Below, piece by piece: positions 1-64,000 of a stretch of 64,000 nt of DNA. The notes under the pieces are model-generated. The model was not told the DNA's origin. It searched no databases and was given only the letters and a program-made list of their open reading frames with translations. The stretch comes from Acidobacteriaceae bacterium (GTDB taxonomy: Bacteria; Acidobacteriota; Terriglobia; Terriglobales; Acidobacteriaceae): NCBI GenBank assembly GCA_025360645.1, contig JANYBT010000119.1, forward strand, positions 1 through 64,000, given 5' to 3'. Made by a program: the position numbers and the translations under genes. The number at the start of each line of letters is the position of its first letter. Positions within the stretch are counted from its first letter, which is position 1.

Positions 1-255
1 CCGCAAATTTTCCTCGACATGAACAACTACACCGTCCCGATTCAAATACACGGCGTCGATCGTAAAACTCATTCCCAGGGTGTGCACTCCGCGGCAGGGG
101 ACAATCCACAGGCCCGCTTCGGAGGCGAGCGACTTGTGCCCGATGAGTCCCCGCAGCCGCGTCCACCAAGTGTTCGCCACCGTCACGCGTTTTGCGAGAC
201 ACTGCCCACGGGTCAAGTTCCATGCGCTTTGGGACGATAGAAGTTCTCTTTTCAT
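1..255 (-). CDS. DUF192 family protein (3' end cut by window edge)
   Basis: The first 85 codons of a minus-strand gene run from an ATG at 255 to the window edge without a stop. The translation contains the DUF192 core: RLRGLIGHKSL (about residues 33-43), then GLWIVPCRGVHTLGMSFTID (48-67) and a following AVYLNRDG strand. DUF192 proteins are small, mostly uncharacterised beta-rich proteins of about 110-150 residues, so about a third is missing. No signal peptide is obvious. The start was chosen because it is the nearest ATG upstream of the conserved NLTRG strand; the ribosome binding site is weak. In frame with nothing else nearby, it stands alone beside the Tad pilus genes. Confidence 0.8.
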   Translation of the reverse strand, partial: MKRELLSSQSAWNLTRGQCLAKRVTVANTWWTRLRGLIGHKSLASEAGLWIVPCRGVHTLGMSFTIDAVYLNRDGVVVHVEENLR

Positions 256-422
256 GCAAAGCTGAATGAGTAAAGAGTAAAGGGAAGAATTGGGGCAACG
301 GGGGATTTTAGCATCTTGACAACTGCGCGAAACTTCGGCAGGCTTCCTTAACATCAACAGTTGCCTTGCCGCTTGCAGGTTTGCCGTCTGCGGCCAATAG
401 ATTTTAAATGCCAAGGAGAGTT

Positions 423-2501
423 ATGCACCCACTGCAACGCCATGCGTGTATTCACGAGGTTCGTTCGTCCACAGCCCAACGGTTTTTGATTCTGGCCGGC
501 ACATTCTTGCTGCTGGGCACCAGCTTGATGGCGCAGGTGACGGTGGCGACCCAGCACAACGACAACTCCCGCACCGGGCAAAACACGGCTGAGACAATTC
601 TTACTCCGTCGAACGTCAATGTTTCCTTGTTTGGCAAGCTGTTCTCTCGTTCGCTGGACGGCTACGTTTACGCCCAGCCGCTGTACGTGCCCAACGTGGT
701 TCTGCCTGTACTGGGCACGCACAACGTGGTTTACGTTGCAACGGAGCACGACACGGTTTACGCGTGGGATGCCGATACGAACATCGGCAGCAACTCTGCC
801 CCACTGTGGAAGGTGAGTTTCATTAATCCCGCGCAGAAGATCACCACGGTTTCCAGTAGCACCATCGGCTGCGGGGATCTCGTCCCCGAAATTGGCATCA
901 CCAGCACTCCTGCGATTGACACCGCGACAGGTACTCTCTATGTGGTGGCGAAGACCAAAGAGAATGGCTCGTACTACCAGCGGCTGCACGCGCTCGACAT
1001 CACGACGGGGACGGAAAAGTTTGGGGGGCCAGTCATTATCTCGGCCTCGGTGCCGGGCACTGGGGATGGCTCCAGCAACGGGGTGGTCACTTTTGATCCC
1101 TTCCGCGAGGCGCAACGTCCAGGTTTACTGGTGCAGAACGGGACGGTGTACATCGGATGGGCCTCGCACTGCGATATCGGACCGTACCACGGATGGGTGA
1201 TGGGCTACGACTCGCAGAGCTTATCGCAACTTGGAGTGTGGAACTCCAGTCCGAATGGCGGACTCGCCGGGGTATGGATGGGTGGCGCCGGGCTTGCGGC
1301 TGACTCCAGCGCGAACCTGTTCGTCTCCACTGGGAATGGCACGTTCGATGCCAACACTAGCGGCGGGCTTGACTACGGAGACAGCATCGTAAAGCTGGCG
1401 TTGAGCGGCGGCCAGTTCACCGTGCCGGATTCTTTTACTCCATGGGATCAGAATTCTTTCAACAACACTGACGCGGACGTGGGCTCCGGCGGCGTTCTGC
1501 TGCTTCCCGATCAGCCCGCCGGTTCGCTTTATCCTCACCTGCTGGCAGAAATCGGCAAGACCAATGAGGTGTACCTGCTCAACCGCGACAACATGGGGAA
1601 ATTCAACGCAGCCGACAACAGCCAGATCGTACAAGACCTGAGCGGCGTGGTCGGCGGCCACTGGGGGATGCCAGCATTCTGGAACAACACCTTCTATTTT
1701 GGCGGTATATATGACAATCTGAAGGCCATCCCGTTCAACACCACTAGCGCTCAACTTGCTTCCGCGCCATCTTCTCAGTCCTCTACCTACTTTATGTTCC
1801 CTGGCCCCACGCCATCAATCTCCGCCAATGGCAACACGAACGGAATCGTGTGGGCCATCCAGACCGATGCCTATACCACGAGTGGGTCTTCCATCCTGCA
1901 CGCCTACGATGCCACCAACCTGACCAGTGAGCTTTACAAGAGCAACCAGAGTGCGAATGACAATCCCGGCGGCGCAGTAAAGTTTTCTGTGCCCACCATC
2001 GCCAACGGCAAGGTTTATGTTGGCGCGGTCAAAAAGCTGACGGTATATGGACTACTTCCGCCGAGTACCCAATATTCCGTGGCCATCGCACCGTCCAGCG
2101 TGACCGTGACTGCGGGCGCAACTGCCACTTACACGGTTACCATCGCGCCGCTAGCCGGACATACGTTTAACGGCACTGTGACCTTGAGCCTTTCCGGCCT
2201 GCCGACAGGGGCCGCCGCCATGTTTAACCCGGCGACGTTGACGGGGCCGGGCTCGTCCATTCTCACGGTGACGACTACGGGAACTATTTCGCAAGGCACG
2301 ACTACTTTCACGGTGACCGCGAAGACGTCCAACCCGACGGTAGTGCGGAAGGTCACGGCTAAACTTGTGGTGGGCGCGTTGAGAGCAATCAGCATCAACA
2401 AGGTGGGGAACGGAGTGGCGCTGAAGCCCACCCTCATTCGAACCTTGCAACATCGGTCTACCGGCCTGCGACTGGCACTAGCGTCCGAATCAGTTGGATG
2501 A
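423..2501 (+). CDS. Secreted PQQ-like beta-propeller protein with C-terminal Ig-like domain
   Basis: 692 residues. An N-terminal hydrophobic segment ending TSLMAQ is a signal peptide. The main body carries repeated propeller-blade motifs (VYVATEHDTVYAWDAD, TLYVVAK, VYIGWASH, VYVGAVKKLTVYGL) typical of PQQ-binding-like repeat proteins. From about residue 540 a Ser/Thr/Val-rich segment (SVTVTAGATATYTV) looks like a bacterial Ig-like domain. Such proteins are abundant and functionally uncharacterised in Acidobacteriota. The ATG at 423 is preferred over that at 408 because AGGAG lies four bases upstream. The last 35 residues or so do not look like Ig sequence and overlap the 3' end of convergent tadC by 44 bases, so the natural stop may have been lost. 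Enzymatic activity is unproven. Confidence 0.8.
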   Translation: MHPLQRHACIHEVRSSTAQRFLILAGTFLLLGTSLMAQVTVATQHNDNSRTGQNTAETILTPSNVNVSLFGKLFSRSLDGYVYAQPLYVPNVVLPVLGTHNVVYVATEHDTVYAWDADTNIGSNSAPLWKVSFINPAQKITTVSSSTIGCGDLVPEIGITSTPAIDTATGTLYVVAKTKENGSYYQRLHALDITTGTEKFGGPVIISASVPGTGDGSSNGVVTFDPFREAQRPGLLVQNGTVYIGWASHCDIGPYHGWVMGYDSQSLSQLGVWNSSPNGGLAGVWMGGAGLAADSSANLFVSTGNGTFDANTSGGLDYGDSIVKLALSGGQFTVPDSFTPWDQNSFNNTDADVGSGGVLLLPDQPAGSLYPHLLAEIGKTNEVYLLNRDNMGKFNAADNSQIVQDLSGVVGGHWGMPAFWNNTFYFGGIYDNLKAIPFNTTSAQLASAPSSQSSTYFMFPGPTPSISANGNTNGIVWAIQTDAYTTSGSSILHAYDATNLTSELYKSNQSANDNPGGAVKFSVPTIANGKVYVGAVKKLTVYGLLPPSTQYSVAIAPSSVTVTAGATATYTVTIAPLAGHTFNGTVTLSLSGLPTGAAAMFNPATLTGPGSSILTVTTTGTISQGTTTFTVTAKTSNPTVVRKVTAKLVVGALRAISINKVGNGVALKPTLIRTLQHRSTGLRLALASESVG

Positions 2502-3366
2502 CTGCGGGTCCGATGGTCACAAACATCACTGAGGGCAGCACGAAAATAGCCATGGGCACAATCATTTTGATGGCCGTCTTGGCGGCCATTTCCTCCGCCC
2601 TCTGCCGCCGCTCCGTCCGCAGCGAATCGGAGTGGGTGCGCAACGCCTGGCTGACACTGGTTCCGAAGCGGTCGGTTTGCACCAGCGTGGCAACGAGCGA
2701 ACGTACATCATCGACTCCAGTGCGTTGGGCGAGATTGCGTAATGCTTCCACGCGCGGCTTACCGGCGCGAATTTCCAGGTTGAAAAGGCGAAACTCATCG
2801 CTCAGGTCGGGATGCGCCGGCCCGAGTTCGTCGCCCACGCGGGTCATCGCCTGATCCAACGGCAATCCCGCTTCCACGCACACCACGGTCAAGTCGAGCG
2901 CATCCGGCAGGGCCAGAGTGATATTCAGTTGCCGGGCGCGGATCATTCGTTTCAGGAAAAAACGCGGGAGGATGAAACCGAATGCCGGCACCCCGATCAG
3001 CAGCCAAAGCGAGTCCATGCCGGTAAACGCCAGCACGCCGGTCAGCCCCGCGAGTGCGAACAGTACGCGGATTCCAAAGTAGATGGTGGGATAGCGGGGA
3101 TCACGCAGTCCCGCTTGAATCAACCACGAGCGGGTACGCGATACCTCCGCGGGCGACAGAGGGAGAGCCCGGCTGAACGGATCGAGGGCCTGTTCCAGGC
3201 GTTCTTTCACCGGAAGCATGGGACGGGATGCGGCGCTGCGCCCGGACAATTCCTGCAGACGCGAACCCAACATGGAGGTCGGCGCTACGGCTGCCGCAGC
3301 AAACGAAAATGCCGCAACGGCGACGGTCACGAAGATCACGAGACTGAGCGCGAGCAGAAGCGTCAT
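2458..3366 (-). CDS. tadC: Tad pilus inner-membrane platform protein TadC
   Basis: 302 residues, last gene of the visible Tad operon. The N-terminal hydrophobic segment, a central pair of membrane segments (about 95-130), a cytoplasmic helical domain with DLTVVCVEAGLPLDQAM and LVQTDRFGTSVSQALR, and a C-terminal membrane segment match the T2SSF/TadC family. With TadB it should form the inner-membrane platform on which the TadA ATPase acts during Flp pilus assembly. Its start overlaps the tadB stop in an ATGA (3363-3366), which suggests translational coupling. The 3' end overlaps the convergent propeller gene by 44 bases. Confidence 0.9.
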   Translation of the reverse strand: MTLLLALSLVIFVTVAVAAFSFAAAAVAPTSMLGSRLQELSGRSAASRPMLPVKERLEQALDPFSRALPLSPAEVSRTRSWLIQAGLRDPRYPTIYFGIRVLFALAGLTGVLAFTGMDSLWLLIGVPAFGFILPRFFLKRMIRARQLNITLALPDALDLTVVCVEAGLPLDQAMTRVGDELGPAHPDLSDEFRLFNLEIRAGKPRVEALRNLAQRTGVDDVRSLVATLVQTDRFGTSVSQALRTHSDSLRTERRQRAEEMAAKTAIKMIVPMAIFVLPSVMFVTIGPAVIQLIRTLVPVAGR

Positions 3367-4331
3367 ACTTGGATCCGAGTGATCTTGCGAATCACAAAAT
3401 AGCCAATGGTCTGCAGCGTAATACCGATCACGATCAGGGTGTGACCAATGGGGTCAGTAAACAATGGGCGGATGAAACTCGGATTGAATACCAACATGCT
3501 GACCACCACGACGGGGGGAAGCCCCATGAGAAGCGCCATCGTCATGCGCCCTTGGGCGGTGTAGACTCTGACCTGCCGTTGGATCTTGAAGCGCTCGCGG
3601 ATCAAGTAGGACAAATTGTCCAGGATCTCCGCAAAGTTGCCGCCGGTTTCGCGTTGCAGCATGACAGCGGTGACGAAGAACTTCACGTCCACCAGCGGAA
3701 CGCGGTCTGCGAGATTCAGTAGGGCCTCCCGCACTGGAAGGCCAAATTTCTGCTCTTCATAGAGCTTGCGGAATTCGCTGGCCACCGGTTCGGCCACTTC
3801 GGTGGCGATCAGTTCCAGTGCGGTGGTGAAGGCATGGCCGGCGCGCACTGCCCGAGCCAGAGTGTCTATGGCTTCGGGAAAGCGTTCCTCAAAGAGTTGA
3901 AACCTCTTGGCCCGTCGTTGGGTCGCATATACATGCGGCAAGAAGAAGCCCACGACACCGCCCGACAGAGAGAAGACCAGGGGCTGGTTGAACAACAGGA
4001 TGAGGATTGCCACCAGGATGCAGCTGGCCACCGATAGCAGAAGAAAATTCCCCGCGCGGGTCTGGAGGCCGCCCTGTTCCAGCATTTTCTGCAGCTGGGA
4101 GACTCGGTCGGAGCGTCGCAGCAGGGTGTCGAATGCGGGGATGCGACTCAGCATCTGATCGCGCAGAAAGGCGAGATCTTGAATCGGCGGGAGGCCACCG
4201 CTGTCTTTGGCATTGGCAATACGCTCCCGAATCAGGCGCGCTTGCGCATGGCTTTGGTCCAGCACTTGGGCGGCAACAAACACCCCCAACACCACTGCCG
4301 CAAAGGTTAGAATTGCGATCAACTCGGGCAT
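3363..4331 (-). CDS. tadB: Tad pilus inner-membrane platform protein TadB
   Basis: 322 residues from the ATG at 4331, which lies two bases after the tadA stop and follows AAGG; a longer reading from 4379 would overlap tadA by 46 bases. An N-terminal membrane anchor (PELIAILTFAAVVLGVFVAA) is followed by a coiled linker, two membrane segments around residues 95-130, and a T2SSF domain with DTLARAVRAGHAFTTALEL and AVMLQRETGGNFAEILDNL. A C-terminal membrane segment follows. It should partner TadC in the pilus assembly platform. Gene order tadA-tadB-tadC is the usual one. Confidence 0.92.
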   Translation of the reverse strand: MPELIAILTFAAVVLGVFVAAQVLDQSHAQARLIRERIANAKDSGGLPPIQDLAFLRDQMLSRIPAFDTLLRRSDRVSQLQKMLEQGGLQTRAGNFLLLSVASCILVAILILLFNQPLVFSLSGGVVGFFLPHVYATQRRAKRFQLFEERFPEAIDTLARAVRAGHAFTTALELIATEVAEPVASEFRKLYEEQKFGLPVREALLNLADRVPLVDVKFFVTAVMLQRETGGNFAEILDNLSYLIRERFKIQRQVRVYTAQGRMTMALLMGLPPVVVVSMLVFNPSFIRPLFTDPIGHTLIVIGITLQTIGYFVIRKITRIQV

Positions 4332-4333
4332 CC

Positions 4334-5629
4334 TTAAATCTCCATCGACGATTCGAAAATGCCTGGACGGAGTCGGCATCCGGCCGTCGCCAGACGGTCG
4401 GCAAAGCGCGGTTGCACTCCGCTGGCGCGAAATACTCCGCGAACCTTGCCGCTCTCGTCGATCCCTTTGCGCTCGAACAGAAAAATATCCTGCATGGCGA
4501 GCGCGTCATTTTCGAGGCCGGTGATTTCCGAAATCGCAATCACTCGCCGCGAGCCATCCGAAAGCCGCGCAATCTGCACCACGGCATGAATAGCCGAGGC
4601 CACCTGCTGCCGCACCGCGCGGTCCGGGATGTTCAAGTTGGCCATGGATACCATGTTCTCGATGCGGGCCAGCGCGTCCCTCTGCGAGTTGGCGTGTACG
4701 GTGGTCAGAGAGCCCTCATGGCCCGTGTTCATGGCCTGCAACATGTCGAAGGCTTCTTCGCCGCGGACCTCACCCACCACAATCCGGTCGGGGCGCATAC
4801 GCAGACTGTTGATGACCAATTGCCGCTGCCGCACCGCGCCCTTGCCTTCGATGTTGGGGGCGCGCGTTTCCAGGCGCACCACATGCTCCTGCTTCAGTTG
4901 CAACTCGGCCGCGTCTTCAATGGTGACAATGCGCTCGGAATTTGGAATGTATCCGGAGAGCACATTCAATAACGTGGTCTTGCCGGCGCCGGTGCCTCCG
5001 GAAATCAGAAGGTTCAACCGCCCTTGGACCATGGCGGAGAGCAATTCCAGCATGGGTTCGGTCAGCGTCTTGTTGTCCAGCATGTTGCGTGCGGTGACCG
5101 GATCGCGGCCAAAACGTCGAATCGAGAGACACGGTCCATCAATGGCCAGAGGCGGGATAATCGCGTTCACCCGCGAGCCATCCGCCAGCCGCGCATCTAC
5201 CATTGGGGAAGACTCGTCCACTCGGCGCCCCACCCGCGAGACGATACGGTCAATAATCTGCATCAGGTGGGAATTGTCTTTAAACGTCAGACCAGTGCGC
5301 TCCAGCTTTCCTCCGCGCTCGATGTACACGCGGTCGAAGCGGTTGACCAGAATGTCAGAAATCCCCTGGTCTTTCAGTAGCGGCTCCAGCGGCCCTAGCC
5401 CAAAGATCTCATCGAGAATTTCTCGCGCCAACCGTTCCCGTTCGGCGAAGCTGAGAGGCACGGCCTCCGCGTTTACCAAATTGCGGATGATGACCAACAC
5501 TTCGTCGCGCGCGGTATCGCCAGGGGCCCGGCCCAGCTTCTCCAGGTCAAGCCGATCGAGAATCTTGCGGTGCAAATCCGCCTTGACCTGTTGGTATTCG
5601 GTGCGCTCGTAAGTAGGAAGATTAGGCAT
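4334..5629 (-). CDS. tadA: Tad pilus assembly ATPase TadA/CpaF
   Basis: 431 residues, the usual length for CpaF-type secretion ATPases. The N-terminal domain carries [11 protein letters not shown] and ISDILVN. The Walker A motif GGTGAGKT is at 211-218, the Walker B-like segment [10 protein letters not shown] at 281-290 and the His-box TVHAN at about 310-314. It is the cytoplasmic hexameric ATPase that should power Flp pilus polymerisation through TadB and TadC. It starts nine bases after the tadZ stop, so it is read in the same operon. Confidence 0.95.
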
Positions 5630-5637
5630 GCTTTACC

Positions 5638-6813
5638 TTAGGTGGTACGGAAAAGAGACCATGCTGGCCGCGGATTGACATCGTCATTGGCGGTCAGGGT
5701 CGCGACCATCTGCGTGAAGGCGCGCGCCAGGTCGCTGTGATTGCTCTGGATCATCGGCGTGCCCCGGTCAATCGCGGTGGACGCGGCCACATAGTTGTTG
5801 GGAATGTGGCCCAACAGCTTGGCCCCCGCCGCCGTTTCCGCATCGGCGTCGCTGAAGCCGGGAATTTTCCGGTACCGGTTCAGCAGCAGGCGGAACCGTT
5901 CCCGCGCGCCGCTCTCTCCCAGATATTGCACTACTCGCGAGGCGCTCCACAGCGCCGCCACATCGGTGGTCGCCACCAAGATCACCACTTCGGAAAGGTT
6001 GCACACCAGTCGTGCGATCCCATCCAGGCGCGACGATGCGTCCACGACCACATACTTGTAGTGGCTGACCATGGTATCGAACAATCGCGCAAATTCTGCG
6101 GCGGTAAGGTCGGCGGCAGCCGCCGGAGTTGACGCACCCGCCAGCAGGTGTAACCCGCTTTCATGCCGGGTCACGTAGCTTTCCAGCAAGGAGGTGTCGA
6201 GGCGATGCAGGTTAGTGACGGCGTCGGTCACCGTGAATTGCGGCTTCAACTTCAAATGCAACGCTGCATGACCCAGCGGGGCCAGGTCGGCCAGAGCCGT
6301 ATTCCCGTGCGAGGATTGCAGCGCCAACGCCAGATTCACGGCAATGGTGGTTGCGCCGCATCCGCCTTTTGCGTTGACGACGGTGAATACACGTCCGCGC
6401 GTTTCTTCACGCCGGATCTTGCGTTGCGCTGAGGCCAGCCTCACGAACGCTTCCAGCAAATCAGAAGTCGTGGTCGGGCGCTCCAGATACTCCCGCGCCC
6501 CGGCTCGCATCGCGGTCACAATCACGTGGGGTTGGGTCAAGCCTCCGATGGCAAACAGCGCCGCCTGGGGCAGTTCCTGATGCAGCAACTCCAGCGCCTG
6601 CAAAGCGGCCGCACTGTTGTCGCCCGGAATGTCCACCAGAATCACTTCCGCCGCCGTGCCGCGCAATTTGGCTATGGTTGCGTCTGCCGGCGTCATGGGT
6701 AGATTCTGTGTGCTCAATACAGCGTGGGCTACACTCGTGCCGTCCACCAGTACTTGAAGCACAGCGCGCTGTTCGGGGTCAGCCGCCACAATAGCCACAG
6801 AGAGTTCCGGCAT
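5638..6813 (-). CDS. tadZ: Pilus localisation ATPase TadZ/CpaE
   Basis: 391 residues. The first 130 residues or so look like a receiver-type fold (VAIVAADPEQRAVLQVLV, EVILVDIPGD, MRAGAREYLERP). A ParA/MinD-like ATPase follows with a deviant Walker A KGGCGATT at 149-156, then YKYVVVDASSRLDG and VVILVATTDVAALWSA. In this family the protein places the Tad machinery in the cell, often at a pole. It lies between the secretin gene and tadA, as expected. Confidence 0.9.
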   Translation of the reverse strand: MPELSVAIVAADPEQRAVLQVLVDGTSVAHAVLSTQNLPMTPADATIAKLRGTAAEVILVDIPGDNSAAALQALELLHQELPQAALFAIGGLTQPHVIVTAMRAGAREYLERPTTTSDLLEAFVRLASAQRKIRREETRGRVFTVVNAKGGCGATTIAVNLALALQSSHGNTALADLAPLGHAALHLKLKPQFTVTDAVTNLHRLDTSLLESYVTRHESGLHLLAGASTPAAAADLTAAEFARLFDTMVSHYKYVVVDASSRLDGIARLVCNLSEVVILVATTDVAALWSASRVVQYLGESGARERFRLLLNRYRKIPGFSDADAETAAGAKLLGHIPNNYVAASTAIDRGTPMIQSNHSDLARAFTQMVATLTANDDVNPRPAWSLFRTT

Positions 6814-6856
6814 GGTTACCGCGCCTCACGAAAGAAGAGTGCGTTGAGTTGGCCGT

Positions 6857-8263
6857 TCATTTCGCACCTTCAGGTTTAGCGCGGTTGGCAGGGGGCTCGG
6901 TCCCGGGCTTCTTGCCGTCGAACTTCTCCCGATCGAGGAAGGGCACTGGGTTTATGGGCCCCGGCGGGGGCTGCCCCGTGGCAGAAACGCGGTGTGCCGT
7001 GCATAAAACCATCAGCTCCGAATTGTTCTTCTGATAGCTGGTGCTCCGGAACAGTTGGCCCAAGATCGGAATATCTCCCAAGCCGGGCACCTTGTTGACG
7101 ATGTTTGTGACCCGGTTGTCCATCAACCCAGCGATGACAAAACTTTGTCCATCTTGCAGCTCAAACTCCGTCTCAGCCCGCCGCGTGCTCAACGCCGGAA
7201 TGGTGGTTCCACTCACGCTGAGCGCGTTGGCAAAGTCCAGATTACTGACTTCGGGAATTACGCGCAGGTGAATATTGCCATTGGGCATGATGTTGGGAGT
7301 GAATTTCAGCTTCACCCCAAATTCGCGAAATTGAATCGTAACCGCGCTAATGCCTTGCGCCGGCTGCACCACCGGAAAAGGAAACTCGCCGCCTGCCACA
7401 AAACTTGCTTCTTTTCCATTGGTCGCGACCAGGTTCGGCTCGGCGAGAATCTGCAGGAGGTTCTTGGACTGCAGCGCCTTGATGACTGCCCCCAAATGAA
7501 TGTCTGGACGGAAGAAAAAAAGATTCAGCGCGTCGCTCACAGTCGCGGTGACGGCGGTTGGCGGCGGGTTGGCCGCCCTCGGAAACTGGTCTCCAATGGA
7601 CCCCAGCTTCACTCCTCCAAACTGTCCAGTGGTGGCGGAGCCCAGGGTATTTCCCGCTCCGGTCGAGAACACGTTGAAGCCCAGCTCAGACAATGCGCTG
7701 CGATCCACTTCCGCGAACTTCACTTCCAACATTACCTCTTGTGAAGTGTCCGCGCCGAAAGTCATCGCGTTGATGATGTTCTTGGAATATTCTCCGGCGA
7801 CCAGATCGGCTCGTTTCGAGACGTCTTCTGACGATACCCGCCCAGACAGCACCAACGCGGAACGAGATCCGCTCACCGAGATGTGCTCGTCCGGGAAAAT
7901 CCGGATCATTTCAGCAGCCGCCCCGCTTACGTCCACATCGACGCTCAGGTCGTAGCTGGTTGAGCGTTCGTTCTCGTCCCATACCAGCAGTGAGATTTCT
8001 CCGGGTCCGCGTCCGCGAATCAATACCTGGTTGGGCGTAATCACCAACGCGTCCGCCACCGCCGGGTCGGTCACCGACACCCGCTTCATTCGCGTCGGAG
8101 TGTTGAGCAGCAGCGACTTGTTGACCATCACGTGCAACGGCCCTCCGGAGACCGCTTCCATCGAGGACACCGCCACTGGATTCTGGGCCAGAGCATGAAG
8201 TCCCCACCCCGCCAAACCTACCGCAAGCACGGCCGTGATCCACCATCGTTTGTCCGATCTCAT
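6857..8263 (-). CDS. cpaC: Tad pilus outer-membrane secretin CpaC/RcpA
   Basis: 468 residues with a signal peptide (1-27, ending LHALAQ). The N-terminal periplasmic domain contains KRVSVTDPAVADALVITPNQ and GRGPGEISLLVWDE, and the secretin core lies at about 290-430 with LAEPNLVATNGKEASFVAGG, FVIAGLMDN and VPGLGDIPILGQLFRS. It should form the outer-membrane channel for the Flp pilus. The tail is Pro/Lys-rich. Its ATG overlaps the cpaB stop by one base (TAATG), which suggests coupled translation. Confidence 0.93.
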   Translation of the reverse strand: MRSDKRWWITAVLAVGLAGWGLHALAQNPVAVSSMEAVSGGPLHVMVNKSLLLNTPTRMKRVSVTDPAVADALVITPNQVLIRGRGPGEISLLVWDENERSTSYDLSVDVDVSGAAAEMIRIFPDEHISVSGSRSALVLSGRVSSEDVSKRADLVAGEYSKNIINAMTFGADTSQEVMLEVKFAEVDRSALSELGFNVFSTGAGNTLGSATTGQFGGVKLGSIGDQFPRAANPPPTAVTATVSDALNLFFFRPDIHLGAVIKALQSKNLLQILAEPNLVATNGKEASFVAGGEFPFPVVQPAQGISAVTIQFREFGVKLKFTPNIMPNGNIHLRVIPEVSNLDFANALSVSGTTIPALSTRRAETEFELQDGQSFVIAGLMDNRVTNIVNKVPGLGDIPILGQLFRSTSYQKNNSELMVLCTAHRVSATGQPPPGPINPVPFLDREKFDGKKPGTEPPANRAKPEGAK

Positions 8264-9117
8264 TACTGGGCCTTGTCTCCGCTACCGGCGTCGGGGAAGT
8301 TGGTGACTTCCACCTTGTCCCCGCGAATAGTTTCCACTTTATAGGGCGTTGCCGCAGCTGGCTTTGCAGAGGCCTGCGCACGGGTCCTATTCATTTTCGG
8401 CGCCGGCGCTGAGCCGTTCTGGTACAACGCGTTCTCGAGCGCCGGAGCCAACGCTTGCTGGCTGGTATCCAGCGGATTTCGCAAAACCAGCTGAATGCGG
8501 CCTTCCGAGCTGGCCAAGGTCAACCGTTGCGCATCCTCGGGGGATACCAGCAGCGTGATGACAGCCGCCATCTGCGAGTCTCCCGCGCCATTGCGATCCA
8601 TGCGCTGGCCAGTTGCGATTACTGCTGCATTCGAAAGCACCGTGGTCGTCTGTTTCTCCTGGCTGCCCGCCGGGTTTCCGGTAAGCAGCACATCCACCCG
8701 CGAACCAGGAGTCACAAATCCCGCGACCGACACCACTTCATTCACGCGCACAGAAACCGCTCTCATGCCGGTTGGAATCAAGGAGGGGAGTCCGGATCCG
8801 GCCTTCTCCGCGGCCAGCCGTCCGGGGAGGATGACCTCATTCTGTTCCACTGGCAAGATCAACCCGCGGCCGGCAATTTGCGATGCTCCTTTGAAATAGC
8901 CCGTCGGCAAGTTTGCAGCAGGCATGCGGACCACGCGCAGGTTGCGATCTTCCAGCTTGGTCCCGACTTGCAACGGCATGGCTGCCACTACCACGTCGGT
9001 TTCGCCCTGGTTGGTGACGCCGACCCTCGCCTGCAACGTTCGATACACGGCATAGCTCACAAACAAGCCCAGCAAGACCGCCACACTGCCGATCATCAAT
9101 AGCCGCGAACGGTTCAT
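8263..9117 (-). CDS. cpaB: Flp pilus assembly protein CpaB/RcpC
   Basis: 284 residues. A single N-terminal membrane segment (MIGSVAVLLGLFVSYAVY) is followed by a SAF domain (about 45-110: VVVAAMPLQVGTKLEDRNLR, NEVILPGRLA) and the CpaB/RcpC region with MRAVSVRVNEVVSVAGFVTP and SRVDVLLTG. The C-terminal tail is low complexity. The protein is thought to sit in the periplasm and help stabilise the secretin. It follows the pilin gene by 23 bases. Confidence 0.9.
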   Translation of the reverse strand: MNRSRLLMIGSVAVLLGLFVSYAVYRTLQARVGVTNQGETDVVVAAMPLQVGTKLEDRNLRVVRMPAANLPTGYFKGASQIAGRGLILPVEQNEVILPGRLAAEKAGSGLPSLIPTGMRAVSVRVNEVVSVAGFVTPGSRVDVLLTGNPAGSQEKQTTTVLSNAAVIATGQRMDRNGAGDSQMAAVITLLVSPEDAQRLTLASSEGRIQLVLRNPLDTSQQALAPALENALYQNGSAPAPKMNRTRAQASAKPAAATPYKVETIRGDKVEVTNFPDAGSGDKAQ

Positions 9118-9140
9118 CTCTGCTCCAGACTAAACCAACT

Positions 9141-9305
9141 CTACTGCAGCGAACTCGCCACCGATGAAAATACCGTATTCGTGTTTGACCCAATGAGCCG
9201 GATCGTGCCCACCACAATGACCAGGATCACTGCGAGCATTACGGCATATTCCGCAATGTCCTGCCCGTCTTCGTCTCGCCACAACCTATGCAATCGCAAT
9301 TTCAT
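9141..9305 (-). CDS. flp: Flp/Fap-type pilin subunit
   Basis: A short gene of 54 codons directly upstream of cpaB. The protein begins MKLRLHRLWRDEDGQDIAEY and continues with a hydrophobic helix (AVMLAVILVIVVGTIRLIG) and a Ser/Asn-rich end. The G followed closely by E and Y before a hydrophobic stretch is the prepilin signature of Flp pilins: cleavage is expected after the Gly at residue 14, leaving a mature subunit of about 40 residues. The prepilin peptidase (CpaA/TadV) that would do this is not in the window. The gene is easy to miss because of its length. Confidence 0.9.
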   Translation of the reverse strand: MKLRLHRLWRDEDGQDIAEYAVMLAVILVIVVGTIRLIGSNTNTVFSSVASSLQ

Positions 9306-9425
9306 CCCCGTCCCCCTTCTCCGGCCAACCCGCTGAGCAGGAAGGCTTCCGCGCCCGCTGAGCCTATCACAACCGCAATGGCTCGCCGCGGTGGGCTGGA
9401 AGCCATCGGATTGTTGCTTCGACCT

Positions 9426-9454
9426 ATCATCGGCGGTAGCGCCGGTGTTTTCAA
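9426..9454 (-). promoter_or_regulatory. Candidate sigma-70-type promoter of the Tad operon
   Basis: On the minus strand TTGAAA (9454-9449) and GATGAT (9431-9426) are 17 bases apart, about 120 bases upstream of the pilin ATG. The -35 matches five of six consensus bases and the -10 four of six. Position and spacing fit; the weak -10 keeps confidence low. Confidence 0.35.
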
Positions 9455-9518
9455 GTAAAATACGCGTTCTCTGCTGGGCCGCTCCGCGTAGAATCCTCTT
9501 TTCACCGGCTCGCCATCA

Positions 9519-10745
9519 ATGCACGGTGCATCCAAACCGAAGTACCGCCTCTATCTGACAGCCTATCTCGCCGCTGTCCTGGTGCTCTACGCTGCGGTTT
9601 TTCGACTGGAGTGGGGAGCGATCAAGATCGGGTTTCCCGATTTCAGCATCTTCTATACCGCTGCCCGCATTGTGGCTTCAGGCCAGGGCAGCCAACTCTA
9701 TTCTGACCACCTTCAGGAGTCTGTGCAGCGATCTTTTTCGCCAGCCGTCGCAGTGCGCGGCTCCATGCTGCCCTATTACCATCCGCCGTTTGAAGCATTG
9801 CTGTTTCTTCCCTTGCAGTACTTGCCTTATCTGGGTGCCTATGCGGTATGGTTTGCGATCAACGCCGCCGCCGTAGTTGCAGCTTGCCTCGTCATGCGCC
9901 GTAACCTGCCGCTGCTGGCCGCGTGGCCCCGATGGCTTTGCGTGCTGGCTGGATTCGCTTACTTGCCTGTCTTCATCGCGTTGGTGCAGGGCCAGGATTC
10001 GATTCTGGTGCTGCTCAGCTACACTCTGGCCTTCGCGGCGATGCGCCATGATCGTGATTTTGCGGCTGGCGCGTGGCTCGGCTTGGGGCTGGTCAAATAC
10101 CACCTGATATTGCCTTTCGTTCTAGTGCTCGTTCTCGCGCGACGCGGCAAGTGTCTGGCTGGAATCTTGACAGTCGCAGCAGTCCTGGCCGTGCTCAGTT
10201 GGATGGCAGTTGGATGGCGTGGCCTGCTCTCTTACCCGGGATACGTCTGGCACTCGGAGCACAGCCAGAAATACGCCTGGAATGCGCTGCAAGGAGCCCG
10301 CTCAGACCTCAGCCTAGTGACGAACCTGAAGGGACTGCTTTTCAGCACGTTGCACGGTACGGATCTGGCAGTGATCCGCGTCTTGCTCGTGATTCTGTCC
10401 TTTGCGGTTCTGACCCTGGCTTACAGAGGGTGGAAGCAAGGCGCACGGCGTGGACCTCGCGGCCTGCAACTCGCGTTCGCCGCACTCGTGATTGCCACCG
10501 TTCTGGTCAGCTACCACACCTTCACCCAGGATCTTAGTCTGATCCTGCTGGCGATGGCTCTGACGCTGGACGGGCACCCCCGACCAACTCTTCTGTTATG
10601 CATCGCGGTGCTGTTTTGCGGTCCACTTTATCTGGTACTGATCACCCGCGTCGGCAACTTGCAACTCATCACGATGACCCTCCTGGTGATGTTCGCCACC
10701 ATTCTTGTCCGCCTGCGTTCGCTTGCTTTTTCCGAAACAGGATGA
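9519..10745 (+). CDS. Polytopic membrane protein, GT87/DUF2029-type glycosyltransferase family
   Basis: 408 residues with about ten predicted membrane segments. Features of the DUF2029 (GT87) family are visible: an early periplasmic loop with FPDFSIFYTAARIVASGQGSQLYS, then YYHPPFEALLFLPL, and LVQGQDSILVLLSY followed by GAWLGLGLVKYHL. Characterised members are polyprenyl-phosphate-dependent mannosyltransferases of the cell envelope; the substrate here cannot be told. It is divergent from the Tad operon and converges on the next membrane-protein gene with a 77-base overlap. Confidence 0.75.
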   Translation: MHGASKPKYRLYLTAYLAAVLVLYAAVFRLEWGAIKIGFPDFSIFYTAARIVASGQGSQLYSDHLQESVQRSFSPAVAVRGSMLPYYHPPFEALLFLPLQYLPYLGAYAVWFAINAAAVVAACLVMRRNLPLLAAWPRWLCVLAGFAYLPVFIALVQGQDSILVLLSYTLAFAAMRHDRDFAAGAWLGLGLVKYHLILPFVLVLVLARRGKCLAGILTVAAVLAVLSWMAVGWRGLLSYPGYVWHSEHSQKYAWNALQGARSDLSLVTNLKGLLFSTLHGTDLAVIRVLLVILSFAVLTLAYRGWKQGARRGPRGLQLAFAALVIATVLVSYHTFTQDLSLILLAMALTLDGHPRPTLLLCIAVLFCGPLYLVLITRVGNLQLITMTLLVMFATILVRLRSLAFSETG

Positions 10746-11577
10746 TCCCCAGCATCGGCAAATAAATCCACAGCACCGCCCATCGTCCGACCTGGGTGAA
10801 GTTCTGGGGTTGGTGATACCAACGCCATATTCCCGCTCCCCAACTGAAGCCTGCGGCCGCCAGCCACTCTCTGCGGGTCTTCGGAATCAACCACAGCACA
10901 AACGCGTCGAAGAACCAACGCTGCGGCATCACCGCCATCAGCAGCAAGACCACCGCGTCGCGGTCGCGCCAGCGCAACAGTGCCAGCAACAAGAGGGGGC
11001 CCGGCAACACCAAGAGCGGGAAAAAGTGCTGATAGTTCCCGAGTTGGAGCCACCACAGCAACGGCCACGATGGCATCCACAGCAGCGTCGCCGCCAATAC
11101 CGCGAGGCACGCCAGCAGACCAGTGCGGCTCATGCGCGTAAACGCCACCGGGAACCCGACCTGCGGTTTTGCCATCGCCGCGGGCAGCAGCCATGGCAGA
11201 AATCCCGCCGCCAGAATGAGCGGTGACCATTGCGCTGTCAACATGGCAGCCCAATACGGATATGCGAAAAAGACCAGCAGCCCCTCATACCCCTCGGCGG
11301 TCACTCCAAAGGCTAAAAGTGCCGAGCTCAGTCCAAAGAAAATGCCCGCCGCCATTTCCGCCGGCAGCAGCACAAAAGGCAGAGCGAAGACCGCTGCGGT
11401 TGCGGGATACTGTTGTAGCGGCGTGTCATAGGGATTGCGTCCCCGCAGCAAATACTGCGCCGCCCGGATGGCCCACCCGAAGTCCGCTGCCCCCTGATGA
11501 AAATGCCGCAGCAGGAACCAGCACAACGCTCCGCTGGCCACTCCCGCCACTACCGAAATGCTCAGTCGTTTTCGCAT
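10669..11577 (-). CDS. Polytopic membrane protein, GT87/DUF2029-like
   Basis: 302 residues, about eight membrane segments. The N-terminus has a signal-anchor, then DFGWAIRAAQYLLRGRNPYD and YPATAAVFALPFVLLP, followed by AQWSPLILAAGFLPWLLPAAMAKPQVG. The order (sugar-lipid loop, then a Q-x-S-x-L helix, then KPQ) resembles its two neighbours, so I place it in the same superfamily. It is shorter than the family norm of about 400. Its 3' end overlaps the convergent gene by 77 bases. Confidence 0.65.
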   Translation of the reverse strand: MRKRLSISVVAGVASGALCWFLLRHFHQGAADFGWAIRAAQYLLRGRNPYDTPLQQYPATAAVFALPFVLLPAEMAAGIFFGLSSALLAFGVTAEGYEGLLVFFAYPYWAAMLTAQWSPLILAAGFLPWLLPAAMAKPQVGFPVAFTRMSRTGLLACLAVLAATLLWMPSWPLLWWLQLGNYQHFFPLLVLPGPLLLLALLRWRDRDAVVLLLMAVMPQRWFFDAFVLWLIPKTRREWLAAAGFSWGAGIWRWYHQPQNFTQVGRWAVLWIYLPMLGIILFRKKQANAGGQEWWRTSPGGSS

Positions 11578-11597
11578 CGCGCCTTCAGCTCGCTAAG

Positions 11598-12968
11598 TTG
11601 TACCATGAACTCGCCAGTCCCTTGCTTATACGCCGATTATCTGCGCTTCTGATCGCCCTGCTACTGGGCGCAGGCTCGCTCTATTACGTGCAGCGCGTCC
11701 TCATCCCCTACCAGAAGCAGGACGCGGTCGCTCACTCCCGCCCTCGCGGCATTCTCTCCGACCTCTATCCCCGCTGGATCGGCGCTCGCGAACTTATCCT
11801 CAATCATCGTGACCCCTATGGGCCAGAGGTCACCCGCGAAATTCAGACCGGCTATTACGGACGACCCCTTGATCCTTCGTCGCCCCTCGATCCCCATGAC
11901 CAGCAAGGTTTCGCCCACCCCGTCTATGTGGCATTCCTTCTGCTCCCCACTCTCGGACTCCCCTTCACCACCGCGCAGACAATTGCGACCATCGTGTTTT
12001 TCCTGTTGACCGTCGTCAGCATCGCCCTTTGGGTTGCCCTTCTCCATCTGAGCGCTGGCCGCAGTGGCGCGCTTCTGATCGCGATTCTTACCCTGACGAG
12101 CTTGCCGGTGATCCAAGGCCTTAAGCTGCAACAGCTCTCTCTGCTGGTGGCCGCGCTGCTCGCCGTTACCGCTGCTCTGTTGGCGGGGGGCCGTTTCTTC
12201 GCCGCCGGAGTCCTGCTTGCCTTGGCCACCATCAAGCCGCAGCTCGCGCTCTTGCCAACGCTCTGGCTGCTTCTTTGGAGTTTTTCCCGCTGGCGCGAGC
12301 GGCAACGCGTCGTGTGGGGATTCACCTCCGCCCTGGCCGTTCTGCTCGCGTGCTCCGAAGCGGTTGCGCCCGGATGGATTCCGCGCTTTGCGTCCGCAGT
12401 CGCCGCGTATCGCCAGTATGCTGGCGGACACTCGATCCTGGATACTCTGCTTCCTCATCCGTTAGCGTTGATCCTCTGTCTGGCCGCGATGGCTGCCGCC
12501 GCTACCGTCTGCGCGCGCACCCGGACGGCGCTGGCCAATTCCCCGAAGTTCGCCCACTCCCTCGCGCTGGTGTTGGCCGTTACCGTTCTGATCGTCCCGA
12601 TGATTGCCTATTACAACCAGATATTGCTGCTTCCCGCGGTGCTGCTGCTCTGGAGCCGCAGGCACGAACTATGGCGGAGGGGGCTCCCCACGCAAGCAGC
12701 TTACGTGATCACTGCCGCCCTCCTGTTCTGGCCTTTTATATCCGCCACCAGCCTCTCTCTAATCTCCCTTGCTGCCTCTCCTGTCACCGCCCAAGGCTTG
12801 TGGGCGGTCCCCTTCTACACCAGCCTCTACTTTCCTGTGGCGCTGATCGGTCTGCTGCTCCTGCTCCCGCTTCACCCCCTCCTCCCGCGGCCGGCCCCTC
12901 GAATTCAACTTAGCCCTTCCCGCCAGCGCGGAATCCTGTCATCATTCTTGGAGCAGGAGCGCCAGTAA
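11598..12968 (+). CDS. Polytopic membrane protein, GT87/DUF2029-type
   Basis: About 456 residues if started at the TTG at 11598. The open frame runs further upstream, but that part is antisense to the divergent neighbour and has no family resemblance. The body has about ten membrane segments with LNHRDPYG, FAHPVYVAFLLLP, GLKLQQLSLLVAALLA and VLLALATIKPQLALLPTLW, the pattern of DUF2029 proteins. The third such gene in a row, it sits three bases upstream of the FHA-phosphatase gene and is probably co-transcribed with it. The exact start is uncertain because no good ribosome binding site is visible. Confidence 0.7.
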   Translation: MYHELASPLLIRRLSALLIALLLGAGSLYYVQRVLIPYQKQDAVAHSRPRGILSDLYPRWIGARELILNHRDPYGPEVTREIQTGYYGRPLDPSSPLDPHDQQGFAHPVYVAFLLLPTLGLPFTTAQTIATIVFFLLTVVSIALWVALLHLSAGRSGALLIAILTLTSLPVIQGLKLQQLSLLVAALLAVTAALLAGGRFFAAGVLLALATIKPQLALLPTLWLLLWSFSRWRERQRVVWGFTSALAVLLACSEAVAPGWIPRFASAVAAYRQYAGGHSILDTLLPHPLALILCLAAMAAAATVCARTRTALANSPKFAHSLALVLAVTVLIVPMIAYYNQILLLPAVLLLWSRRHELWRRGLPTQAAYVITAALLFWPFISATSLSLISLAASPVTAQGLWAVPFYTSLYFPVALIGLLLLLPLHPLLPRPAPRIQLSPSRQRGILSSFLEQERQ

Positions 12969-12971
12969 CCA

Positions 12972-14645
12972 ATGTCCACCACCCCAAGCCCGCAGCGAGA
13001 CCGAACTTCCGGCGTATTCCCAACCATGCTGTTCTCGCATGGGGATGAGCAGCGCAACATCATCCTCAACCACACTCCGTTTACTGTCGGACGCAAGGTG
13101 GATCGCGATTTGGTCTTTTCCGATCCCCGCGTCTCGCGCGAGCACGCCAAAATCGTCTTTGAGGGCGATGCATTCCATGTAATCGATGAGGGCAGCAAGC
13201 ACGGCACTTTCGTGAACGGCCAGCGGGTGGAGCGCAGCAAGTTGGAGCGCGGCGACCGAGTTGAATTTGGCGCTCCGGAGGCTGGATTCCTCATCTTCCA
13301 TCCTCTGCGCAACACCTCCAATACCGCGCGCGATTTTCTCAAGCAGCTTCCGGAGATGCACATCTCCAATGAAGCCAGCGACTTGGAAAAGCTGGTCATG
13401 TTTCTAGAAGCCGCCCGCAAGCTCAACACCACCGGCGTGCTCGACGAAATCCTGGTCACGCTGCTCGACGCCACTCTCCGCCTTACCAAAGCGGAGCGCG
13501 GCTACGTTTTTTTGCGCGATGGGACGGGGGTCTTCGGACTGGTCGCCGGTCGCAACAGTCAGGGCGAGCCCCTGCTCGACGACAAGACTATCTCGCACTC
13601 CGCGTTGGAAGAAGCAATCCGCTCGAACTCCGACTACCTGGTCACCGATACCAGTCAGTCTGTCGATCTCGCGGTCCGCCAGAGCATTGTCGCCTTCGAT
13701 CTGCGAACCGTCATTTGCATTCCGTTGCGCAAGCCGCAGGTCAAGGCCACCCGCTCGGAAGGCGAACCCGGCGACGCGGCCAGCACCGAAGTGATCGGAG
13801 CTCTCTACGTGGACTCCCGCTTCGCTTCCCGCGACATTGGCACCGTCAGCCAGGACATTCTTCGCGCCATCGCGACCGAAGCTGCCTCGCTCATCGAGAA
13901 CGCTCGACTGGTGCAGGCCGAAGAGTCGTCGCGCCGCTACCAGCAGGAACTTTCCATCGCCGCCTCCATCCAGCAGCGCCTCATGGCGGTCACCATCCCA
14001 GAAGTGCCTTTTGCCAAGCTGCGTGGACGCAATCTGTCGTGTAAAGAAATTGGGGGAGACTTCTTCGATGCCGTGAACACGCCCGAGGGCCTGGTGGCGA
14101 TCCTGGCCGACGTGAGCGGAAAGGGAGTGGCCGCAGCCTTGCTGGCTTCCATCATGCAGGGCATGATCTACTCGCACCTTGGCTCCGGCATGCCCCTCAC
14201 CGAAGTGGTGACTGCAGTGAACCGTTTCTTCACCCAAAAGCAAATCGGAGAAAAATATGCCACCATGATTGTGGCGCGACTGGGGCCTGACGGCGACGTG
14301 GAGTTCGTCAATTGCGGCCACATCCTGCCCCTAATAATTTCCAATGGCAAGGTCGAGCGACCCTCCCACGGCAACGTTCCGGTCGGCTTGCTTCCCGATA
14401 TTACTTATGAAAGCGACCGCTGCCATCTCAAACCAGGCGACCGCATGATGTTCGTCACCGATGGCGTGACCGAGGCGGAGAACGCGATGGGCGAATTCTT
14501 CGACAATCCCCGCCTGGAGGAAGTGGCCGCCACCAGCAAGTCGCTGGAAGACATACTGGCTGCGGTCTCAGACTTCTGCGCTGGCACGCCCCTCAACGAC
14601 GACTGCACGGTGGTCGAACTCATTTACACTGGCCCGCCTGCCTAG
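12972..14645 (+). CDS. FHA-GAF-PP2C (SpoIIE-type) serine phosphatase
   Basis: 557 residues. The FHA domain is at about 25-110 (FTVGRKVDRDLVFSDPRVSR, EHAKIVF, DEGSKHGTFVNG). A GAF domain at about 140-310 has LTKAERGYVFL and VICIPLR. A SpoIIE-like PP2C domain from about 335 has IGGDFFDAV, ILADVSGKGVAAALLA, NCGHILPL, FVTDGVTEAEN and DDCTVVEL; the metal-binding Asp residues are all present. The protein should bind phosphothreonine partners, sense a small molecule or partner through GAF, and dephosphorylate Ser/Thr targets such as anti-anti-sigma factors. Its stop abuts that of convergent nth. Confidence 0.93.
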   Translation: MSTTPSPQRDRTSGVFPTMLFSHGDEQRNIILNHTPFTVGRKVDRDLVFSDPRVSREHAKIVFEGDAFHVIDEGSKHGTFVNGQRVERSKLERGDRVEFGAPEAGFLIFHPLRNTSNTARDFLKQLPEMHISNEASDLEKLVMFLEAARKLNTTGVLDEILVTLLDATLRLTKAERGYVFLRDGTGVFGLVAGRNSQGEPLLDDKTISHSALEEAIRSNSDYLVTDTSQSVDLAVRQSIVAFDLRTVICIPLRKPQVKATRSEGEPGDAASTEVIGALYVDSRFASRDIGTVSQDILRAIATEAASLIENARLVQAEESSRRYQQELSIAASIQQRLMAVTIPEVPFAKLRGRNLSCKEIGGDFFDAVNTPEGLVAILADVSGKGVAAALLASIMQGMIYSHLGSGMPLTEVVTAVNRFFTQKQIGEKYATMIVARLGPDGDVEFVNCGHILPLIISNGKVERPSHGNVPVGLLPDITYESDRCHLKPGDRMMFVTDGVTEAENAMGEFFDNPRLEEVAATSKSLEDILAAVSDFCAGTPLNDDCTVVELIYTGPPA

Positions 14646-15503
14646 CTATCTGGCGTCGGCGTGCGTTTCCACTGTGCTCCACGTCTTGTCTACAGCGTGA
14701 CATAGCGCTTCCAGCGGACACTCCGCGCACTTGGGGCCTCGCGCGACACAAAGACTCCGCCCATGATGAATGATCTGATGGGAAAACAACGTCCAGTGTT
14801 CCTTCGGCACCACCTGCATCAAGTCCCGCTCGATTTTTACCGCATCTGCTTGCTTGGTCAGTTCCAGCCGCCGCGAAATTCGAGTGACGTGCGTATCCAC
14901 GACGACTCCGTCGTTCCTGCCAAACCAAGAGCCCAGCACCACGTTCGCCGTCTTGCGAGCCACCCCAGGAAGCGTGAGCAACTTCTCCATCTCGGCGGGA
15001 ACCTCGCCGCCAAACTCGCTCACTACCCGCTTTGCCGCTCCCACCACCGATTTTGACTTGTTGCGAAAAAATCCCGTGGACCTGATGTCGGGTTCCAGTT
15101 CCTCCGGCTTCAGCGCGGCAAAATGCCTTACCGTCGGATACTTGGCAAACAATCCAGGCGTCACGATATTGACTCGCACATCCGTACACTGCGCTGAGAG
15201 GATGGTCGCCACCACTAACTCCCATGCGCTGCGGTGGCGGAGAGCGCACACTACGTTCGGGTAGCGCTCATCTAGTCTCCGCAGGATTTCGTGTACCCGC
15301 GCTGGTGCCAACGGATCGTACTTGCCCACAGACTTGGCTTTCTTCCGAGGCGAAGCCGCCGCCTTGGCCGGAGGCTTCAGTCGGGGGCGCGCCTTCGTGT
15401 TCGCCGTGGGCTTCTTCAGCCCTGTCACCGGGCCGCGATTCCCCACTACGCGCTCTTGCCAGCCGCTTTTTCCCGGACGCCTCGGCATCATACCTCTCGC
15501 CAT
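14646..15503 (-). CDS. nth: Endonuclease III
   Basis: 285 residues, longer than the typical 210 because of a basic, Pro/Lys/Ala-rich N-terminal extension of about 65 residues. The DNA glycosylase core contains ATILSAQCTDVRVN, the helix-hairpin-helix LPGVARKTANVVL with the catalytic Lys, and VVDTHVTRIS with the catalytic Asp. The iron-sulfur cluster loop C-x6-C-x2-C-x5-C is complete near the C-terminus (CVARGPKCAECPLEALC). It removes oxidised pyrimidines and cuts at abasic sites in base excision repair. A start nearer the core would be possible, but the charged tail is common in relatives. Confidence 0.95.
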   Translation of the reverse strand: MARGMMPRRPGKSGWQERVVGNRGPVTGLKKPTANTKARPRLKPPAKAAASPRKKAKSVGKYDPLAPARVHEILRRLDERYPNVVCALRHRSAWELVVATILSAQCTDVRVNIVTPGLFAKYPTVRHFAALKPEELEPDIRSTGFFRNKSKSVVGAAKRVVSEFGGEVPAEMEKLLTLPGVARKTANVVLGSWFGRNDGVVVDTHVTRISRRLELTKQADAVKIERDLMQVVPKEHWTLFSHQIIHHGRSLCVARGPKCAECPLEALCHAVDKTWSTVETHADAR

Positions 15504-15673
15504 TATTCACTCTCCGGCGCTCATCGTAGCAGAGTGCAAACCCTCCTTGTATCCACCTCGGCGTGGCCGCGACTTGGGGATGCGCGCTCATTGCCAGAAC
15601 CACTAAGCTCGCAGTATGGCTGCAGGAGTTCCGCAGGTTTGACGCTCTCTGGCTCGCCTCGTTACCCTAGACC

Positions 15674-15886
15674 GTGCTCCCTGCGGCCGTCACACCCGGA
15701 CAGATCTGGCGTCACGACCAATCCGGCCGCAACTATCTGGTGACCCGGACGTACGAGCAAGATTTTGACCAATACGCCATGTTGCGGCCGGCCGCCGGCA
15801 ATGCGCCTACCGCTGATCCGCTTCGGATCCAGGTGACGATGTCGTCAGACGGCTGCTCTCTGTTAGGCTTCACTTTGGTCGCATAA
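15674..15886 (+). CDS. Small conserved-looking protein of unknown function
   Basis: 70 residues from a GTG start at 15674. The sequence begins LPAAVTPGQIWRHDQSGRNY and ends GCSLLGFTLVA; it resembles a small single-domain beta protein (W, R and Y-rich strands). I recognise no named family. It lies 24 bases before the DedA gene on the same strand and may be co-transcribed. Confidence 0.5.
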   Translation: MLPAAVTPGQIWRHDQSGRNYLVTRTYEQDFDQYAMLRPAAGNAPTADPLRIQVTMSSDGCSLLGFTLVA

Positions 15887-15910
15887 CCCCTCAGCATTGC
15901 CGAATTCCAT

Positions 15911-16537
15911 ATGACCGAACAAATCCTCGCAGTCGTCTTTATCTTCATCAAGACTGTCATTGCTGCAACTGGCTACTCCGGCATCGTCCTGCTCATGGCG
16001 ATTGAGTCCGCCTGCATCCCGCTGCCTTCCGAACTCATTATGCCGTTTGCCGGTTATCTGGTCTTCGAAGGTGCCATGAAACTTTTTTGGGTCGCCACCG
16101 CTGGAGCCATCGGTTGCAACCTGGGATCGTTGGTCGCTTATGAAATGGGCTACTATGGCGGACGGCCGCTGGTCGAAAAATATGGCCGCTGGGTCCTGCT
16201 CAGCCACCGCGAACTCGACTGGGCTGACAAATTCTTCGCGCGCTGGGGACCCGGCGCTGTGTTCGTCGGGCGGCTCTTGCCCCTCATCCGAACCTTTATC
16301 GCGTTGCCCGCCGGAATCGCCCGTATGCCCCGCCTACGCTTCCATGCGTACACCTTTCTCGGTTCCTGGCCTTGGTGCTTTGGCTTGGCGTATCTCGGGA
16401 TGAAGCTGGGCGAAAACTGGCGCTCCCTGGGAAAATATTTTCACCGCTTCGACGCTATTATCGGCGCGTTATTGGTGATGGGCGTGGTGTACTTTGTCTG
16501 GTCGCACTGGCAACACCGGCTTCGCTCGGAAAGCTGA
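15911..16537 (+). CDS. DedA family membrane protein
   Basis: 208 residues. The DedA signature is clear: GYSGIVLLMAIESACIPLPS with the conserved E-x-x-x-P-x-P-x-E pattern, AIGCNLGSLVAYEMGYYGGR, WGPGAVFVGRLLPLIRTFIA and PAGIARM. About five membrane segments are seen. Family members are inner-membrane proteins linked to lipid-carrier flipping, membrane potential and envelope homeostasis. The exact substrate here is unknown. Confidence 0.92.
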   Translation: MTEQILAVVFIFIKTVIAATGYSGIVLLMAIESACIPLPSELIMPFAGYLVFEGAMKLFWVATAGAIGCNLGSLVAYEMGYYGGRPLVEKYGRWVLLSHRELDWADKFFARWGPGAVFVGRLLPLIRTFIALPAGIARMPRLRFHAYTFLGSWPWCFGLAYLGMKLGENWRSLGKYFHRFDAIIGALLVMGVVYFVWSHWQHRLRSES

Positions 16538-16632
16538 TCAGCGCCATCCTGTGCAGTCCGGGCTTCGATAAACATCCTCGATTCTTCCCGACGCGCGCGG
16601 CCCGTGTTAGGTTTGAACTTCAAGGAGGCACC

Positions 16633-17079
16633 ATGAAACGTTATCTCTGCGCCGCCGTCCTGGCCTTGTTCCTGGCTGCGGGAGGCTCTCTCCCCATGCC
16701 CGCCCAGTCCACCTCCGGCCAGCCCTTTGTGGTCGAGTACTACTACAAGGCCAAATGGGGATCGGCCGACGAATTTTTTCGCCTCTTCAAAAAGAACCAC
16801 TACCCGCTGCTGAAGAAGCAGGTGGCGCTGGGCCGCATGCTCAAAGTCACCATGGAGCAGCCCCGCTACCACTCCACCGAAGACGGACGCTGGGATTACC
16901 GCGTCACCATCGTCTTCGCCAACTCCGCCGCTGCCAACGAACCTTTCGACGAAGACACACTCAAGAAGCAACTCTACCCCGACCAGGACGCTTACGCGCG
17001 GGAGGAGCAGCGCCGCTTCGCTATCCTCGATGCGCACTGGGACGTTCCCTTGAAGACAGTGGACTTGGAAGCGAAGTAG
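16633..17079 (+). CDS. Secreted protein of unknown function
   Basis: 148 residues. The ATG at 16633 is preceded by AAGGAGG with five-base spacing, so earlier in-frame starts (inside the DedA gene) are rejected. A signal peptide (MKRYLCAAVLALFLAAGGSL, cleavage near MPAQS) is followed by VVEYYYKAKWGSADEFFRLF and KKNHYPLLKKQ, then a charged C-terminal half. The fold resembles a small ferredoxin-like dimeric alpha/beta barrel domain, but I cannot name a family. No operon partners. Confidence 0.75.
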   Translation: MKRYLCAAVLALFLAAGGSLPMPAQSTSGQPFVVEYYYKAKWGSADEFFRLFKKNHYPLLKKQVALGRMLKVTMEQPRYHSTEDGRWDYRVTIVFANSAAANEPFDEDTLKKQLYPDQDAYAREEQRRFAILDAHWDVPLKTVDLEAK

Positions 17080-17120
17080 CGGCGACGGGACGCCCGACCT
17101 GACAGCGTGGCATGAAGTTA

Positions 17121-17150
17121 TTGACAAGCTGGCAGAGGGCGGACCATACT
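17121..17150 (+). promoter_or_regulatory. Candidate promoter of the RES-Xre toxin-antitoxin operon
   Basis: A perfect TTGACA (17121-17126) is followed 18 bases later by CATACT (17145-17150, four of six matches to the -10). Initiation would fall about seven bases on, at or next to the ATG at 17157. This supports that ATG as the antitoxin start and suggests a leaderless or nearly leaderless mRNA. Confidence 0.45.
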
Positions 17151-17156
17151 ACCACC

Positions 17157-17615
17157 ATGACAACCCATGCCGCTGCGCACCCTAGGTCGACCCGCGCCCC
17201 GCGAGCCGGGCGCCGTGGTTCCAGTATCGGCCTGCCGGCCGGACGAACCGCTGACCTCATCCGCCGCATCGAGCAGGGCCTGGAGTTCCAATCCTTGCGC
17301 CAGTTCGAGCGTTCCAGCGGATTGCCGCTGGCCGCCATCGTAGAGGTGATCGGCATCCCAGAGCGCACCCTGGCGCGCCGCCGCGCCTCGGGCCGCCTTT
17401 CGCCTGAAGAGTCGGAGCGCTTGTGGCGCCTGGCTACGGTGTTTGAGAAAGCTACGGCTTTGTTTGAAGGCGACAACGCCGCCGCCGCCCGTTGGATGGC
17501 ATCGCCGCGCAAGCAGTTTGCCGGTCAGACTGCGCTGGCGTTTTCGCGCACTGAAATTGGCGCCCGTGAGGTGGAGAACCTAATCGGACAGCTCGAGCAC
17601 GGCGTGTTCGCGTGA
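17157..17615 (+). CDS. Antitoxin of a RES-Xre toxin-antitoxin pair (MbcA/ParS/Xre type)
   Basis: 152 residues from the ATG at 17157; an ATG at 17112 in the same frame lies upstream of the likely promoter. The central region (FQSLRQFERSSGLPLAAIVE, VIGIPERTLARRRASGRLSP) is the Xre-like helix-turn-helix, and the C-terminal part (FEGDNAAAARWMASP, ALAFSRTEIGAREVENLIGQ) is the MbcA/ParS toxin-binding domain formerly called DUF2384. It should bind and neutralise the RES toxin and repress the operon. The stop overlaps the toxin start in GTGA (17612-17615). Confidence 0.93.
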   Translation: MTTHAAAHPRSTRAPRAGRRGSSIGLPAGRTADLIRRIEQGLEFQSLRQFERSSGLPLAAIVEVIGIPERTLARRRASGRLSPEESERLWRLATVFEKATALFEGDNAAAARWMASPRKQFAGQTALAFSRTEIGAREVENLIGQLEHGVFA

Positions 17616-18088
17616 GCCTGACCATCTGGCGCATCATCAAAGCCAAGCATCGCAGCACTGCTTTTTCGGGGCTGGGGGTGCGCAGCTTCGGCGGCCGCTG
17701 GAACAGTCCAGGCGTCGCCATGGTCTATCTGGCGGAGTCGCGGGCGCTGGCGGCGCTGGAGTTGCTGGTGCATCTTATGGCCGCCGACCTGCCCTCCCGC
17801 TACGTATTCATTCCGGTGGAGGTTCCGGACATCCTGGTGGAGCCTTTAGACGCCAAGCGATTGCTTAAGGATTGGCGCGCGACTCCCGCCCCCACGCGTC
17901 TGCGAGAGATGGGCGACGCTTGGCTGGCGGGTGGGTCCTCGGCCGTGTTACAAGTGCCGAGTGCCGTGGTGCCTCGCGAATTCAATTTTCTGCTGAACCC
18001 CGCACATGCCGACTCGGCCAAGCTGGTCATCGGCGATTCCGAACCCTTTGATTTCGACCTACGGCTGGCGAAATCGAAAGGCGCGTAG
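17612..18088 (+). CDS. RES domain toxin
   Basis: 158 residues from a GTG overlapping the antitoxin stop. The RES motif is complete: GLGVRSFGGRWNSPG with Arg29, VYLAES with Tyr39 and ALELLVHL with Glu50, spaced 10 and 11 residues apart as in known RES toxins. Characterised RES toxins degrade NAD+ (NAD phosphorylase or glycohydrolase activity) and stop growth. The GTGA overlap would couple toxin synthesis to antitoxin synthesis. Nothing suggests truncation or inactivation. Confidence 0.93.
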   Translation: MSLTIWRIIKAKHRSTAFSGLGVRSFGGRWNSPGVAMVYLAESRALAALELLVHLMAADLPSRYVFIPVEVPDILVEPLDAKRLLKDWRATPAPTRLREMGDAWLAGGSSAVLQVPSAVVPREFNFLLNPAHADSAKLVIGDSEPFDFDLRLAKSKGA

Positions 18089-18136
18089 CCTCCGCTGTGG
18101 TGATGCCGGATAAAAGCTACGGCAGCGAACTGCCTC

Positions 18137-18979
18137 CTAATCGACCTTGAGAAAATATGCGATTACTTTCTCGTACTGCTTCCACGGCAGCACTCGCTTG
18201 AGCGCGAGCTGGATCTTGGCGTCCGTTCCCACTACATATCTCAGCTTGGGGTTGGGGTTCTGCGCTATGCGAACCACCAGGCGCGCCACTTCAATCGGGT
18301 TTCTTTTCTTCACACTCTGCACCCGCTCTTTCATTCGCGCCCCGCGCTCCTGGTTCGGCGAGGTTCCATCCAGCGTTTTTTCGCCCAGCCGAGTGTTCCG
18401 GCTCCAAATGTCGGTTTCGTAAGAACCGGGCTCCACCAGCACCACCTTGATCCCGAGGGCGTTCAGTTCCAGCCGCAACGACTCGCTCCAACCCTCCAGG
18501 GCAAATTTGGAGGCCGCATAGCTGCTGATGGCAAGCGGCGCGCACAGCCCGGCGATTGAGCTCATCATGATCACATGACCAGACTTCTGTTGCCGCATCA
18601 CGGGTAACACGGCCTGGGTCATCGCCACATTGCCGAAAAAGTTGGTCTCAAATTGAGTGCGGATCTCTTCCAGCTTCAAGTCCTCGGCAAACCCTGCCAT
18701 AGCAAACCCGGCGTTGTTCAGCAGCACGTCTATGCGGCCGTAGTCCCGCACTACTCCGTCCACCAATGCGGCAATCGTCCCGAACTCGGTGACGTCTAAC
18801 CGGCGCACATCCACGCTGCCGGACACCCCCGCATCAGCCGCCGCCTTCTCCAGATATTCCCGGCGCCCCAGGTCGCGCATACTCCCCACTACCTGGAACC
18901 CCGCCCTGGCCAGTTCGATAGTGCTCAGCAGCCCGATTCCGCTCGACGCTCCTGTGATCACTGCGATCTTCTTGGACAT
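18137..18979 (-). CDS. Short-chain dehydrogenase/reductase
   Basis: 280 residues. The NAD(P)-binding motif TGASSGIG is at residues 9-16, NNAG follows at about 90, and the catalytic Ser and Y-x-x-x-K are in MMSSIAGLCA and SYAASKFALEG. The Ser, Tyr and Lys of the classical SDR triad are all present. The substrate is not evident; the C-terminal extension resembles family members that act on lipids or retinol-like compounds. No functional partner adjoins. Confidence 0.9.
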   Translation of the reverse strand: MSKKIAVITGASSGIGLLSTIELARAGFQVVGSMRDLGRREYLEKAAADAGVSGSVDVRRLDVTEFGTIAALVDGVVRDYGRIDVLLNNAGFAMAGFAEDLKLEEIRTQFETNFFGNVAMTQAVLPVMRQQKSGHVIMMSSIAGLCAPLAISSYAASKFALEGWSESLRLELNALGIKVVLVEPGSYETDIWSRNTRLGEKTLDGTSPNQERGARMKERVQSVKKRNPIEVARLVVRIAQNPNPKLRYVVGTDAKIQLALKRVLPWKQYEKVIAYFLKVD

Positions 18980-19321
18980 TGCATCTCCACTCTCAAGCTT
19001 TGTACCACGCCCCGGGTTGTTGTTTTCAGGATAAAAGTAAGAAGGCTGGAACCTCCCGGCTCCGGCCCGATTCTCCTCCGCCCTACTTCCTCAAGAACCC
19101 GTGTGAGCCTTAATAGGCTATGCGAGTGTCACCAATCAATCTGAACGAAAACACGCCCTTTTCGCACTCAACACTGCGCCCGCCCCATTGGACCCGCATT
19201 CTCCGCCGTTCGCTCCCGCTTCCAGCCCATTCGCTCCTCCAGCGGTTGCTTTTCGCCACCCGTTACGAGACCATGAACAATTGTCTTCTATCTCACAGTG
19301 CTCCTAAGGACCTAGCCGCTC
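18980..19321 (+). other. Intergenic region, divergent promoters expected
   Basis: 342 bases between the divergent SDR and inositol-phosphate synthase genes. A 76-codon open frame (19120-19350) overlaps the next gene and has neither a ribosome binding site nor family resemblance, so I do not call it. No convincing -35/-10 pair, hairpin or repeat was found. Confidence 0.5.
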
Positions 19322-20671
19322 ATGGCCAAATCTCTAAAACCCGTTTCTGAGCCGTCCAATGCCGTCATTGAGCCCGCCAAGGGCAAGCTCGGGGTTATGA
19401 TCCCCGGCATGGGCGCGGTGGCGACCACCTTTGTCGCCGGCGTCGAGGCTATCCGCAAGGGGCTCGCCGCCCCCATCGGCTCGCTCACTCAAATGGGAAC
19501 CATCCGCCTGGGCAAGCGCACGGACGGGCGCACTCCGAAAGTGAATGAGTTCGTGCCCCTAGCCACCCTCAATGACCTGGTGTTCACAGGTTGGGACATT
19601 TACGAAGACAACATGTACGAGGCGGCGACCAACGCAGGGGTGCTCGATCGATACCTGCTGGAAAAGATCAAGCCGTTTCTTTCAAAGATCAAGCCTCGGA
19701 AAGCCGTCTTCGACCACAACTACGTGAAGCGAATTGAAGGGCCCAACGTCAAAAAAGGCAAGAACAAGATGGACTTGGCCGAGCAGTTGCGCCAAGACAT
19801 CCGCGACTTCAAGAAGTCGTCGGGCGCAAGCCGCCTGGTCACCATCTGGTGCGCATCTACTGAGACCTTCATCAAGCCGACCGCCGCCCACCAGTCGGTG
19901 AAAGCGTTCGAGAAGGCCATGCTGAAGAGCGACCCGAAGATCGCGCCCTCTATGATGTATGCCTACGCTTCGCTGATGGAAGGCGTCCCCTTCGCCAATG
20001 GCGCGCCCAACCTGACCGTGGATATCCCGGCCATGCGCGAGCTGTCGCGGCAAAACGAAGCGCCCATCTGCGGCAAAGACTTTAAGACAGGACAGACCCT
20101 CATGAAGACGGTCCTCGCTCCCGCCTTCAAAGCGCGGCTGCTGGGGATGGCTGGATGGTACTCCACCAATATTCTCGGCAATCGCGACGGCGAAGTGCTC
20201 GACGATCCCGGATCCTTTAAGACCAAGGAAGAATCCAAGCTGGGCGTGCTCGAACACATCCTGCAACCCAGTATCTATCCTGAGCTTTACGGCAACATCT
20301 TTCACAAGGTCCGCATCAACTATTATCCGCCGCGCGGCGACAATAAAGAAGGTTGGGACAACATCGACATCTTCGGATGGCTGGGCTATCCCATGCAGAT
20401 CAAAGTGGACTTCCTCTGCCGAGACTCCATTCTGGCGGCCCCGCTAGTCCTGGACCTGGTGTTGTTCCTTGACTTGGCTAAACGCACCTCAGAATTGCGC
20501 GGCATTGGCATTCAGGAGTGGCTCAGCTTCTACTTCAAGTCGCCCATGACCGCTCCCGGCCTCTATCCTGAGCACGACTTGTTCATCCAGCTGATGAAGT
20601 TGAAAAACACGCTGCGACACCTGAAAGGCGAGGAACTGATCACGCACCTGGGATTGGAATACTACGACTGA
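19322..20671 (+). CDS. Inositol-3-phosphate synthase family protein
   Basis: 449 residues. The N-terminal Rossmann part carries GVMIPGMGAVATTFVAGVEA, followed by TLNDLVFTGWDIYEDN. The central catalytic region has LRQDIRDFKK, LVTIWCASTE, EGVPFANGAPN, GKDFKTGQTLMKTVLAPAFK and MAGWYSTNILGNRDG, all hallmarks of myo-inositol-1-phosphate synthases. The enzyme converts glucose 6-phosphate to inositol 3-phosphate with internal NAD+ redox cycling. In bacteria this can feed phosphatidylinositol or related lipids. AAGGA 11 bases before the ATG is a weak ribosome binding site. Confidence 0.93.
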   Translation: MAKSLKPVSEPSNAVIEPAKGKLGVMIPGMGAVATTFVAGVEAIRKGLAAPIGSLTQMGTIRLGKRTDGRTPKVNEFVPLATLNDLVFTGWDIYEDNMYEAATNAGVLDRYLLEKIKPFLSKIKPRKAVFDHNYVKRIEGPNVKKGKNKMDLAEQLRQDIRDFKKSSGASRLVTIWCASTETFIKPTAAHQSVKAFEKAMLKSDPKIAPSMMYAYASLMEGVPFANGAPNLTVDIPAMRELSRQNEAPICGKDFKTGQTLMKTVLAPAFKARLLGMAGWYSTNILGNRDGEVLDDPGSFKTKEESKLGVLEHILQPSIYPELYGNIFHKVRINYYPPRGDNKEGWDNIDIFGWLGYPMQIKVDFLCRDSILAAPLVLDLVLFLDLAKRTSELRGIGIQEWLSFYFKSPMTAPGLYPEHDLFIQLMKLKNTLRHLKGEELITHLGLEYYD

Positions 20672-20760
20672 AGATCAGCAAAGGATGTGCGTCCCTCGCT
20701 GCTAGAGAGGCGCACGCCATCGTCAAGAGGTCGCCCGGCTCGCTGAATATCTTGACCTCG

Positions 20761-21024
20761 CTAAAACGGCATTCTCGGGACGATTTCGCTCTCGCGCAGA
20801 AAAAACTGAGCGGAACAAGTGCCGGAGCCACAGATGACCGGGATCAGTCCTGCGACTTGGCGGCGCGTGATCAACCCCAGGGTCCCGCACGAGGGGCAGG
20901 ACAGCACGGCCCAGAACGGATCGTCTTCGCCGCCGACTTTACCGGCATTCTCCAGCACGAAGATCGTGCCAGGCGCCATCTGCTCGGGAATCCACTCGCT
21001 CAAGATATTGACTTCACCGGTCAT
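20761..21024 (-). CDS. Small zinc-ribbon-like protein
   Basis: 87 residues. The middle contains SCPSCGTLGLI and the C-terminal half VICGSGTCSAQF, giving two C-x2-C or C-x4-C knuckles that could hold a metal. I recognise no named family. It starts 26 bases after the MerR gene on the same strand, so the two are probably co-transcribed and may act together. Confidence 0.6.
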   Translation of the reverse strand: MTGEVNILSEWIPEQMAPGTIFVLENAGKVGGEDDPFWAVLSCPSCGTLGLITRRQVAGLIPVICGSGTCSAQFFLRESEIVPRMPF

Positions 21025-21050
21025 ATTGCCCCCTTGTGCCTGCGGTTGAG

Positions 21051-21530
21051 CTACGAAGAACCCTGGGCCCGGCGCGTTGCCGCGGCCGTCATAAAGACCG
21101 ACTGACTGCGTTTCTTGATGGCTCGAATGTCCGCACGCACCTGGCGAACCGTATCGCTCAGGCAGATGGCCAGCATGGGCTGTCGCGCGTTGCGCAGCAG
21201 GTCCACGATTTGCCGCGCGGAAGTCTCTACATACACGTCCTGCCCATCGGTCAGCAGGTGATGCCGGGAACCGCTGCTGACGGTCTGGGCGAGACTTTGA
21301 CTGAATTCCCGTTGCAGGAGGCGGATCACTCTACGCACACGTTGCAGCGAAAATCCACGCCGGCGCAATTCACAAATCACGGTGAGCGTGGTCAGATCGT
21401 CGAGCGAATACAGTCGGCGGTGGCCCCGGTGAAGCGGCGATACGATGCCGCGCTCGTCCCAGCATTGCAGTTGCCGGGGTGTGATCCCGGTCAGCTCCAG
21501 CACTTCGTTCGATGAATACAGTTCCCGCAT
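21051..21530 (-). CDS. MerR family transcriptional regulator
   Basis: 159 residues. The N-terminal winged helix-turn-helix is typical: SSNEVLELTGITPRQLQCWD, then ERGIVSPLHRGHRRLYSLDD and LTVICELRRRGFSLQRVRR. A C-terminal effector region without the Cys cluster of MerR or SoxR suggests a non-metal ligand or protein partner. A set of inverted repeats 13-47 bases upstream of the ATG is a likely autoregulatory operator. The next gene downstream encodes a zinc-ribbon-like protein. Confidence 0.9.
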   Translation of the reverse strand: MRELYSSNEVLELTGITPRQLQCWDERGIVSPLHRGHRRLYSLDDLTTLTVICELRRRGFSLQRVRRVIRLLQREFSQSLAQTVSSGSRHHLLTDGQDVYVETSARQIVDLLRNARQPMLAICLSDTVRQVRADIRAIKKRSQSVFMTAAATRRAQGSS

Positions 21531-21542
21531 CTGTTTCTCGGC

Positions 21543-21577
21543 AAAACATTCTGGGGGAAGAATGTTTTAAACATTCT
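21543..21577 (-). promoter_or_regulatory. Operator-like inverted repeats upstream of the MerR gene
   Basis: Three half-sites alternate in direction. AAAACATTCT (21543-21552) and AGAATGTTTT (21559-21568) form a perfect 10-bp inverted repeat around a six-base centre. A third site, AAACATTCT (21569-21577), makes a second palindrome with the middle one across three bases. The cluster is placed where a MerR-type dimer would regulate its own promoter. Confidence 0.65.
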
Positions 21578-21833
21578 AGGTTGAGTTGGGGCATCCGATT
21601 GTTGAAAAACCATGAATTGTGTTGCCGGAGTTGGTTCCTTGCCCGACCGGCACTTCTCGAAGCGGAGACCGGTCCTCGCGCTTTCCTCCGTGTCTTCGCG
21701 GTAGGTTTGGCGGTCGGCCGCCTGCGAATGTCAATCTGCCGGGCCGCCCACCCCAGAGCCGCGACTTTGGCGTTAGACGCAAGAAAGCATTACTATTGGT
21801 GCTACTCACACTTCTATGGGGAGAACAACCGGA
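21578..21833 (+). other. Intergenic region before the BNR-repeat gene
   Basis: 256 bases between the MerR operator and the BNR-repeat protein. It should contain the promoter of the rightward gene and perhaps that of the leftward merR. I could not pick a convincing -35/-10 pair, and no repeat or RNA structure stands out. Open frames crossing it show no family features. Confidence 0.4.
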
Positions 21834-24800
21834 ATGCCTTCCAAGTCTGCCGTTATGCGGATTTCTCTGTGCCTGTTAATGGCGCTGACCTCGATTATTG
21901 TTGCGCCCAAGGCGAACGCTCAGGGTAAGAAACAGACGAAGGCCGCGAAACCCGACAAGGCTGCCCCAGCTTCGACGCCTGTGCCCGCCCCAGAAGCCGG
22001 CGCCGACGAAAAAAAAGAGGGTGACCCACTTTTCAAGGGGATGAAGTATCGCTCGATCGGACCATTTCGGGGTGGGCGGTCGCTGACTGCGGCGGGCATC
22101 GCCGGAGATCCGACAACCTATTATTTCGGCGGCACCGGCGGTGGAGTGTGGAAGTCCATCGACGGAGCGCTGACTTGGAGCCCGGTCTTCGATCATCAAG
22201 GAACATCCTCCATTGGCAGCATCGCCGTGGCCCCCTCCGACCGTAACGTGGTGTATGTGGGAACCGGCGAAGCCTGCATCCGCGGCAACATCTCGGATGG
22301 TGACGGCGTGTACAAGTCGCTCGACGGCGGCAAGACGTGGAAGAACATGGGTCTGAAAGACACACGCGCCATCGGGCGCGTCATCGTCAACCCGCGGAAC
22401 TCCGACATCGCATTCGTGGCCGCGCTGGGACATCCGTTTGGCCCGAACAGCGAACGCGGCGTGTTCCGCACCACCGATGGGGGCAAGACTTGGGAGAAAG
22501 TGCTGTATCAGGACGAGAACACGGGCGCCATTGATATCGCATTCGATCCGGCAAATCCGAATGTACTCTTTGCCTCGCTCTGGCAGGCGCGGCGTACGCC
22601 GTGGACGCTCTCCAGCGGCGGACCGGGCAGCGGTATTTATCGCTCCAGCGATGGCGGCGGTACCTGGAAGAAATTGACCGAGCACGGCCTACCCAAAGGG
22701 CCATGGGGACGCATCGGCATGGCGGTGGCGGCAAATTCCGATCGCGTCTATGCCCTCATTCAGGCCGAAGAGGGCGGACTGTACCGCTCGGACGATGGCG
22801 GCGAGTCGTGGCAGCTCATCAATCCCGACCACAGTTTGCGCCAGCGCCCCTGGTACTACATGCACGTTATCGCGGACCCGCAGGATGCCGACCTCCTGTA
22901 CATCATGAACGTGGATGCCTTCAAGTCCACCGACGGCGGGCACAGCTTCAACAAAGTGAAAGTGCCGCACGGAGACAATCACGGACTGTGGATTGATCCC
23001 AGGAACACGAAGCGGATGGCGCTGAGCAATGATGGCGGTGTCTCTGTGAGTACGGATGGCGGGAAGAGCTGGACCCGGCAAGACAACCAGCCCACCGCGC
23101 AGTTCTATCACGTAATCACCGATACCCGGACCCCTTATTTCGTGTACGGAGCGCAGCAAGACAACTCCACCGTTGCGATAGCGAGCCGCAGCGACGACGG
23201 AACGATTGGGCGGCCGGATTGGTATCAAGTTGGCGGCGGCGAAGCGGGATACATCGCGCCCTACCCGCCAGATCCAAATATTGTGTATGCCGGAGACTAT
23301 GAAGGCAACCTGACGCGTTTCGACAAGCGCACCGGACAAGTGCAGAACATCGCGGTCAGCCCGGTACTGACCGACGCGAAAGGTGCGGCGACCCTGGAGC
23401 ACCGCTTCCAGTGGACCGCGCCCCTGATCACTTCGCCGCATGACCCGAACGTCCTGTACTACGGCGGGGAGCGTCTATTCAAGACCAGCGATGGCGGGGT
23501 GAAGTGGGAAGCCGTGAGTCCGGACCTGACCCGCAACGACAAGACCAAGCAGATCGCTTCCGGCGGCCCGATCACCATTGACGACACCGGAACCGAGTAC
23601 TACGACACCGTCTTCTCCATCGCCGAGTCGCCGCTGGAGAAGGGCGTGATCTGGGTAGGGACTGATGACGGGCTGGTTCAGATCACCCGCGACGGCGGAA
23701 AGCACTGGACCAACATCACGCCCAAGGACATGCCAGAATGGAGCCGAATCAGCCAGATTGATGTCTCGCCTCAAGACAAGGGCGCGGCCTATGTGGCGGC
23801 GGATCGTCACCAGAGCGATGACCTGAAGCCTTACATCTATAAAACCACGGATTACGGAGCGACCTGGAGCAAGATCACCAGCGGGATTCCAGAGACAGCA
23901 TTCGTGCGGGCGGTGCGGGAAGACCCCAAGCGTCACGGCTTGCTCTACGCCGGCACCGAGCGGGGCGTGTATGTCTCGTTTGATGACGGAGCGAACTGGA
24001 AGTCCCTGCAGCTGAACCTGCCGACGGTTCCGGTGCATGATTTGGTCATCAAGAATGATGACCTGGTGCTGGCCACCCACGGGCGGGCGTTCTGGATTCT
24101 GGATGATGTCTCCCCGCTGCGCCAGTTCGCGGCGGACGTTGCTGACAAAGACAAGTATCTGTATAAGCCAGCGACAGCCTTTCGCTTCCACAATGGTGGT
24201 GAGGAACGCGCCGGAAAACTCACGGGGAGCAATCCGCCACCAGGCGCGGTGATCTACTACTACGTGAAGGCCGAGTCCAAGCAAGAGCCCAAGCCGGAGA
24301 CAAAGATCGAGATTCTAGATGCCACGGGCAACGTGATCCGCAGTTATTCCAGCAATCGCACCTTGCCCGAGGACGAGGCGCTCACCCCGGACCAGAAGAA
24401 GCCCGAGAAGGAAATCAAGCAGGAAGTGGGGTTAAACCGGTTCGAGTGGGACTTGCGCTATCAAGCGGCAAGGCGCGTGCCGGGATACTACCTGTATGAA
24501 TACCAGGATGGCTCCAACGGACCGCTGGCCGTGCCGGGGCAGTATCAAGTACGTCTGACTGTGGATGGAAAAACGCAGACTGTTCCGTTGGAACTGAAAG
24601 CCGATCCACGGGTGAAGATTCCGCAGGCGGACATGGAGAAGCAGTTCCAGACTTTGCTTGGGCTGCGGGATGAATTAAATCGGGTGTATGACGCGGTGAA
24701 CCAGATTCAGGACGTCCGGCAACAGGTGACGGGGCTGGCCAAGCGTCTGCCCGCGAGTTCCAAGGCGGTGGCGGATGCCGCAGTTGCGCTGGATGCGAAG

Positions 24801-25094
24801 CTAGTGGCGGTGCGGGACGCGCTCGTCAACTTCAAGATCACGGCGAATGAAGACTCGCTGGCCTATCCGCCGGGGATTGACGGATCGGTGGCCTTCATCG
24901 CGATGCAGATTGCCGCGTCCTCAGATGCCGCGCCAACTGAATCGCAGATGCGGCAGGCCGAGAAATCGACCAGCGACGCTGAAGCATTGCTGACCAAGTG
25001 GACCGACTTGCAGCGGACGGACCTGGCTGGGTTCCAGAAAATGGCGGCAGACCAGGGAATTTCCGCAGTGGTGGTGCCCCCGGCCAGCCAATAG
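21834..25094 (+). CDS. Large secreted BNR/sortilin-like repeat protein
   Basis: 1086 residues. The ATG at 21834 follows GGGGAG by ten bases; an ATG at 21816 lies before that site. A signal peptide (MRISLCLLMALTSIIVAPKA) precedes a long propeller region with many Asp-box motifs (S-x-D-G-G-x-T-W): SIDGALTWSP, SLDGGKTWKN, TTDGGKTWEK, SDDGGESWQL, STDGGKSWTR and TSDGGVKWEA. A C-terminal region (about 780-1080) has charged helices and FEWDLRYQAARRVPGYY. Such VPS10/sortilin-like propellers are common in Acidobacteriota; annotation as glycosyl hydrolases is frequent but unproven. Likely periplasmic or surface-bound. Confidence 0.85.
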   Translation: MPSKSAVMRISLCLLMALTSIIVAPKANAQGKKQTKAAKPDKAAPASTPVPAPEAGADEKKEGDPLFKGMKYRSIGPFRGGRSLTAAGIAGDPTTYYFGGTGGGVWKSIDGALTWSPVFDHQGTSSIGSIAVAPSDRNVVYVGTGEACIRGNISDGDGVYKSLDGGKTWKNMGLKDTRAIGRVIVNPRNSDIAFVAALGHPFGPNSERGVFRTTDGGKTWEKVLYQDENTGAIDIAFDPANPNVLFASLWQARRTPWTLSSGGPGSGIYRSSDGGGTWKKLTEHGLPKGPWGRIGMAVAANSDRVYALIQAEEGGLYRSDDGGESWQLINPDHSLRQRPWYYMHVIADPQDADLLYIMNVDAFKSTDGGHSFNKVKVPHGDNHGLWIDPRNTKRMALSNDGGVSVSTDGGKSWTRQDNQPTAQFYHVITDTRTPYFVYGAQQDNSTVAIASRSDDGTIGRPDWYQVGGGEAGYIAPYPPDPNIVYAGDYEGNLTRFDKRTGQVQNIAVSPVLTDAKGAATLEHRFQWTAPLITSPHDPNVLYYGGERLFKTSDGGVKWEAVSPDLTRNDKTKQIASGGPITIDDTGTEYYDTVFSIAESPLEKGVIWVGTDDGLVQITRDGGKHWTNITPKDMPEWSRISQIDVSPQDKGAAYVAADRHQSDDLKPYIYKTTDYGATWSKITSGIPETAFVRAVREDPKRHGLLYAGTERGVYVSFDDGANWKSLQLNLPTVPVHDLVIKNDDLVLATHGRAFWILDDVSPLRQFAADVADKDKYLYKPATAFRFHNGGEERAGKLTGSNPPPGAVIYYYVKAESKQEPKPETKIEILDATGNVIRSYSSNRTLPEDEALTPDQKKPEKEIKQEVGLNRFEWDLRYQAARRVPGYYLYEYQDGSNGPLAVPGQYQVRLTVDGKTQTVPLELKADPRVKIPQADMEKQFQTLLGLRDELNRVYDAVNQIQDVRQQVTGLAKRLPASSKAVADAAVALDAKLVAVRDALVNFKITANEDSLAYPPGIDGSVAFIAMQIAASSDAAPTESQMRQAEKSTSDAEALLTKWTDLQRTDLAGFQKMAADQGISAVVVPPASQ

Positions 25095-25156
25095 GCCGCG
25101 AACGGAGGGGCTGCGTGGTGTTGGACTGTTGTTTTGCATCAAAGTTTTGAGTGTCT

Positions 25157-25471
25157 ATGGAGTTGCGATCGATACCGGGCGGACGAAGCACAGTAGTTCT
25201 CTATCTGTGCGTTTTTCTGCTCTCGGTCTGCCTGAGTGCGGGGCATGTTTGTCCGGACGGGCTCCACTCCGACCTGTCCCGACACAAGATTTCGTCTTCC
25301 CCCAATCCGGCTTGCTTGATTTGCATGGCAGCCCATTCCACCTTGCTGTTTCTGCTGCTGGTTTTGCTGCAATTGCTGGTCGCCCCGGCGAGTTTTCAAT
25401 TTGTTCCGGCGGCGCGGCTCTTCTTACCGCCTGCCTTCCAGATGTATGTCCGTCCCCCTCCGGGGCTATAG
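25157..25471 (+). CDS. Small secreted Cys/His-containing protein heading a metal-uptake operon
   Basis: About 104 residues from the ATG at 25157 (a GTG lies two codons earlier). A hydrophobic N-terminus (TVVLYLCVFLLSVCLSAG) is followed by HVCPDGLHSDLSRHKISSS and PACLICMAAHS, then a second hydrophobic segment and a Pro-rich end. The clustered His and Cys residues next to metal-transport genes suggest a metal-binding or sensing role, but I recognise no family with certainty. It lies 78 bases before the outer-membrane barrel gene. Confidence 0.55.
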   Translation: MELRSIPGGRSTVVLYLCVFLLSVCLSAGHVCPDGLHSDLSRHKISSSPNPACLICMAAHSTLLFLLLVLLQLLVAPASFQFVPAARLFLPPAFQMYVRPPPGL

Positions 25472-25549
25472 TCGCGTTGCTGACGACGCTGCGGAGGAAC
25501 CTGTCTGCAGACTCGCACTTTTCAACTTCCGTCTGACAGGAGTGAACCC

Positions 25550-26854
25550 ATGAAGCATTTCATTTTTGCAGTTGTGCTCGCGACTTTGATTTCGACAACC
25601 ATGTGGGGGCAGCAATCGACAGCACCGGCGGCGGACACCGCAGCCCTGGAACAAAAGTTCCGCGACATGGAGGACCGCATCATCGCGCTGGAGGGCCAGG
25701 TGCGGGCTCTCAAGGCAACGGCGGCACAAGCTCAACCGGCTCCGGTGACGAGTCCCGAGACAGCCACGGAACCGTCGCCCTTGGTGTCCGGAACTGCGCC
25801 CGCGGAGACTTCGGCGACCAGTTCGAGCAGTGCATTCGCTCGGCCCATCAATCTGGGAGGCGCATCCAATGCCGGAAAGGCGCTGAATCCCGACATCAGC
25901 GTGATCGGCGACTTTATCGGCGTGGCGGGGCACAATTCGATTTCGCCCTCTCCCGCACTCGAGATGCACGAGTCGGAAATCGGCTTGCAGGCCATTATCG
26001 ACCCCTACGCGCGCGGCGACTTTTTTTTGAGTTTTGGCGAAAAGGGCGTCAACGTGGAAGAGGGCTTCATCACCTTCACTGCGCTGCCCGCCGGCTTTAC
26101 CGCGCGGGTGGGAAAGATGCGTTCCGCTTTCGGCAAAGTCAACATGATGCACAACCATGTGCTCCCCTTCGTGGACCGTCCGCTGGTGAGCAACAGTCTG
26201 ACCGGCGGGGAAGATGGCATTGATGACGCCGGGTTTTCCCTCGAGCACATTCTTCCCGCGCCCAAAGGAATATTTTTTGATGTAACGGCCCAGTTGTTTC
26301 GCGGCGACTCGGGCGGCGGCGACCAACTGGTGTTCCAGTCGCATCGCAAAAGCGACGTGAGTACGGTCGAGCATCTCCGCGCCTACAAAGATCTCACCGA
26401 ATCCACCAACCTGGATATTGGGCTATCGTACGCGCGTGGGCACAACGAGCTCGGTAGCGCCTTTCTGACCCAGCTCTATGGGGTTGATGCCACGGTGCAT
26501 TGGAAACCATTGCGGCGGGCCATTTATCACTCGTTCGTGGGCCGGGGCGAGTTCATCTGGAGCCAGCGCCAGCAACTCCCGGTGGAGCAGCGGGCGTTTG
26601 GTTTTTATACCTCGGGCGAGTATCAACTGGGGCGGCGCTGGTTTGTCGGTGGCCGCTATGATTTGTCCGATCGCAGCCGATTTGCCAACCAGACCGACAA
26701 AGGCGGATCGGCAATTTTGACCTATTGGCCGAGCGAGTTTAGCCAGATTCGCACGCAGTATCGCTATACCAAGTATGCTGAGAATATTGGCGCCCACGAA
26801 GTGCTGTTCCAAGTGCTGTTTTCGCTGGGAGCACATGGGGCTCATCCGTTTTAA
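25550..26854 (+). CDS. Outer-membrane beta-barrel protein with N-terminal coiled coil
   Basis: 434 residues; the ATG at 25550 follows AGGAG by seven bases. A signal peptide (HFIFAVVLATLISTTMWG) is followed by a coiled coil (LEQKFRDMEDRIIALEGQVR) and a Thr/Pro/Ala-rich linker. From about residue 100 alternating amphipathic strands (ISVIGDFIGVAG, YARGDFFLSFGE, WFVGGRYDLSDR, FSQIRTQYRYTKY) end close to a C-terminal Phe, as in outer-membrane porins. Position before a metal-binding protein and permease suggests a metal-ion porin. Specificity is inferred only from context. Confidence 0.75.
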   Translation: MKHFIFAVVLATLISTTMWGQQSTAPAADTAALEQKFRDMEDRIIALEGQVRALKATAAQAQPAPVTSPETATEPSPLVSGTAPAETSATSSSSAFARPINLGGASNAGKALNPDISVIGDFIGVAGHNSISPSPALEMHESEIGLQAIIDPYARGDFFLSFGEKGVNVEEGFITFTALPAGFTARVGKMRSAFGKVNMMHNHVLPFVDRPLVSNSLTGGEDGIDDAGFSLEHILPAPKGIFFDVTAQLFRGDSGGGDQLVFQSHRKSDVSTVEHLRAYKDLTESTNLDIGLSYARGHNELGSAFLTQLYGVDATVHWKPLRRAIYHSFVGRGEFIWSQRQQLPVEQRAFGFYTSGEYQLGRRWFVGGRYDLSDRSRFANQTDKGGSAILTYWPSEFSQIRTQYRYTKYAENIGAHEVLFQVLFSLGAHGAHPF

Positions 26855-26884
26855 CCAGAAAAAGTTTATGAGGAGACAGCACTT

Positions 26885-27817
26885 ATGCAGAACCTGAATG
26901 GGATACGTGCGCTGGTGGCAGTGACGCTGGGCATGGCGCTCAGCGCAACCCCGGCCGCCGCCAAGAAGCTGAATGTAGTCACCTCCACCAGTGATCTCGC
27001 GGCCTTGACGATGGAAGTGGGCGGGGATCGCATCAACGTCGATTCCATCGCTAAGGGCTATCAGGACCCGCACTTTGTAGAGGCCAAGCCCAGTTTCCTG
27101 CTTAAGCTCAAGCAGGCGGATGTCCTGCTGGTAGTCGGACTGGAGTTGGAAATCGGCTGGTTGCCGCCTCTGATCACCCAAAGCGGCAATCCCAAGGTGC
27201 AAGTGGGCGGTCAAGGCTATCTTGATGCATCGCAGTTCGCCGAAATTCTGGAAATTCCCAGTGGTCCCGTCTCGCGCGCCATGGGCGATGTTCACCCGCT
27301 GGGCAACCCGCATTATTGGCTCGATCCGGCTAACGGACGAAGGATCGCTCGCGGCGTTGCCAACAAACTGGGCGAGTTGGATCCCAACGACGCCCCCTAT
27401 TTTCAAGATCGCTTTAAGGACTTTGACCGCCGCCTCAGCGACGCCGAAAAGAAGTGGGACGCAGAGATGTCGCCATACCGAGGACGCAAGGTCGTGACTT
27501 ACCATAACTCGGCCACGAATTTCGCCAAGCATTTTGGGCTGAATGTGATGGGCTATGTGGAACCGCGCCCCGGCATTCCCCCTACCCCGGGCCACACCAT
27601 TGAGTTGATGGGCCTTATGAAACGGGACAAGATTAAAGTGATTCTGGTCGAACCGTATTTTGACTTGAAGACCCCAGATTCCATTGCACGCGAGACCGGC
27701 AGCAAGGTCATTGTGTTTTTGCCGTCCGTGGGCGGCGAAAAAGAAGTGACCGACTATTTCAAGTTATTTGATTACGATATTGCTTTATTGATGAAGGCAT
27801 TCCAGGAAACCAACTAG
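26885..27817 (+). CDS. Metal ABC transporter substrate-binding protein (ZnuA-like)
   Basis: 310 residues with a signal peptide (ending ATPAAAKK). The cluster A-I metal-binding fold is visible: VVTSTSDLAALTMEVGGDRI, YQDPHF with His63, GDVHPLGNPHYWLDP with His143, YHNSATNF with His207 and an acidic residue near EPYFD. Three His and one acid match the zinc or manganese site of the family. The long His-rich loop of many ZnuA proteins is absent, so manganese or iron cannot be ruled out. It lies 30 bases after the barrel gene. Confidence 0.9.
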   Translation: MQNLNGIRALVAVTLGMALSATPAAAKKLNVVTSTSDLAALTMEVGGDRINVDSIAKGYQDPHFVEAKPSFLLKLKQADVLLVVGLELEIGWLPPLITQSGNPKVQVGGQGYLDASQFAEILEIPSGPVSRAMGDVHPLGNPHYWLDPANGRRIARGVANKLGELDPNDAPYFQDRFKDFDRRLSDAEKKWDAEMSPYRGRKVVTYHNSATNFAKHFGLNVMGYVEPRPGIPPTPGHTIELMGLMKRDKIKVILVEPYFDLKTPDSIARETGSKVIVFLPSVGGEKEVTDYFKLFDYDIALLMKAFQETN

Positions 27818-27825
27818 GAGCGCGA

Positions 27826-28710
27826 ATGGAGATTCTGCCGTTTTTATTGTGGCCGTTTATGGCCAGCTTGATCCTGACCGGGATCCACGCCTACTTAGGC
27901 GTGCACGTGGTGGAGCGAGGCGTGATCTTCGTGGACCTGGCCCTGGCGCAGATTGCCGCCTTGGGTGCGACCATGGCGATTCTGATCGGGCTCAATCCGC
28001 ACGGGCGGGGCGCCTATTTCCTCAGCCTCGGATTCACGTTTTTGGGCGCAGCCATTTTTGCCTTTGCCCGCAGCCGCCGCGGTCACATCCCCCAGGAAGC
28101 CTTCATCGGGATCGCATACGCCGTGGCGTCGGCAGCGGCTATTCTCACCATGAGCAAGGCCACCGGCGAAACCGAGCACCTCAAGGACATGCTGGTGGGG
28201 AACATCCTCGCCGTTTCAAAAAACGAAGTGCTGAAAACCGCGCTCCTGTACGGTGCCGTCGGCCTGTTTCACTACATCTTCCGCAAGAAGTTCTTGTTGA
28301 TCTCCACCAGCCATGCCGAAGCCGAAAAGCAGGGACTCAACGTACGCTTTTGGGACTTCCTGTTCTATGCGTCGTTCGGCTTTGTAGTAACCTCGTCCGT
28401 GGCGATTGCCGGCGTGCTGCTGGTTTTCTGCTATCTGATCGTCCCGTCGGTGGGCGCGATGTTGTTTGCCGACAAGGTGGGTCCGCGCCTGGCCATCGGG
28501 TGGACCATGGGCACGCTGGTTTCAGCGTTGGGAGTCTATTTTTCGGTGACGCTCGACATGCCGACCGGAGCGATGATCGTCTGCACTTTCGGCGGTGTGC
28601 TCATTCTCATGTTTCTGGTGCATGCCCTCTTCTTTCGTCGGCGCTCGGCCCCTGCGTCAGCCGGATCAAGGCCCTCAATCGATGAACGCATGGTGGAACA
28701 GCAGCGCTAA
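27826..28710 (+). CDS. Metal ABC transporter permease (ZnuB-like)
   Basis: 294 residues with about eight membrane segments, matching the ABC-3 permease family (GVIFVDLALAQIAALGATMA, MLVGNILAVSK, AGVLLVFCYLIVPSVGAML). It starts nine bases after the binding-protein gene and should form the membrane channel for the metal. A matching ATP-binding gene (znuC type) is missing: the next gene is on the opposite strand. The ATPase must be encoded elsewhere if the system works. Confidence 0.92.
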   Translation: MEILPFLLWPFMASLILTGIHAYLGVHVVERGVIFVDLALAQIAALGATMAILIGLNPHGRGAYFLSLGFTFLGAAIFAFARSRRGHIPQEAFIGIAYAVASAAAILTMSKATGETEHLKDMLVGNILAVSKNEVLKTALLYGAVGLFHYIFRKKFLLISTSHAEAEKQGLNVRFWDFLFYASFGFVVTSSVAIAGVLLVFCYLIVPSVGAMLFADKVGPRLAIGWTMGTLVSALGVYFSVTLDMPTGAMIVCTFGGVLILMFLVHALFFRRRSAPASAGSRPSIDERMVEQQR

Positions 28711-28762
28711 TAGAAGAGCGCGCTAAATAGTGCGCCGAGCGAAGGTTGGGAACGGTAAGAGC

Positions 28763-28793
28763 GGCCGCATTGGCATTGGCTTCGACTGCGGCC
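28763..28793 (+). terminator. Possible terminator hairpin after the metal permease gene
   Basis: GGCCGCA (28763-28769) and TGCGGCC (28787-28793) form a perfect 7-bp stem around a 17-base loop, between the permease gene and a convergent gene. The long loop and lack of a T-run make it a weak candidate. Confidence 0.3.
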
Positions 28794-28820
28794 CTAGGCT
28801 ATCACTATCTGGCTACCGCC

Positions 28821-29366
28821 TCAGATGAACAGTTCGTCCTGCGGTCCGCTCGCCCCATTGCGGCGGCGCTTTTGTCCCAACAACACTTCCAGCCCGGTGG
28901 TCAGCGCCTGCAGAATCCCTGACAACTGCCGAATCGGCGAATTGACCGTCCGGTGAAGCGTGTCGGTGGTTTCTTCCACCCGATCCATGGTGCGGCTGAT
29001 GAGTTCGTCGGCGCGGATGATTTGCAGCCGCGAACGGTCAATCACGTCGCTGACTGTAACATCGAGCCGCCCCATCTGGCCGCGTACCAGCGCGGTCGAT
29101 TCGCTCAGGTTCCCCGCAATGCTGTCCAGCTTGGGGCCTAGCTTCAACAACAGGGCATGCGCATCCTCGATTTTGGGGCGCAGGTCGGTGACTAGAGCGT
29201 GCGCCTGCTCGATCATGGGCAGGGTCTTGGACTTCAAGTCTTCCGCGAGCAACGTCAGTTTGGCGCTCGTCTTCATCAGTGCGAGAGCAATTCCCAGCAT
29301 GGCCAGCGCCTGCAGAACAACCGCTGCCGTGATCACTCCAATTAGGATCATTGTCGTGTGGTCCAT
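28821..29366 (-). CDS. DUF948-like membrane-anchored coiled-coil protein
   Basis: 181 residues. One N-terminal membrane helix (ILIGVITAAVVLQALAMLGI) is followed by a long helical region rich in Leu, Ala and charged residues (IEQAHALVTDLRPKIEDAHA, LLLKLGPKLDSIAGNLSEST) that should form a coiled coil in the periplasm or cytoplasm. The architecture resembles DUF948 proteins. It lies upstream of nothing but follows the YtxH gene in the same direction with a 60-base gap, so both may respond to envelope stress. Function unproven. Confidence 0.7.
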   Translation of the reverse strand: MDHTTMILIGVITAAVVLQALAMLGIALALMKTSAKLTLLAEDLKSKTLPMIEQAHALVTDLRPKIEDAHALLLKLGPKLDSIAGNLSESTALVRGQMGRLDVTVSDVIDRSRLQIIRADELISRTMDRVEETTDTLHRTVNSPIRQLSGILQALTTGLEVLLGQKRRRNGASGPQDELFI

Positions 29367-29426
29367 GTCACCTCTTCGGGAGATTCAGCTCTACTAGCTC
29401 GACGACTTGCTCAGTCCGCCTGCTGG

Positions 29427-29741
29427 TTAGCTATTCGGGACGTCTGTGCTGGGCACTTCGTCCGTGGCCTCGTGATAGGCCTGCCGTCCGGCTTCGTAGG
29501 CATTGCGGAACTGCTGCTTCTGCTGGTTGACGGCATCTCTGCCGCGATCTACCAGGTCCGCAGCCTGGCTGCGCGCCCTGCGTGCCCGCTCTTTCAGCAC
29601 ATCCGCACCGTCTTCCGCGCGCGCGCGAAGCACTTCTCGAGTCTCCTCGCCAGCCTTGGGAGCATACAAAACACCTACCAGTGCACCCACACCTAAACCC
29701 GCCAAAAACCACAAGAATCCGTTACTATCGTTGTCCGACAT
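29427..29741 (-). CDS. YtxH domain protein
   Basis: 104 residues. The YtxH signature is at the start: FLWFLAGLGVGALVGVLYAP, then KAGEETREVLRARAEDGADV. A membrane helix is followed by an amphipathic, charged helical tail. Relatives are small stress-associated membrane proteins of unknown biochemical role. It is read just before the DUF948-like gene, an arrangement seen often. Confidence 0.88.
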   Translation of the reverse strand: MSDNDSNGFLWFLAGLGVGALVGVLYAPKAGEETREVLRARAEDGADVLKERARRARSQAADLVDRGRDAVNQQKQQFRNAYEAGRQAYHEATDEVPSTDVPNS

Positions 29742-29819
29742 AATGCCTCCTCAATCCCACTACAAAGCCGATGGTAGCACCCAGATGGAGGAAAAACAAT
29801 TAGCGGAGGACCACCGCCT

Positions 29820-30317
29820 GTGACCTACGCCCTTGTGGCGCGCGGTGAAACGAGAGACAATCGGGGCAGGCTGTGGAGGAAGGTTTTGTCCGATCGAAAA
29901 TACCGCCAACATGGATACCAGGATTCTGGCGGAAAAGAGAAAAAGAGCTTCGGTGAGAAGCCGCCCAAGCATGACCCCGACAACACCTTCGGGCCCCGAC
30001 CGCTGCAGATGGCGGCCACCCGCACCGTGTCGCGCTGCGCCGAGTGTGGCAACATCCTGCTCTCTGGCGCCGACGCCTCCGGATCATGTCTGAAGTGCGG
30101 CTTCGCCCTTCACTCCTGTAAACAGTGCTCGCACTTTGACCCCTCCTGCCGCTTCGAGTGCGGTGAAAACATTCCGCTGCGCATCCAGCCTAAAGACAAG
30201 GTCAACGACTGCCAGTTTTATGCCATGCGGGTCATGCTAGAGAAAGAAACTTCCAGCCAGCCCATCGCTCGCCCCGACGATGCCCGCCGCGCCTTTGACA
30301 ATCTCTTCAAGAAGTAA
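29820..30317 (+). CDS. Cys-rich zinc-ribbon-like protein
   Basis: 165 residues from a GTG start. The N-terminal third is basic and Lys-rich (GGKEKKSFGEKPPKHDPDN). The core has a dense Cys pattern: SRCAECGNILL, SCLKCGFALHSCKQCSHFDP, SCRFECGENIP and DCQFYAMR, enough for two structural metal sites. I recognise it as a conserved family without known function. It is divergent from the YtxH gene and convergent with an SDR gene 12 bases away. The true start may be downstream of 29820. Confidence 0.7.
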   Translation: MTYALVARGETRDNRGRLWRKVLSDRKYRQHGYQDSGGKEKKSFGEKPPKHDPDNTFGPRPLQMAATRTVSRCAECGNILLSGADASGSCLKCGFALHSCKQCSHFDPSCRFECGENIPLRIQPKDKVNDCQFYAMRVMLEKETSSQPIARPDDARRAFDNLFKK

Positions 30318-30329
30318 GCCGCAGATCCC

Positions 30330-31055
30330 TCACGGCTTTTGCGTCGGACGCAGGACAATCTCGCTGGCAAACGAATTCGGCGCTTGCGTCACTAGCATCG
30401 CTACGGCATGGGCCACATCCTGGGGGTCGAGCATCTTGCTGGAATCTTTCCCGGTGTGCGGACTGAATTCAGTCGCCACCGACCCAGGACAGATCACCGA
30501 CACGCGGATATTGTGCCCGCGCAGTTCCTCCGCCACCGAGTAGGTGAGCCCGTTCAATCCCCATTTGGACGCCGAATAGGCCGCGCCGTTGAGCACCGCA
30601 TTCTTGCTGGCGATCGAAGAAATGTTGATGATGTGGCCGCGGCCGGTGCGGATCATCATGGGAGCGAAGCTGCGAATGCAATAGTACACGCCGCGCAGGT
30701 TGGTGTTGAAAATCGCATCCCAGGACTCCGGTGGCAGTTCGTGCAGGGGGCGCCCGAAGACCCCGACGCCCGCATTGTTCACCAGAATGTCAATGTGACC
30801 GTGGTTCTTCCGGACCCACTCGGCCGCGGCTTCCACCGAGCCCAGTTCGGTCACGTCACACACCACTCCCTCAGCTTTTCCGCCGTCGCCGCGAATTTTC
30901 TTGGCGATGTCCTCAAGCAGCGCTGCAGTCCTCCCGCACAGGATGACCGTCGCTCCCAGGCTGGCGAGCCGCTCGGCGATGACGGCGCCGATTCCTTTGC
31001 TGGCGCCGGTCACGAACGCAATTTGCGCATCAAGAGGTCGGTTGGCGATGTCCAT
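30330..31055 (-). CDS. Short-chain dehydrogenase/reductase (3-oxoacyl-ACP reductase-like)
   Basis: 241 residues. TGASKGIG (16-23), NNAG (about 91-94), the catalytic Ser in INISSIASKNA and Y-S-A-S-K give a complete SDR active site; PGSVATEF is the usual cofactor-side loop. The length fits FabG-type reductases, but the gene is not near fatty-acid genes, so the substrate is open. The protein is probably cytoplasmic and NADPH-dependent. Confidence 0.9.
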   Translation of the reverse strand: MDIANRPLDAQIAFVTGASKGIGAVIAERLASLGATVILCGRTAALLEDIAKKIRGDGGKAEGVVCDVTELGSVEAAAEWVRKNHGHIDILVNNAGVGVFGRPLHELPPESWDAIFNTNLRGVYYCIRSFAPMMIRTGRGHIINISSIASKNAVLNGAAYSASKWGLNGLTYSVAEELRGHNIRVSVICPGSVATEFSPHTGKDSSKMLDPQDVAHAVAMLVTQAPNSFASEIVLRPTQKP

Positions 31056-31160
31056 AGCCTTTAGATGCCGGGGGTGAGCAACGGGAGCCCCAGACCATCC
31101 CCCCGCGCTTCCCCGGCATCATAGCAGCGGAAGAAGAGCTCAGCAGGACGGGCATTCATC

Positions 31161-31189
31161 TTGCCTTAACCTGAATCTACCCATATAAT
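31161..31189 (+). promoter_or_regulatory. Sigma-70-type promoter of the TPR-protein gene
   Basis: TTGCCT (31161-31166) and a perfect TATAAT (31184-31189) are separated by 17 bases. Transcription would begin near 31196, giving a leader of about 160 bases before the ATG at 31359. This is the best promoter in the window. The leader shows no recognised riboswitch. Nothing else of note is seen between 31056 and 31358. Confidence 0.75.
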
Positions 31190-31358
31190 CCGGCAGAACG
31201 AGAAATATGCGCGGCGCGGCGTGTCTGTGCGCGAGGCGATAGTTTTCGGAGCCTGTCAGCAAACTACGGTTTGAGCCCAGAGCGAAGGCCGGTTTGGCTC
31301 GCGGCCGTAGGGCAGGAAGCCGTTCGCAACTTCCCCGAGAGATTAAGGAGTAATACGA

Positions 31359-32624
31359 ATGAAGAACATCGTTCTCGCGATTGTGCTGGGCCTCAGTGCC
31401 GCTGCCGTCGCCCCAGCCCAAACGGCCCCCGCCGCACAACCGCCTAAAAAAGAAATCAAGGACCCTGTAGAGTACAACGCCTACGTGGGCGCCTTGCAAC
31501 AAAACGACCCCAACGCCAAAGTGAGCGGCCTGGAAGCCTACTTGCAACAGTATCCCAACAGCGTGATGAAGGAAGACGCTCTGGATGTTCTGATCACCGC
31601 CTACCAGCAGACCGGCAACGCTGCCAAACTGAGCGACACCGCCAACCGTCTGATCGCAGTGAATCCCGACAACGCCAAAGCGCTGGCTTTCCGGGCGTAT
31701 TTTGAGCGCTCTTCCCAAAAGTGGCCCGAAGCCAAGGCGGACGCCGAGCGCGGGTTGCAGGCTCTGCCCAAGGTCACCAAGGTGGAGGGCGAGTCCGATG
31801 CCGACTTTGCCAAGCGCAAGGCCAATCTGGCTGCCGTGCTCAACAGCGTCGCTGGATTCGCTTCCATGCAGTTAAAAGACAATGCGGCCGCGGCGAAATA
31901 CCTGCGGGCCTCCGTGGACGCCAACCCTACCAATGTGGAAGATATCTATCCGCTGGCTTTAGCCTATTTCGGAACCACCCCGCCGGATGACGTCAATGGC
32001 TTGTTTTTCATTGCCCGCGCCTCCAACCTGGTGTCCGACCCCAAGGGCAAAGAACAAATTTCCAAATTCGGCAAGAGCAAGTACGTGAAGTATCACGGTT
32101 CCGACGAAGGCTGGAGCGACCTGCTGGCGCAGACCGTCGCCACCACTCTTCCTCCCGCCGATTTCACCATTAAGCAGTACGTCCCGCCGACCCCGGCTGA
32201 GCAGGCTGCCGCCTTGGTCAAGGGCAAGACCGCCGAGCAACTGAAAGCCCTCAGTTTCGGAGAATGGGAGCTCGTGCTCTCTGAAGGTGCACAGGAAGAT
32301 GCCGACAAAGTCTGGGCTGCAATCAAAGACACCAAGCTGGTGATGGAAGCCCAGGTCGTGGACGCCACCGCCACCAAGCTGATGATTGCCGCCAGTCAGG
32401 ACGACATTGACGCTAAGCGCGCCGATATCGAGCTGACCATGCCCGCCGCCATTCCGGTCAAGCAGATCCCCAAAGTGGGCGCAACGGTTGACTTCGAGGG
32501 CTACCCTGCCTCTTACGACAAGAAGCCATTCCTGATGAAGATGGCAAAGGGAGCGCTGTACAGTAAAGAGGCTCCCAAGGCTCCTGCCAAGCCGCCGGTG
32601 CACCGCAAGCCAGCCGCCCACTAA
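31359..32624 (+). CDS. Secreted TPR-containing protein
   Basis: 421 residues. AAGGAG seven bases before the ATG is a strong ribosome binding site. A signal peptide (VLAIVLGLSAAAVAPAQ) is followed by Ala-rich helical repeats of the TPR kind: YVGALQQNDPNAKVSGLEAY, ALDVLITAYQQTGNAAKLSD, NPDNAKALAFRAYFERSSQK and SVDANPTNVEDIYPLALAYF. The C-terminal third lacks repeats and has TVDFEGYPASY. It probably sits in the periplasm and binds partner proteins. A bidirectional terminator follows. Confidence 0.8.
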   Translation: MKNIVLAIVLGLSAAAVAPAQTAPAAQPPKKEIKDPVEYNAYVGALQQNDPNAKVSGLEAYLQQYPNSVMKEDALDVLITAYQQTGNAAKLSDTANRLIAVNPDNAKALAFRAYFERSSQKWPEAKADAERGLQALPKVTKVEGESDADFAKRKANLAAVLNSVAGFASMQLKDNAAAAKYLRASVDANPTNVEDIYPLALAYFGTTPPDDVNGLFFIARASNLVSDPKGKEQISKFGKSKYVKYHGSDEGWSDLLAQTVATTLPPADFTIKQYVPPTPAEQAAALVKGKTAEQLKALSFGEWELVLSEGAQEDADKVWAAIKDTKLVMEAQVVDATATKLMIAASQDDIDAKRADIELTMPAAIPVKQIPKVGATVDFEGYPASYDKKPFLMKMAKGALYSKEAPKAPAKPPVHRKPAAH

Positions 32625-32652
32625 GCCGTTGGAAGTGGGGAACACACACCTA

Positions 32653-32692
32653 AAAGGAAAAGGGCAGCCGACAGCGGCTGCCCTTTTCCTTG
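32653..32692 (+). terminator. Strong bidirectional terminator hairpin
   Basis: A 17-bp perfect stem closes an ACAG loop: the left arm reads AAGGAAAAGGGCAGCCG (32654-32670) and the right arm is its exact complement (32675-32691). AT-rich stretches at the stem base supply U-rich ends on both strands. It sits between the convergent TPR and Fis-type genes and should stop both transcripts. Confidence 0.85.
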
Positions 32693-32719
32693 AAAGGGTT
32701 TAGATTAAACCGGGCGGCG

Positions 32720-32995
32720 TCAACGCGCCATCTTGCGCTCTGCAGCCACCGGGCGGACGCTTTTCGAAGGACGCTTGGCCCCCCGCAACTGCCGCACGTC
32801 AATCTTCAGCTCTTCCAGAGTCCGGCTCAAGGTGTTCCGATGCATCTGGAGCTGCTTGGCCGCCCCACACTGGTTGCCTTTGGTTTCCAGCAGGACGGCG
32901 ATAATGAAGCGTTTCTTGAATTCGCGGACTGCCTCTGCATAAAGAATATTGCTTTTGTGCATCTGCGAGACGAGAGCTTCGAGCTGTTCTTTCAC
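32720..32995 (-). CDS. Fis-type helix-turn-helix protein
   Basis: 91 residues. The central part (EFKKRFIIAVLLETKGNQCG, AAKQLQMHRNTLSRTLEEL) is the HTH_8/Fis DNA-binding motif found at the end of NtrC-type regulators, here free-standing. A basic C-terminal tail (KRPSKSVRPVAAERKMAR) would add nonspecific DNA contact. It may act as a nucleoid-associated protein or small regulator. The gene ends at the bidirectional terminator. Confidence 0.85.
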   Translation of the reverse strand: MKEQLEALVSQMHKSNILYAEAVREFKKRFIIAVLLETKGNQCGAAKQLQMHRNTLSRTLEELKIDVRQLRGAKRPSKSVRPVAAERKMAR

Positions 32996-33045
32996 GGGTG
33001 TTTCCTCGTTTCTTTTAACTAATATCGTTTGCTTTTTACCAGATT

Positions 33046-33591
33046 TCAGTGTGACTCGGGTTTCGGGGCTCCTTCGGAGTGAGACTGGTCCTTAAGTAAT
33101 TCCAATCCCTGGTGGAACCGGGAACGCAGTTCCGCAGGCGCGAGCCAGACCGCAGCCCGTCCCGCCACCAGAAAATACGGGGCCAACTCCGAACCTTGCA
33201 ACCACTGTGCAGTGGGAGCGAATGCGGCCATTCCCACCAACACCACTGCCACCAACAATCCTGCACGCAACAGCCCAAGAACGCCGCCCAGCGCCCGATC
33301 AAACGCGCTCAAGCCTACTTCCTTCACCATCCACCGCGTTAACTTTCCGGCCATGCCAAACACAAACGCCACGGCGACAAAGATCACCAGAAACGCCGCG
33401 ATGTCCCCCAGCCAAGCGGACTTCACATGCGGCTCGAACCAGGCTGACAGGCGATGATACTGCCACGCCGCTACGATATAGCCCACCACCAGGCCCGCCA
33501 GGCTGAAGGCGATATGGAAGAATCCCTCCTGCACCGCTTCCACCACCGAGAACGCCACGGCAGCCACCATCACCCAGTCGGCAATATTCAC
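33046..33591 (-). CDS. CvpA family membrane protein
   Basis: 181 residues with four membrane segments. IADWVMVAAVAFSVVEAVQE, GFFHIAFSLAGLVVGYIVAA and GGVLGLLRAGLLVAVVLVGM match the CvpA family, whose members link to colicin V secretion, envelope integrity and biofilm. It follows purC by 22 bases; a cvpA gene beside a pur gene is a recurring arrangement in other bacteria. The C-terminal tail is charged and not conserved. Confidence 0.88.
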   Translation of the reverse strand: MNIADWVMVAAVAFSVVEAVQEGFFHIAFSLAGLVVGYIVAAWQYHRLSAWFEPHVKSAWLGDIAAFLVIFVAVAFVFGMAGKLTRWMVKEVGLSAFDRALGGVLGLLRAGLLVAVVLVGMAAFAPTAQWLQGSELAPYFLVAGRAAVWLAPAELRSRFHQGLELLKDQSHSEGAPKPESH

Positions 33592-33613
33592 TCGCTCCGC
33601 CCTTTCTTGCGCC

Positions 33614-34525
33614 TCAAACCGCCAGCGATTTGCCGGTCAATAGGCTGTACGCCTCCAGGTACTTGTCACTAGTGCGCTGGGCTACGTCAGGTGGAAGGGC
33701 TGGCGCCGGCGGTTGCTTGTCCCAGCGGATCTGTTCCAGGTAGTCGCGAACGTACTGCTTGTCGTAAGAGTCCTGCACCCGCCCCGGCTCATACTTGTCT
33801 GCCGGCCAGAAGCGCGAAGAGTCCGGAGTCAGCACCTCATCCGCCAGCGTGATGCCATTGGCGGTGCGCCCAAACTCGAACTTCGTGTCGGCGATGATGA
33901 TGCCGTGCTCACGGGCGTGATCGGACGCCTTCTGGTAAATCCGCAGCGTCAGATCGCGCAACTGCGTGCTGGCTTCTTGCCCCACCATGTGGCACATGCG
34001 CTCAAACGAGATGTTTTCATCGTGTCCGCTGGCGGCTTTGGTTGCCGGAGTGAAAATCGGTTCCGCCAGCCGGTCGGATTCCTTCAGCCCCGCAGGCAAA
34101 GCGATCCCGCAGACTTCGCCGGTCGCCTGGTACTCCTTCCAGGCGGAGCCGGAAAGATAGCCGCGCACTACGCATTCGACGGGAAACATTTCCGCACGGG
34201 CAACGATCATGGAGCGGCCCCGCAATTCATCCTCATACTTCCGGACTTCGGCGGGATATTGCTTCACATCGGCCGTCACCAGGTGATTGGGCACGATGTC
34301 CTTCAGTAAGTCGAACCAGAACAGCGAAAGCTGGGTCAACACGCAACCCTTCATGGGAATTCCAGTGGCCAGCACATAATCAAATGCCGAAAGGCGATCA
34401 GTGGCGACGAACAGCAACTGGTCGCTGCTCAGCAAATACACGTCGCGGACCTTGCCGCTGGCATGGAGTTTCAGTTCGGGAAAGTCAGTCTGCAAAAGGA
34501 CGGGGCGGGTGGCTTGTGGGCTCAT
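33614..34525 (-). CDS. purC: Phosphoribosylaminoimidazole-succinocarboxamide synthase
   Basis: 303 residues. SAICAR synthase motifs are clear: SGKVRDVYLL, LFVATDRLSAFDYVLATGIP, KGCVLTQLSLFWF, ECVVRGYLSGSAWKEY, and IIADTKFEFGR with LADEVLTPDSSRFWPADKY. It joins aspartate to CAIR in an ATP-dependent step of purine biosynthesis. It is longer than the bacterial norm of 240 and resembles the 300-residue yeast-like group. It is probably co-transcribed with cvpA downstream. Confidence 0.96.
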   Translation of the reverse strand: MSPQATRPVLLQTDFPELKLHASGKVRDVYLLSSDQLLFVATDRLSAFDYVLATGIPMKGCVLTQLSLFWFDLLKDIVPNHLVTADVKQYPAEVRKYEDELRGRSMIVARAEMFPVECVVRGYLSGSAWKEYQATGEVCGIALPAGLKESDRLAEPIFTPATKAASGHDENISFERMCHMVGQEASTQLRDLTLRIYQKASDHAREHGIIIADTKFEFGRTANGITLADEVLTPDSSRFWPADKYEPGRVQDSYDKQYVRDYLEQIRWDKQPPAPALPPDVAQRTSDKYLEAYSLLTGKSLAV

Positions 34526-34750
34526 ATGTTGAATTGTTATTGCGAGAATCGAGTGGCAATTCTAGCTGGTTCCAAAATTTTGTCAACGGCATGCGTCACA
34601 CTCTCCTGGAGAAATCTTCGCGGGCAGATTGCACTTTGTTTCTTGCCGGTGATGCAGTGCAAGCGGTTAGCGAACGAGGTGGCGCAAATCGCGCATTGTG
34701 GAAAAGCTGAGGATGGCTCTGGAAAAATATTCCACGCACTCGCGATACAG

Positions 34751-34838
34751 CTTGGGAAACGTCGCTTTTCTGCTTGTGCAACGCCGCTCTTCCGCTTGGG
34801 AAACGTCGCTTTTCTGATTGCGCAACGTCGCTATTCTG
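34751..34838. repeat. Four tandem 22-bp repeats
   Basis: Units start at 34751, 34773, 34795 and 34817. Units 1 and 3 are identical and begin CTTGGGAAACGTCGCTTTTC. Units 2 and 4 differ at several positions but keep the CAACG or AAACG core and a C-T-G or C-C-G end. The 22-base period is not a multiple of three, so the array is not a protein repeat. A decayed fifth copy may precede it. Confidence 0.85.
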
Positions 34839-34870
34839 ATCACGGTCCCGCTAGAGACCGCTCAAAGTAG

Positions 34871-34927
34871 CCCACCAGTTCACTGGTGGGTGCCGCGCCC
34901 CACAACCCCCGCCTCCCGGAGGGAGGC
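34871..34927. repeat. Two adjacent stem-loops downstream of smc
   Basis: CCCACCAGT (34871-34879) pairs with ACTGGTGGG (34882-34890) across a two-base centre, or as an 8-bp stem with a four-base loop. GCCTCCC (34911-34917) pairs with GGGAGGC (34921-34927). They lie about 120-175 bases beyond the smc stop and could end smc transcription, but neither has a T-run. They may belong to a dispersed GC-rich repeat family. Confidence 0.5.
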
Positions 34928-35046
34928 CTGAAAGAGGGTCGATCATCCTACGATTGCCATAGGAAGTATTGCCGCGGAATCTATCGAGTCTTGATCGGGG
35001 CGGCGGAATCGGCTCACCGCATGTTCCCTGGGCCGATGCTTGTTGC

Positions 35047-38000
35047 CTACGCCGTCGCCCCAAACCTCACCGAAACCAGCTTCGACACCCCCGGCTCCTG
35101 CATGGTCACCCCATACAGCACCGGGGCGATGCTCATGGTCTTCTTGCTGTGGGTGATGAGCACGAACTGCGTTTTCACACTCATCTCGCGGACCAATTCC
35201 GTGAAGCGTGCGATGTTGGCTTCGTCCAATGGCGCGTCCACTTCGTCCAGAATGCAGAACGGACTGGGCTGGTATTGGAAGATGCCGACCAACAGTGCCA
35301 GCGCCGTCAGGGCCTTTTCGCCGCCAGATAGCAGCAACACGTTCTGCAGCTTCTTTCCCGGAGGCGAGGCCACCACGTCAATTCCGCTGTCCGCGCTGTT
35401 CTCTTCGTCGGTCAGGCGCATGAAGGCGTGGCCGCCGCCGAACAGCTTCTTGAACGTGCTCTGAAAATTCTCGTTGATCCGGTGAAATGCTTCTTCGAAC
35501 TTCTCCCGCGAGATCTGGTCAATCTCCTTGATGGTGGCTTGCGTGTTCTCGATGGCGTCAATCAAGTCTTTGCGCTGCGTTTCCAGAAACAGGTGGCGTT
35601 CGGAGGTCTCTTTATACTCTTCCAGCGCCATCATGTTGACCGGGCCCATGTTGTCGAGCCGAGTGCGGATTTCGCGGTAAGCGGTGTCTTGCTCGCTCAG
35701 TTCGTTACCGCTGACCACCGCGATGGTTGCGTCGGCCATTAGCACCGGCCGCTCGATGCCCAACTCGCTGAAGCAGGTTTCGCCCAGGTACTGCAAGTCC
35801 GACTGCAGCTTGGCCGCCGCCGCCGAAAGTTCGCCCCGGCGATCCCGCGCCTGGTCGAGCAACTGGCGGGCGCTGCGCAGCAACTCGTCAATTTCGCCGA
35901 TGCGGGCCCGCACTTGTTCTGACTCAAATTGCAATAGTCCGCCACGCGCTTCTCCCGCGTTGCGTTCCCCGTCCCACGCCACCAAGGCGGCTGCCAGTTG
36001 TTCATTTTCGGCTTGCCGCTGGGCAATCTCCGCCGTGGCGCTTTCCATCTGCCCCTGCAGAGCGGCCAGGCGCTGCTGCATTTCCGTGACTAGCGATTCG
36101 GTGCGCTGCAAAGTTGCGGCCGCCGAGCGGTGGCGTTCTTCCAGTGCGGCGACCCGCGCCGCTTTTTGCGACGCTGTGGCTGCAGCCAGGTCGCGCAGCG
36201 AGCGCAGGGCCGCCAACTGCTCCAGCCCAGCTCCCAATTGAGTTTCCAGTTGGCCGCGCTGCCCGTCCAGCGCCGTAATTTCCGCCTGGCGCGAGCCCAT
36301 CACGGTTTCCTGTTCGCTGCGTTCGCCAGCCAGCCGTTTCAATTCACGCTCGCTGATCTCTACTCGCTCGCGAATGCGCGTCATTTCCGTGTCGAGCTGC
36401 TGCAGCATGTGGCCGGAGGTCATGGACTGTTTGTCGGCCTCGCGCCTCTCCTCTTCCAATCGGCTGAGCAGAGTCGTCAGCTCGCCGATCTCACGCCCCA
36501 GCAATACTACCTTGGCTTCGCCCTGGTGCAAGGCTCGTTCCAGTTCCTCCATCTGCCGCAGCAGGTCGCGCAACTCGCGCTTCATCGAAAGGGGGCCTTC
36601 CGAGCGCTGCTTGCCCCCGGTGACGGTCACGTTGTGAAAACACTCGCCCGAATGCGACAGGAAAAAGGCGTCGGGATTTTCCAGCGCCAGGCCACGCGCC
36701 GCGCTGGCGTCTGGCACCATAAAGCCGTCGCGCAGTTTCGGCAAAATCACTTCCAGCGATCTGCCGAATCCGTTGAGCACGCGAATGCTGTTCTTCAACG
36801 GCACAATCGTGGCATTCGGCGGCGAGAACTGCGTGCTCTCGTCGGCGACGAACGAAAACTTGGCTTGCGAATCTTCCGGATGCACCAGGAACGTGGCCCG
36901 CCCGTCCACATCCGCTTGCAGCAGCCGCAAGCCTTCGTTCGCCGCGTCCCACGACTTGACCACGATGTAATTCAGTTCGTCCCGCAAAAACTCCTCGACC
37001 ACCCGCTCGTAGCGCGGTTCCACTTCCAGAAAGTCGGCCAGCACCCCCGCCGGCTTCATGCCCCCCTGCATCGCTCCCGACTGGAAAAGGCGCTTTACCG
37101 AATCGGTCGAGTAGCCGTGCTCGGCGATCATGGCTTCGAGCGATCCCTTCTTGCCCAGCCCTGACGCATACTCCGCGCGCAGCCCGTCGAGGCGTGCCTT
37201 GGCTTCGCTTTCTTCGCCACGCTTGCTTTCAATGGTCCGGCGGACCTGCGTTGTCTCCTCGGCCAAGCCCTTGGCGCGCTGTGACACCGATTCGAATTCC
37301 AGTGCCAATTGCCCGCGTTGTCCCCCAAACGCCTCCACTTGCGACCTCGCCGTCGTCATCTCGGTCGTCAAGCGGTACCACTCGCGTTCGATTCCAGCCA
37401 GGCGCTCTTCCGCTTGCGTCCTCTGGTTACGCTGGTTCGCCGCCGCCGCCGCCAACTCCATAATGGTCTTGCGACTGGTTTCCTGGTCCAGTTCCAGCCG
37501 GGAAAGATTCAGCCCTGCAGCGGTCGCCTCCTGCTGGCTCAGCGTCATCTCCGCATTGGCTGCGGCCAGATCCGCGGCGGCTGAGTCCAGTGTCTGCTGG
37601 TGGGCCGCTCGTTCCTGGCTCAGCGACGTCCAACGCTGCTCCACTTGCGCAAGCTCAGCTTGCCACGCCGCCGACCGCGCCACTAACTCCACGTTCCGCT
37701 CTTCGTTGGTGCGGCGCCGCGCCTGGGCGCGGTCGCTCTCAATCTTGATCTCGCTCAGCCGATCCAGATTTTGCCGCGATTCCGTTTCAATCGCATACCC
37801 GCGTTGCATGCGCTCAGTGTGCTCCGACTCCAGTTGCTGCACCGCATCGCTCTGATGATGAATGTCCTCGGAGAGCTGGTTGATCTGCGTATCCAGCCCC
37901 GCCCCGTCCTGCTCCATTTGGGCGAACTTGCTGGCCAGCACCACCCGCAGCTTCTCCCGCATCTCCTCGCGCAGCTTCGCGTACCGTTCCGCCTTCTTGG

Positions 38001-38859
38001 CCTGCCGATGCAGCGAATTCATCTGTCGCGTCACTTCTTCAAAAATGTCGTTCACCCGGTTCAGGTTCAGCTTGGCATCTTCCAGCCGCGCCTCGGCCAG
38101 ACGCTTCTTGGTCTTGAACTTGGTGACCCCCGCCGCCTCTTCAATAATCGCCCGGCGGTCGGTCGGCCGGCTGCTCAGTATCTGCCCAATCCGTCCCTGC
38201 TCGATCAGCGCATAAGACTCCGGTCCCAGTCCCGTGCCCATAAATATTTCCTGGATGTCGCGCAGACGGCACAGCTTGCCGTTCAGCAGGTATTCGCTGT
38301 CGCCCGAACGGAACAAGCGTCGCGTCACCACAACTTCGCCCGCCTTGAACTGCTGCTGAAATTTGCGCCGACGGATCTTGAGCACTACCTGCGGTCCGGC
38401 TTGCTCTTCGGGAGCACTGGACTCGGCATCGTCACCTTCGCTGCCCCGTCCCGGCTGCGTTTCTTCCGTCACCTGTTCGGTCTCGGCCGCAGCGGTGGCG
38501 CGGATCTCGGCTTCGTCCCAATCTTCGGCTGGCAGATCGTTCTGGATCTCAATTTCGGTGGGTTCGTTCGCGCCCGGCCCGGAGTATTCCTCCGGATCAA
38601 TCAATGTCAGGCAGACCTCCGCCATGCCGGTAGGCTTGCGATCGCGCGTGCCCGCGAAGATCACGTCCTCCATCCGCGAACCACGCAACGACTTCGCCGA
38701 CTGCTCCCCCAGCACCCACGAGATGGCGTCCGCAATGTTCGATTTGCCGCACCCGTTCGGTCCGATGATGGCGGCAATGCCCTCGCCGTGGAACTTCAGT
38801 TCGGTGCGGTCACAGAAAGACTTGAATCCCAGGATTTGCAGCTTCTTTAGTTTCAGCAA
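35047..38859 (-). CDS. smc: Chromosome segregation protein SMC with acidic head insertion
   Basis: 1270 residues from a TTG at 38859, chosen because AAGGAG lies seven bases upstream and because LKLKKLQILGFKSF is the normal SMC beginning; the frame stays open to 38988. Walker A GPNGCGKSN is at 33-41, the hinge lies at about 560-700 (MKPAGVLADFLEVEPRYERV), and the C-terminal signature LLSGGEKALTALALLVG is followed by LDEVDAPLDEANI. Long coiled coils join these. An acidic insertion of roughly 70 residues (about 93-170, rich in E, D, A, T) lies between LTLID and the VVVTRRLFRSG strand of the head. SMC with ScpA and ScpB organises chromosomes; scpA and scpB are not here. Confidence 0.95.
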   Translation of the reverse strand: MLKLKKLQILGFKSFCDRTELKFHGEGIAAIIGPNGCGKSNIADAISWVLGEQSAKSLRGSRMEDVIFAGTRDRKPTGMAEVCLTLIDPEEYSGPGANEPTEIEIQNDLPAEDWDEAEIRATAAAETEQVTEETQPGRGSEGDDAESSAPEEQAGPQVVLKIRRRKFQQQFKAGEVVVTRRLFRSGDSEYLLNGKLCRLRDIQEIFMGTGLGPESYALIEQGRIGQILSSRPTDRRAIIEEAAGVTKFKTKKRLAEARLEDAKLNLNRVNDIFEEVTRQMNSLHRQAKKAERYAKLREEMREKLRVVLASKFAQMEQDGAGLDTQINQLSEDIHHQSDAVQQLESEHTERMQRGYAIETESRQNLDRLSEIKIESDRAQARRRTNEERNVELVARSAAWQAELAQVEQRWTSLSQERAAHQQTLDSAAADLAAANAEMTLSQQEATAAGLNLSRLELDQETSRKTIMELAAAAANQRNQRTQAEERLAGIEREWYRLTTEMTTARSQVEAFGGQRGQLALEFESVSQRAKGLAEETTQVRRTIESKRGEESEAKARLDGLRAEYASGLGKKGSLEAMIAEHGYSTDSVKRLFQSGAMQGGMKPAGVLADFLEVEPRYERVVEEFLRDELNYIVVKSWDAANEGLRLLQADVDGRATFLVHPEDSQAKFSFVADESTQFSPPNATIVPLKNSIRVLNGFGRSLEVILPKLRDGFMVPDASAARGLALENPDAFFLSHSGECFHNVTVTGGKQRSEGPLSMKRELRDLLRQMEELERALHQGEAKVVLLGREIGELTTLLSRLEEERREADKQSMTSGHMLQQLDTEMTRIRERVEISERELKRLAGERSEQETVMGSRQAEITALDGQRGQLETQLGAGLEQLAALRSLRDLAAATASQKAARVAALEERHRSAAATLQRTESLVTEMQQRLAALQGQMESATAEIAQRQAENEQLAAALVAWDGERNAGEARGGLLQFESEQVRARIGEIDELLRSARQLLDQARDRRGELSAAAAKLQSDLQYLGETCFSELGIERPVLMADATIAVVSGNELSEQDTAYREIRTRLDNMGPVNMMALEEYKETSERHLFLETQRKDLIDAIENTQATIKEIDQISREKFEEAFHRINENFQSTFKKLFGGGHAFMRLTDEENSADSGIDVVASPPGKKLQNVLLLSGGEKALTALALLVGIFQYQPSPFCILDEVDAPLDEANIARFTELVREMSVKTQFVLITHSKKTMSIAPVLYGVTMQEPGVSKLVSVRFGATA

Positions 38860-39283
38860 CTCTAGACTCCTTACCGGTCTTCGTTCCCCCAGATCGCGCC
38901 GCGATGGGCCCAATTCTGGGCATTGCAAAGACCCGCTTGCGGCGTTGGCTGGGACGCGTTGCGAGTAGTCACTTTGATGGACATTCAAAGCCGCCGGTTA
39001 CTCTCCGGGTTCCTCCCCGGATATTTCCCACCCCAAAGCCTCCACCAAGCGCCGGGCAGAGGGAATCGAATGGGTTAAGAGTAAAGCTGATTCCCGTTGC
39101 GGTCAAGACATAAACGCAATATATTGCGTACCTATTCCAGATAACGCCTTATGTTGCACACAGATTGCAGCAAGTGTGCGGTTTTTGCTTGAGGGGAGGA
39201 TGTCGCAGTAGGATCGCGAGAGCAACTTGATTCTGGACCTGAAATGCGGAGAATGCAACCGCAATCAAGCCGGTTTTTTTGGC
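38860..39283 (-). other. Intergenic region between smc and the mer-like operon
   Basis: About 424 bases without a supported gene. It holds the smc ribosome binding site (AAGGAG at 38872-38867), a perfect 16-bp palindrome (39114-39129) and a short hairpin just beyond the merT-like stop. A start at 38988 would extend SMC by 43 residues that do not resemble the family. Confidence 0.5.
39114..39129. promoter_or_regulatory. Perfect 16-bp palindrome, possible operator
   Basis: ACGCAATATATTGCGT is its own reverse complement. It lies about 255 bases upstream of the smc start and 155 bases beyond the mer-like operon. The form suits a dimeric regulator such as an ArsR or TetR type. No regulator gene adjoins, so its target is unknown. 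Confidence 0.35.
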
Positions 39284-39697
39284 TTAGGCACCGTCGAGTT
39301 TGGTCAGCACAGGCCCCAGCACGTATGCCACGAAAAAGCCTATGACGTAGATCGCGGCCGCCAACCAAAGCAGAGCCACACTGAGCCGGCTCGCTTCGCG
39401 ACAGGCTGAGGACCCATTTGGGTTGCAGGCATCCGGCCTGCGAAAGCGCGGAGCAATGTAATACGTATTCAAGAAACTCAGTGCAATCAGGATGCCTGAG
39501 ACTGTGAATGTCCACTGTTTGTGCCGCGATAGCGTCACCAGCCAGGGCAGAAACGACAACGTCGATGCGACTGAGGCCCCCAATCCAAGCAAAACCAGCA
39601 GAGACGGAAGCGCACAGCAGAGCAGAGTGCTCACCGAAGTGAACAGGGAAAAATAGCTCAGTAGTGATGAGCGCCTTGTCTCGGAAGGTGTGTTCAT
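39284..39697 (-). CDS. MerT-like metal transport membrane protein
   Basis: 137 residues with three or four membrane segments. The first contains a Cys pair (STLLCCALPSLLVLLGLGAS), as in mercuric transport protein MerT, and a later loop has two more Cys residues (DACNPNGSSACREA). In MerT such pairs pass Hg(II) from the periplasmic MerP across the membrane. The start overlaps the stop of the MerP-like gene in ATGA (39694-39697), so the two proteins are made together. No merA or merR adjoins, so the metal may be other than mercury. Confidence 0.75.
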   Translation of the reverse strand: MNTPSETRRSSLLSYFSLFTSVSTLLCCALPSLLVLLGLGASVASTLSFLPWLVTLSRHKQWTFTVSGILIALSFLNTYYIAPRFRRPDACNPNGSSACREASRLSVALLWLAAAIYVIGFFVAYVLGPVLTKLDGA

Positions 39698-40194
39698 TTC
39701 GCGCCCTCTTTCAGGATCGCCCGATAACGAATCGAGTCCGGCCCCTTGCCCTTCGCAGCTTCGGGAATTATGCCCTCAACCACAACCAAGAGCCCATTCA
39801 TCGCGGCCGCGACCGGCGCGGATGGCGAATCGGGGATGAGCTCGATCACATCGTTCGACCCCGAGACTTGCAGTGCAGTCTTGCCGTTCGCCACCCCCAC
39901 CGTGCCTGCGACCGACGCAGCGGACTGCTTCATGGTGAATCCGTTCTTCGTGATAGCATCCTGCAACTGCTTTAAGGTGGTCCGGTTGCCCGGTTTCATT
40001 TTGACGGAGGCGAGTCCTTTGTCAAGGCTCACCTGAACTGAGTCCACACCAGAAACTGATTTTAGAGACACGCGCACGGCGTGTGCACAAACTTCTCAAT
40101 CCATGCCAAAAACAGTGATGTCGATCTGGCGGATCTCCGCCGCCGACGTGGCCATCAGGACGAGAGTTGCAAATACGACGGTCAGTTTTTTCAT
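39694..40194 (-). CDS. MerP-like HMA protein, probable selenoprotein with in-frame TGA
   Basis: 166 codons from an ATG at 40194, with AGGAGG five bases upstream, to a TGA at 39696-39694. A signal peptide (KKLTVVFATLVLMATSAA) leads into an HMA domain, ITVFGMD-x-EVCAHAVRVSL, where x (codon 33, 40098-40096) is TGA. It occupies exactly the first Cys of GMxCxxC; the second Cys is residue 36. The frame then stays open for 133 more codons with normal HMA strands (SGVDSVQVSLDKGLASVKM) and a C-terminal domain of about 90 residues. A SECIS-like hairpin follows. Reading TGA as selenocysteine gives a UxxC metal site. The alternatives are a nonsense mutation or a sequencing error; a start after the TGA (GTG at 40077) would lose the signal peptide and first HMA strand. 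Confidence 0.75.
40068..40098 (-). promoter_or_regulatory. SECIS-like element after the in-frame TGA
   Basis: After the TGA (40098-40096) come 11 bases (40095-40085) and then a 17-base minihelix (40084-40068): ACACGC pairs with GCGTGT around the loop CGTGC. An 11-nt distance, a 17-nt upper hairpin and a G-U in the loop are the core features of the E. coli fdhF SECIS recognised by SelB. The TGA that ends the gene is not followed by a comparable hairpin that I can see. Confidence 0.6.
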
Positions 40195-40207
40195 AAAAGC
40201 CTCCTGG

Positions 40208-41056
40208 CTAATGGGAATGCTGAAAGAGTAGATAGCTGAAGTTGACGGCGAAGCGCACGCGCTCCCTCGGGAAGAGCGTGCCGAGACACTGATACACCGG
40301 AAGCTGCGCGCCGAAACTCACCGTATAGTTGCGGTAGATCCCCAGCATGGACGGGCCGAGGAACACTTGGTGCGCCTGGGTCTGGGCCACGCTCGCTCTG
40401 TGCTCCAGAAATTGGCTTGAGCGCTCCCCGACCAACTCGCCAAAAATGCGCCAGTCCCACTTGTCGGGCGGTTTCCGCCACTTCGGCGGACGGTAGCCAT
40501 AAACCAGACTGTAGTCGAATGCGATGGGGCGCCGGTCGCCATTGTGCTCGGAAAATTGGGTGTAGGTGCCTCCCACCCAGATGTAGTGGCTGCGCGAGGC
40601 CATGCCCGTCACCACTCCTGCCATCGCCCCGGGCAGGTTCGTGGTGTGTGCTACCCCTGGCAATCCGGATTGCGGGCCTGGGACCACAACGCCCGCGAAC
40701 GCCGTGCTCTCGAAGCGAGTGCCCACCCGACTGGCTCGGTGCTGAAATCGCCACGCCAGAGTCGCATCAAAGTCCGCTCCCGGTTGTATCCGCGTGGGTG
40801 GCAGGGTCGTAGCGCCGAATACCGCTGGCGTAGTTACTGAAATGGTGAGGTGTGGGGTGATGCCATAGCCGATCAGTCCGCGAAAGGACCCTTGCGACCC
40901 AAACTCCGTGCTCCGGCCAAATACCCCGGCATCATAGCTCCACTCCCCTTGCGAATTTGTTGGCGTTGCCAGCCCAAATACCGGGCCGTGTCCTGAGGCG
41001 ACGGCGTTCCACGGCAGCCCCAGAAAAAATAAGAGCCAAAATACCAAAGATTTCAT
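40208..41056 (-). CDS. Outer-membrane beta-barrel protein of the mer-like operon
   Basis: 282 residues from the ATG at 41056, which follows GGAGGAGG; an ATG four codons earlier is less well placed. A signal peptide (MKSLVFWLLFFLGLPWNAVA) is followed by alternating strands such as SYDAGVFGRSTEFGSQGSFR, YGITPHLTISVTTPAVFG and RVRFAVNFSYLLFQHSH. The protein resembles a transporter-type barrel of the outer membrane, and the C-terminal strand is aromatic. It ends 13 bases before the MerP-like gene and may pass the metal across the outer membrane. I do not recognise a more exact family. Confidence 0.7.
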   Translation of the reverse strand: MKSLVFWLLFFLGLPWNAVASGHGPVFGLATPTNSQGEWSYDAGVFGRSTEFGSQGSFRGLIGYGITPHLTISVTTPAVFGATTLPPTRIQPGADFDATLAWRFQHRASRVGTRFESTAFAGVVVPGPQSGLPGVAHTTNLPGAMAGVVTGMASRSHYIWVGGTYTQFSEHNGDRRPIAFDYSLVYGYRPPKWRKPPDKWDWRIFGELVGERSSQFLEHRASVAQTQAHQVFLGPSMLGIYRNYTVSFGAQLPVYQCLGTLFPRERVRFAVNFSYLLFQHSH

Positions 41057-41128
41057 AGCCTCCTCCATCCTGTGCCCACAAACACACTTGTGCGTGGCTT
41101 TGCGTATAGACGCAGGCGAACAAGGGAC

Positions 41129-41503
41129 TCAGATCCTAAGGATGGATGGGGATGCGGTTGGCCAGGGTGGCGGCAAGCCTTGCGTCAGTTGAGCATTGCT
41201 AGAGGCGTGCAGAAGAACGAATTTTGGGAAGGGCTCAAGAATGGCGACTGTGATGACGGGATGCAACCGGGGGGAAGCGGTCACCTCTGCAAATTTCAAC
41301 GCGGTGTGTTCTACCTTCGTTTCACAGCAAGGATGATGGCTGTTTCCCATGTGGCAATCGCCTGCCATCTTCTTGCAACACGCCATTTCGGCCGGCGACA
41401 TGGTCGGAGTCGGCAGACAGGCGAGGACGGGCGTACCAGCACAAGCAAGTAGGACAAGCAATGCCGCACAATACCTGAACCCGGCTCCCATCCACCACAT
41501 CAT
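41129..41503 (-). CDS. Cys/His/Met-rich secreted protein leading the mer-like operon
   Basis: 124 residues. A signal peptide (FRYCAALLVLLACAGTPVLA) precedes a compact metal-binding cluster: MSPAEMACCKKMAGDCHMGN followed by SHHPCC. The density of Cys, His and Met recalls periplasmic soft-metal binding proteins. The C-terminal half has no such residues and is predicted to be disordered. It begins 38 bases after the prenyl synthase stop on the same strand, so the mer-like genes may extend that transcript. Function inferred from composition and context. Confidence 0.65.
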   Translation of the reverse strand: MMWWMGAGFRYCAALLVLLACAGTPVLACLPTPTMSPAEMACCKKMAGDCHMGNSHHPCCETKVEHTALKFAEVTASPRLHPVITVAILEPFPKFVLLHASSNAQLTQGLPPPWPTASPSILRI

Positions 41504-41541
41504 ACTCCGGCAGCGGGTGGTTCAACGCAGAGCCCGTGAAG

Positions 41542-42423
41542 CTACTTTTTTCGCTCCACCAAAAACCTGGCCAGCGCCTTCAACGTCTCCGCCCGCTCCC
41601 CAAACGGATCGAGTTTTGCTGCGGCGGAATCCACCAGGTCGTCGGCTTTCTTGATGGACTCATCAATTCCAAACAGCGACGGATACGTCACCTTTTCGGC
41701 CGCGGTGTCTTTGCCCGCCGTCTTCCCCAGTTGCTCCGAGGTCTGGGTCACGTCGAGCACATCGTCCACAATCTGGAAGGCCAGGCCGATGGACTCCCCG
41801 AATGTGCGCAGCCGGCCGATAGCATCCTCGCTTCCGCCCGCATAAATTCCTCCGCTCACCACGCTGGCAGCAATCAATGCTGCCGTCTTGGCGCGATGGA
41901 TGTATTCCAACGTCTCCAAGCCCGGCCTGGTCCGTTCCGCTTCCAGGTCGACGACCTGGCCCCCGATCATGCCCTCCACCGTTCCGGTGCCATGCGCGAT
42001 CTCAGCGATGATGCGTACCCTGGCTTCGGCGGGACAGCGCAAGTGCGCCAGGCACTCATACGCCTGCGTTTGCAGGGCGTCTCCGGCGAGGATGGCTACC
42101 GCTTCTCCGAACACCTTGTGACACGTGGGACGTCCGCGCCGCAGGTCGTCATTGTCGAGCGCTGGCAAGTCGTCATGGATCAGGGAATAGGTGTGCAGCA
42201 TTTCCAGGGTCGCCCCCAGGTCTGTGATGCCCTTGGGGAGAGTGCCCGCGATCATGCGTCCGGCTTCCATGCACAGGATGGGCCGCAGCCGCTTCCCGCC
42301 CGCGAACACGCTGTGCCGCATGGCTTGGTGAATGGACGTCGGGCGCTGGGTTGCGGCAGGGAGCAGGCGGTCGAGCGCAGCATCGGTCAGCCCCTGCCCC
42401 TGTTCCAGGGTGTGTTTTAGCAT
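41542..42423 (-). CDS. ispA: Polyprenyl (farnesyl-type) diphosphate synthase
   Basis: 293 residues from the ATG at 42423. The first Asp-rich motif is DDLPALDNDDLRRGRP at about 84-99, with the two-residue insertion of the bacterial farnesyl type, and the second is QIVDDVLDVT. GGKRLRP and the KTAAL segment bind isopentenyl diphosphate. It condenses C5 units to farnesyl or geranylgeranyl diphosphate for quinone, undecaprenyl or hopanoid synthesis. xseB, often its neighbour, is about 600 bases upstream on the same strand. Confidence 0.93.
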   Translation of the reverse strand: MLKHTLEQGQGLTDAALDRLLPAATQRPTSIHQAMRHSVFAGGKRLRPILCMEAGRMIAGTLPKGITDLGATLEMLHTYSLIHDDLPALDNDDLRRGRPTCHKVFGEAVAILAGDALQTQAYECLAHLRCPAEARVRIIAEIAHGTGTVEGMIGGQVVDLEAERTRPGLETLEYIHRAKTAALIAASVVSGGIYAGGSEDAIGRLRTFGESIGLAFQIVDDVLDVTQTSEQLGKTAGKDTAAEKVTYPSLFGIDESIKKADDLVDSAAAKLDPFGERAETLKALARFLVERKK

Positions 42424-42533
42424 GGCTAGGCAGTATAGCAACCGCGCGCGTCAACCAGCAGACGAAAATCCTGGCCCATCCCAGGGCCCCCTATCGACGC
42501 CAGGGCTGCAACCAAACTCTAGGTCCCGCCCCT

Positions 42534-42902
42534 CTAGGCCGCTGCCGCCATTCTGCTCATCTGGTTCAGCAGGGCCTGCAGAATCTGCGCCGCGTCTCCG
42601 CTGGTACACATGTCGGTGGCGCCCGCTTCGATGGCGGCGGTCCACATTTCTTCATCCGCCAGCCGGTGGGTGCAAATGATGGTTAAACCGGGGAACTCGC
42701 GGCGTAACGCGGCGATCTCCGAAAAGTGCAAAACTTCCATATCGACAATGAGTGCGTTCGCGCGATGACGGGCGACCGAGGTGCACGCCTCGTCAAACCT
42801 GCGCGCAATATGAATGGAATCCAAATGCGGGGCGAGGGCGGCAGCCAAGCACCTCGCCGTGCCCATGTCGCCTTGAAACACCACTACCTGGAACGGTTGC
42901 AT
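42534..42902 (-). CDS. Degenerate receiver-like protein
   Basis: 122 residues. The alternating fold of response-regulator receivers can be traced: QVVVFQGDMGTARCLAAALA, then ANALIVDMEVLHFSEIAALR with a central Asp, LTIICTHRLADEEMWTAAIE and GATDMCTSGDAAQIL. The usual conserved Lys is not in place and only one acid is seen in the N-terminal pocket, so phosphorylation is doubtful. No output domain or kinase is adjacent. It sits between ispA and xseB. Confidence 0.7.
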   Translation of the reverse strand: MQPFQVVVFQGDMGTARCLAAALAPHLDSIHIARRFDEACTSVARHRANALIVDMEVLHFSEIAALRREFPGLTIICTHRLADEEMWTAAIEAGATDMCTSGDAAQILQALLNQMSRMAAAA

Positions 42903-42993
42903 ACGACTCCCCTACTCTGCCGCGTTTCGCGGCTGCTTTTCCGTGCTTCACCAAACCGTGACGCGCGAAAACCTCGGGGACTAGCGACGATCG

Positions 42994-43230
42994 CTAGTGT
43001 TTCGCTACTTTCCCAATTACCGGCTCAAAGGGCTCCGCTTGCAGCTTGCCATTTTGCTTCATCAGGATTTCCACTTTGCCCTCGGCCTCTTCCAGTTCTT
43101 TCCGGCACGAGTTGGAAATCGTCATCCCTTCTTCAAAAAGGGTCAACGACTTCTCCAGTGGCACTTCGCCCTGTTCCAGTTCGTGGACGATTTTCTCCAG
43201 ACGCTGCAGGCACTCTTCAAACTTGGCCAA
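42994..43230 (-). CDS. xseB: Exodeoxyribonuclease VII small subunit
   Basis: 78 residues, the usual length. FEECLQRLEKIVHELEQGEV, PLEKSLTLFEEGMTISNSCR and LEEAEGKVEIL match the XseB helical hairpin. It joins XseA (not in the window) to degrade single-stranded DNA. The gene is on the same strand as ispA, with the receiver-like gene between them. Confidence 0.95.
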   Translation of the reverse strand: MAKFEECLQRLEKIVHELEQGEVPLEKSLTLFEEGMTISNSCRKELEEAEGKVEILMKQNGKLQAEPFEPVIGKVAKH

Positions 43231-43329
43231 TGCTTGTGCTCCTGCCCGTTATTCTATCCCTTCAGTACCATGCGCCGTCCGGGAATTTGTGTGTCCGTCG
43301 GCAAAATCTCTTTCCCAATTCGGGAGCGG

Positions 43330-45195
43330 CTAAACCGGGACCGCAGGCCGCGCCGTGCCCAACGCCTCCAGCACGTCCACCGCGGAACTATACCGCCCCA
43401 TCGGAGCGCTGATCTGTGCTCCCTGCACCATGTCGCGCACGGCAATCAACATCTCGCGCGCAATCGCCACCCCTTCCGCACGCGCCGCCTCGGGACTGCT
43501 CGCCCTGCCCATTCGCTCAATCACCGAGTCGGGCACCGACACCCGCAACTCGTTTTTCATAAACTCGGCATTCCGCACGCTCACCAGCGGCCAGATCCCC
43601 GCAATCACTGGGATGCGGCAATGCTCAGTGCGCCGCAGGAACGACTCCAGCAATGCCAGGTCGAACACCGGCTGGGTTACCGCATACTCCGCTCCCGCTT
43701 TTACTTTGTATTCGAAACGCCGGATCTCTTCGTCCATGTTCGCCAAGCCCGGGTTCGCCGCCACTCCGATGACGAACGCCGTGCCCGGCCCAATCGGATT
43801 CCCCCCCAGATCCAGCCCCCGGTTCAGGTTGTGCACAATATTGACCAGGCCAATCGCATCCACGTCGAATACCGCAGTCGCATCCGGATAGTTGCCCATC
43901 TTCGGCGGGTCGCCAGTTATGCAAATCAGGTTGTGAAGGCCCGTCGCCGCCGCCCCCAGCAAATCACTCTGGATGCACAGCACGTTACGGTCGCGGCAGG
44001 TGTAGTGCAGGATGGCTTCCATGCCTACCTGCTGCTGCACCAGCAACGAAAGCGCCTGGTTGCTCATCCGCGCCGAAGCCCGCGGGCTGTCCGGAATATT
44101 GATGGCGTCCACCCCCACCGACTTCAGAAACCGCGCCCCTTCAATTTCTTTCGCGATGTCGGTGCCCTTGGGTGGCACGATCTCCACCATGGTCACGAAC
44201 TGGCGTGCCGCGATCTTGGCTCCAAGATGCGAACGTTCCGCCAGCGCCACCGTCGGCACCGCCTTCACTTGTGCCGTCACACCCTCGGTCACCGCCTTGG
44301 AAGTCTTGGCCCGCGCCTCTCCCACCCGCATCGCCGCTTTCATCACTCGAATGTGGTCCGGCTCGGTACCGCAGCAGCCACCCACCAGGCTCACTCCCGC
44401 AGCCACAAATTTGCGCGCGTAGCTCGCCATGTATTCTGGCGAGCACAGGTAGATGTTTCGTCCTTCCACCGAGCGCGGCATTCCGGCGTTCGGTTGCGCC
44501 GCCAGCGGCAATGTTGTCGCCGCCCGCACTCGCTCAATCGCATCCAGCATCGCCACCGGGCCCACGCTGCAGTTGCAGCCAATCACGTCCGCTCCCCACT
44601 GTTCCAGTTGGGCGGTAAAGGTTTCCGGGTCGGAGCCATCCAGACAGTTGCCGTCATCGTCAATGGTGACTTGCGCCACAATGGGGATCGTCTTGTGCAC
44701 ATCGCGCGCGGCCAGCAGTGCCTGGTGGATCTCCTCCAGGTACCCGAAGGTTTCCAGCATGATCAGGTCCACTCCGCCTTCGATCAGCGCCGCAATCTGT
44801 TCGCGGAACGCCGAGCGCGCTTCCTCGAACGAAGTCTTGCCTAACGGCTCAATCCGGATGCCCAGCGGCCCGACCGATCCCGCCACCCAGCAATCGAAGC
44901 TCTTGGCCGCTTCCCGAGCCAGCCGGGCTCCAGCCCCGTTGATCTCCCCAACCTTGTCCCCTAAAGTGTGCCGCTCCAGCCGGACCCGGTTTCCCCCAAA
45001 GGTATTGGTTTCAATCATTTCCGCGCCTGCCTGCAAATATTCGTGGTGGATGCCGCGAATCAGGTCCGGCTGCGACAAATTCAGCTCGTCGTAACAGCGA
45101 TTGATGAAAATCCCCTTCGAATACAACAGGGTGCCCATCGCGCCATCGCACAGCACGGACGATTGTTTCAACCGGGCAAGCAGCTCTCCAGCCAT
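43330..45195 (-). CDS. Bifunctional homocysteine S-methyltransferase / methylenetetrahydrofolate reductase
   Basis: 621 residues from the ATG at 45195. The N-terminal half (about 1-300) is a Zn-dependent homocysteine methyltransferase: LCDGAMGTLLYSKGIFINRC, ETNTFGGNRVRL, GCNCSVGP and the zinc ligands GGCCGTEPDH. The C-terminal half (about 320-610) is MetF-like: VEIVPPKGTD, HYTCRDRNVLCIQSDLLGAA, CITGDPPK and AVTQPVFD. The fusion is known from YitJ-type proteins. It would reduce methylene-THF and pass a methyl group to homocysteine. No SAM riboswitch is visible upstream. Confidence 0.93.
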   Translation of the reverse strand: MAGELLARLKQSSVLCDGAMGTLLYSKGIFINRCYDELNLSQPDLIRGIHHEYLQAGAEMIETNTFGGNRVRLERHTLGDKVGEINGAGARLAREAAKSFDCWVAGSVGPLGIRIEPLGKTSFEEARSAFREQIAALIEGGVDLIMLETFGYLEEIHQALLAARDVHKTIPIVAQVTIDDDGNCLDGSDPETFTAQLEQWGADVIGCNCSVGPVAMLDAIERVRAATTLPLAAQPNAGMPRSVEGRNIYLCSPEYMASYARKFVAAGVSLVGGCCGTEPDHIRVMKAAMRVGEARAKTSKAVTEGVTAQVKAVPTVALAERSHLGAKIAARQFVTMVEIVPPKGTDIAKEIEGARFLKSVGVDAINIPDSPRASARMSNQALSLLVQQQVGMEAILHYTCRDRNVLCIQSDLLGAAATGLHNLICITGDPPKMGNYPDATAVFDVDAIGLVNIVHNLNRGLDLGGNPIGPGTAFVIGVAANPGLANMDEEIRRFEYKVKAGAEYAVTQPVFDLALLESFLRRTEHCRIPVIAGIWPLVSVRNAEFMKNELRVSVPDSVIERMGRASSPEAARAEGVAIAREMLIAVRDMVQGAQISAPMGRYSSAVDVLEALGTARPAVPV

Positions 45196-45289
45196 AGTTT
45201 CTTGAGAATACAGCAAGCTCTGTTGCGGTGCACCCCCATCCGACAACGCCAAACGTCCCCGCGCGCCACAAAATCGGCGCTCAACCGTC

Positions 45290-45298
45290 TGTTATAAT
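45290..45298 (+). promoter_or_regulatory. Extended -10 promoter of the lipoprotein gene
   Basis: TGTTATAAT (45290-45298) is a perfect extended -10 with no good -35. Transcription should begin near 45305, about 46 bases before the TTG start at 45351. This supports the shorter start for the lipoprotein. Confidence 0.65.
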
Positions 45299-45350
45299 CC
45301 GACTTTTGCATCTAACAACCCATCCTGATGACTCTTCGGAGTTCCAAGTT

Positions 45351-46631
45351 TTGAAACGAGCCAGCTTCGGCACATTTGCGTTAATACTTTCCAGCCTGAT
45401 ACTGGCCACCCTGGTACTGGCCAGTTGCGGCACCGCGCCCAACACCCAGACCGGGGGCAGCGGCCTCAAGTTGCGCATCGTGGTTTCGCAAAGCGTCGCG
45501 TCCCTGCTCAGCGCCCCCGGCGTTGTCCTCATTGATGCGCTGCTGGATGTGCGGGCTCGAGTCGCCACCATTTCTGCCGGAAACAACCCCGGTTTGCTGC
45601 TGGTCACACCCGACAAGAAGACCACCATTGCTTTCAGCGTCATCGACACTCGCCTCAACTACGTTAACAACACCAACGAAGCCTCCAGCGGAAGTACGCT
45701 CTTACCGGGATTCACTGAGAGTCTGGTGGTGTCGCCCGACAGCGCAACCCTGTTCGCCGCTGTGCCCACCGCGCCCGTCACCGGACAGTCGCCGGGTGCC
45801 ATCCAGTTGGTAAACCTGTCCACCAACATGATTTACGCCACGGTTCCGGTGCCTTCCGTCCGCTACCTCGCCGTTAGCCACAACGGCAACCGGGTGCTCG
45901 CCTTCAGCGACAATCAGAACTACACCAGCGTAATCACCCCCGCCAACGTCGGGACCTCCACCCCTGCCGTCGTGACGGTCGGCGGCTTTGATCGTCCGGT
46001 GGCCGGCTTTTTCAGCAGTGATGACAACATTGCCTACATCCTGAACTGCGGATCGGAGTGCGGGGGAAGCGTGGCCAGCGTGCAGACCCTCGATCTGGTG
46101 ACCAACACCCCCGGCACGCCCCTACCTGTCGACGCGGCCAGCACCGGCCTGCTCAACGGCAACACTCTCTACGTCGTGGGTACGCCGACCACCTCGCCCG
46201 CGAACTCCTGTACCGGACAAACCACCGCTGCCACCACCTGCGGTCGCCTCACCGTAGTCGACGTCAGCCAGATGACCGTGACGACTTCCGGCATCGTGAT
46301 CACCGACGGATACCACAACCGCATCTCTCTCGGACCCAACGGCCTGCTGTTCATCGGTGCCCGCACCTGCACCAACATCACCGGCATCGCGCCCGCCGAA
46401 ATCCGGGGCTGCCTGTCGGTATTCAATACTGCAACCTTAGCGGTGACCATCCCTCCGCAAACCGGCGACGCCACCGGCTTCCAGCCCATCCCCAACCGCA
46501 ACGTCATGTATCTGACCCAGGGCGGCGAACTCTGGATCTACGACACCGGCACCGGAACCCCGGTTTTGCAAGTCCTCCCCCCCCAGATCGACATTTCGGG
46601 CGACGCGGTAGACGTCAAGCTGATCGACTAG
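45351..46631 (+). CDS. YVTN-type beta-propeller lipoprotein
   Basis: About 426 residues from a TTG at 45351; longer starts would lie upstream of the promoter. The N-terminus (KRASFGTFALILSSLILATL, VLASC) is a lipoprotein signal with the acylated Cys next to LAS. Propeller-like blades follow: TESLVVSPDSATLFAAVPTA, RYLAVSHNGNRVLAFSDN, GLLNGNTLYVVGTPTTSP and RLTVVDVSQMTV. Likely anchored in the outer or inner membrane facing the periplasm. Function unknown. The last 14 bases of the gene are repeated directly after the stop. Confidence 0.8.
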   Translation: MKRASFGTFALILSSLILATLVLASCGTAPNTQTGGSGLKLRIVVSQSVASLLSAPGVVLIDALLDVRARVATISAGNNPGLLLVTPDKKTTIAFSVIDTRLNYVNNTNEASSGSTLLPGFTESLVVSPDSATLFAAVPTAPVTGQSPGAIQLVNLSTNMIYATVPVPSVRYLAVSHNGNRVLAFSDNQNYTSVITPANVGTSTPAVVTVGGFDRPVAGFFSSDDNIAYILNCGSECGGSVASVQTLDLVTNTPGTPLPVDAASTGLLNGNTLYVVGTPTTSPANSCTGQTTAATTCGRLTVVDVSQMTVTTSGIVITDGYHNRISLGPNGLLFIGARTCTNITGIAPAEIRGCLSVFNTATLAVTIPPQTGDATGFQPIPNRNVMYLTQGGELWIYDTGTGTPVLQVLPPQIDISGDAVDVKLID

Positions 46632-46645
46632 AAGCTGATCGACTA
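46617..46645 (+). repeat. 14-bp direct repeat spanning the lipoprotein stop codon
   Basis: AAGCTGATCGACTA occurs at 46617-46630 and again at 46632-46645, one base apart. The first copy encodes the last residues (KLID) and most of the stop. A third, decayed copy may follow. It looks like a local slippage duplication. Confidence 0.8.
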
Positions 46646-46693
46646 CAAGCCGACGGGTAGGAATCTCCAGGGAAAGGGTGGCAGTCCCTCAGC

Positions 46694-46739
46694 CGGGTGC
46701 CCCACCCAACCCTCCTTTCTGGCTTGAGTGGGCCAGTTC
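46694..46739. repeat. Dispersed GC-rich repeat, copy 1
   Basis: This stretch starts CGGGTGCCCCACCCAACC and ends GGCTTGAGTGGGCCAGTTC. A close copy is at 63733-63777. CCCAC and GTGGG within it can pair. It is intergenic, between the lipoprotein gene and the penicillin acylase gene. Confidence 0.75.
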
Positions 46740-46816
46740 CAATGCTTTTGGGAAAAGCACGGCTTCACCCCTGCGGCTAGCAGCCCCCAAGCATGGGGTT
46801 TTAGCCCCGAGCGCCC

Positions 46817-49294
46817 CTACCGCCCCGGTTCCAGCACCGCCTCGTGCCGCTTCGCCTTCTCCACCGCCTGCGCTGTGAACGGCATCTCGAACGTCGTACC
46901 CTCGTACCACGCCTTCCACTGGTCCATGTAGTACGGGCTCTGGTAGATTCCCGACTCGCCGGTCACCAGGTTCGCCGTGCTGTGGTCCAGGTCGCTCAAG
47001 TCATAGGTGGCGCGCTCGGAGGGCCCAAAGTCGCGTCCCACCTGCTTCACCGTGTATCCCGCCCCGCTCTGCTCGTGCACTCCCGGTCCCGTCCCGGAAC
47101 CAAACACTGGCAAACGGCTCAGAACCAGATTGCGAATCTCCACCGGCGACGCCTTCCCCCATTTCCAGTCGTTCAGGTTGGCCGGGATGTCGCTCCGCTT
47201 CAGCGCCCCTTCCATCGCCTCCACCAGCAGCGCATCGTAATTCGCCGCATCTTTCGGCAACCAGCGCTGCGGCTGGTTTTCCAGAACATTCTCCAGCCAG
47301 ACCGGCGAACTAAACCAGTGATAGCTCTGCCAACTCAGCTGCCCCTTGGCTGCCGCCTCATCTTTTGGCGAAGGGCCAAGCTTGGGTTCCAGGATCAGCC
47401 GTACCAGTTCCTTGCGCGCATTGGTCTCAATGGTCGGGGCCGCCGAGTCTGTGCTCATGCGCCCGTTCCAGTCACGCAGGATCTCACGCGCCTGCTTGGC
47501 CCGCTCGGAAAGGCTCGGGGTGCGGTCCATCGCCGCCACCAAGTGCTCCGCGCAAAAGCGGTCGAACCCCGAATACACGTCCGTCTGCAGCGCCAGCATG
47601 TCCGCCGCGGAAAATTTCTTGCCTGCCTCCAGCACGTCGTAGATGCGCTCCGTGCGATACGATGCGTCCCACTCGTTGCTGACCGGATACTTGTACCCGT
47701 TGGGCGTGACCCGGCCATTGGCCGTGGCCAGGATGCCCGACGGCGGGTCGTAAACCATCGGCATCTCGTCAAACGGAATAAATCCGCGCCACTCATGCTT
47801 GCCATCGGCCCCATTCACTGGCAGACCGCCGTCGCCTTCCGGGCGGATGGGTACATGCCCGGTGGCCTGGTATCCAATGTGCCCGTTTACGTCGGCGTAC
47901 ATCACGTTTTGCCCCGGCACATCCCAACCTTTGAGAGCGCTGCGGAATTCCTCCCAGTTCTGCGCCGTGTTGACGTCAAAGAAAATTTCGTGCATTCCAT
48001 CGTAGAGCGTCCAACGCAGCGCGATCTTTCTCGTCTCGCCCGCAATCAGCGGGCTGATCACCGGCCCGTGCCGAGTGATGATCACGTCCACCACCGTATC
48101 CGGACTGTCCTTTACGTGGATGACTTCAAAGCGATGCTCCGGGGCCTGCCAGCCATCCTGCGTCTGGTACCAGCCATCGCTATTGAAGGTTTCGACAAAC
48201 AACTGCTCCACCGTCGCTCCCAGGTTGGTGAATCCCCAGGCAATCTTCTGATTGTGTCCGGCAATGATGTAGGGAGTGCCCGGCAGCGCGAAGCCCGCCA
48301 CGTCATAGTCGCCGCTATGCAGATGCACTTCGAACCACAGGTTAGGCAACTGATGTTGCAGGTGCATGTCATTGGAAAGCAGCGGCTTGCCCGTGACCGT
48401 ATGTTCGCCGGAGACCACCCAATTGTTCGAGCCCGCGCGAAAGTCTGGCGATGCTTGCAGCCATTGCAGAGTCTGGGCAATGTTGTCCGCCGCATCGCCA
48501 TGCAGGCTTGTCATCGAATGCTCGTTCTCCCCTGCCGGTACGCCGTCTTCTTCATCCTGCGGGTCACTCCTGGCGCCCTGCGCGGCGCGCGCGGCTGGCG
48601 GACGATCGTGCCCGGACACATTCACATACAGGTCCGCAGTCAATTCCGGCCCCAGCTTCTCCAGAATTTTTTCCCGGGTCAAAGTCGGAGCGGTGTTGTA
48701 GTGGGTCAGGTCTTGCACCATCCGCGCTCCCATCAGGAGCGAGTCCTCCACCGTCCAGCGTGCAGGATGATATTTCAACAGCCGGAACTCCATGGGGAGC
48801 TTTTCCTGATGCGCATTCAGAAATGCGTTCACCCCGTTGGCATAAGCCTGGAAAAACTTCAAGTCCCTCGCCGGAAGCGTGGCTTGTGCTTTCCGTGCCG
48901 CCTGGCGAAGGCCCAGAATCCGCTGCCCCCGGTCATGGTTCACAAAGTCCGGACCCAGGATCTCCGCCATGTCGCCGCCCGCAAAACGCCGCATCGCGTC
49001 CATTTGCCACAGCCGGTCCTGCGCCGTCACGTAGCCCTGTGCGAAAAACAAATCTTGCAGGCTCGCCGCTTCAATCGTGGGGACGCCGTGCTCGTCGCGC
49101 ACCACCCGCACCTTCGCTCCCAACCCAGCCAGCTTGATGCTGCCATCCAATTGCGGCAGCGCAGCGTGAACAGCCGAGTAGAACCACCCCGCCACGCCCA
49201 GCCCCACCAGCAAGACCAATCCCAGCACCGCCGCCAAAAGCTTCAGCGGCCAGCCCATGTTCCCTTTTTCCGGCACTACCGTCCTCGTACTCAT
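46817..49294 (-). CDS. Penicillin acylase family protein
   Basis: 825 residues. A membrane anchor at the N-terminus (WPLKLLAAVLGLVLLVGLGV) leads to the alpha-chain part with VRVVRDEHGVPTIEAASLQD and GYVTAQDRLWQMDAMRRFAG. The N-terminal nucleophile Ser of the mature beta chain is Ser289 in FRAGSNNWVVSG; LSNDMHLQHQLPNLWFEVHL and GFTNLGATVEQLF follow. Family members cleave amide bonds, including penicillins and acyl-homoserine lactones, after self-processing. The natural substrate is not evident. The gene is divergent from the Fur-family gene. Confidence 0.93.
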   Translation of the reverse strand: MSTRTVVPEKGNMGWPLKLLAAVLGLVLLVGLGVAGWFYSAVHAALPQLDGSIKLAGLGAKVRVVRDEHGVPTIEAASLQDLFFAQGYVTAQDRLWQMDAMRRFAGGDMAEILGPDFVNHDRGQRILGLRQAARKAQATLPARDLKFFQAYANGVNAFLNAHQEKLPMEFRLLKYHPARWTVEDSLLMGARMVQDLTHYNTAPTLTREKILEKLGPELTADLYVNVSGHDRPPAARAAQGARSDPQDEEDGVPAGENEHSMTSLHGDAADNIAQTLQWLQASPDFRAGSNNWVVSGEHTVTGKPLLSNDMHLQHQLPNLWFEVHLHSGDYDVAGFALPGTPYIIAGHNQKIAWGFTNLGATVEQLFVETFNSDGWYQTQDGWQAPEHRFEVIHVKDSPDTVVDVIITRHGPVISPLIAGETRKIALRWTLYDGMHEIFFDVNTAQNWEEFRSALKGWDVPGQNVMYADVNGHIGYQATGHVPIRPEGDGGLPVNGADGKHEWRGFIPFDEMPMVYDPPSGILATANGRVTPNGYKYPVSNEWDASYRTERIYDVLEAGKKFSAADMLALQTDVYSGFDRFCAEHLVAAMDRTPSLSERAKQAREILRDWNGRMSTDSAAPTIETNARKELVRLILEPKLGPSPKDEAAAKGQLSWQSYHWFSSPVWLENVLENQPQRWLPKDAANYDALLVEAMEGALKRSDIPANLNDWKWGKASPVEIRNLVLSRLPVFGSGTGPGVHEQSGAGYTVKQVGRDFGPSERATYDLSDLDHSTANLVTGESGIYQSPYYMDQWKAWYEGTTFEMPFTAQAVEKAKRHEAVLEPGR

Positions 49295-49394
49295 GTCACC
49301 TTTCCTGGCACCACGTTGGCGAACGCGGAAATCCCCAGTATGATTCTGAGGTCACCCCGCCCCACCGCCGGCGGAGACGACCCTCGACCGAAGC

Positions 49395-49907
49395 ATGCTG
49401 CAAAAGCGCATTGACGATCAAGACTCCATCTCTCCGCAGATGGTGCGCGAAGCCAAGGAAATTCTCCGCTCCCATCTCAAGCGGGTCGGCCTCAAGCAGA
49501 CAGACCAGCGTAACACGATCTTGCGCACCTTCCTGGGCACTCGCGAGCACCTTTCTATCGAGGAATTGCACCGCCTCGTGCAAAGAAAAAAGCCCCGCAT
49601 CGGCTTCAGCACCGTGTACCGCACTCTCAAGTTGCTGGCGGATTGCGGACTCGCCAGCGAGGTCGCTTTCCACGACGGCATCTCCCGCTATGAGCACCAG
49701 TACAACCGCCGCAGCCACCATCACATGGTCTGCACCCAATGCGGCAGTTCCGTCGAGTTTTTTTCCACCGAGGTGACCCGACTGGAACGCGAGATCGGCC
49801 GCCGCCATCACTTCCTGACCACGCGCCACACCTTTCAAATCTATGGCCTGTGTCCCAGGTGCGGCCAGAAAGGGACTTCGCTCCGTCCCCACGTCTCTGG
49901 TTCCTGA
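49395..49907 (+). CDS. Fur family transcriptional regulator
   Basis: 170 residues. The winged helix has LKQTDQRNTILRTFLGTREH, IGFSTVYRTLKLLADCGLAS; the metal-binding dimerisation domain has HHHMVCTQCGSSVEFFS and a second Cys pair CPRCGQ. The two Cys pairs form the structural zinc site; RSHHHM provides regulatory ligands. Whether it senses iron, zinc, manganese or peroxide cannot be decided from sequence alone. It could regulate the zinc-uptake-like operon, but no matching box was identified. Confidence 0.93.
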   Translation: MLQKRIDDQDSISPQMVREAKEILRSHLKRVGLKQTDQRNTILRTFLGTREHLSIEELHRLVQRKKPRIGFSTVYRTLKLLADCGLASEVAFHDGISRYEHQYNRRSHHHMVCTQCGSSVEFFSTEVTRLEREIGRRHHFLTTRHTFQIYGLCPRCGQKGTSLRPHVSGS

Positions 49908-49911
49908 TCTT

Positions 49912-50262
49912 ATGTCGACTCACACCTCGCTCGTCCCTGATGCGCGTTCCCGCCAACTGGCCGCGCTCGCCTATCTCACGCCCCTCCCTGCCATCGCCTT
50001 GCGCTTCGTGCCCCAACTGCGAGCCACTCCCTTTGTCATCTTCCATGCCTGGCAAAGCATGATTTTTTGGGTTCTCGCGATCGTGCTGATCGAGGCCGGC
50101 GCCATCCTCTCCGGCTTTGCCTTTGCCGCCATCTGGCTCTTGTTCGCCATCATCTTTGGCTTCGCCGTCTTCTTCACCTGGCTGGTGCTTACTATCAAAG
50201 CCTGGCAAGGCGAGTGGTTCCAACTGCCCAGGATCGGCGAATGGGCGGCCCGCCAGCGTTAG
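49912..50262 (+). CDS. Small membrane protein (DUF4870-like)
   Basis: 116 residues from the ATG at 49912, four bases after the Fur-family stop. [20 protein letters not shown] is followed by [20 protein letters not shown] and two more membrane helices, the layout of DUF4870/Tic20-like proteins. Function unknown. It may be co-transcribed with the Fur-family gene. Confidence 0.7.
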
Positions 50263-50320
50263 ACATTCTCCCGCCCATCGTTCACAATATTGCAACACTC
50301 AAACACTCACGGAGAAAGCA

Positions 50321-51319
50321 TTGACGCAACTCTTGCGCGCCAAAATCACCGCTCTTGGCACCTACGTCCCACCCCGCCTGCTCACCAACGCCGACCTCGA
50401 AAAGATGGTCGAGACCAATGACCAGTGGATCCTCGAACGCACCGGAATTCGCCAGCGCCACATCGTGGAAAAAGGCGTCGGCACCAGCGATCTGGCCGTG
50501 GAGGCCGCCAAAATCGCCCTCGCCCAGCGCGGCATCTCGCCCAGCGACCTCGACGCCATTATCGTCGGCACCGTCACCCCCGACATGTTCTTCCCCTCCA
50601 CCGCCTGTCTGGTGCAGCACAAGCTGGGCGCAAAAAACATCTGGGGATTTGATCTCTCGGCTGCCTGCTCGGCATTTGTGTACGCCTTGCAGACTGGCGC
50701 TCAGTTCATTCAGACCGGCACCCACAAGAAAGTGCTGGTCATTGGCGCCGACGTCATGTCTTCCATCATCGACTACACCGATCGCGCCACCTGCATCATC
50801 TTCGGCGACGGCGCCGGCGCAGTGCTCTTGGAACCTTCCCAAGACGATTCCGTGGGCCTGATTGATTTCATCCACGAAGTGGACGGCTCCGGCGGCTGCT
50901 TCCTCAACATGCCCGGTGGCGGCAGTCTGAATCCCTCCACCCATGAAACCGTGGACAAGAAAATGCACTTCGTCCATCAGGATGGCGGCGCAGTATTCAA
51001 GTTCGCCGTCCGCAAGATGGCCGAAGCCTGCGACACTCTCCTGCAACGCAACGGACTCAAGGGCAGCGACATCCAGGCTTTCATTCCCCACCAGGCCAAC
51101 CAACGCATCATCACCGCCACCGCCGATCGCCTCGGCATGAACCCCGAGAGCATCATTCTGAACATCGACCGCTTCGGCAACACCACCGCCGCCACCATTC
51201 CGCTCGCCATGCAAACCGCCGTCGACGAAGGCAAGCTGCACCAAGGGGATCTGGTGTTGCTGGCGTCAGTGGGCGCTGGGTTTACGGTCGGCGCAACTCT
51301 GCTGCGCTGGGCCTTCTAG
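50321..51319 (+). CDS. fabH: 3-oxoacyl-ACP synthase III
   Basis: 332 residues from a TTG at 50321 that follows GGAGAAA. Earlier starts lie inside the preceding gene. The thiolase fold has the catalytic Cys at about 116 in [20 protein letters not shown], His in [10 protein letters not shown] and Asn in [12 protein letters not shown]. It condenses acetyl-CoA (or another primer) with malonyl-ACP to begin fatty-acid synthesis. It is not within a fab cluster here. Confidence 0.95.
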
Positions 51320-51404
51320 CACGCCCCGGTCGAACTTCCAGCACGCCCCGGACGACCTCGACATTGATTTTGGTTTTAGCCGCCGCCTTGGAGTCCGTGG
51401 AAGA

Positions 51405-51423
51405 GCGGCCCTTAAAGGGCCGC
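51405..51423. repeat. Perfect 9-bp inverted repeat
   Basis: GCGGCCCTT (51405-51413) and AAGGGCCGC (51415-51423) flank one A. It lies between fabH and the convergent kelch-like gene. It could add to termination or belong to a dispersed palindrome family. Confidence 0.6.
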
Positions 51424-51479
51424 GTAACTCCGTTCTATCGACGGGGCTTCAGCTTCATTAAGCGCCCCGCCAAAAGAAA

Positions 51480-51515
51480 ATTGCCCCACCACAGCCGAAG
51501 CCGTGATGGGGCAAT
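51480..51515 (-). terminator. Terminator of the kelch-like gene
   Basis: ATTGCCCCA (51480-51488) pairs with TGGGGCAAT (51507-51515), and CAC with GTG further in after one mismatch. Read on the minus strand the hairpin is followed by a T-rich run (TTTTCTTTTGG), as in an intrinsic terminator. The hairpin may also stop fabH transcription from the other side. Confidence 0.7.
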
Positions 51516-51532
51516 CGTCTCAGACTGCTTCC

Positions 51533-52990
51533 CTAGTTGACCGTCACCGTCACTGCCACCGACGGAATTCCGTTCGCCACCACCTCCAGCGACGTCGCTC
51601 CCGTCTCCGCTCCGGCGGGCACGTCAAAGTTGGTGAAGACTATCGCGCTCCCCGTCGCCACTCCCATGGTGCTGTGCCCGTGCGTCCTGCCATAAAACAC
51701 GTGACCCGTCACCTGGTTGGTCAGCCGCACCAGCGGATAGTTCGTTGCCGTCTCCAGCTCATCTCCGAACGCAGCCGCCTGTGACAGTCCATTGAACTGC
51801 GTCCCCGAGATCTTATACGTCGAGCCTCTCACCACCGTCGTCGGAGCCGAAGTGATGGTTGGCGCCCACGCGGAATTGTAGGTCCCGGTGGTCGTGTACA
51901 GTTGCGATCCGCCCACGATCACTTCGCCGGTCGGCAGCACCAGCAGGCTTCCTGAGGCGGACGGGCCTGCGGTCAGGCTCACTCCATTGAACTCATAGAG
52001 CTTTCCCGTGTTGCCCAGCACCAGCACATTGCCGTTGGGCAGCAACGCTGCGTAAGAATCGCCTGCATCATCGCCTCTGGGGAAATCTGGTCCCACCGCC
52101 CACGTCCCCTGATTCACCGGATTCGCTGGCGGAGTGTAGATCGCCGTATGTCCCGAAGTCCCGCCCGTCGGAGTGGATCCCGTCGCGAACACGGTGCCAT
52201 CCGGACGCAGAATTGCCGGCCCGATTTCTCCAGGTGGGTAGTAGCAAAGTTTTCCGCCGGGTCCATAGTGCAGGCACCCAAAGGATGACGGCGAATGCAG
52301 GTCCACGAGAGTGCTGTTTTCCGTGGTCCATTTTCCCTGCACCGTTGCGTGTGCCGGCGTGTATTTCTCCGAGTTTGGCGCATTCTTTACATCCATCGTG
52401 AGTATGCTGCCGTCGGGCATCAACGTCCAGCCTTCTTCGGCGTTGAAATCGCTCTTGCCCGCAAAGCTGACCGTCGTCCACTTCAGCGTAACCGGATCCA
52501 GCATTGCCATCTTCATGTCCAGCTTCCGGCCCACCAGAAACTTGCCGTTGGGCAGCACCGTCGCCGGCGAGTCTCCAATGTAAGGCCAGGTGGCCGGAGG
52601 ATTCACCGACGTCCATGTGTTCGCCGCGGGATCGTAAATCGATCCCAGGTTGGTCAGCGTGAAGGCCCCATTGTTGTACTCTCCGCCCACAATCACCACT
52701 CGGCCATCGGCCAGCACGGCCGACGCAAACGCGTCCGGCACGTATCCAGCCTGCAAACTCGCTTGTTTCGCCCACGTCCCATTCAAATAGCTGCCGTTGA
52801 TGTCGGGCGTCAATTTGTACCAGTCCGACAGTCCGTTGCCTTGATACAGCACTGCTCCATCGGTGAGAAGAAAACCAATTCCGGCGCCGTCGGGCGCGCG
52901 GTTCACAAGTTTTTTCAAGGTCTGCGCCTGCATCACGCATGACGCAGCCATCCACAACACGACCATTACCAGCGAAAATCGTTTTGACAA
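51533..52990 (-). CDS. Secreted kelch/galactose oxidase-like propeller protein
   Basis: About 485 residues from a TTG at 52990, which has AAAGGTG six bases upstream; the frame is open to 53020. A signal peptide (RFSLVMVVLWMAASCVMQAQ) is followed by kelch-like blades: SAVLADGRVVIVGGEYNNGA, IYDPAANTWTSVNPP, PATVLPNGKFLVGRKLD, GWTLMPDGSILTMD and YAALLPNGNVLVLG. A C-terminal immunoglobulin-like domain (PTITSAPTTVVRGSTYKISG) is like that of galactose oxidase relatives. The copper ligands of galactose oxidase were not identified, so enzymatic activity is doubtful. Confidence 0.8.
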   Translation of the reverse strand: MSKRFSLVMVVLWMAASCVMQAQTLKKLVNRAPDGAGIGFLLTDGAVLYQGNGLSDWYKLTPDINGSYLNGTWAKQASLQAGYVPDAFASAVLADGRVVIVGGEYNNGAFTLTNLGSIYDPAANTWTSVNPPATWPYIGDSPATVLPNGKFLVGRKLDMKMAMLDPVTLKWTTVSFAGKSDFNAEEGWTLMPDGSILTMDVKNAPNSEKYTPAHATVQGKWTTENSTLVDLHSPSSFGCLHYGPGGKLCYYPPGEIGPAILRPDGTVFATGSTPTGGTSGHTAIYTPPANPVNQGTWAVGPDFPRGDDAGDSYAALLPNGNVLVLGNTGKLYEFNGVSLTAGPSASGSLLVLPTGEVIVGGSQLYTTTGTYNSAWAPTITSAPTTVVRGSTYKISGTQFNGLSQAAAFGDELETATNYPLVRLTNQVTGHVFYGRTHGHSTMGVATGSAIVFTNFDVPAGAETGATSLEVVANGIPSVAVTVTVN

Positions 52991-53259
52991 GAGGTACACC
53001 TTTCTCGGATAGGAACCCAATTGATTTGAGCGAAGCTGCGCACCGTCACAGCTTCCATTGACTGATCAGGCGGTGAAGCAATATCCGGGGGACCGCCCCA
53101 CATGCGATCACCAAAGTATACCCGGAAGTGGGGCGCAGCAACGCCAGATCCACCGTCTCCAGCTTGCCGCAAACCCCCCTCCGCCTCGCCCCCGATTCTC
53201 TTGCATCCCTTCTCCCTCAACGCCGTCTAATTACTGTCATCCCTCGAGAGGCGCGATTC

Positions 53260-54402
53260 ATGAAGATTGGCATTACCTGCTATCCCACCTATGGTGGCAG
53301 TGGCGTGGTTGCGACCGAACTGGGCCTCGAATTGGCCGACCGCGGTCACGAGATCCATTTCATCTCCTATTCCCAGCCCATTCGCCTCACCGGAACCTAC
53401 CCCAACATCCACTTCCACGAGGTCGAGGTCACCCGCTATCCTCTGTTTGAATACCCGCCCTACGACCTCGCGCTGGCCACCCGCATGGCCGAGGTGGCGC
53501 AGCTTTACGAGTTGGACCTGCTCCACGTCCACTACGCCATTCCCCACTCCGTCAGTGCCATGCTGGCGCGGCAGATGCTCGCCGCTACTCCTCCCCGCAA
53601 GAAACTACCCTTCGTCACCACCCTCCACGGAACCGATATCACCCTGGTGGGTCTGGATCGCTCGTATCTGCCCATCACCCGCTACTCCATCGAGCAGAGC
53701 GATGGTGTCACTGCCATCTCGCAATATTTGCGCGAACGCACTCAGCGCGTCTTCGACATCAAGAACCACATCGAAGTGATCTACAACTTCGTGAACTGCA
53801 ACCTCTACAAACGCGATCCCGCTTGGCGCGACAAGCGTCTGGAATATGCCACCCCCGACGAACGCATTCTCGTTCACCTCTCCAATTTTCGTCCCGTCAA
53901 GCGCATCACCGACGTCATTGAAATTTTCGACCGGGTGCAAAAGAAAATCCCTGCCAAACTGCTGCTCATTGGTGACGGCCCCGACCGCTCCCAGGCCGAA
54001 TGGCTGGCGGTGCAGAAGGGCATCCACGAAAAAGTGCTGTTCCTGGGGAAGCAGGATCAGGTGCAGGAAAAGCTCTCCATCTCAGACGCCATGCTGGTGC
54101 CCAGCGAGCTCGAAACTTTCGGGTTGGCCGCCCTCGAAGCCATGGCTTGCGAAGTGGTGCCCATCGCCACCCGCGTCGGTGGTGTTCCCGAAGTCATCGA
54201 ACACGAAGTCAACGGATATCTGGCCGATGTGGGCGACGTTGAGACCATGGCCCGCTACGCCATTGATCTACTGGGCGACGAAAGCCGCCTGCGCACCATG
54301 GGCAAGCAGGCCCGCTTGCGCGCCGAAAGCAAATTCTGCGCCTCTGAAATCGTCCCCCATTATGAACAGTTCTACCGCCGCGTGCTGGAGCGCGATTCGT
54401 AA
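53260..54402 (+). CDS. bshA: N-acetyl-alpha-D-glucosaminyl L-malate synthase
   Basis: 380 residues, the family length. MKIGITCYPTYGGSGVVATE is the typical BshA beginning; HEIHFISYSQPIRL, HVHYAIPHSVSAMLARQM, TTLHGTDITLVGLD and ELETFGLAALEAMACEVVPI follow, a GT4 glycosyltransferase fold. It joins GlcNAc from UDP-GlcNAc to malate, the first step to bacillithiol. The ATG at 53260 is chosen because upstream codons do not resemble the family. bshB and bshC are not in the window. Its 3' end overlaps convergent lytS-type gene by 31 bases. Confidence 0.93.
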   Translation: MKIGITCYPTYGGSGVVATELGLELADRGHEIHFISYSQPIRLTGTYPNIHFHEVEVTRYPLFEYPPYDLALATRMAEVAQLYELDLLHVHYAIPHSVSAMLARQMLAATPPRKKLPFVTTLHGTDITLVGLDRSYLPITRYSIEQSDGVTAISQYLRERTQRVFDIKNHIEVIYNFVNCNLYKRDPAWRDKRLEYATPDERILVHLSNFRPVKRITDVIEIFDRVQKKIPAKLLLIGDGPDRSQAEWLAVQKGIHEKVLFLGKQDQVQEKLSISDAMLVPSELETFGLAALEAMACEVVPIATRVGGVPEVIEHEVNGYLADVGDVETMARYAIDLLGDESRLRTMGKQARLRAESKFCASEIVPHYEQFYRRVLERDS

Positions 54403-55712
54403 ATCGCGGTCGCCACTTCCCCCGCATTTTGCAGCAACGGCAGCCGCAACTGTACCAGCGTTCCCTGCCCGGGGTGGCTCACCAGCGTCATGTGCGCGGT
54501 GTCTCCGTAAAGCACCTTCAGCCGTTCTTCCACGTTGGCCAGGCCGATGCCCGTCCGCTCCGCATCGTTCTGCTTGCTCAGTTCCAGCCCTACCCCGTCG
54601 TCTTCCACTTCCACTGTCAACATGCCTTCTTCCCACCGGCTCCGCAACGTGATGCGGCCCCCTTCCACCAGCGATGCGATGCCGTGCTTGATGCAGTTCT
54701 CCACCAGCGGTTGCAGCAACATGCTGGGCACCAGCACGTCCAGCGACGACGCCTCCAACTCCTTCACCACCCGCAGCTTGTCCGGCCCGAACCGCACCAC
54801 CTCGATGTCCAGATAGTTGTCGATGAACTCGACTTCTTCCCGCAGCGGCACGAACGCGTCGGTGCTGTGCAACAGCCGCCGCAGAATGGTCGCCAGCTTG
54901 ATAATCAGTTCGCGCGCCGTGTCCGGATCAAACCGCACCAGCGAGGAAATGGAGTTCAGCGTATTGAACAGAAAGTGCGGATTGATCTGGTTCTTCAACG
55001 CTTCCATGCGCGCCTGCAGCAGCAGCCGCTCCTGTTCTTCCAGCTTGATCTGGATGCGCACGCTGTTGAAGATCTTCAGCTCGATTCCCACCGCCATCAC
55101 CGTGGCGGCATAGACCAGCGCTTCCATCCACAGGCTGGGGCTTTCCATGGCAAAGATCGTGTGCGGCGCCAACCGCGCCACCTCCGTCTGCAGAAGACGC
55201 AGCATCACAACGGTGAAGAAGAACGCCGTCTGCCAGTCAAACCGCCGCGTGAATGACACGGTTCGCTTGATCCACCGGTAGATGCCCAGATCAATGAAGG
55301 GAGAGAACGTCCAGATGTCTTCTTTGTCGGTCGCCATGTGGCGCAGTTGCCCCGCCAGCGCTCCCGCCAGCAGGTTAAAGGGAAGGGTAGCCCACTCCCC
55401 ATGCAGCAGCGCGGGAATTCCCACCAGTCCGCCGCCCAACATCCCCGTCACCCGCCCCCCGATCACTCCCAGCAGCAGCGTGGTTTCAAAAGAAATGTCG
55501 CCCGCCGAAAAGCTCTTCGAGTTAAATCGGATCCACACTCCAATGGCAATCGGGATGGCGAACCACAGCGTCAAATAAATCTTGCTCCGCAGCCCGCGCT
55601 CTTCTCGAAACAGCAGCCGCTTGAACTCGACCGAACGCACCAGCGCGCTGGCCACCGCCGCGGCCACGCCCAGCTTCACCAGCAGATTGATAAGAATGAG
55701 ACGCTGTTCCAT
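54372..55712 (-). CDS. LytS/YehU-type sensor histidine kinase
   Basis: 446 residues. About six membrane segments with the 5TM-LYT pattern (ETTLLLGVIGGRVTGMLGGG, LPFNLLAGALAGQLRH) are followed by a coiled coil and the His_kinase domain: KNQINPHFLFNTLNSISSLV with the phospho-acceptor His, then LQPLVENCIKHGIAS and an ATPase part with VEVEDDGVGL. It should sense an envelope or cell-wall cue. A LytTR response regulator is the normal partner but none is in the window. Confidence 0.9.
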   Translation of the reverse strand: MEQRLILINLLVKLGVAAAVASALVRSVEFKRLLFREERGLRSKIYLTLWFAIPIAIGVWIRFNSKSFSAGDISFETTLLLGVIGGRVTGMLGGGLVGIPALLHGEWATLPFNLLAGALAGQLRHMATDKEDIWTFSPFIDLGIYRWIKRTVSFTRRFDWQTAFFFTVVMLRLLQTEVARLAPHTIFAMESPSLWMEALVYAATVMAVGIELKIFNSVRIQIKLEEQERLLLQARMEALKNQINPHFLFNTLNSISSLVRFDPDTARELIIKLATILRRLLHSTDAFVPLREEVEFIDNYLDIEVVRFGPDKLRVVKELEASSLDVLVPSMLLQPLVENCIKHGIASLVEGGRITLRSRWEEGMLTVEVEDDGVGLELSKQNDAERTGIGLANVEERLKVLYGDTAHMTLVSHPGQGTLVQLRLPLLQNAGEVATAIYESRSSTRR

Positions 55713-55777
55713 GCGCTTGGTCGTCCCCGCCCCGCATCCGATCGGGGCTCACGGCTCAATGTAGCACGCCGGGCACT

Positions 55778-57007
55778 TCAGCCGGACAACCCCGTCAACG
55801 CACGAGCAAGAGCCGCTTCTGTATCGGCCCCCGCCGGCAATCCGCCTTGGGCAAAATCTTTGGCACCCCCGCCCCGTCCCCCCAGGGCGGACAGCGTCGA
55901 CTTCACCAGCGCCCCCATATCGCCGCCCAGTCCCGCCGACTGCGCAAACACCAGTGCAGGTGTGGGCGTCGAAGCCGCCAGCAGTGCTACCACATTCGCG
56001 TCCAACCGGACCACCCTCTGCGCCACCATCTTCACAAACCCCAAGCCGCGGTCGGAATAGGCCTGCACCACGCGCTTGCTGCCCCCCACCTCCACCGCCT
56101 CCGCCAGCAAGCGGCGCGCTTCTGCCTCCGCCAGTTGTTCCAGCAAATCCTCGTTCTCCTTGCGCAGGGCCCGCGCCTCGTCCTGCATCTTCCTCACCAG
56201 CTGCGGCGTTTCCCCAAGCTTGCTTGAGAACAACCCAGCCGCTTCACTCAGCGCCGTGAAATCGGCTCGCGCGCTGGCCACCGCGCGTATCCCGCACACG
56301 AACTCCACCCGCCATCCCTGCCGCACTCGTTCTGTCTTGCGCAGCAGTACGCTGCCAATCTGCCCCGTATTCGCTACGTGCGTTCCCCCACACGCGCACA
56401 AATCGAAGTCCGCAATCTCCACCAGTCGCAACTCATCTCGCTCCGTCGGAGGAATCTTCCGCAATCCCAGGCTCTCCGCCTCGCTGCGCGTCACGAAGCG
56501 CACCGCCACCTCGCGGTTCTCCGCAATCACTTCATTCGCCAGCCTCTCCGCCGCCACCACCTGCTCCGCCCCCAGGGCATCGGTCGCCAAGTCAATGGAA
56601 CAGTACTCCTCCCCCATGTGGAATGACGCGGTTGGCATTTGGAACAGACGCACAAACGCCGCCGACAACACGTGCTGGCCCGAGTGCTGCTGCATGTGGT
56701 CGCGGCGGCGCTCGGCATCAACCGTCCCCCTCACCAGCGTCCCCACTCCAAGCGGCTCGCCCGCCTCTAAATAATGGACCACGCTTCCGTCTTCCCTCTC
56801 GCCCACTTCCACCACCCGATGCCGTTGCTCCCCCGTCGTCGCCAGCCATCCCATGTCATACACCTGTCCCCCGCTGCTGGGATAGAACGCCGTCCGGCCC
56901 AGCACCACCCCCGCGCGCCTCTCCGCTCCGCTGGCCGGAACAACTTCGCACACCTCCGCCTCGAAGTCGTAGAGAAATGCGTCGTGATAATACAGACGTT
57001 GTGTCAT
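55778..57007 (-). CDS. AlaX-type alanyl-tRNA editing protein with DHHA1 domain
   Basis: 409 residues. The N-terminal part (VLGRTAFYPSSGGQVYDMGW) and the editing site HMQQHSGQHVLSAAF (zinc ligands near His108 and His112) with CACGGTHV (Cys206, His210) match the AlaRS second additional domain. A coiled coil (RKMQDEARALRKENEDLLEQ) and a DHHA1 domain with GGRGGGAKDFAQGG finish the protein. It lacks the aminoacylation domain, so it should hydrolyse mischarged Ser- or Gly-tRNA(Ala) in trans. It starts 14 bases after the thrC stop. Confidence 0.9.
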   Translation of the reverse strand: MTQRLYYHDAFLYDFEAEVCEVVPASGAERRAGVVLGRTAFYPSSGGQVYDMGWLATTGEQRHRVVEVGEREDGSVVHYLEAGEPLGVGTLVRGTVDAERRRDHMQQHSGQHVLSAAFVRLFQMPTASFHMGEEYCSIDLATDALGAEQVVAAERLANEVIAENREVAVRFVTRSEAESLGLRKIPPTERDELRLVEIADFDLCACGGTHVANTGQIGSVLLRKTERVRQGWRVEFVCGIRAVASARADFTALSEAAGLFSSKLGETPQLVRKMQDEARALRKENEDLLEQLAEAEARRLLAEAVEVGGSKRVVQAYSDRGLGFVKMVAQRVVRLDANVVALLAASTPTPALVFAQSAGLGGDMGALVKSTLSALGGRGGGAKDFAQGGLPAGADTEAALARALTGLSG

Positions 57008-57021
57008 CGCGAGACCAAAGC

Positions 57022-58224
57022 CTAGAACGGCCCGATGATGCCTCCGATTTGTCTCGCTGCCGGCGCTGCCGCCTTCTTAGCCGCAGGCTCCAGCGCCTCC
57101 AGATACTTGAACCCGGTCCCCGTGTTAAACAGCACCACCGTGTCGTCCGCCGTGAAAAACTTTCGCGCGCGCAGCTTCTGGTACGCCACCAGGCAAGCCG
57201 CTCCTTCCGGCGCTGCGAAAATCCCTTCCTGGGCCGCCCACTCCCGCACCGCCACTAGAATCTCGCCGTCGGTCACCGCAATCGCCGCACCTTTGCTCTG
57301 CTTCAGAATCTCTAAAATCAGGTAGTCTCCATAAGCCTTGGGCACCCGCAGCCCTGACGCCATCGTCGCCGCATTCAGCCACATCTCGGAAACCGTCTTA
57401 TATTCTTCCCACGCTTTCACCACCGGAGCGCATCCCGCCGCCTGCACCACGATCATCCGCGGACGCTCGGCCCCGATCCATCCCAGTTGCTCCATTTCTT
57501 CGAACGCCTTCCACATCCCGATCAGCCCCACCCCTCCACCCGTCGGATAGATGATCCCCTGAGGCATGCGCCATCCCAACTGCTCGGCCACTTCGTACCC
57601 CATCGTCTTCTTCCCTTCCACCCGGTACGGCTCTTTCAACGTGGACATGTCGAACCAGCCTTCGCGCTCTTTCCCCTCCGCCACCAACTTGCCGCAGTCG
57701 CTGATCAGCCCATCCACCAGCGTCACCCGCGCGCCGTAATAGTCGCACTCAATGCGGTTGGCCGCAGGCACATCTTTTGGCATGAACACGTGCGCTTCCA
57801 TTCCCGCCGCCGCCGCATACGCCGCCAGCGCTCCTCCCGCATTTCCTGCCGAAGGCGCCGCCACCTTCTTTATTCCAAAGTGCCGCGCCATCGTCACCGC
57901 CGCCGACATCCCCCGCGCTTTGAACGAGCCCGTCGGATTCAGCCCCTCATCCTTGATAAATACGTTGGGATACTCTCGGCTGGGCAGCATCGGCGTAAAC
58001 CCTTCGCCCAGGGTCACCGCAGGCGCATCGGGCAGTACTTCCGCATATCGCCACATCGATGCTGGTCGATTGATTAGCGAGGCCCGAGTGAATCGGTTTT
58101 TGATTGCGTCCAGGTCGTAACGCGCAAACAGCACTCCGCCGTCTGCCGCGCAAATCGTCTGCGGCCGGTCCGCCGGATAGTGCTGCCCGCACCGCGTACA
58201 TTCGAGGGTAGCAATGGAAGTCAC
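57022..58224 (-). CDS. thrC: Threonine synthase
   Basis: About 400 residues from a GTG at 58224; a longer frame to 58293 has no family resemblance. The N-terminus holds LECTRCGQHYPADRPQTIC, a Cys-rich knuckle found in many threonine synthases. The PLP lysine is about Lys102 in GLNPTGSFKARGMS; APSAGNAGGALAAYAAAAGM and YPTGGGVGLIGMWKAF bind the cofactor phosphate. It turns O-phosphohomoserine into threonine. The alaX-like gene follows at 14 bases. Confidence 0.93.
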   Translation of the reverse strand: MTSIATLECTRCGQHYPADRPQTICAADGGVLFARYDLDAIKNRFTRASLINRPASMWRYAEVLPDAPAVTLGEGFTPMLPSREYPNVFIKDEGLNPTGSFKARGMSAAVTMARHFGIKKVAAPSAGNAGGALAAYAAAAGMEAHVFMPKDVPAANRIECDYYGARVTLVDGLISDCGKLVAEGKEREGWFDMSTLKEPYRVEGKKTMGYEVAEQLGWRMPQGIIYPTGGGVGLIGMWKAFEEMEQLGWIGAERPRMIVVQAAGCAPVVKAWEEYKTVSEMWLNAATMASGLRVPKAYGDYLILEILKQSKGAAIAVTDGEILVAVREWAAQEGIFAAPEGAACLVAYQKLRARKFFTADDTVVLFNTGTGFKYLEALEPAAKKAAAPAARQIGGIIGPF

Positions 58225-58296
58225 GCCAGCGAGTTTAGCAGAGCACGCCCCACCCCTGACGGCCTCCGCTGCAACCAACGGGGCGCCGCCCACCCG

Positions 58297-58914
58297 CTAC
58301 TTCGTCGCACCCGTCCCCGGATACACTCCCATAAAGCTCAGCGTGTCCCCCGCCAGAATGTCACCTTGCAGTTGCGCCTGCGTGTACACCGCATTGTTGT
58401 CGCTGATGTAGTTGGCTTTCGAAGGCTGATACAACAATCCATGTACCTTCCCCAGAATGGTGCCCCGCGCAATCAAGTCAATGTTGGCCGCGGACGCTTG
58501 CGATTGCAGCGTCGCCCAGTCGGACTGTTCCCCTGAACCGTTCACGTTCGCCGCCCTCAGCGTGATGGTGTACCCCACCGCAGGCGCCGTCCCGGTATCG
58601 AAGCACACCACGTATGAAATGATGTCTGTCTTCTGCTGACTTGTGTACCCGCTAAAAGTGGACTGCCGCAGCAAGTCATTGGCCGTCGAGATGTTGCCGT
58701 CGTGCTCCATCCCGAAGCCGTCGATGCTCTGCGTGCTGTGCTTGGTATACAACTGCTTCTGATAGACGTTCCGCAGTTCCGCATCTTTCAACGGCTGCGG
58801 CTGAAACCATCCCAGAATCAGCCGGTCTGAACCCGGCCCCGGATTCGCCGCGTGGCAGCTGTTGCAAGTCCGCGGCGGCTGCCCCGTGCCCGCGATTGTG
58901 TTGTAATCCGTCAC
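58297..58914 (-). pseudogene. 3' part of a frameshifted two-haem YVTN cytochrome gene
   Basis: This frame encodes about 205 residues starting VTDYNTIAGTGQPPR and TCNSCHAANPG with a second haem motif, CNSCH. It continues the upstream cytochrome gene in the -1 frame: the first frame ends in SPKKG and a TGA at 58913-58911, and this one goes on directly after the same bases. A GTG overlapping that TGA could start a separate protein, but it would lack a signal peptide, which a c-type cytochrome requires. I read it as one gene split by a shift at AAAAAGGGG: an indel, a sequencing error or programmed -1 frameshifting. Confidence 0.75.
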
Positions 58915-60665
58915 CCCTTTTTCGGGCTCCCCCCGGCGATCGACGTCGGCAACGTCCGGTCCAGATTCTCGTTCGGGTTCGGCAAAAACAAAATGCTGTT
59001 GATGAACGTGGTGTATGTCGTCAAATCCGAACTGGAAATCTGCGATCCACCCAGGATCACATCGAAATTTGTATTGAACGCCGAGAAGTCCGCGAAGTCT
59101 CCCCGCCAATGGTATGGCGACAGATTCAGCAATCCCCTCAACGTCATCGTCGTCATCGGGCCCTTCATCGGATGGAACGTGATGGTCTGTCCATTCTGCA
59201 CTGTAGTAGTCAGGTCCCCGCTGCGATTGCCCAGGTTCCACGCCAGGTGGTCCATGTCCGCATCCACATGGCACGACGCGCACGCTCCGGTGCCATTCCC
59301 CGAGAGCTTCGCGTCATACAGAAAGCCGCGCCCTTGCTTCACCGCCAGCGGCGTATTGTCGGTGCCCACCGACAACTCTTTGGTCACCAGAAACGAACTG
59401 GTATTGATTACCGAAATCGTGTTCGAGATGCGGTTCAACGCATAGATCGCGAAGCCCGCCGCATTCAGCGCCAACCCGCGCGGCCCTCGCTTGTTCTTGG
59501 AATCGGCATTGGATCCAGATCCCGTCGGCGACAGCTCCGCAAACTTAATCACGTTGCCGCTGGTATCCACTTTCGCCACCCGATCTGTGCCAAACGCCGC
59601 GACGTACATATAGCTGCCGCCCGGATCAAACACCACTCCGGTGGGTTGCGCCAACGCCGTGCCCAGCGCCGTTGGATTGGGAAGAATGTTGTAGTTGATG
59701 TTGGGATTCAGGTCGTACGGCGTCACCGTTCCACTCGCTACCTGAATCTTCGTAATGCGATTGTTGACCCAGTGTCCGCGCAGCGTCGGCAAGTAAAACG
59801 TAAGGTTGAGCGCATCCGTGTTGGCCACGAACAGATCACCCGTCGTCGGATTCACCGCAATTCCCAGGTTGTTGGTGCCGACCCCTGAATAGTAACCGGA
59901 GATCACCGGCGATGACCCGGTCGCAATCGACACCACATCGTTGTCCGGCATCTTGAAGCCAATGTTCTTCGTCCAGTTCGGATCAGTGGCCGAGACAATC
60001 AAGGCTACTTGCGGCGGCGGAGGCAATTTCGTATTCAACGGGGGTGGCTGCGGCGGCGCCAGCGAAGATTCAATCACCGTCGTCGCGTTTCCCGAAATCG
60101 CAAATGCCGCGTACACCGTCTTGCCGTCGCTGCTCACCGTCATCACACGCGGGCTGCCGCCAAACACTGGAATGTCGCTGATCAGCGCGTGACTCGTGGC
60201 GTCAAACACCGCGATGGTATTGCTGCGAGACAGGCTGACATAGGCCTGGTTGGTACCCGCAAACACTACGTCCATTGGCTCCAGGCCTGCGTGAATCGTG
60301 TCCGTCACAATGCCTTTTGACACCGAAACCACGCTCACGCTGTTCGAAACCTGATTCACCACCCACGCTTCGTCATCCGTCCGCGGATTCACCGAAACCG
60401 GTCCCACTCCAACTGGAATCTGCGCAATAGACTTGGGATTCCCGGGCTGGCTCACATCAAACACTGACAGGGAGTTGTTGGCTGTGTTCACCGCAAACAG
60501 GCGAGTCATGTCAGCCGACAAGCGAATGGGGCTGGTCTGCGCAGCTTCGAAGTTCGCCGTTACCGGGGGCGGCGCAGCAGCCATCGTACGCATCAGGTTG
60601 GAGAGCGTAACCAATACCGCCAGAGAGAATACAATCGCAGCGATTCGCCAGGGCCGAGACATCAT
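58911..60665 (-). CDS. YVTN-propeller cytochrome c, 5' part of a frameshifted gene
   Basis: 584 residues in this frame from the ATG at 60665, with GGAGGT three bases upstream (a second ATG adjoins). A signal peptide (RPWRIAAIVFSLAVLVTLSN) is followed by YVTN-like blades: TRLFAVNTANNSLSVFDVSQ, DEAWVVNQVSNSVSVVSVSK and KTVYAAFAISGNATTV. Near the end of the frame is a haem motif CASCH (GACASCHVDADMDH) and FHPMKGPMTTMTLRGLLN, the usual start of a di-haem domain. The second haem motif is in the -1 frame that follows. Periplasmic electron transfer or peroxidase-like function is possible, not shown. Confidence 0.8.
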   Translation of the reverse strand: MMSRPWRIAAIVFSLAVLVTLSNLMRTMAAAPPPVTANFEAAQTSPIRLSADMTRLFAVNTANNSLSVFDVSQPGNPKSIAQIPVGVGPVSVNPRTDDEAWVVNQVSNSVSVVSVSKGIVTDTIHAGLEPMDVVFAGTNQAYVSLSRSNTIAVFDATSHALISDIPVFGGSPRVMTVSSDGKTVYAAFAISGNATTVIESSLAPPQPPPLNTKLPPPPQVALIVSATDPNWTKNIGFKMPDNDVVSIATGSSPVISGYYSGVGTNNLGIAVNPTTGDLFVANTDALNLTFYLPTLRGHWVNNRITKIQVASGTVTPYDLNPNINYNILPNPTALGTALAQPTGVVFDPGGSYMYVAAFGTDRVAKVDTSGNVIKFAELSPTGSGSNADSKNKRGPRGLALNAAGFAIYALNRISNTISVINTSSFLVTKELSVGTDNTPLAVKQGRGFLYDAKLSGNGTGACASCHVDADMDHLAWNLGNRSGDLTTTVQNGQTITFHPMKGPMTTMTLRGLLNLSPYHWRGDFADFSAFNTNFDVILGGSQISSSDLTTYTTFINSILFLPNPNENLDRTLPTSIAGGSPKKG

Positions 60666-60892
60666 CGTACCTCCGCACAAAACCACAGTTCGACGTCAAC
60701 AGGTGAAGACCCGAGGTGAAAGGATTGTACACCCCGCAAACCCGTCCCGTAGCAATTGGACGGGCTTTCACGTTTACCGTAGGCGCGTTCAAGTTTATTT
60801 CTACGTTGCTGACGAAGGGGAACGGGCCGGCACCGCACAACTCCGCGAAGCTCGGGTGATTTCGCTGCGGCTCCGCCCGCCTGTTTCTGAAC

Positions 60893-61234
60893 TTAAAAAG
60901 CAGCCGCGAAAATGAAAATATTGAGGACACAAAGTGCAAGTGCAGGAAGCGCAGCCGGGAGCGGATCCTTAATTCTGATGCGGGTGAGCACCCCGAGAAA
61001 CATCATCGTCGCCAAACCGCCAGCCGAAATCAGAAGAATGGGGCGATAAAAATGTCCCACAATTATTCCAACGCTGGCGGCAACCTGCAACGTTCCTGTG
61101 AGCACGCGGAAACGGGCAAGACGGTAGCGTTCGAACTCCGCTACCATGTTTTCTGATGTGAGCGCGTTCAAGCCATACCAGGCAAAGACAAAGCTCGAGA
61201 TGGTCTGCGCGGTGACAGCGGCGATGACAAGCAT
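60893..61234 (-). CDS. DoxX-like membrane protein
   Basis: 113 residues from the ATG at 61234; the open frame to 61333 adds a Pro-rich stretch without family resemblance. Four membrane helices (VAASVGIIVGHFYRPILLIS, GLATMMFLGVLTRIRIKDPL) with a charged loop EFERYRL match small DoxX/DUF4267-like proteins. It resembles the divergent gene at 61510 in layout and in the R-I-K-D-P-L end. Function unknown. Confidence 0.75.
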   Translation of the reverse strand: MLVIAAVTAQTISSFVFAWYGLNALTSENMVAEFERYRLARFRVLTGTLQVAASVGIIVGHFYRPILLISAGGLATMMFLGVLTRIRIKDPLPAALPALALCVLNIFIFAAAF

Positions 61235-61509
61235 TCCTGTATACCCGTTATACAGCAATTGACTGGCGGACAGGTCCGGGCGTAGGGCTGGCGAATAGGT
61301 CGGGCAGGGCTTGGCGGAATGCGTCGCGGCCAAAAGCCCGAAAGGCCGCCCGCGCGCGCTGCTTCGGTGTCGTCAGCGTGCACCACCACGAGCCTCTGGC
61401 ACTATGCACTCCCACTCCCAGGAAAACCCTGCACCACCCGCCAATCAATTAAGTGATACATTTGGAGTGTCCGTTGACGCCCTTTTCGGGCAGAGAAGAC
61501 AAAAGTCAA

Positions 61510-61881
61510 ATGCGAACAGTAGTCCTTATTCTCCAGATAATTGTCTCCCTTGGCATCTTGAATGTGTGGCTGCTTCGCTTTTATTCGAGCACGCCCTACC
61601 GCGGGGGCCAAGCCCGTTCCATGCCGGAAGAATTCGCCGCCTATGGCCTTCCGGGATGGTCTACCTACCTGGTGGGTGCCCTCAAGGTCGCAGGCGCAGT
61701 GTGCCTGATTGCGGGACTATGGTTTCATGCCCTGGTTCTCCCGGCCGCGCTTGTCATTGGCATTCTGATGGTGGGAGCGCTGGCGATGCACTTGAAGATT
61801 CGAGATCCACTGAGAAAGTCTGTGCCCGCGCTTTTCATGCTGACGTCCTGCATCATCATCGCCTGGGGCTCGATTCGCTGA
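61510..61881 (+). CDS. DoxX-like membrane protein
   Basis: 123 residues from the ATG at 61510. Four membrane helices and MPEEFAAYGLPGWSTYLVGA, LKVAGAVCLIAGLW and MHLKIRDPLRKSVPALFML are typical of DoxX-like proteins. It resembles the divergent neighbour (K-I-R-D-P-L versus R-I-K-D-P-L in the third helix). The pair may have arisen by duplication. No enzyme partner is adjacent. Confidence 0.8.
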   Translation: MRTVVLILQIIVSLGILNVWLLRFYSSTPYRGGQARSMPEEFAAYGLPGWSTYLVGALKVAGAVCLIAGLWFHALVLPAALVIGILMVGALAMHLKIRDPLRKSVPALFMLTSCIIIAWGSIR

Positions 61882-61945
61882 AGCGCACAAGCCGCAATCC
61901 CGGTCAAGCAAGAGTTGCCGACTACTGACCACCTCTACGCGGCCG

Positions 61946-62713
61946 CTATCTTCCCGGAAACCACGGGAGGAACACTCTCGTCCTTCTGGCGTACTCGGCG
62001 AAATCCGGATGCTCCGCCATCTTCTTTTCCAGCATGGGAATCCCCGAAACCTTCAGGATTAAGATGGTGATCGTGAGGGGCCCGATCATCGCAAACCAGC
62101 CACCCGGAACGCCCAACGCCACCAGCCAAATGCCCCACCACTGCACCACCTCTCCAAAGTAATTGGGATGCCGGGTGTACCGCCACAGGCCGTCTTGCAG
62201 TAGCTTGCCCTTGTTGAGCGGCTGCTTCACGAATCGTGCGAGCTCTGCATCGCCCACCGACTCGAAAACAAAACCAAACAGCCAAACACCAACGCCGATC
62301 CCGTTGAGAAAACCGAAGGTCCCACTCGCGCTTCGATTGATCACCAGCACCGGCAACGAGATCAGGAATAGGAGCGCACCCTGCAGAAGGTACACCTGCA
62401 CATACGAACGTGCATAGAACCACCTGCCCCATTCCCGTCTCCAGGCCAGGTAGCGGTAATCTTCCGCCTTGCCTCGATTGCGCGTATGGATGTGCCATGC
62501 CAAACGCAAGCCCCACACGCTCACCAAAATGCCTGCCACTACGCCTCGGGTTCCCCGCCCGCCCCAGAAAAAGAAGGATGTCCACGCCAGAAGCACGAAC
62601 CCCATTCCCCACGCCACATCGGCTACGTCATTTCTTCTTTTGAGCAACGAGATCACGAACCATAGGCTCATGTACCCCCACAGCAGGATTGCCAATGTCG
62701 GATAGTAGTTCAT
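61946..62713 (-). CDS. DUF1295 (steroid 5-alpha-reductase-like) membrane protein
   Basis: 255 residues from the ATG at 62713, which overlaps the stop of the upstream DUF2177 gene (ATGA, 62710-62713). The family signature is at the C-terminus: LWRYTRHPNYFGEVVQWWGI, then LILKVSGIPMLEKKMAEHPD. About six membrane helices. The fold is shared with isoprenylcysteine methyltransferases and sterol reductases; the natural substrate is unknown. The start is fixed by the overlap; a longer frame to 62983 lies within the upstream gene. Confidence 0.88.
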   Translation of the reverse strand: MNYYPTLAILLWGYMSLWFVISLLKRRNDVADVAWGMGFVLLAWTSFFFWGGRGTRGVVAGILVSVWGLRLAWHIHTRNRGKAEDYRYLAWRREWGRWFYARSYVQVYLLQGALLFLISLPVLVINRSASGTFGFLNGIGVGVWLFGFVFESVGDAELARFVKQPLNKGKLLQDGLWRYTRHPNYFGEVVQWWGIWLVALGVPGGWFAMIGPLTITILILKVSGIPMLEKKMAEHPDFAEYARRTRVFLPWFPGR

Positions 62714-63108
62714 ACCCCGATCTTCACCGCGATGCCGTAGGTGGCGACTGATACGGACGCTGCCAACACCGTGCCCCAAATCAAATCGACCACCGTCACC
62801 AGCATCGGCCAATCCTTTAGCGTGGCCAGATTCGTCAGATCGTAGGTCGCGTAGGTGATCAGGCCGAAGAATGCTCCGAGCACGACCGCCCGCGCCCAGG
62901 AACCTTTCTCCACAGCCGGAGCCACGACGAACACCACCAATCCCCCGATAAAGAGGAAGTAAAACAGAAGCGCCGCCGCCCAATTGACATCGGCCTTCAT
63001 CAGAAATCCGACCTGTTTGGCGTAGAAATTCTTCGCCGCCACCCCCAGCCAGACCATATCCACCGCAAAGAATATCGGTAGCGCAATGCAGTAGAGTTTT
63101 AAGAACAT
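62710..63108 (-). CDS. DUF2177 family membrane protein
   Basis: 132 residues with four membrane helices. LPIFFAVDMVWLGVAAKNFY, FYFLFIGGLVVFVVAP, GAFFGLITYATYDLTNLATL and DLIWGTVLAASVSVATYG match DUF2177. It is often found beside DUF1295 and cyclopropane fatty-acid or photolyase-like genes; here it precedes DUF1295 with a 4-base overlap. Function unknown; a membrane-lipid role is plausible. Confidence 0.92.
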   Translation of the reverse strand: MFLKLYCIALPIFFAVDMVWLGVAAKNFYAKQVGFLMKADVNWAAALLFYFLFIGGLVVFVVAPAVEKGSWARAVVLGAFFGLITYATYDLTNLATLKDWPMLVTVVDLIWGTVLAASVSVATYGIAVKIGV

Positions 63109-63128
63109 AGGGTCACCTCACTCGATCC

Positions 63129-63156
63129 ATAGTACAAGTTAAAATACTCCGCCCAA
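63129..63156 (-). promoter_or_regulatory. Candidate promoter of the DUF2177-DUF1295 operon
   Basis: On the minus strand TTGGGC (63156-63151) and TACTAT (63134-63129) are 16 bases apart, with transcription expected near 63122, about 14 bases before the ATG. Both boxes are partial matches. Confidence 0.4.
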
Positions 63157-63417
63157 CGGACATTTGTGAAACATTCAGAAGAGGGCCGCAGGGGGGCTGA
63201 TCTCAATGCTGCGGGCTCTCAGTTGCAGCCCTTCTGTCGGTAATACGCTATTTCGAAAGTAGCTCATTAACCTTCTGTTTCGTTGACTCGTCCAGCCCGG
63301 GTTCTGCCTGCGCGCACGGTCAGAAACTGCTCCGTCTCCAGGCCCTCGGTCGACACCCGAGCGCTCGCACTCATTCCTGAATGCATTTTCCACCCTTATC
63401 GTGTACAGTCTCTCGTT
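63157..63417 (+). other. Intergenic region before the heptad-repeat gene
   Basis: About 260 bases between divergent genes. Open frames across it show no family features. The sequence before 63418 should hold the promoter of the heptad-repeat gene, but no clear boxes could be chosen. Confidence 0.4.
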
Positions 63418-63684
63418 ATGAACCTCGACGATATGAGCTCCGCCATCGACGCCCTTCAATCTCAGTGCAACATGCTCCTGGCCGATGTGGTATTGATCAA
63501 GGCCAAATTTGACCCCAGCTTTGATCCCGCCGCCATTCTCCGCGATGTGGACGACCTCAAGTCCTCCACCTCCGAGGCCAAATCGTCGTTGGACGATCTA
63601 AAGTCCACCCTCGCTGACCTGAAAACCACCGTGGATGAGCTGAAATCAACCGTGGATGAACTGAAGTCCAAAATCTCCGGCTAG
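63418..63684 (+). CDS. Small coiled-coil heptad-repeat protein
   Basis: 88 residues from the ATG at 63418. The C-terminal half is built of heptads of the form L-K-S-T-x-D-E (LKSTLADLKTTVDELKSTVD), which should form an extended coiled coil. At DNA level the last heptads are near-exact 21-bp repeats. No signal peptide or other domain is seen. It may act as an oligomerisation or scaffold protein; I recognise no family. Confidence 0.6.
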   Translation: MNLDDMSSAIDALQSQCNMLLADVVLIKAKFDPSFDPAAILRDVDDLKSSTSEAKSSLDDLKSTLADLKTTVDELKSTVDELKSKISG

Positions 63685-63732
63685 CCCAGCCGCACAGATT
63701 CCTCAAAGTGGATCCGGTTGCCCCACCCCAGG

Positions 63733-63777
63733 CGGGTGCCCCATCCAATCCCGTTTTTGGCTTGAGTGGGGAAGTTC
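63733..63777. repeat. Dispersed GC-rich repeat, copy 2
   Basis: This stretch starts CGGGTGCCCCATCCAATCCC and ends GGCTTGAGTGGGGAAGTTC. It resembles 46694-46739 at most positions with a one-base gap. CCCCA and TGGGG can pair. It lies between the heptad-repeat gene and an IS end. Confidence 0.75.
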
Positions 63778-63842
63778 TGGGCCGCCCCTTCCGCCAGGCA
63801 CACCCTTACCCTTGTCATCCCGAGCGAAGCGAAGGGATGAAT

Positions 63843-64000
63843 TCACGTTTGAAGTGCAACAGAGTGATCCAAGAATACCTCGTTGGGAGTTTTGAAGGCG
63901 AGGCATTTTCTGGGGGTATTGTTTTGGCGTTGCATGACGTTGGCGAGGCCGTGAGTAGGCAGGACATCGAGGTCGGTGTTTTTGGGCAAAAGGCGGCGCA
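63843..64000 (-). mobile_element. 3' end of an IS30-family transposase gene (cut by window edge)
   Basis: The last 51 codons of a minus-strand gene end at a TGA at 63845-63843. The translation RRLLPKNTDLDVLPTHGLAN, VMQRQNNTPRKCLAFKTPNE and VFLDHSVALQT matches the C-terminus of IS30-type transposases (the LN-x-RPRK-x-LGFKTPNEVF segment and the VALQT end). The rest lies beyond the window. The element end should lie just below 63843, next to a dispersed repeat with GTCATCCCGAGCGAAGC. Confidence 0.85.

Follow-up and report, generated by a model that had tools for sequence, protein, structure and literature searches.

A predicted metal-carrier selenoprotein with a UxxC-type HMA domain, encoded next to a MerT-like protein in Acidobacteriota

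The described systems closest to the locus analyzed here are the mer operons with MerT, MerA and the periplasmic Hg2+ carrier MerP (TIGR02052), and the CopZ-type copper chaperones (NF033795, NF047957, TIGR00003), whose known members consist of one CxxC domain and lack a signal peptide. HMA-domain selenoproteins have already been catalogued, namely NF041115 (UxxU_metal_bind, 'metal-binding (seleno)protein', earlier 'putative mercuric reductase'; U stands for selenocysteine, Sec), an E1-E2 ATPase with a UxxC motif (ABB15669.1) and MerT-type proteins (PMC9312934, PMC13188914). Selenocysteine in heavy-metal transport is also represented by NF045683 (MerT_CopZ_Se), a MerT/CopZ fusion-like heavy metal transport selenoprotein, and a GOS table predicts a 'Mercuric transport protein MerP' selenoprotein from marine metagenomes (2 sequences, no motif listed; PMC2398784). 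The gene cluster that we compare with these systems (Table 1) lies in a 64,000-nucleotide stretch of an Acidobacteriaceae genome, hereafter the window.

Table 1. Features of the UxxC selenoprotein gene and its neighborhood in the window
Feature	Position	Strand	Remarks
MerT-like membrane protein	39284..39697	-	Cys27-Cys28 in first hydrophobic stretch; loop Cys91/Cys99; all conserved
ATGA overlap	39694..39697	-	MerT-like start codon on selenoprotein stop codon
Selenoprotein CDS	39694..40194	-	signal peptide (about 1-19), HMA domain with GMD-Sec-EVC, C-terminal OB-like beta-barrel suggested (about 87-162)
Stop codon TGA of selenoprotein gene	39696-39694	-	
bSECIS hairpin	40068..40084	-	covariation in 5 of 6 pairs
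Hairpin parts	40084-40079; 40078-40074; 40073-40068	-	5' arm ACACGC; loop CGUGC; 3' arm GCGUGU
In-frame TGA, codon 33	40096..40098	-	read as selenocysteine, first ligand of UxxC site
Start codon ATG of selenoprotein gene	40194-40192	-	
Shine-Dalgarno AGGAGG	40200..40205	-	read directly
Porin-like, probable outer-membrane protein	40208..41068	-	no Pfam family; kept directly upstream at almost every UxxC and CxxC locus
Small secreted Cys-rich protein (CCKKMAGDCHMGNSHHPCC)	41129..41503	-	cluster's first gene

An in-frame TGA in the metal motif of an HMA protein

The sequence-only reading had described an ATG with AGGAGG, followed by a frame for a signal peptide and an HMA domain in which TGA replaces the first Cys of the metal motif, and had proposed a candidate selenoprotein. 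Reading of the gene bears out each element of this description. The product is 166 residues long (its translation begins with MKKLTVVFATLVLMATSAAEIRQIDITVFGMDUEVCAHAVRV...), codon 33 occupies the place of the first Cys of the GMxCxxC motif (here GMD-U-EVC), and 133 codons are open downstream of the inner TGA. With U scored as C, the protein matches the Pfam HMA family (PF00403) at 48.7 bits, above the cut-off of 24.8, and an AlphaFold prediction on the family alignment (mean pLDDT 87) has the ferredoxin-like HMA fold, so that profile score and predicted structure both place it in this family. The HMA half of the model matches CopZ (6ff2, TMt 0.89) and MerP (1osd, TMt 0.82); the structural matches further include CCS, which joins an HMA domain to a beta domain. 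The C-terminal domain, modelled alone, reaches a pLDDT of 78, and its matches in the PDB are weak and mostly OB-folds (best E 0.036), for which reason 'OB-like' is offered here as a suggestion.

A TGA that lies close to a Cys codon within an open frame carries little weight by itself; the pattern is cheap, because a mechanical scan of the window returns 24 such matches in about 20 places. The window gene is singled out by the same-codon TGA in independent relatives, by a dN much lower than dS downstream of the TGA and by a covarying SECIS hairpin.

The genome of the window (3.8 Mb, 99.9% complete) contains all four of the sel genes by which the proposal was to be checked: selB (366.8 bits, cut-off 242), selA (543 bits), selD (361 bits) and selC, the tRNA-Sec with anticodon tca. 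The selD gene (L018, G000:C103:10512-11441) contains one inner TGA, and SelD of this genome is therefore probably a selenoprotein as well.

Among 398 genomes searched from the window's bacterial family, TGA was found at codon 33 in 11 places including the window, and Cys (GMDCAPC or GMDCPPC) in about twenty. The named genome collection agrees with this distribution: MAGs of several projects, from Acidobacteriaceae and elsewhere in Acidobacteriota, carry the TGA forms, and the Cys forms occur in Edaphobacter, Granulicella, Acidipila and Terriglobus. The motifs among the relatives are UEVC, UGVC, UAVC, UAIC and UMTC, with UAVC, UAIC, UMTC and USIC forms added by the class-wide search; no relatives were found in viral contigs. 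A distant relative with the motif GIT-U-PSC (L194, G418:C21) is an HMA-like UxxC protein outside the main groups. Relatives were expected to show Cys or TGA here and to be conserved beyond it, and both the alignment and the substitution rates agree with this: downstream of the TGA, dN is 0.21-0.58 and dS exceeds 1.2 or is saturated, a difference which indicates that this part of the gene is translated and under selection.

The state of the codon follows the presence of SelB, which scores over the cut-off in 49 of 54 genomes with U forms (the remaining five are all less than 90% complete) and in one of the 17 genomes with the GMDCxPC form (Fisher p about 1e-10, taking genomes as independent of kinship). 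The sole exception to this rule is genome G365, which has a CxxC (CPPC) form (L044) together with SelB over the cut-off. In a 79-protein tree with the motif residues masked, the 22 GMDCxPC proteins group into a single clade that lies next to and amid the UxxC forms. The likeliest scenario suggested by this topology is a single Sec-to-Cys replacement in the Edaphobacter/Granulicella/Terriglobus line accompanied by loss of Sec use, the direction of the change depending on the root.

A covarying SECIS hairpin and the UxxU sister family

The hairpin of the window gene begins 11 nt after the UGA and its loop starts 17 nt after it. In the bSECIS model, the loop lies 16-37 nt after the UGA and has a G in its first two positions (PMC13188914); the window hairpin agrees with this model in loop distance and in the G of its loop, which is followed by U. 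Across 19 distinct UxxC sequences, the 6-bp helix with the loop CGUGN is paired in 99.1% of cells and two-sided changes occur in five of the six pairs; none of 500 shuffles is as good and slid registers fail too, which points to a hairpin that is kept by compensatory changes. A hairpin of -6 kcal/mol or lower in the 16-37 nt slot is present in 19 of the 21 distinct UxxC sequences surveyed versus none of the 23 Cys genes, and appears in 14% of synonymously recoded UxxC genes. In the close set, pS is 0 in the five hairpin codons (+5 to +9) versus 0.63-0.85 elsewhere, and synonymous sites outside the hairpin codons are near saturation. The minimal 6-bp window hairpin has an energy of -7.2 kcal/mol, slightly short of the published limit of -7.5, and two UxxC relatives (L182 and L186) are without a good hairpin of the window type. 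The minimum-energy fold of the window RNA alone is another register, a 7-bp stem with the loop ACGCC, which we rejected since the relatives do not support it (73.7% of cells paired, 452 of 500 shuffles as good). The gene also ends with TGA, and how the cell tells the inner TGA from this stop, a question raised from the sequence alone, is answered in principle by the conserved hairpin after the inner codon.

These observations bear on two other readings of codon 33. That the TGA is a true stop, with the gene a pseudogene or the codon a sequencing error, is suggested by nothing but the usual meaning of TGA; an error is ruled out by the recurrence of the identical TGA in many MAGs of different projects, and a pseudogene by the purifying selection after the TGA and the covarying SECIS, so that we give this reading a negligible probability. 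For the decoding of TGA as some other amino acid, via a suppressor tRNA or an altered genetic code, no support was found. The selenoprotein gene itself terminates at TGA, the genome has a tRNA-Sec with the anticodon tca, Cys occupies this codon in genomes that lack SelB, and the spacing of the hairpin, the length of its loop and the G/GU in the loop accord with the bSECIS model (PMC13188914); with the selection after the TGA and the covariation of the SECIS, recoding to another residue is ruled out for practical purposes, its probability being equally minute. Codon 33 is almost certainly selenocysteine.

In a sister family that extends across Acidobacteriota, TGA replaces both Cys codons of the HMA motif (loci L052-L063, L159-L162, L164-L176, L183, L187-L193 and L195). 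These UxxU proteins were found in twelve genomes of the window's bacterial family and in many more of the class and phylum, the two-TGA matches at the phylum level coming from the search rather than from codon-by-codon reading. Its motifs are GMT-U-NF-U, U-PL-U, U-SL-U and U-GL-U. The layout of the proteins is that of the UxxC family and the operon is similar, but the next gene encodes a TlpA-like protein with a WCQPC motif in place of the MerT-like protein. The hairpin survey covered 36 distinct UxxU sequences. A hairpin (GACGCC-loop-GGCGUU) lies 31 nt after the second UGA and 40 nt after the first; pairing in this second helix holds in 98.7% of cells, its positions being mostly invariant or changed on one side, and the hairpin codons are nearly frozen. 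The UxxU hairpin would accordingly rest on conservation more than on covariation, and the first helix in these genes is doubtful.

Predicted function of the UxxC protein

The porin-like and MerT-like genes adjoin nearly all UxxC and CxxC genes. In the MerT-like proteins, four Cys (the Cys-Cys pair and the two loop Cys) are kept in 29-30 of 30 rows, an arrangement which we take to be the cysteine plan of MerT, and the window's MerT-like protein scores 14.7 bits against Pfam MerT, below the cut-off of 32.9. The porin-like and the Cys-rich proteins have no Pfam or NCBIfam match. At one locus (L202), a cation-efflux gene is next in line.

On the basis of this gene context and the predicted fold, we propose a tentative mechanism. 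SelB bound to the hairpin would deliver Sec-tRNA at the UGA; the protein would be exported to the periplasm, where its UxxC site may bind a soft metal ion such as Hg2+ or Cu+; and the metal would be passed to the MerT-like membrane protein encoded by the overlapping downstream gene, as MerP passes Hg to MerT. The sequence-only reading had likewise supposed that this site would have a high affinity for soft metals. The selenolate, with its low pKa and very soft character, might leave the site able to bind metal in a periplasm that is acidic and oxidising. Taken as a whole, with both the Sec codon and the carrier role, the description of the product as a periplasmic metal-carrier selenoprotein appears probable. 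The identity of the metal and the direction of transport are guesses: the MerT-type Cys pattern somewhat favors import, and mercury is not favored over copper or other metals because MerA over the cut-off is absent from the genome of the window. The best MerA homolog in this genome (L232, G000:C84:1007-2353) is a MerA-like flavoprotein below the cut-off and without the C-terminal Cys pair.

The main rival explanation keeps the selenoprotein but makes the UxxC pair a thiol/selenol redox site that holds a partner or the metal in the reduced state. A redox function is presumed for the majority of known UxxC selenoproteins (PMC13188914), the next gene in the UxxU sister family is the TlpA-like WCQPC protein, and CCS is among the structural matches; the fold, however, is HMA rather than thioredoxin, and the UxxC operon carries the MerT-like protein and no reductase. 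We regard a redox role as unlikely and prefer the carrier.

Translational coupling at ATGA-type overlaps is well established, and the ATGA overlap is present in nearly all UxxC loci. The UGA could thus be mainly a selenium sensor: synthesis of the MerT-like protein would need ribosomes that have passed the UGA, so that selenium would gate metal transport, a role that could coexist with that of a carrier. Against this, the CxxC loci, which have no UGA, share the overlap, which therefore did not evolve for selenium sensing, and the conservation of the protein around Sec suggests that the residue itself matters. As the main purpose of the UGA, sensing is quite improbable.

With the carrier as the preferred reading, a wider scheme can be outlined, to which we attach a good deal less than even weight: periplasmic metal handling throughout Acidobacteriota would rely on selenolate ligands in two parallel operon versions, one with UxxC and the MerT-like protein and the other with UxxU, that is two Sec per metal site, and the TlpA-like reductase; both Sec of the UxxU proteins would be inserted via one shared hairpin about 31/40 nt further on, with metal handling gated by the supply of selenium.

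Sec is nearly always discussed as a redox catalyst, and here it is predicted to replace a metal ligand of a classic carrier domain in many genomes of one large soil phylum, in a family that probably handles toxic or reactive metals. The natural CxxC, UxxC and UxxU versions in matching operons offer a ready comparison for the contribution of selenium to metal binding, and in the UxxU family two Sec codons lie within 9 nt of each other. Because the standard code ends UxxC genes falsely at residue 32, such genes are apt to escape ordinary annotation.

Relation to known families

No NCBIfam cut-off is reached by the window protein or by single representatives of the UxxU and CxxC forms, and the best NCBIfam families, by E-value, are the same for 23 members. 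The CopZ-type chaperones yield the best HMA-domain scores, all below cut-off, and are among the best structural matches. NF041115 shares the HMA-type domain and Sec at the Cys positions of the metal site, but it is a 74-residue UxxU model, whereas the window protein has UxxC, an added C-terminal domain and an operon; compared via the model, it reaches 45.5 of the 95 bits required, and assignment to this family was rejected. NF045683 describes one fused protein, unlike the separate genes of the window, and the window protein scores 18.8 bits against its cut-off of 375. The E1-E2 ATPase, compared by its description, is a membrane pump. The GOS 'MerP' selenoprotein, compared by its table entry alone, is listed without a domain and without Cys homologs, and is not recognisable in the table of the 2026 catalogue.

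Neither the UxxC nor the UxxU family is recognisable among the 119 selenoprotein families of that catalogue, and the accessible part of the open-licence literature yielded no paper on Sec in HMA-domain copper chaperones or on HMA selenoproteins of Acidobacteriota. HMA-domain selenoproteins are known as a kind; the UxxC and UxxU families appear to match no catalogued family, and the UxxC family is apparently both real and uncatalogued.

The initial label 'MerP-like' stands in part. The window protein misses the MerP equivalog cut-off (35.9 versus 92.55 bits) and was not filed as MerP; it has Sec for Cys and an added beta-barrel domain, and the mer operon is not matched, with the neighbor below the MerT cut-off and no MerA over the cut-off in the genome. 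What the label rightly captures is the fold, with its match to 1osd, and an exported HMA protein encoded beside a MerT-like one.
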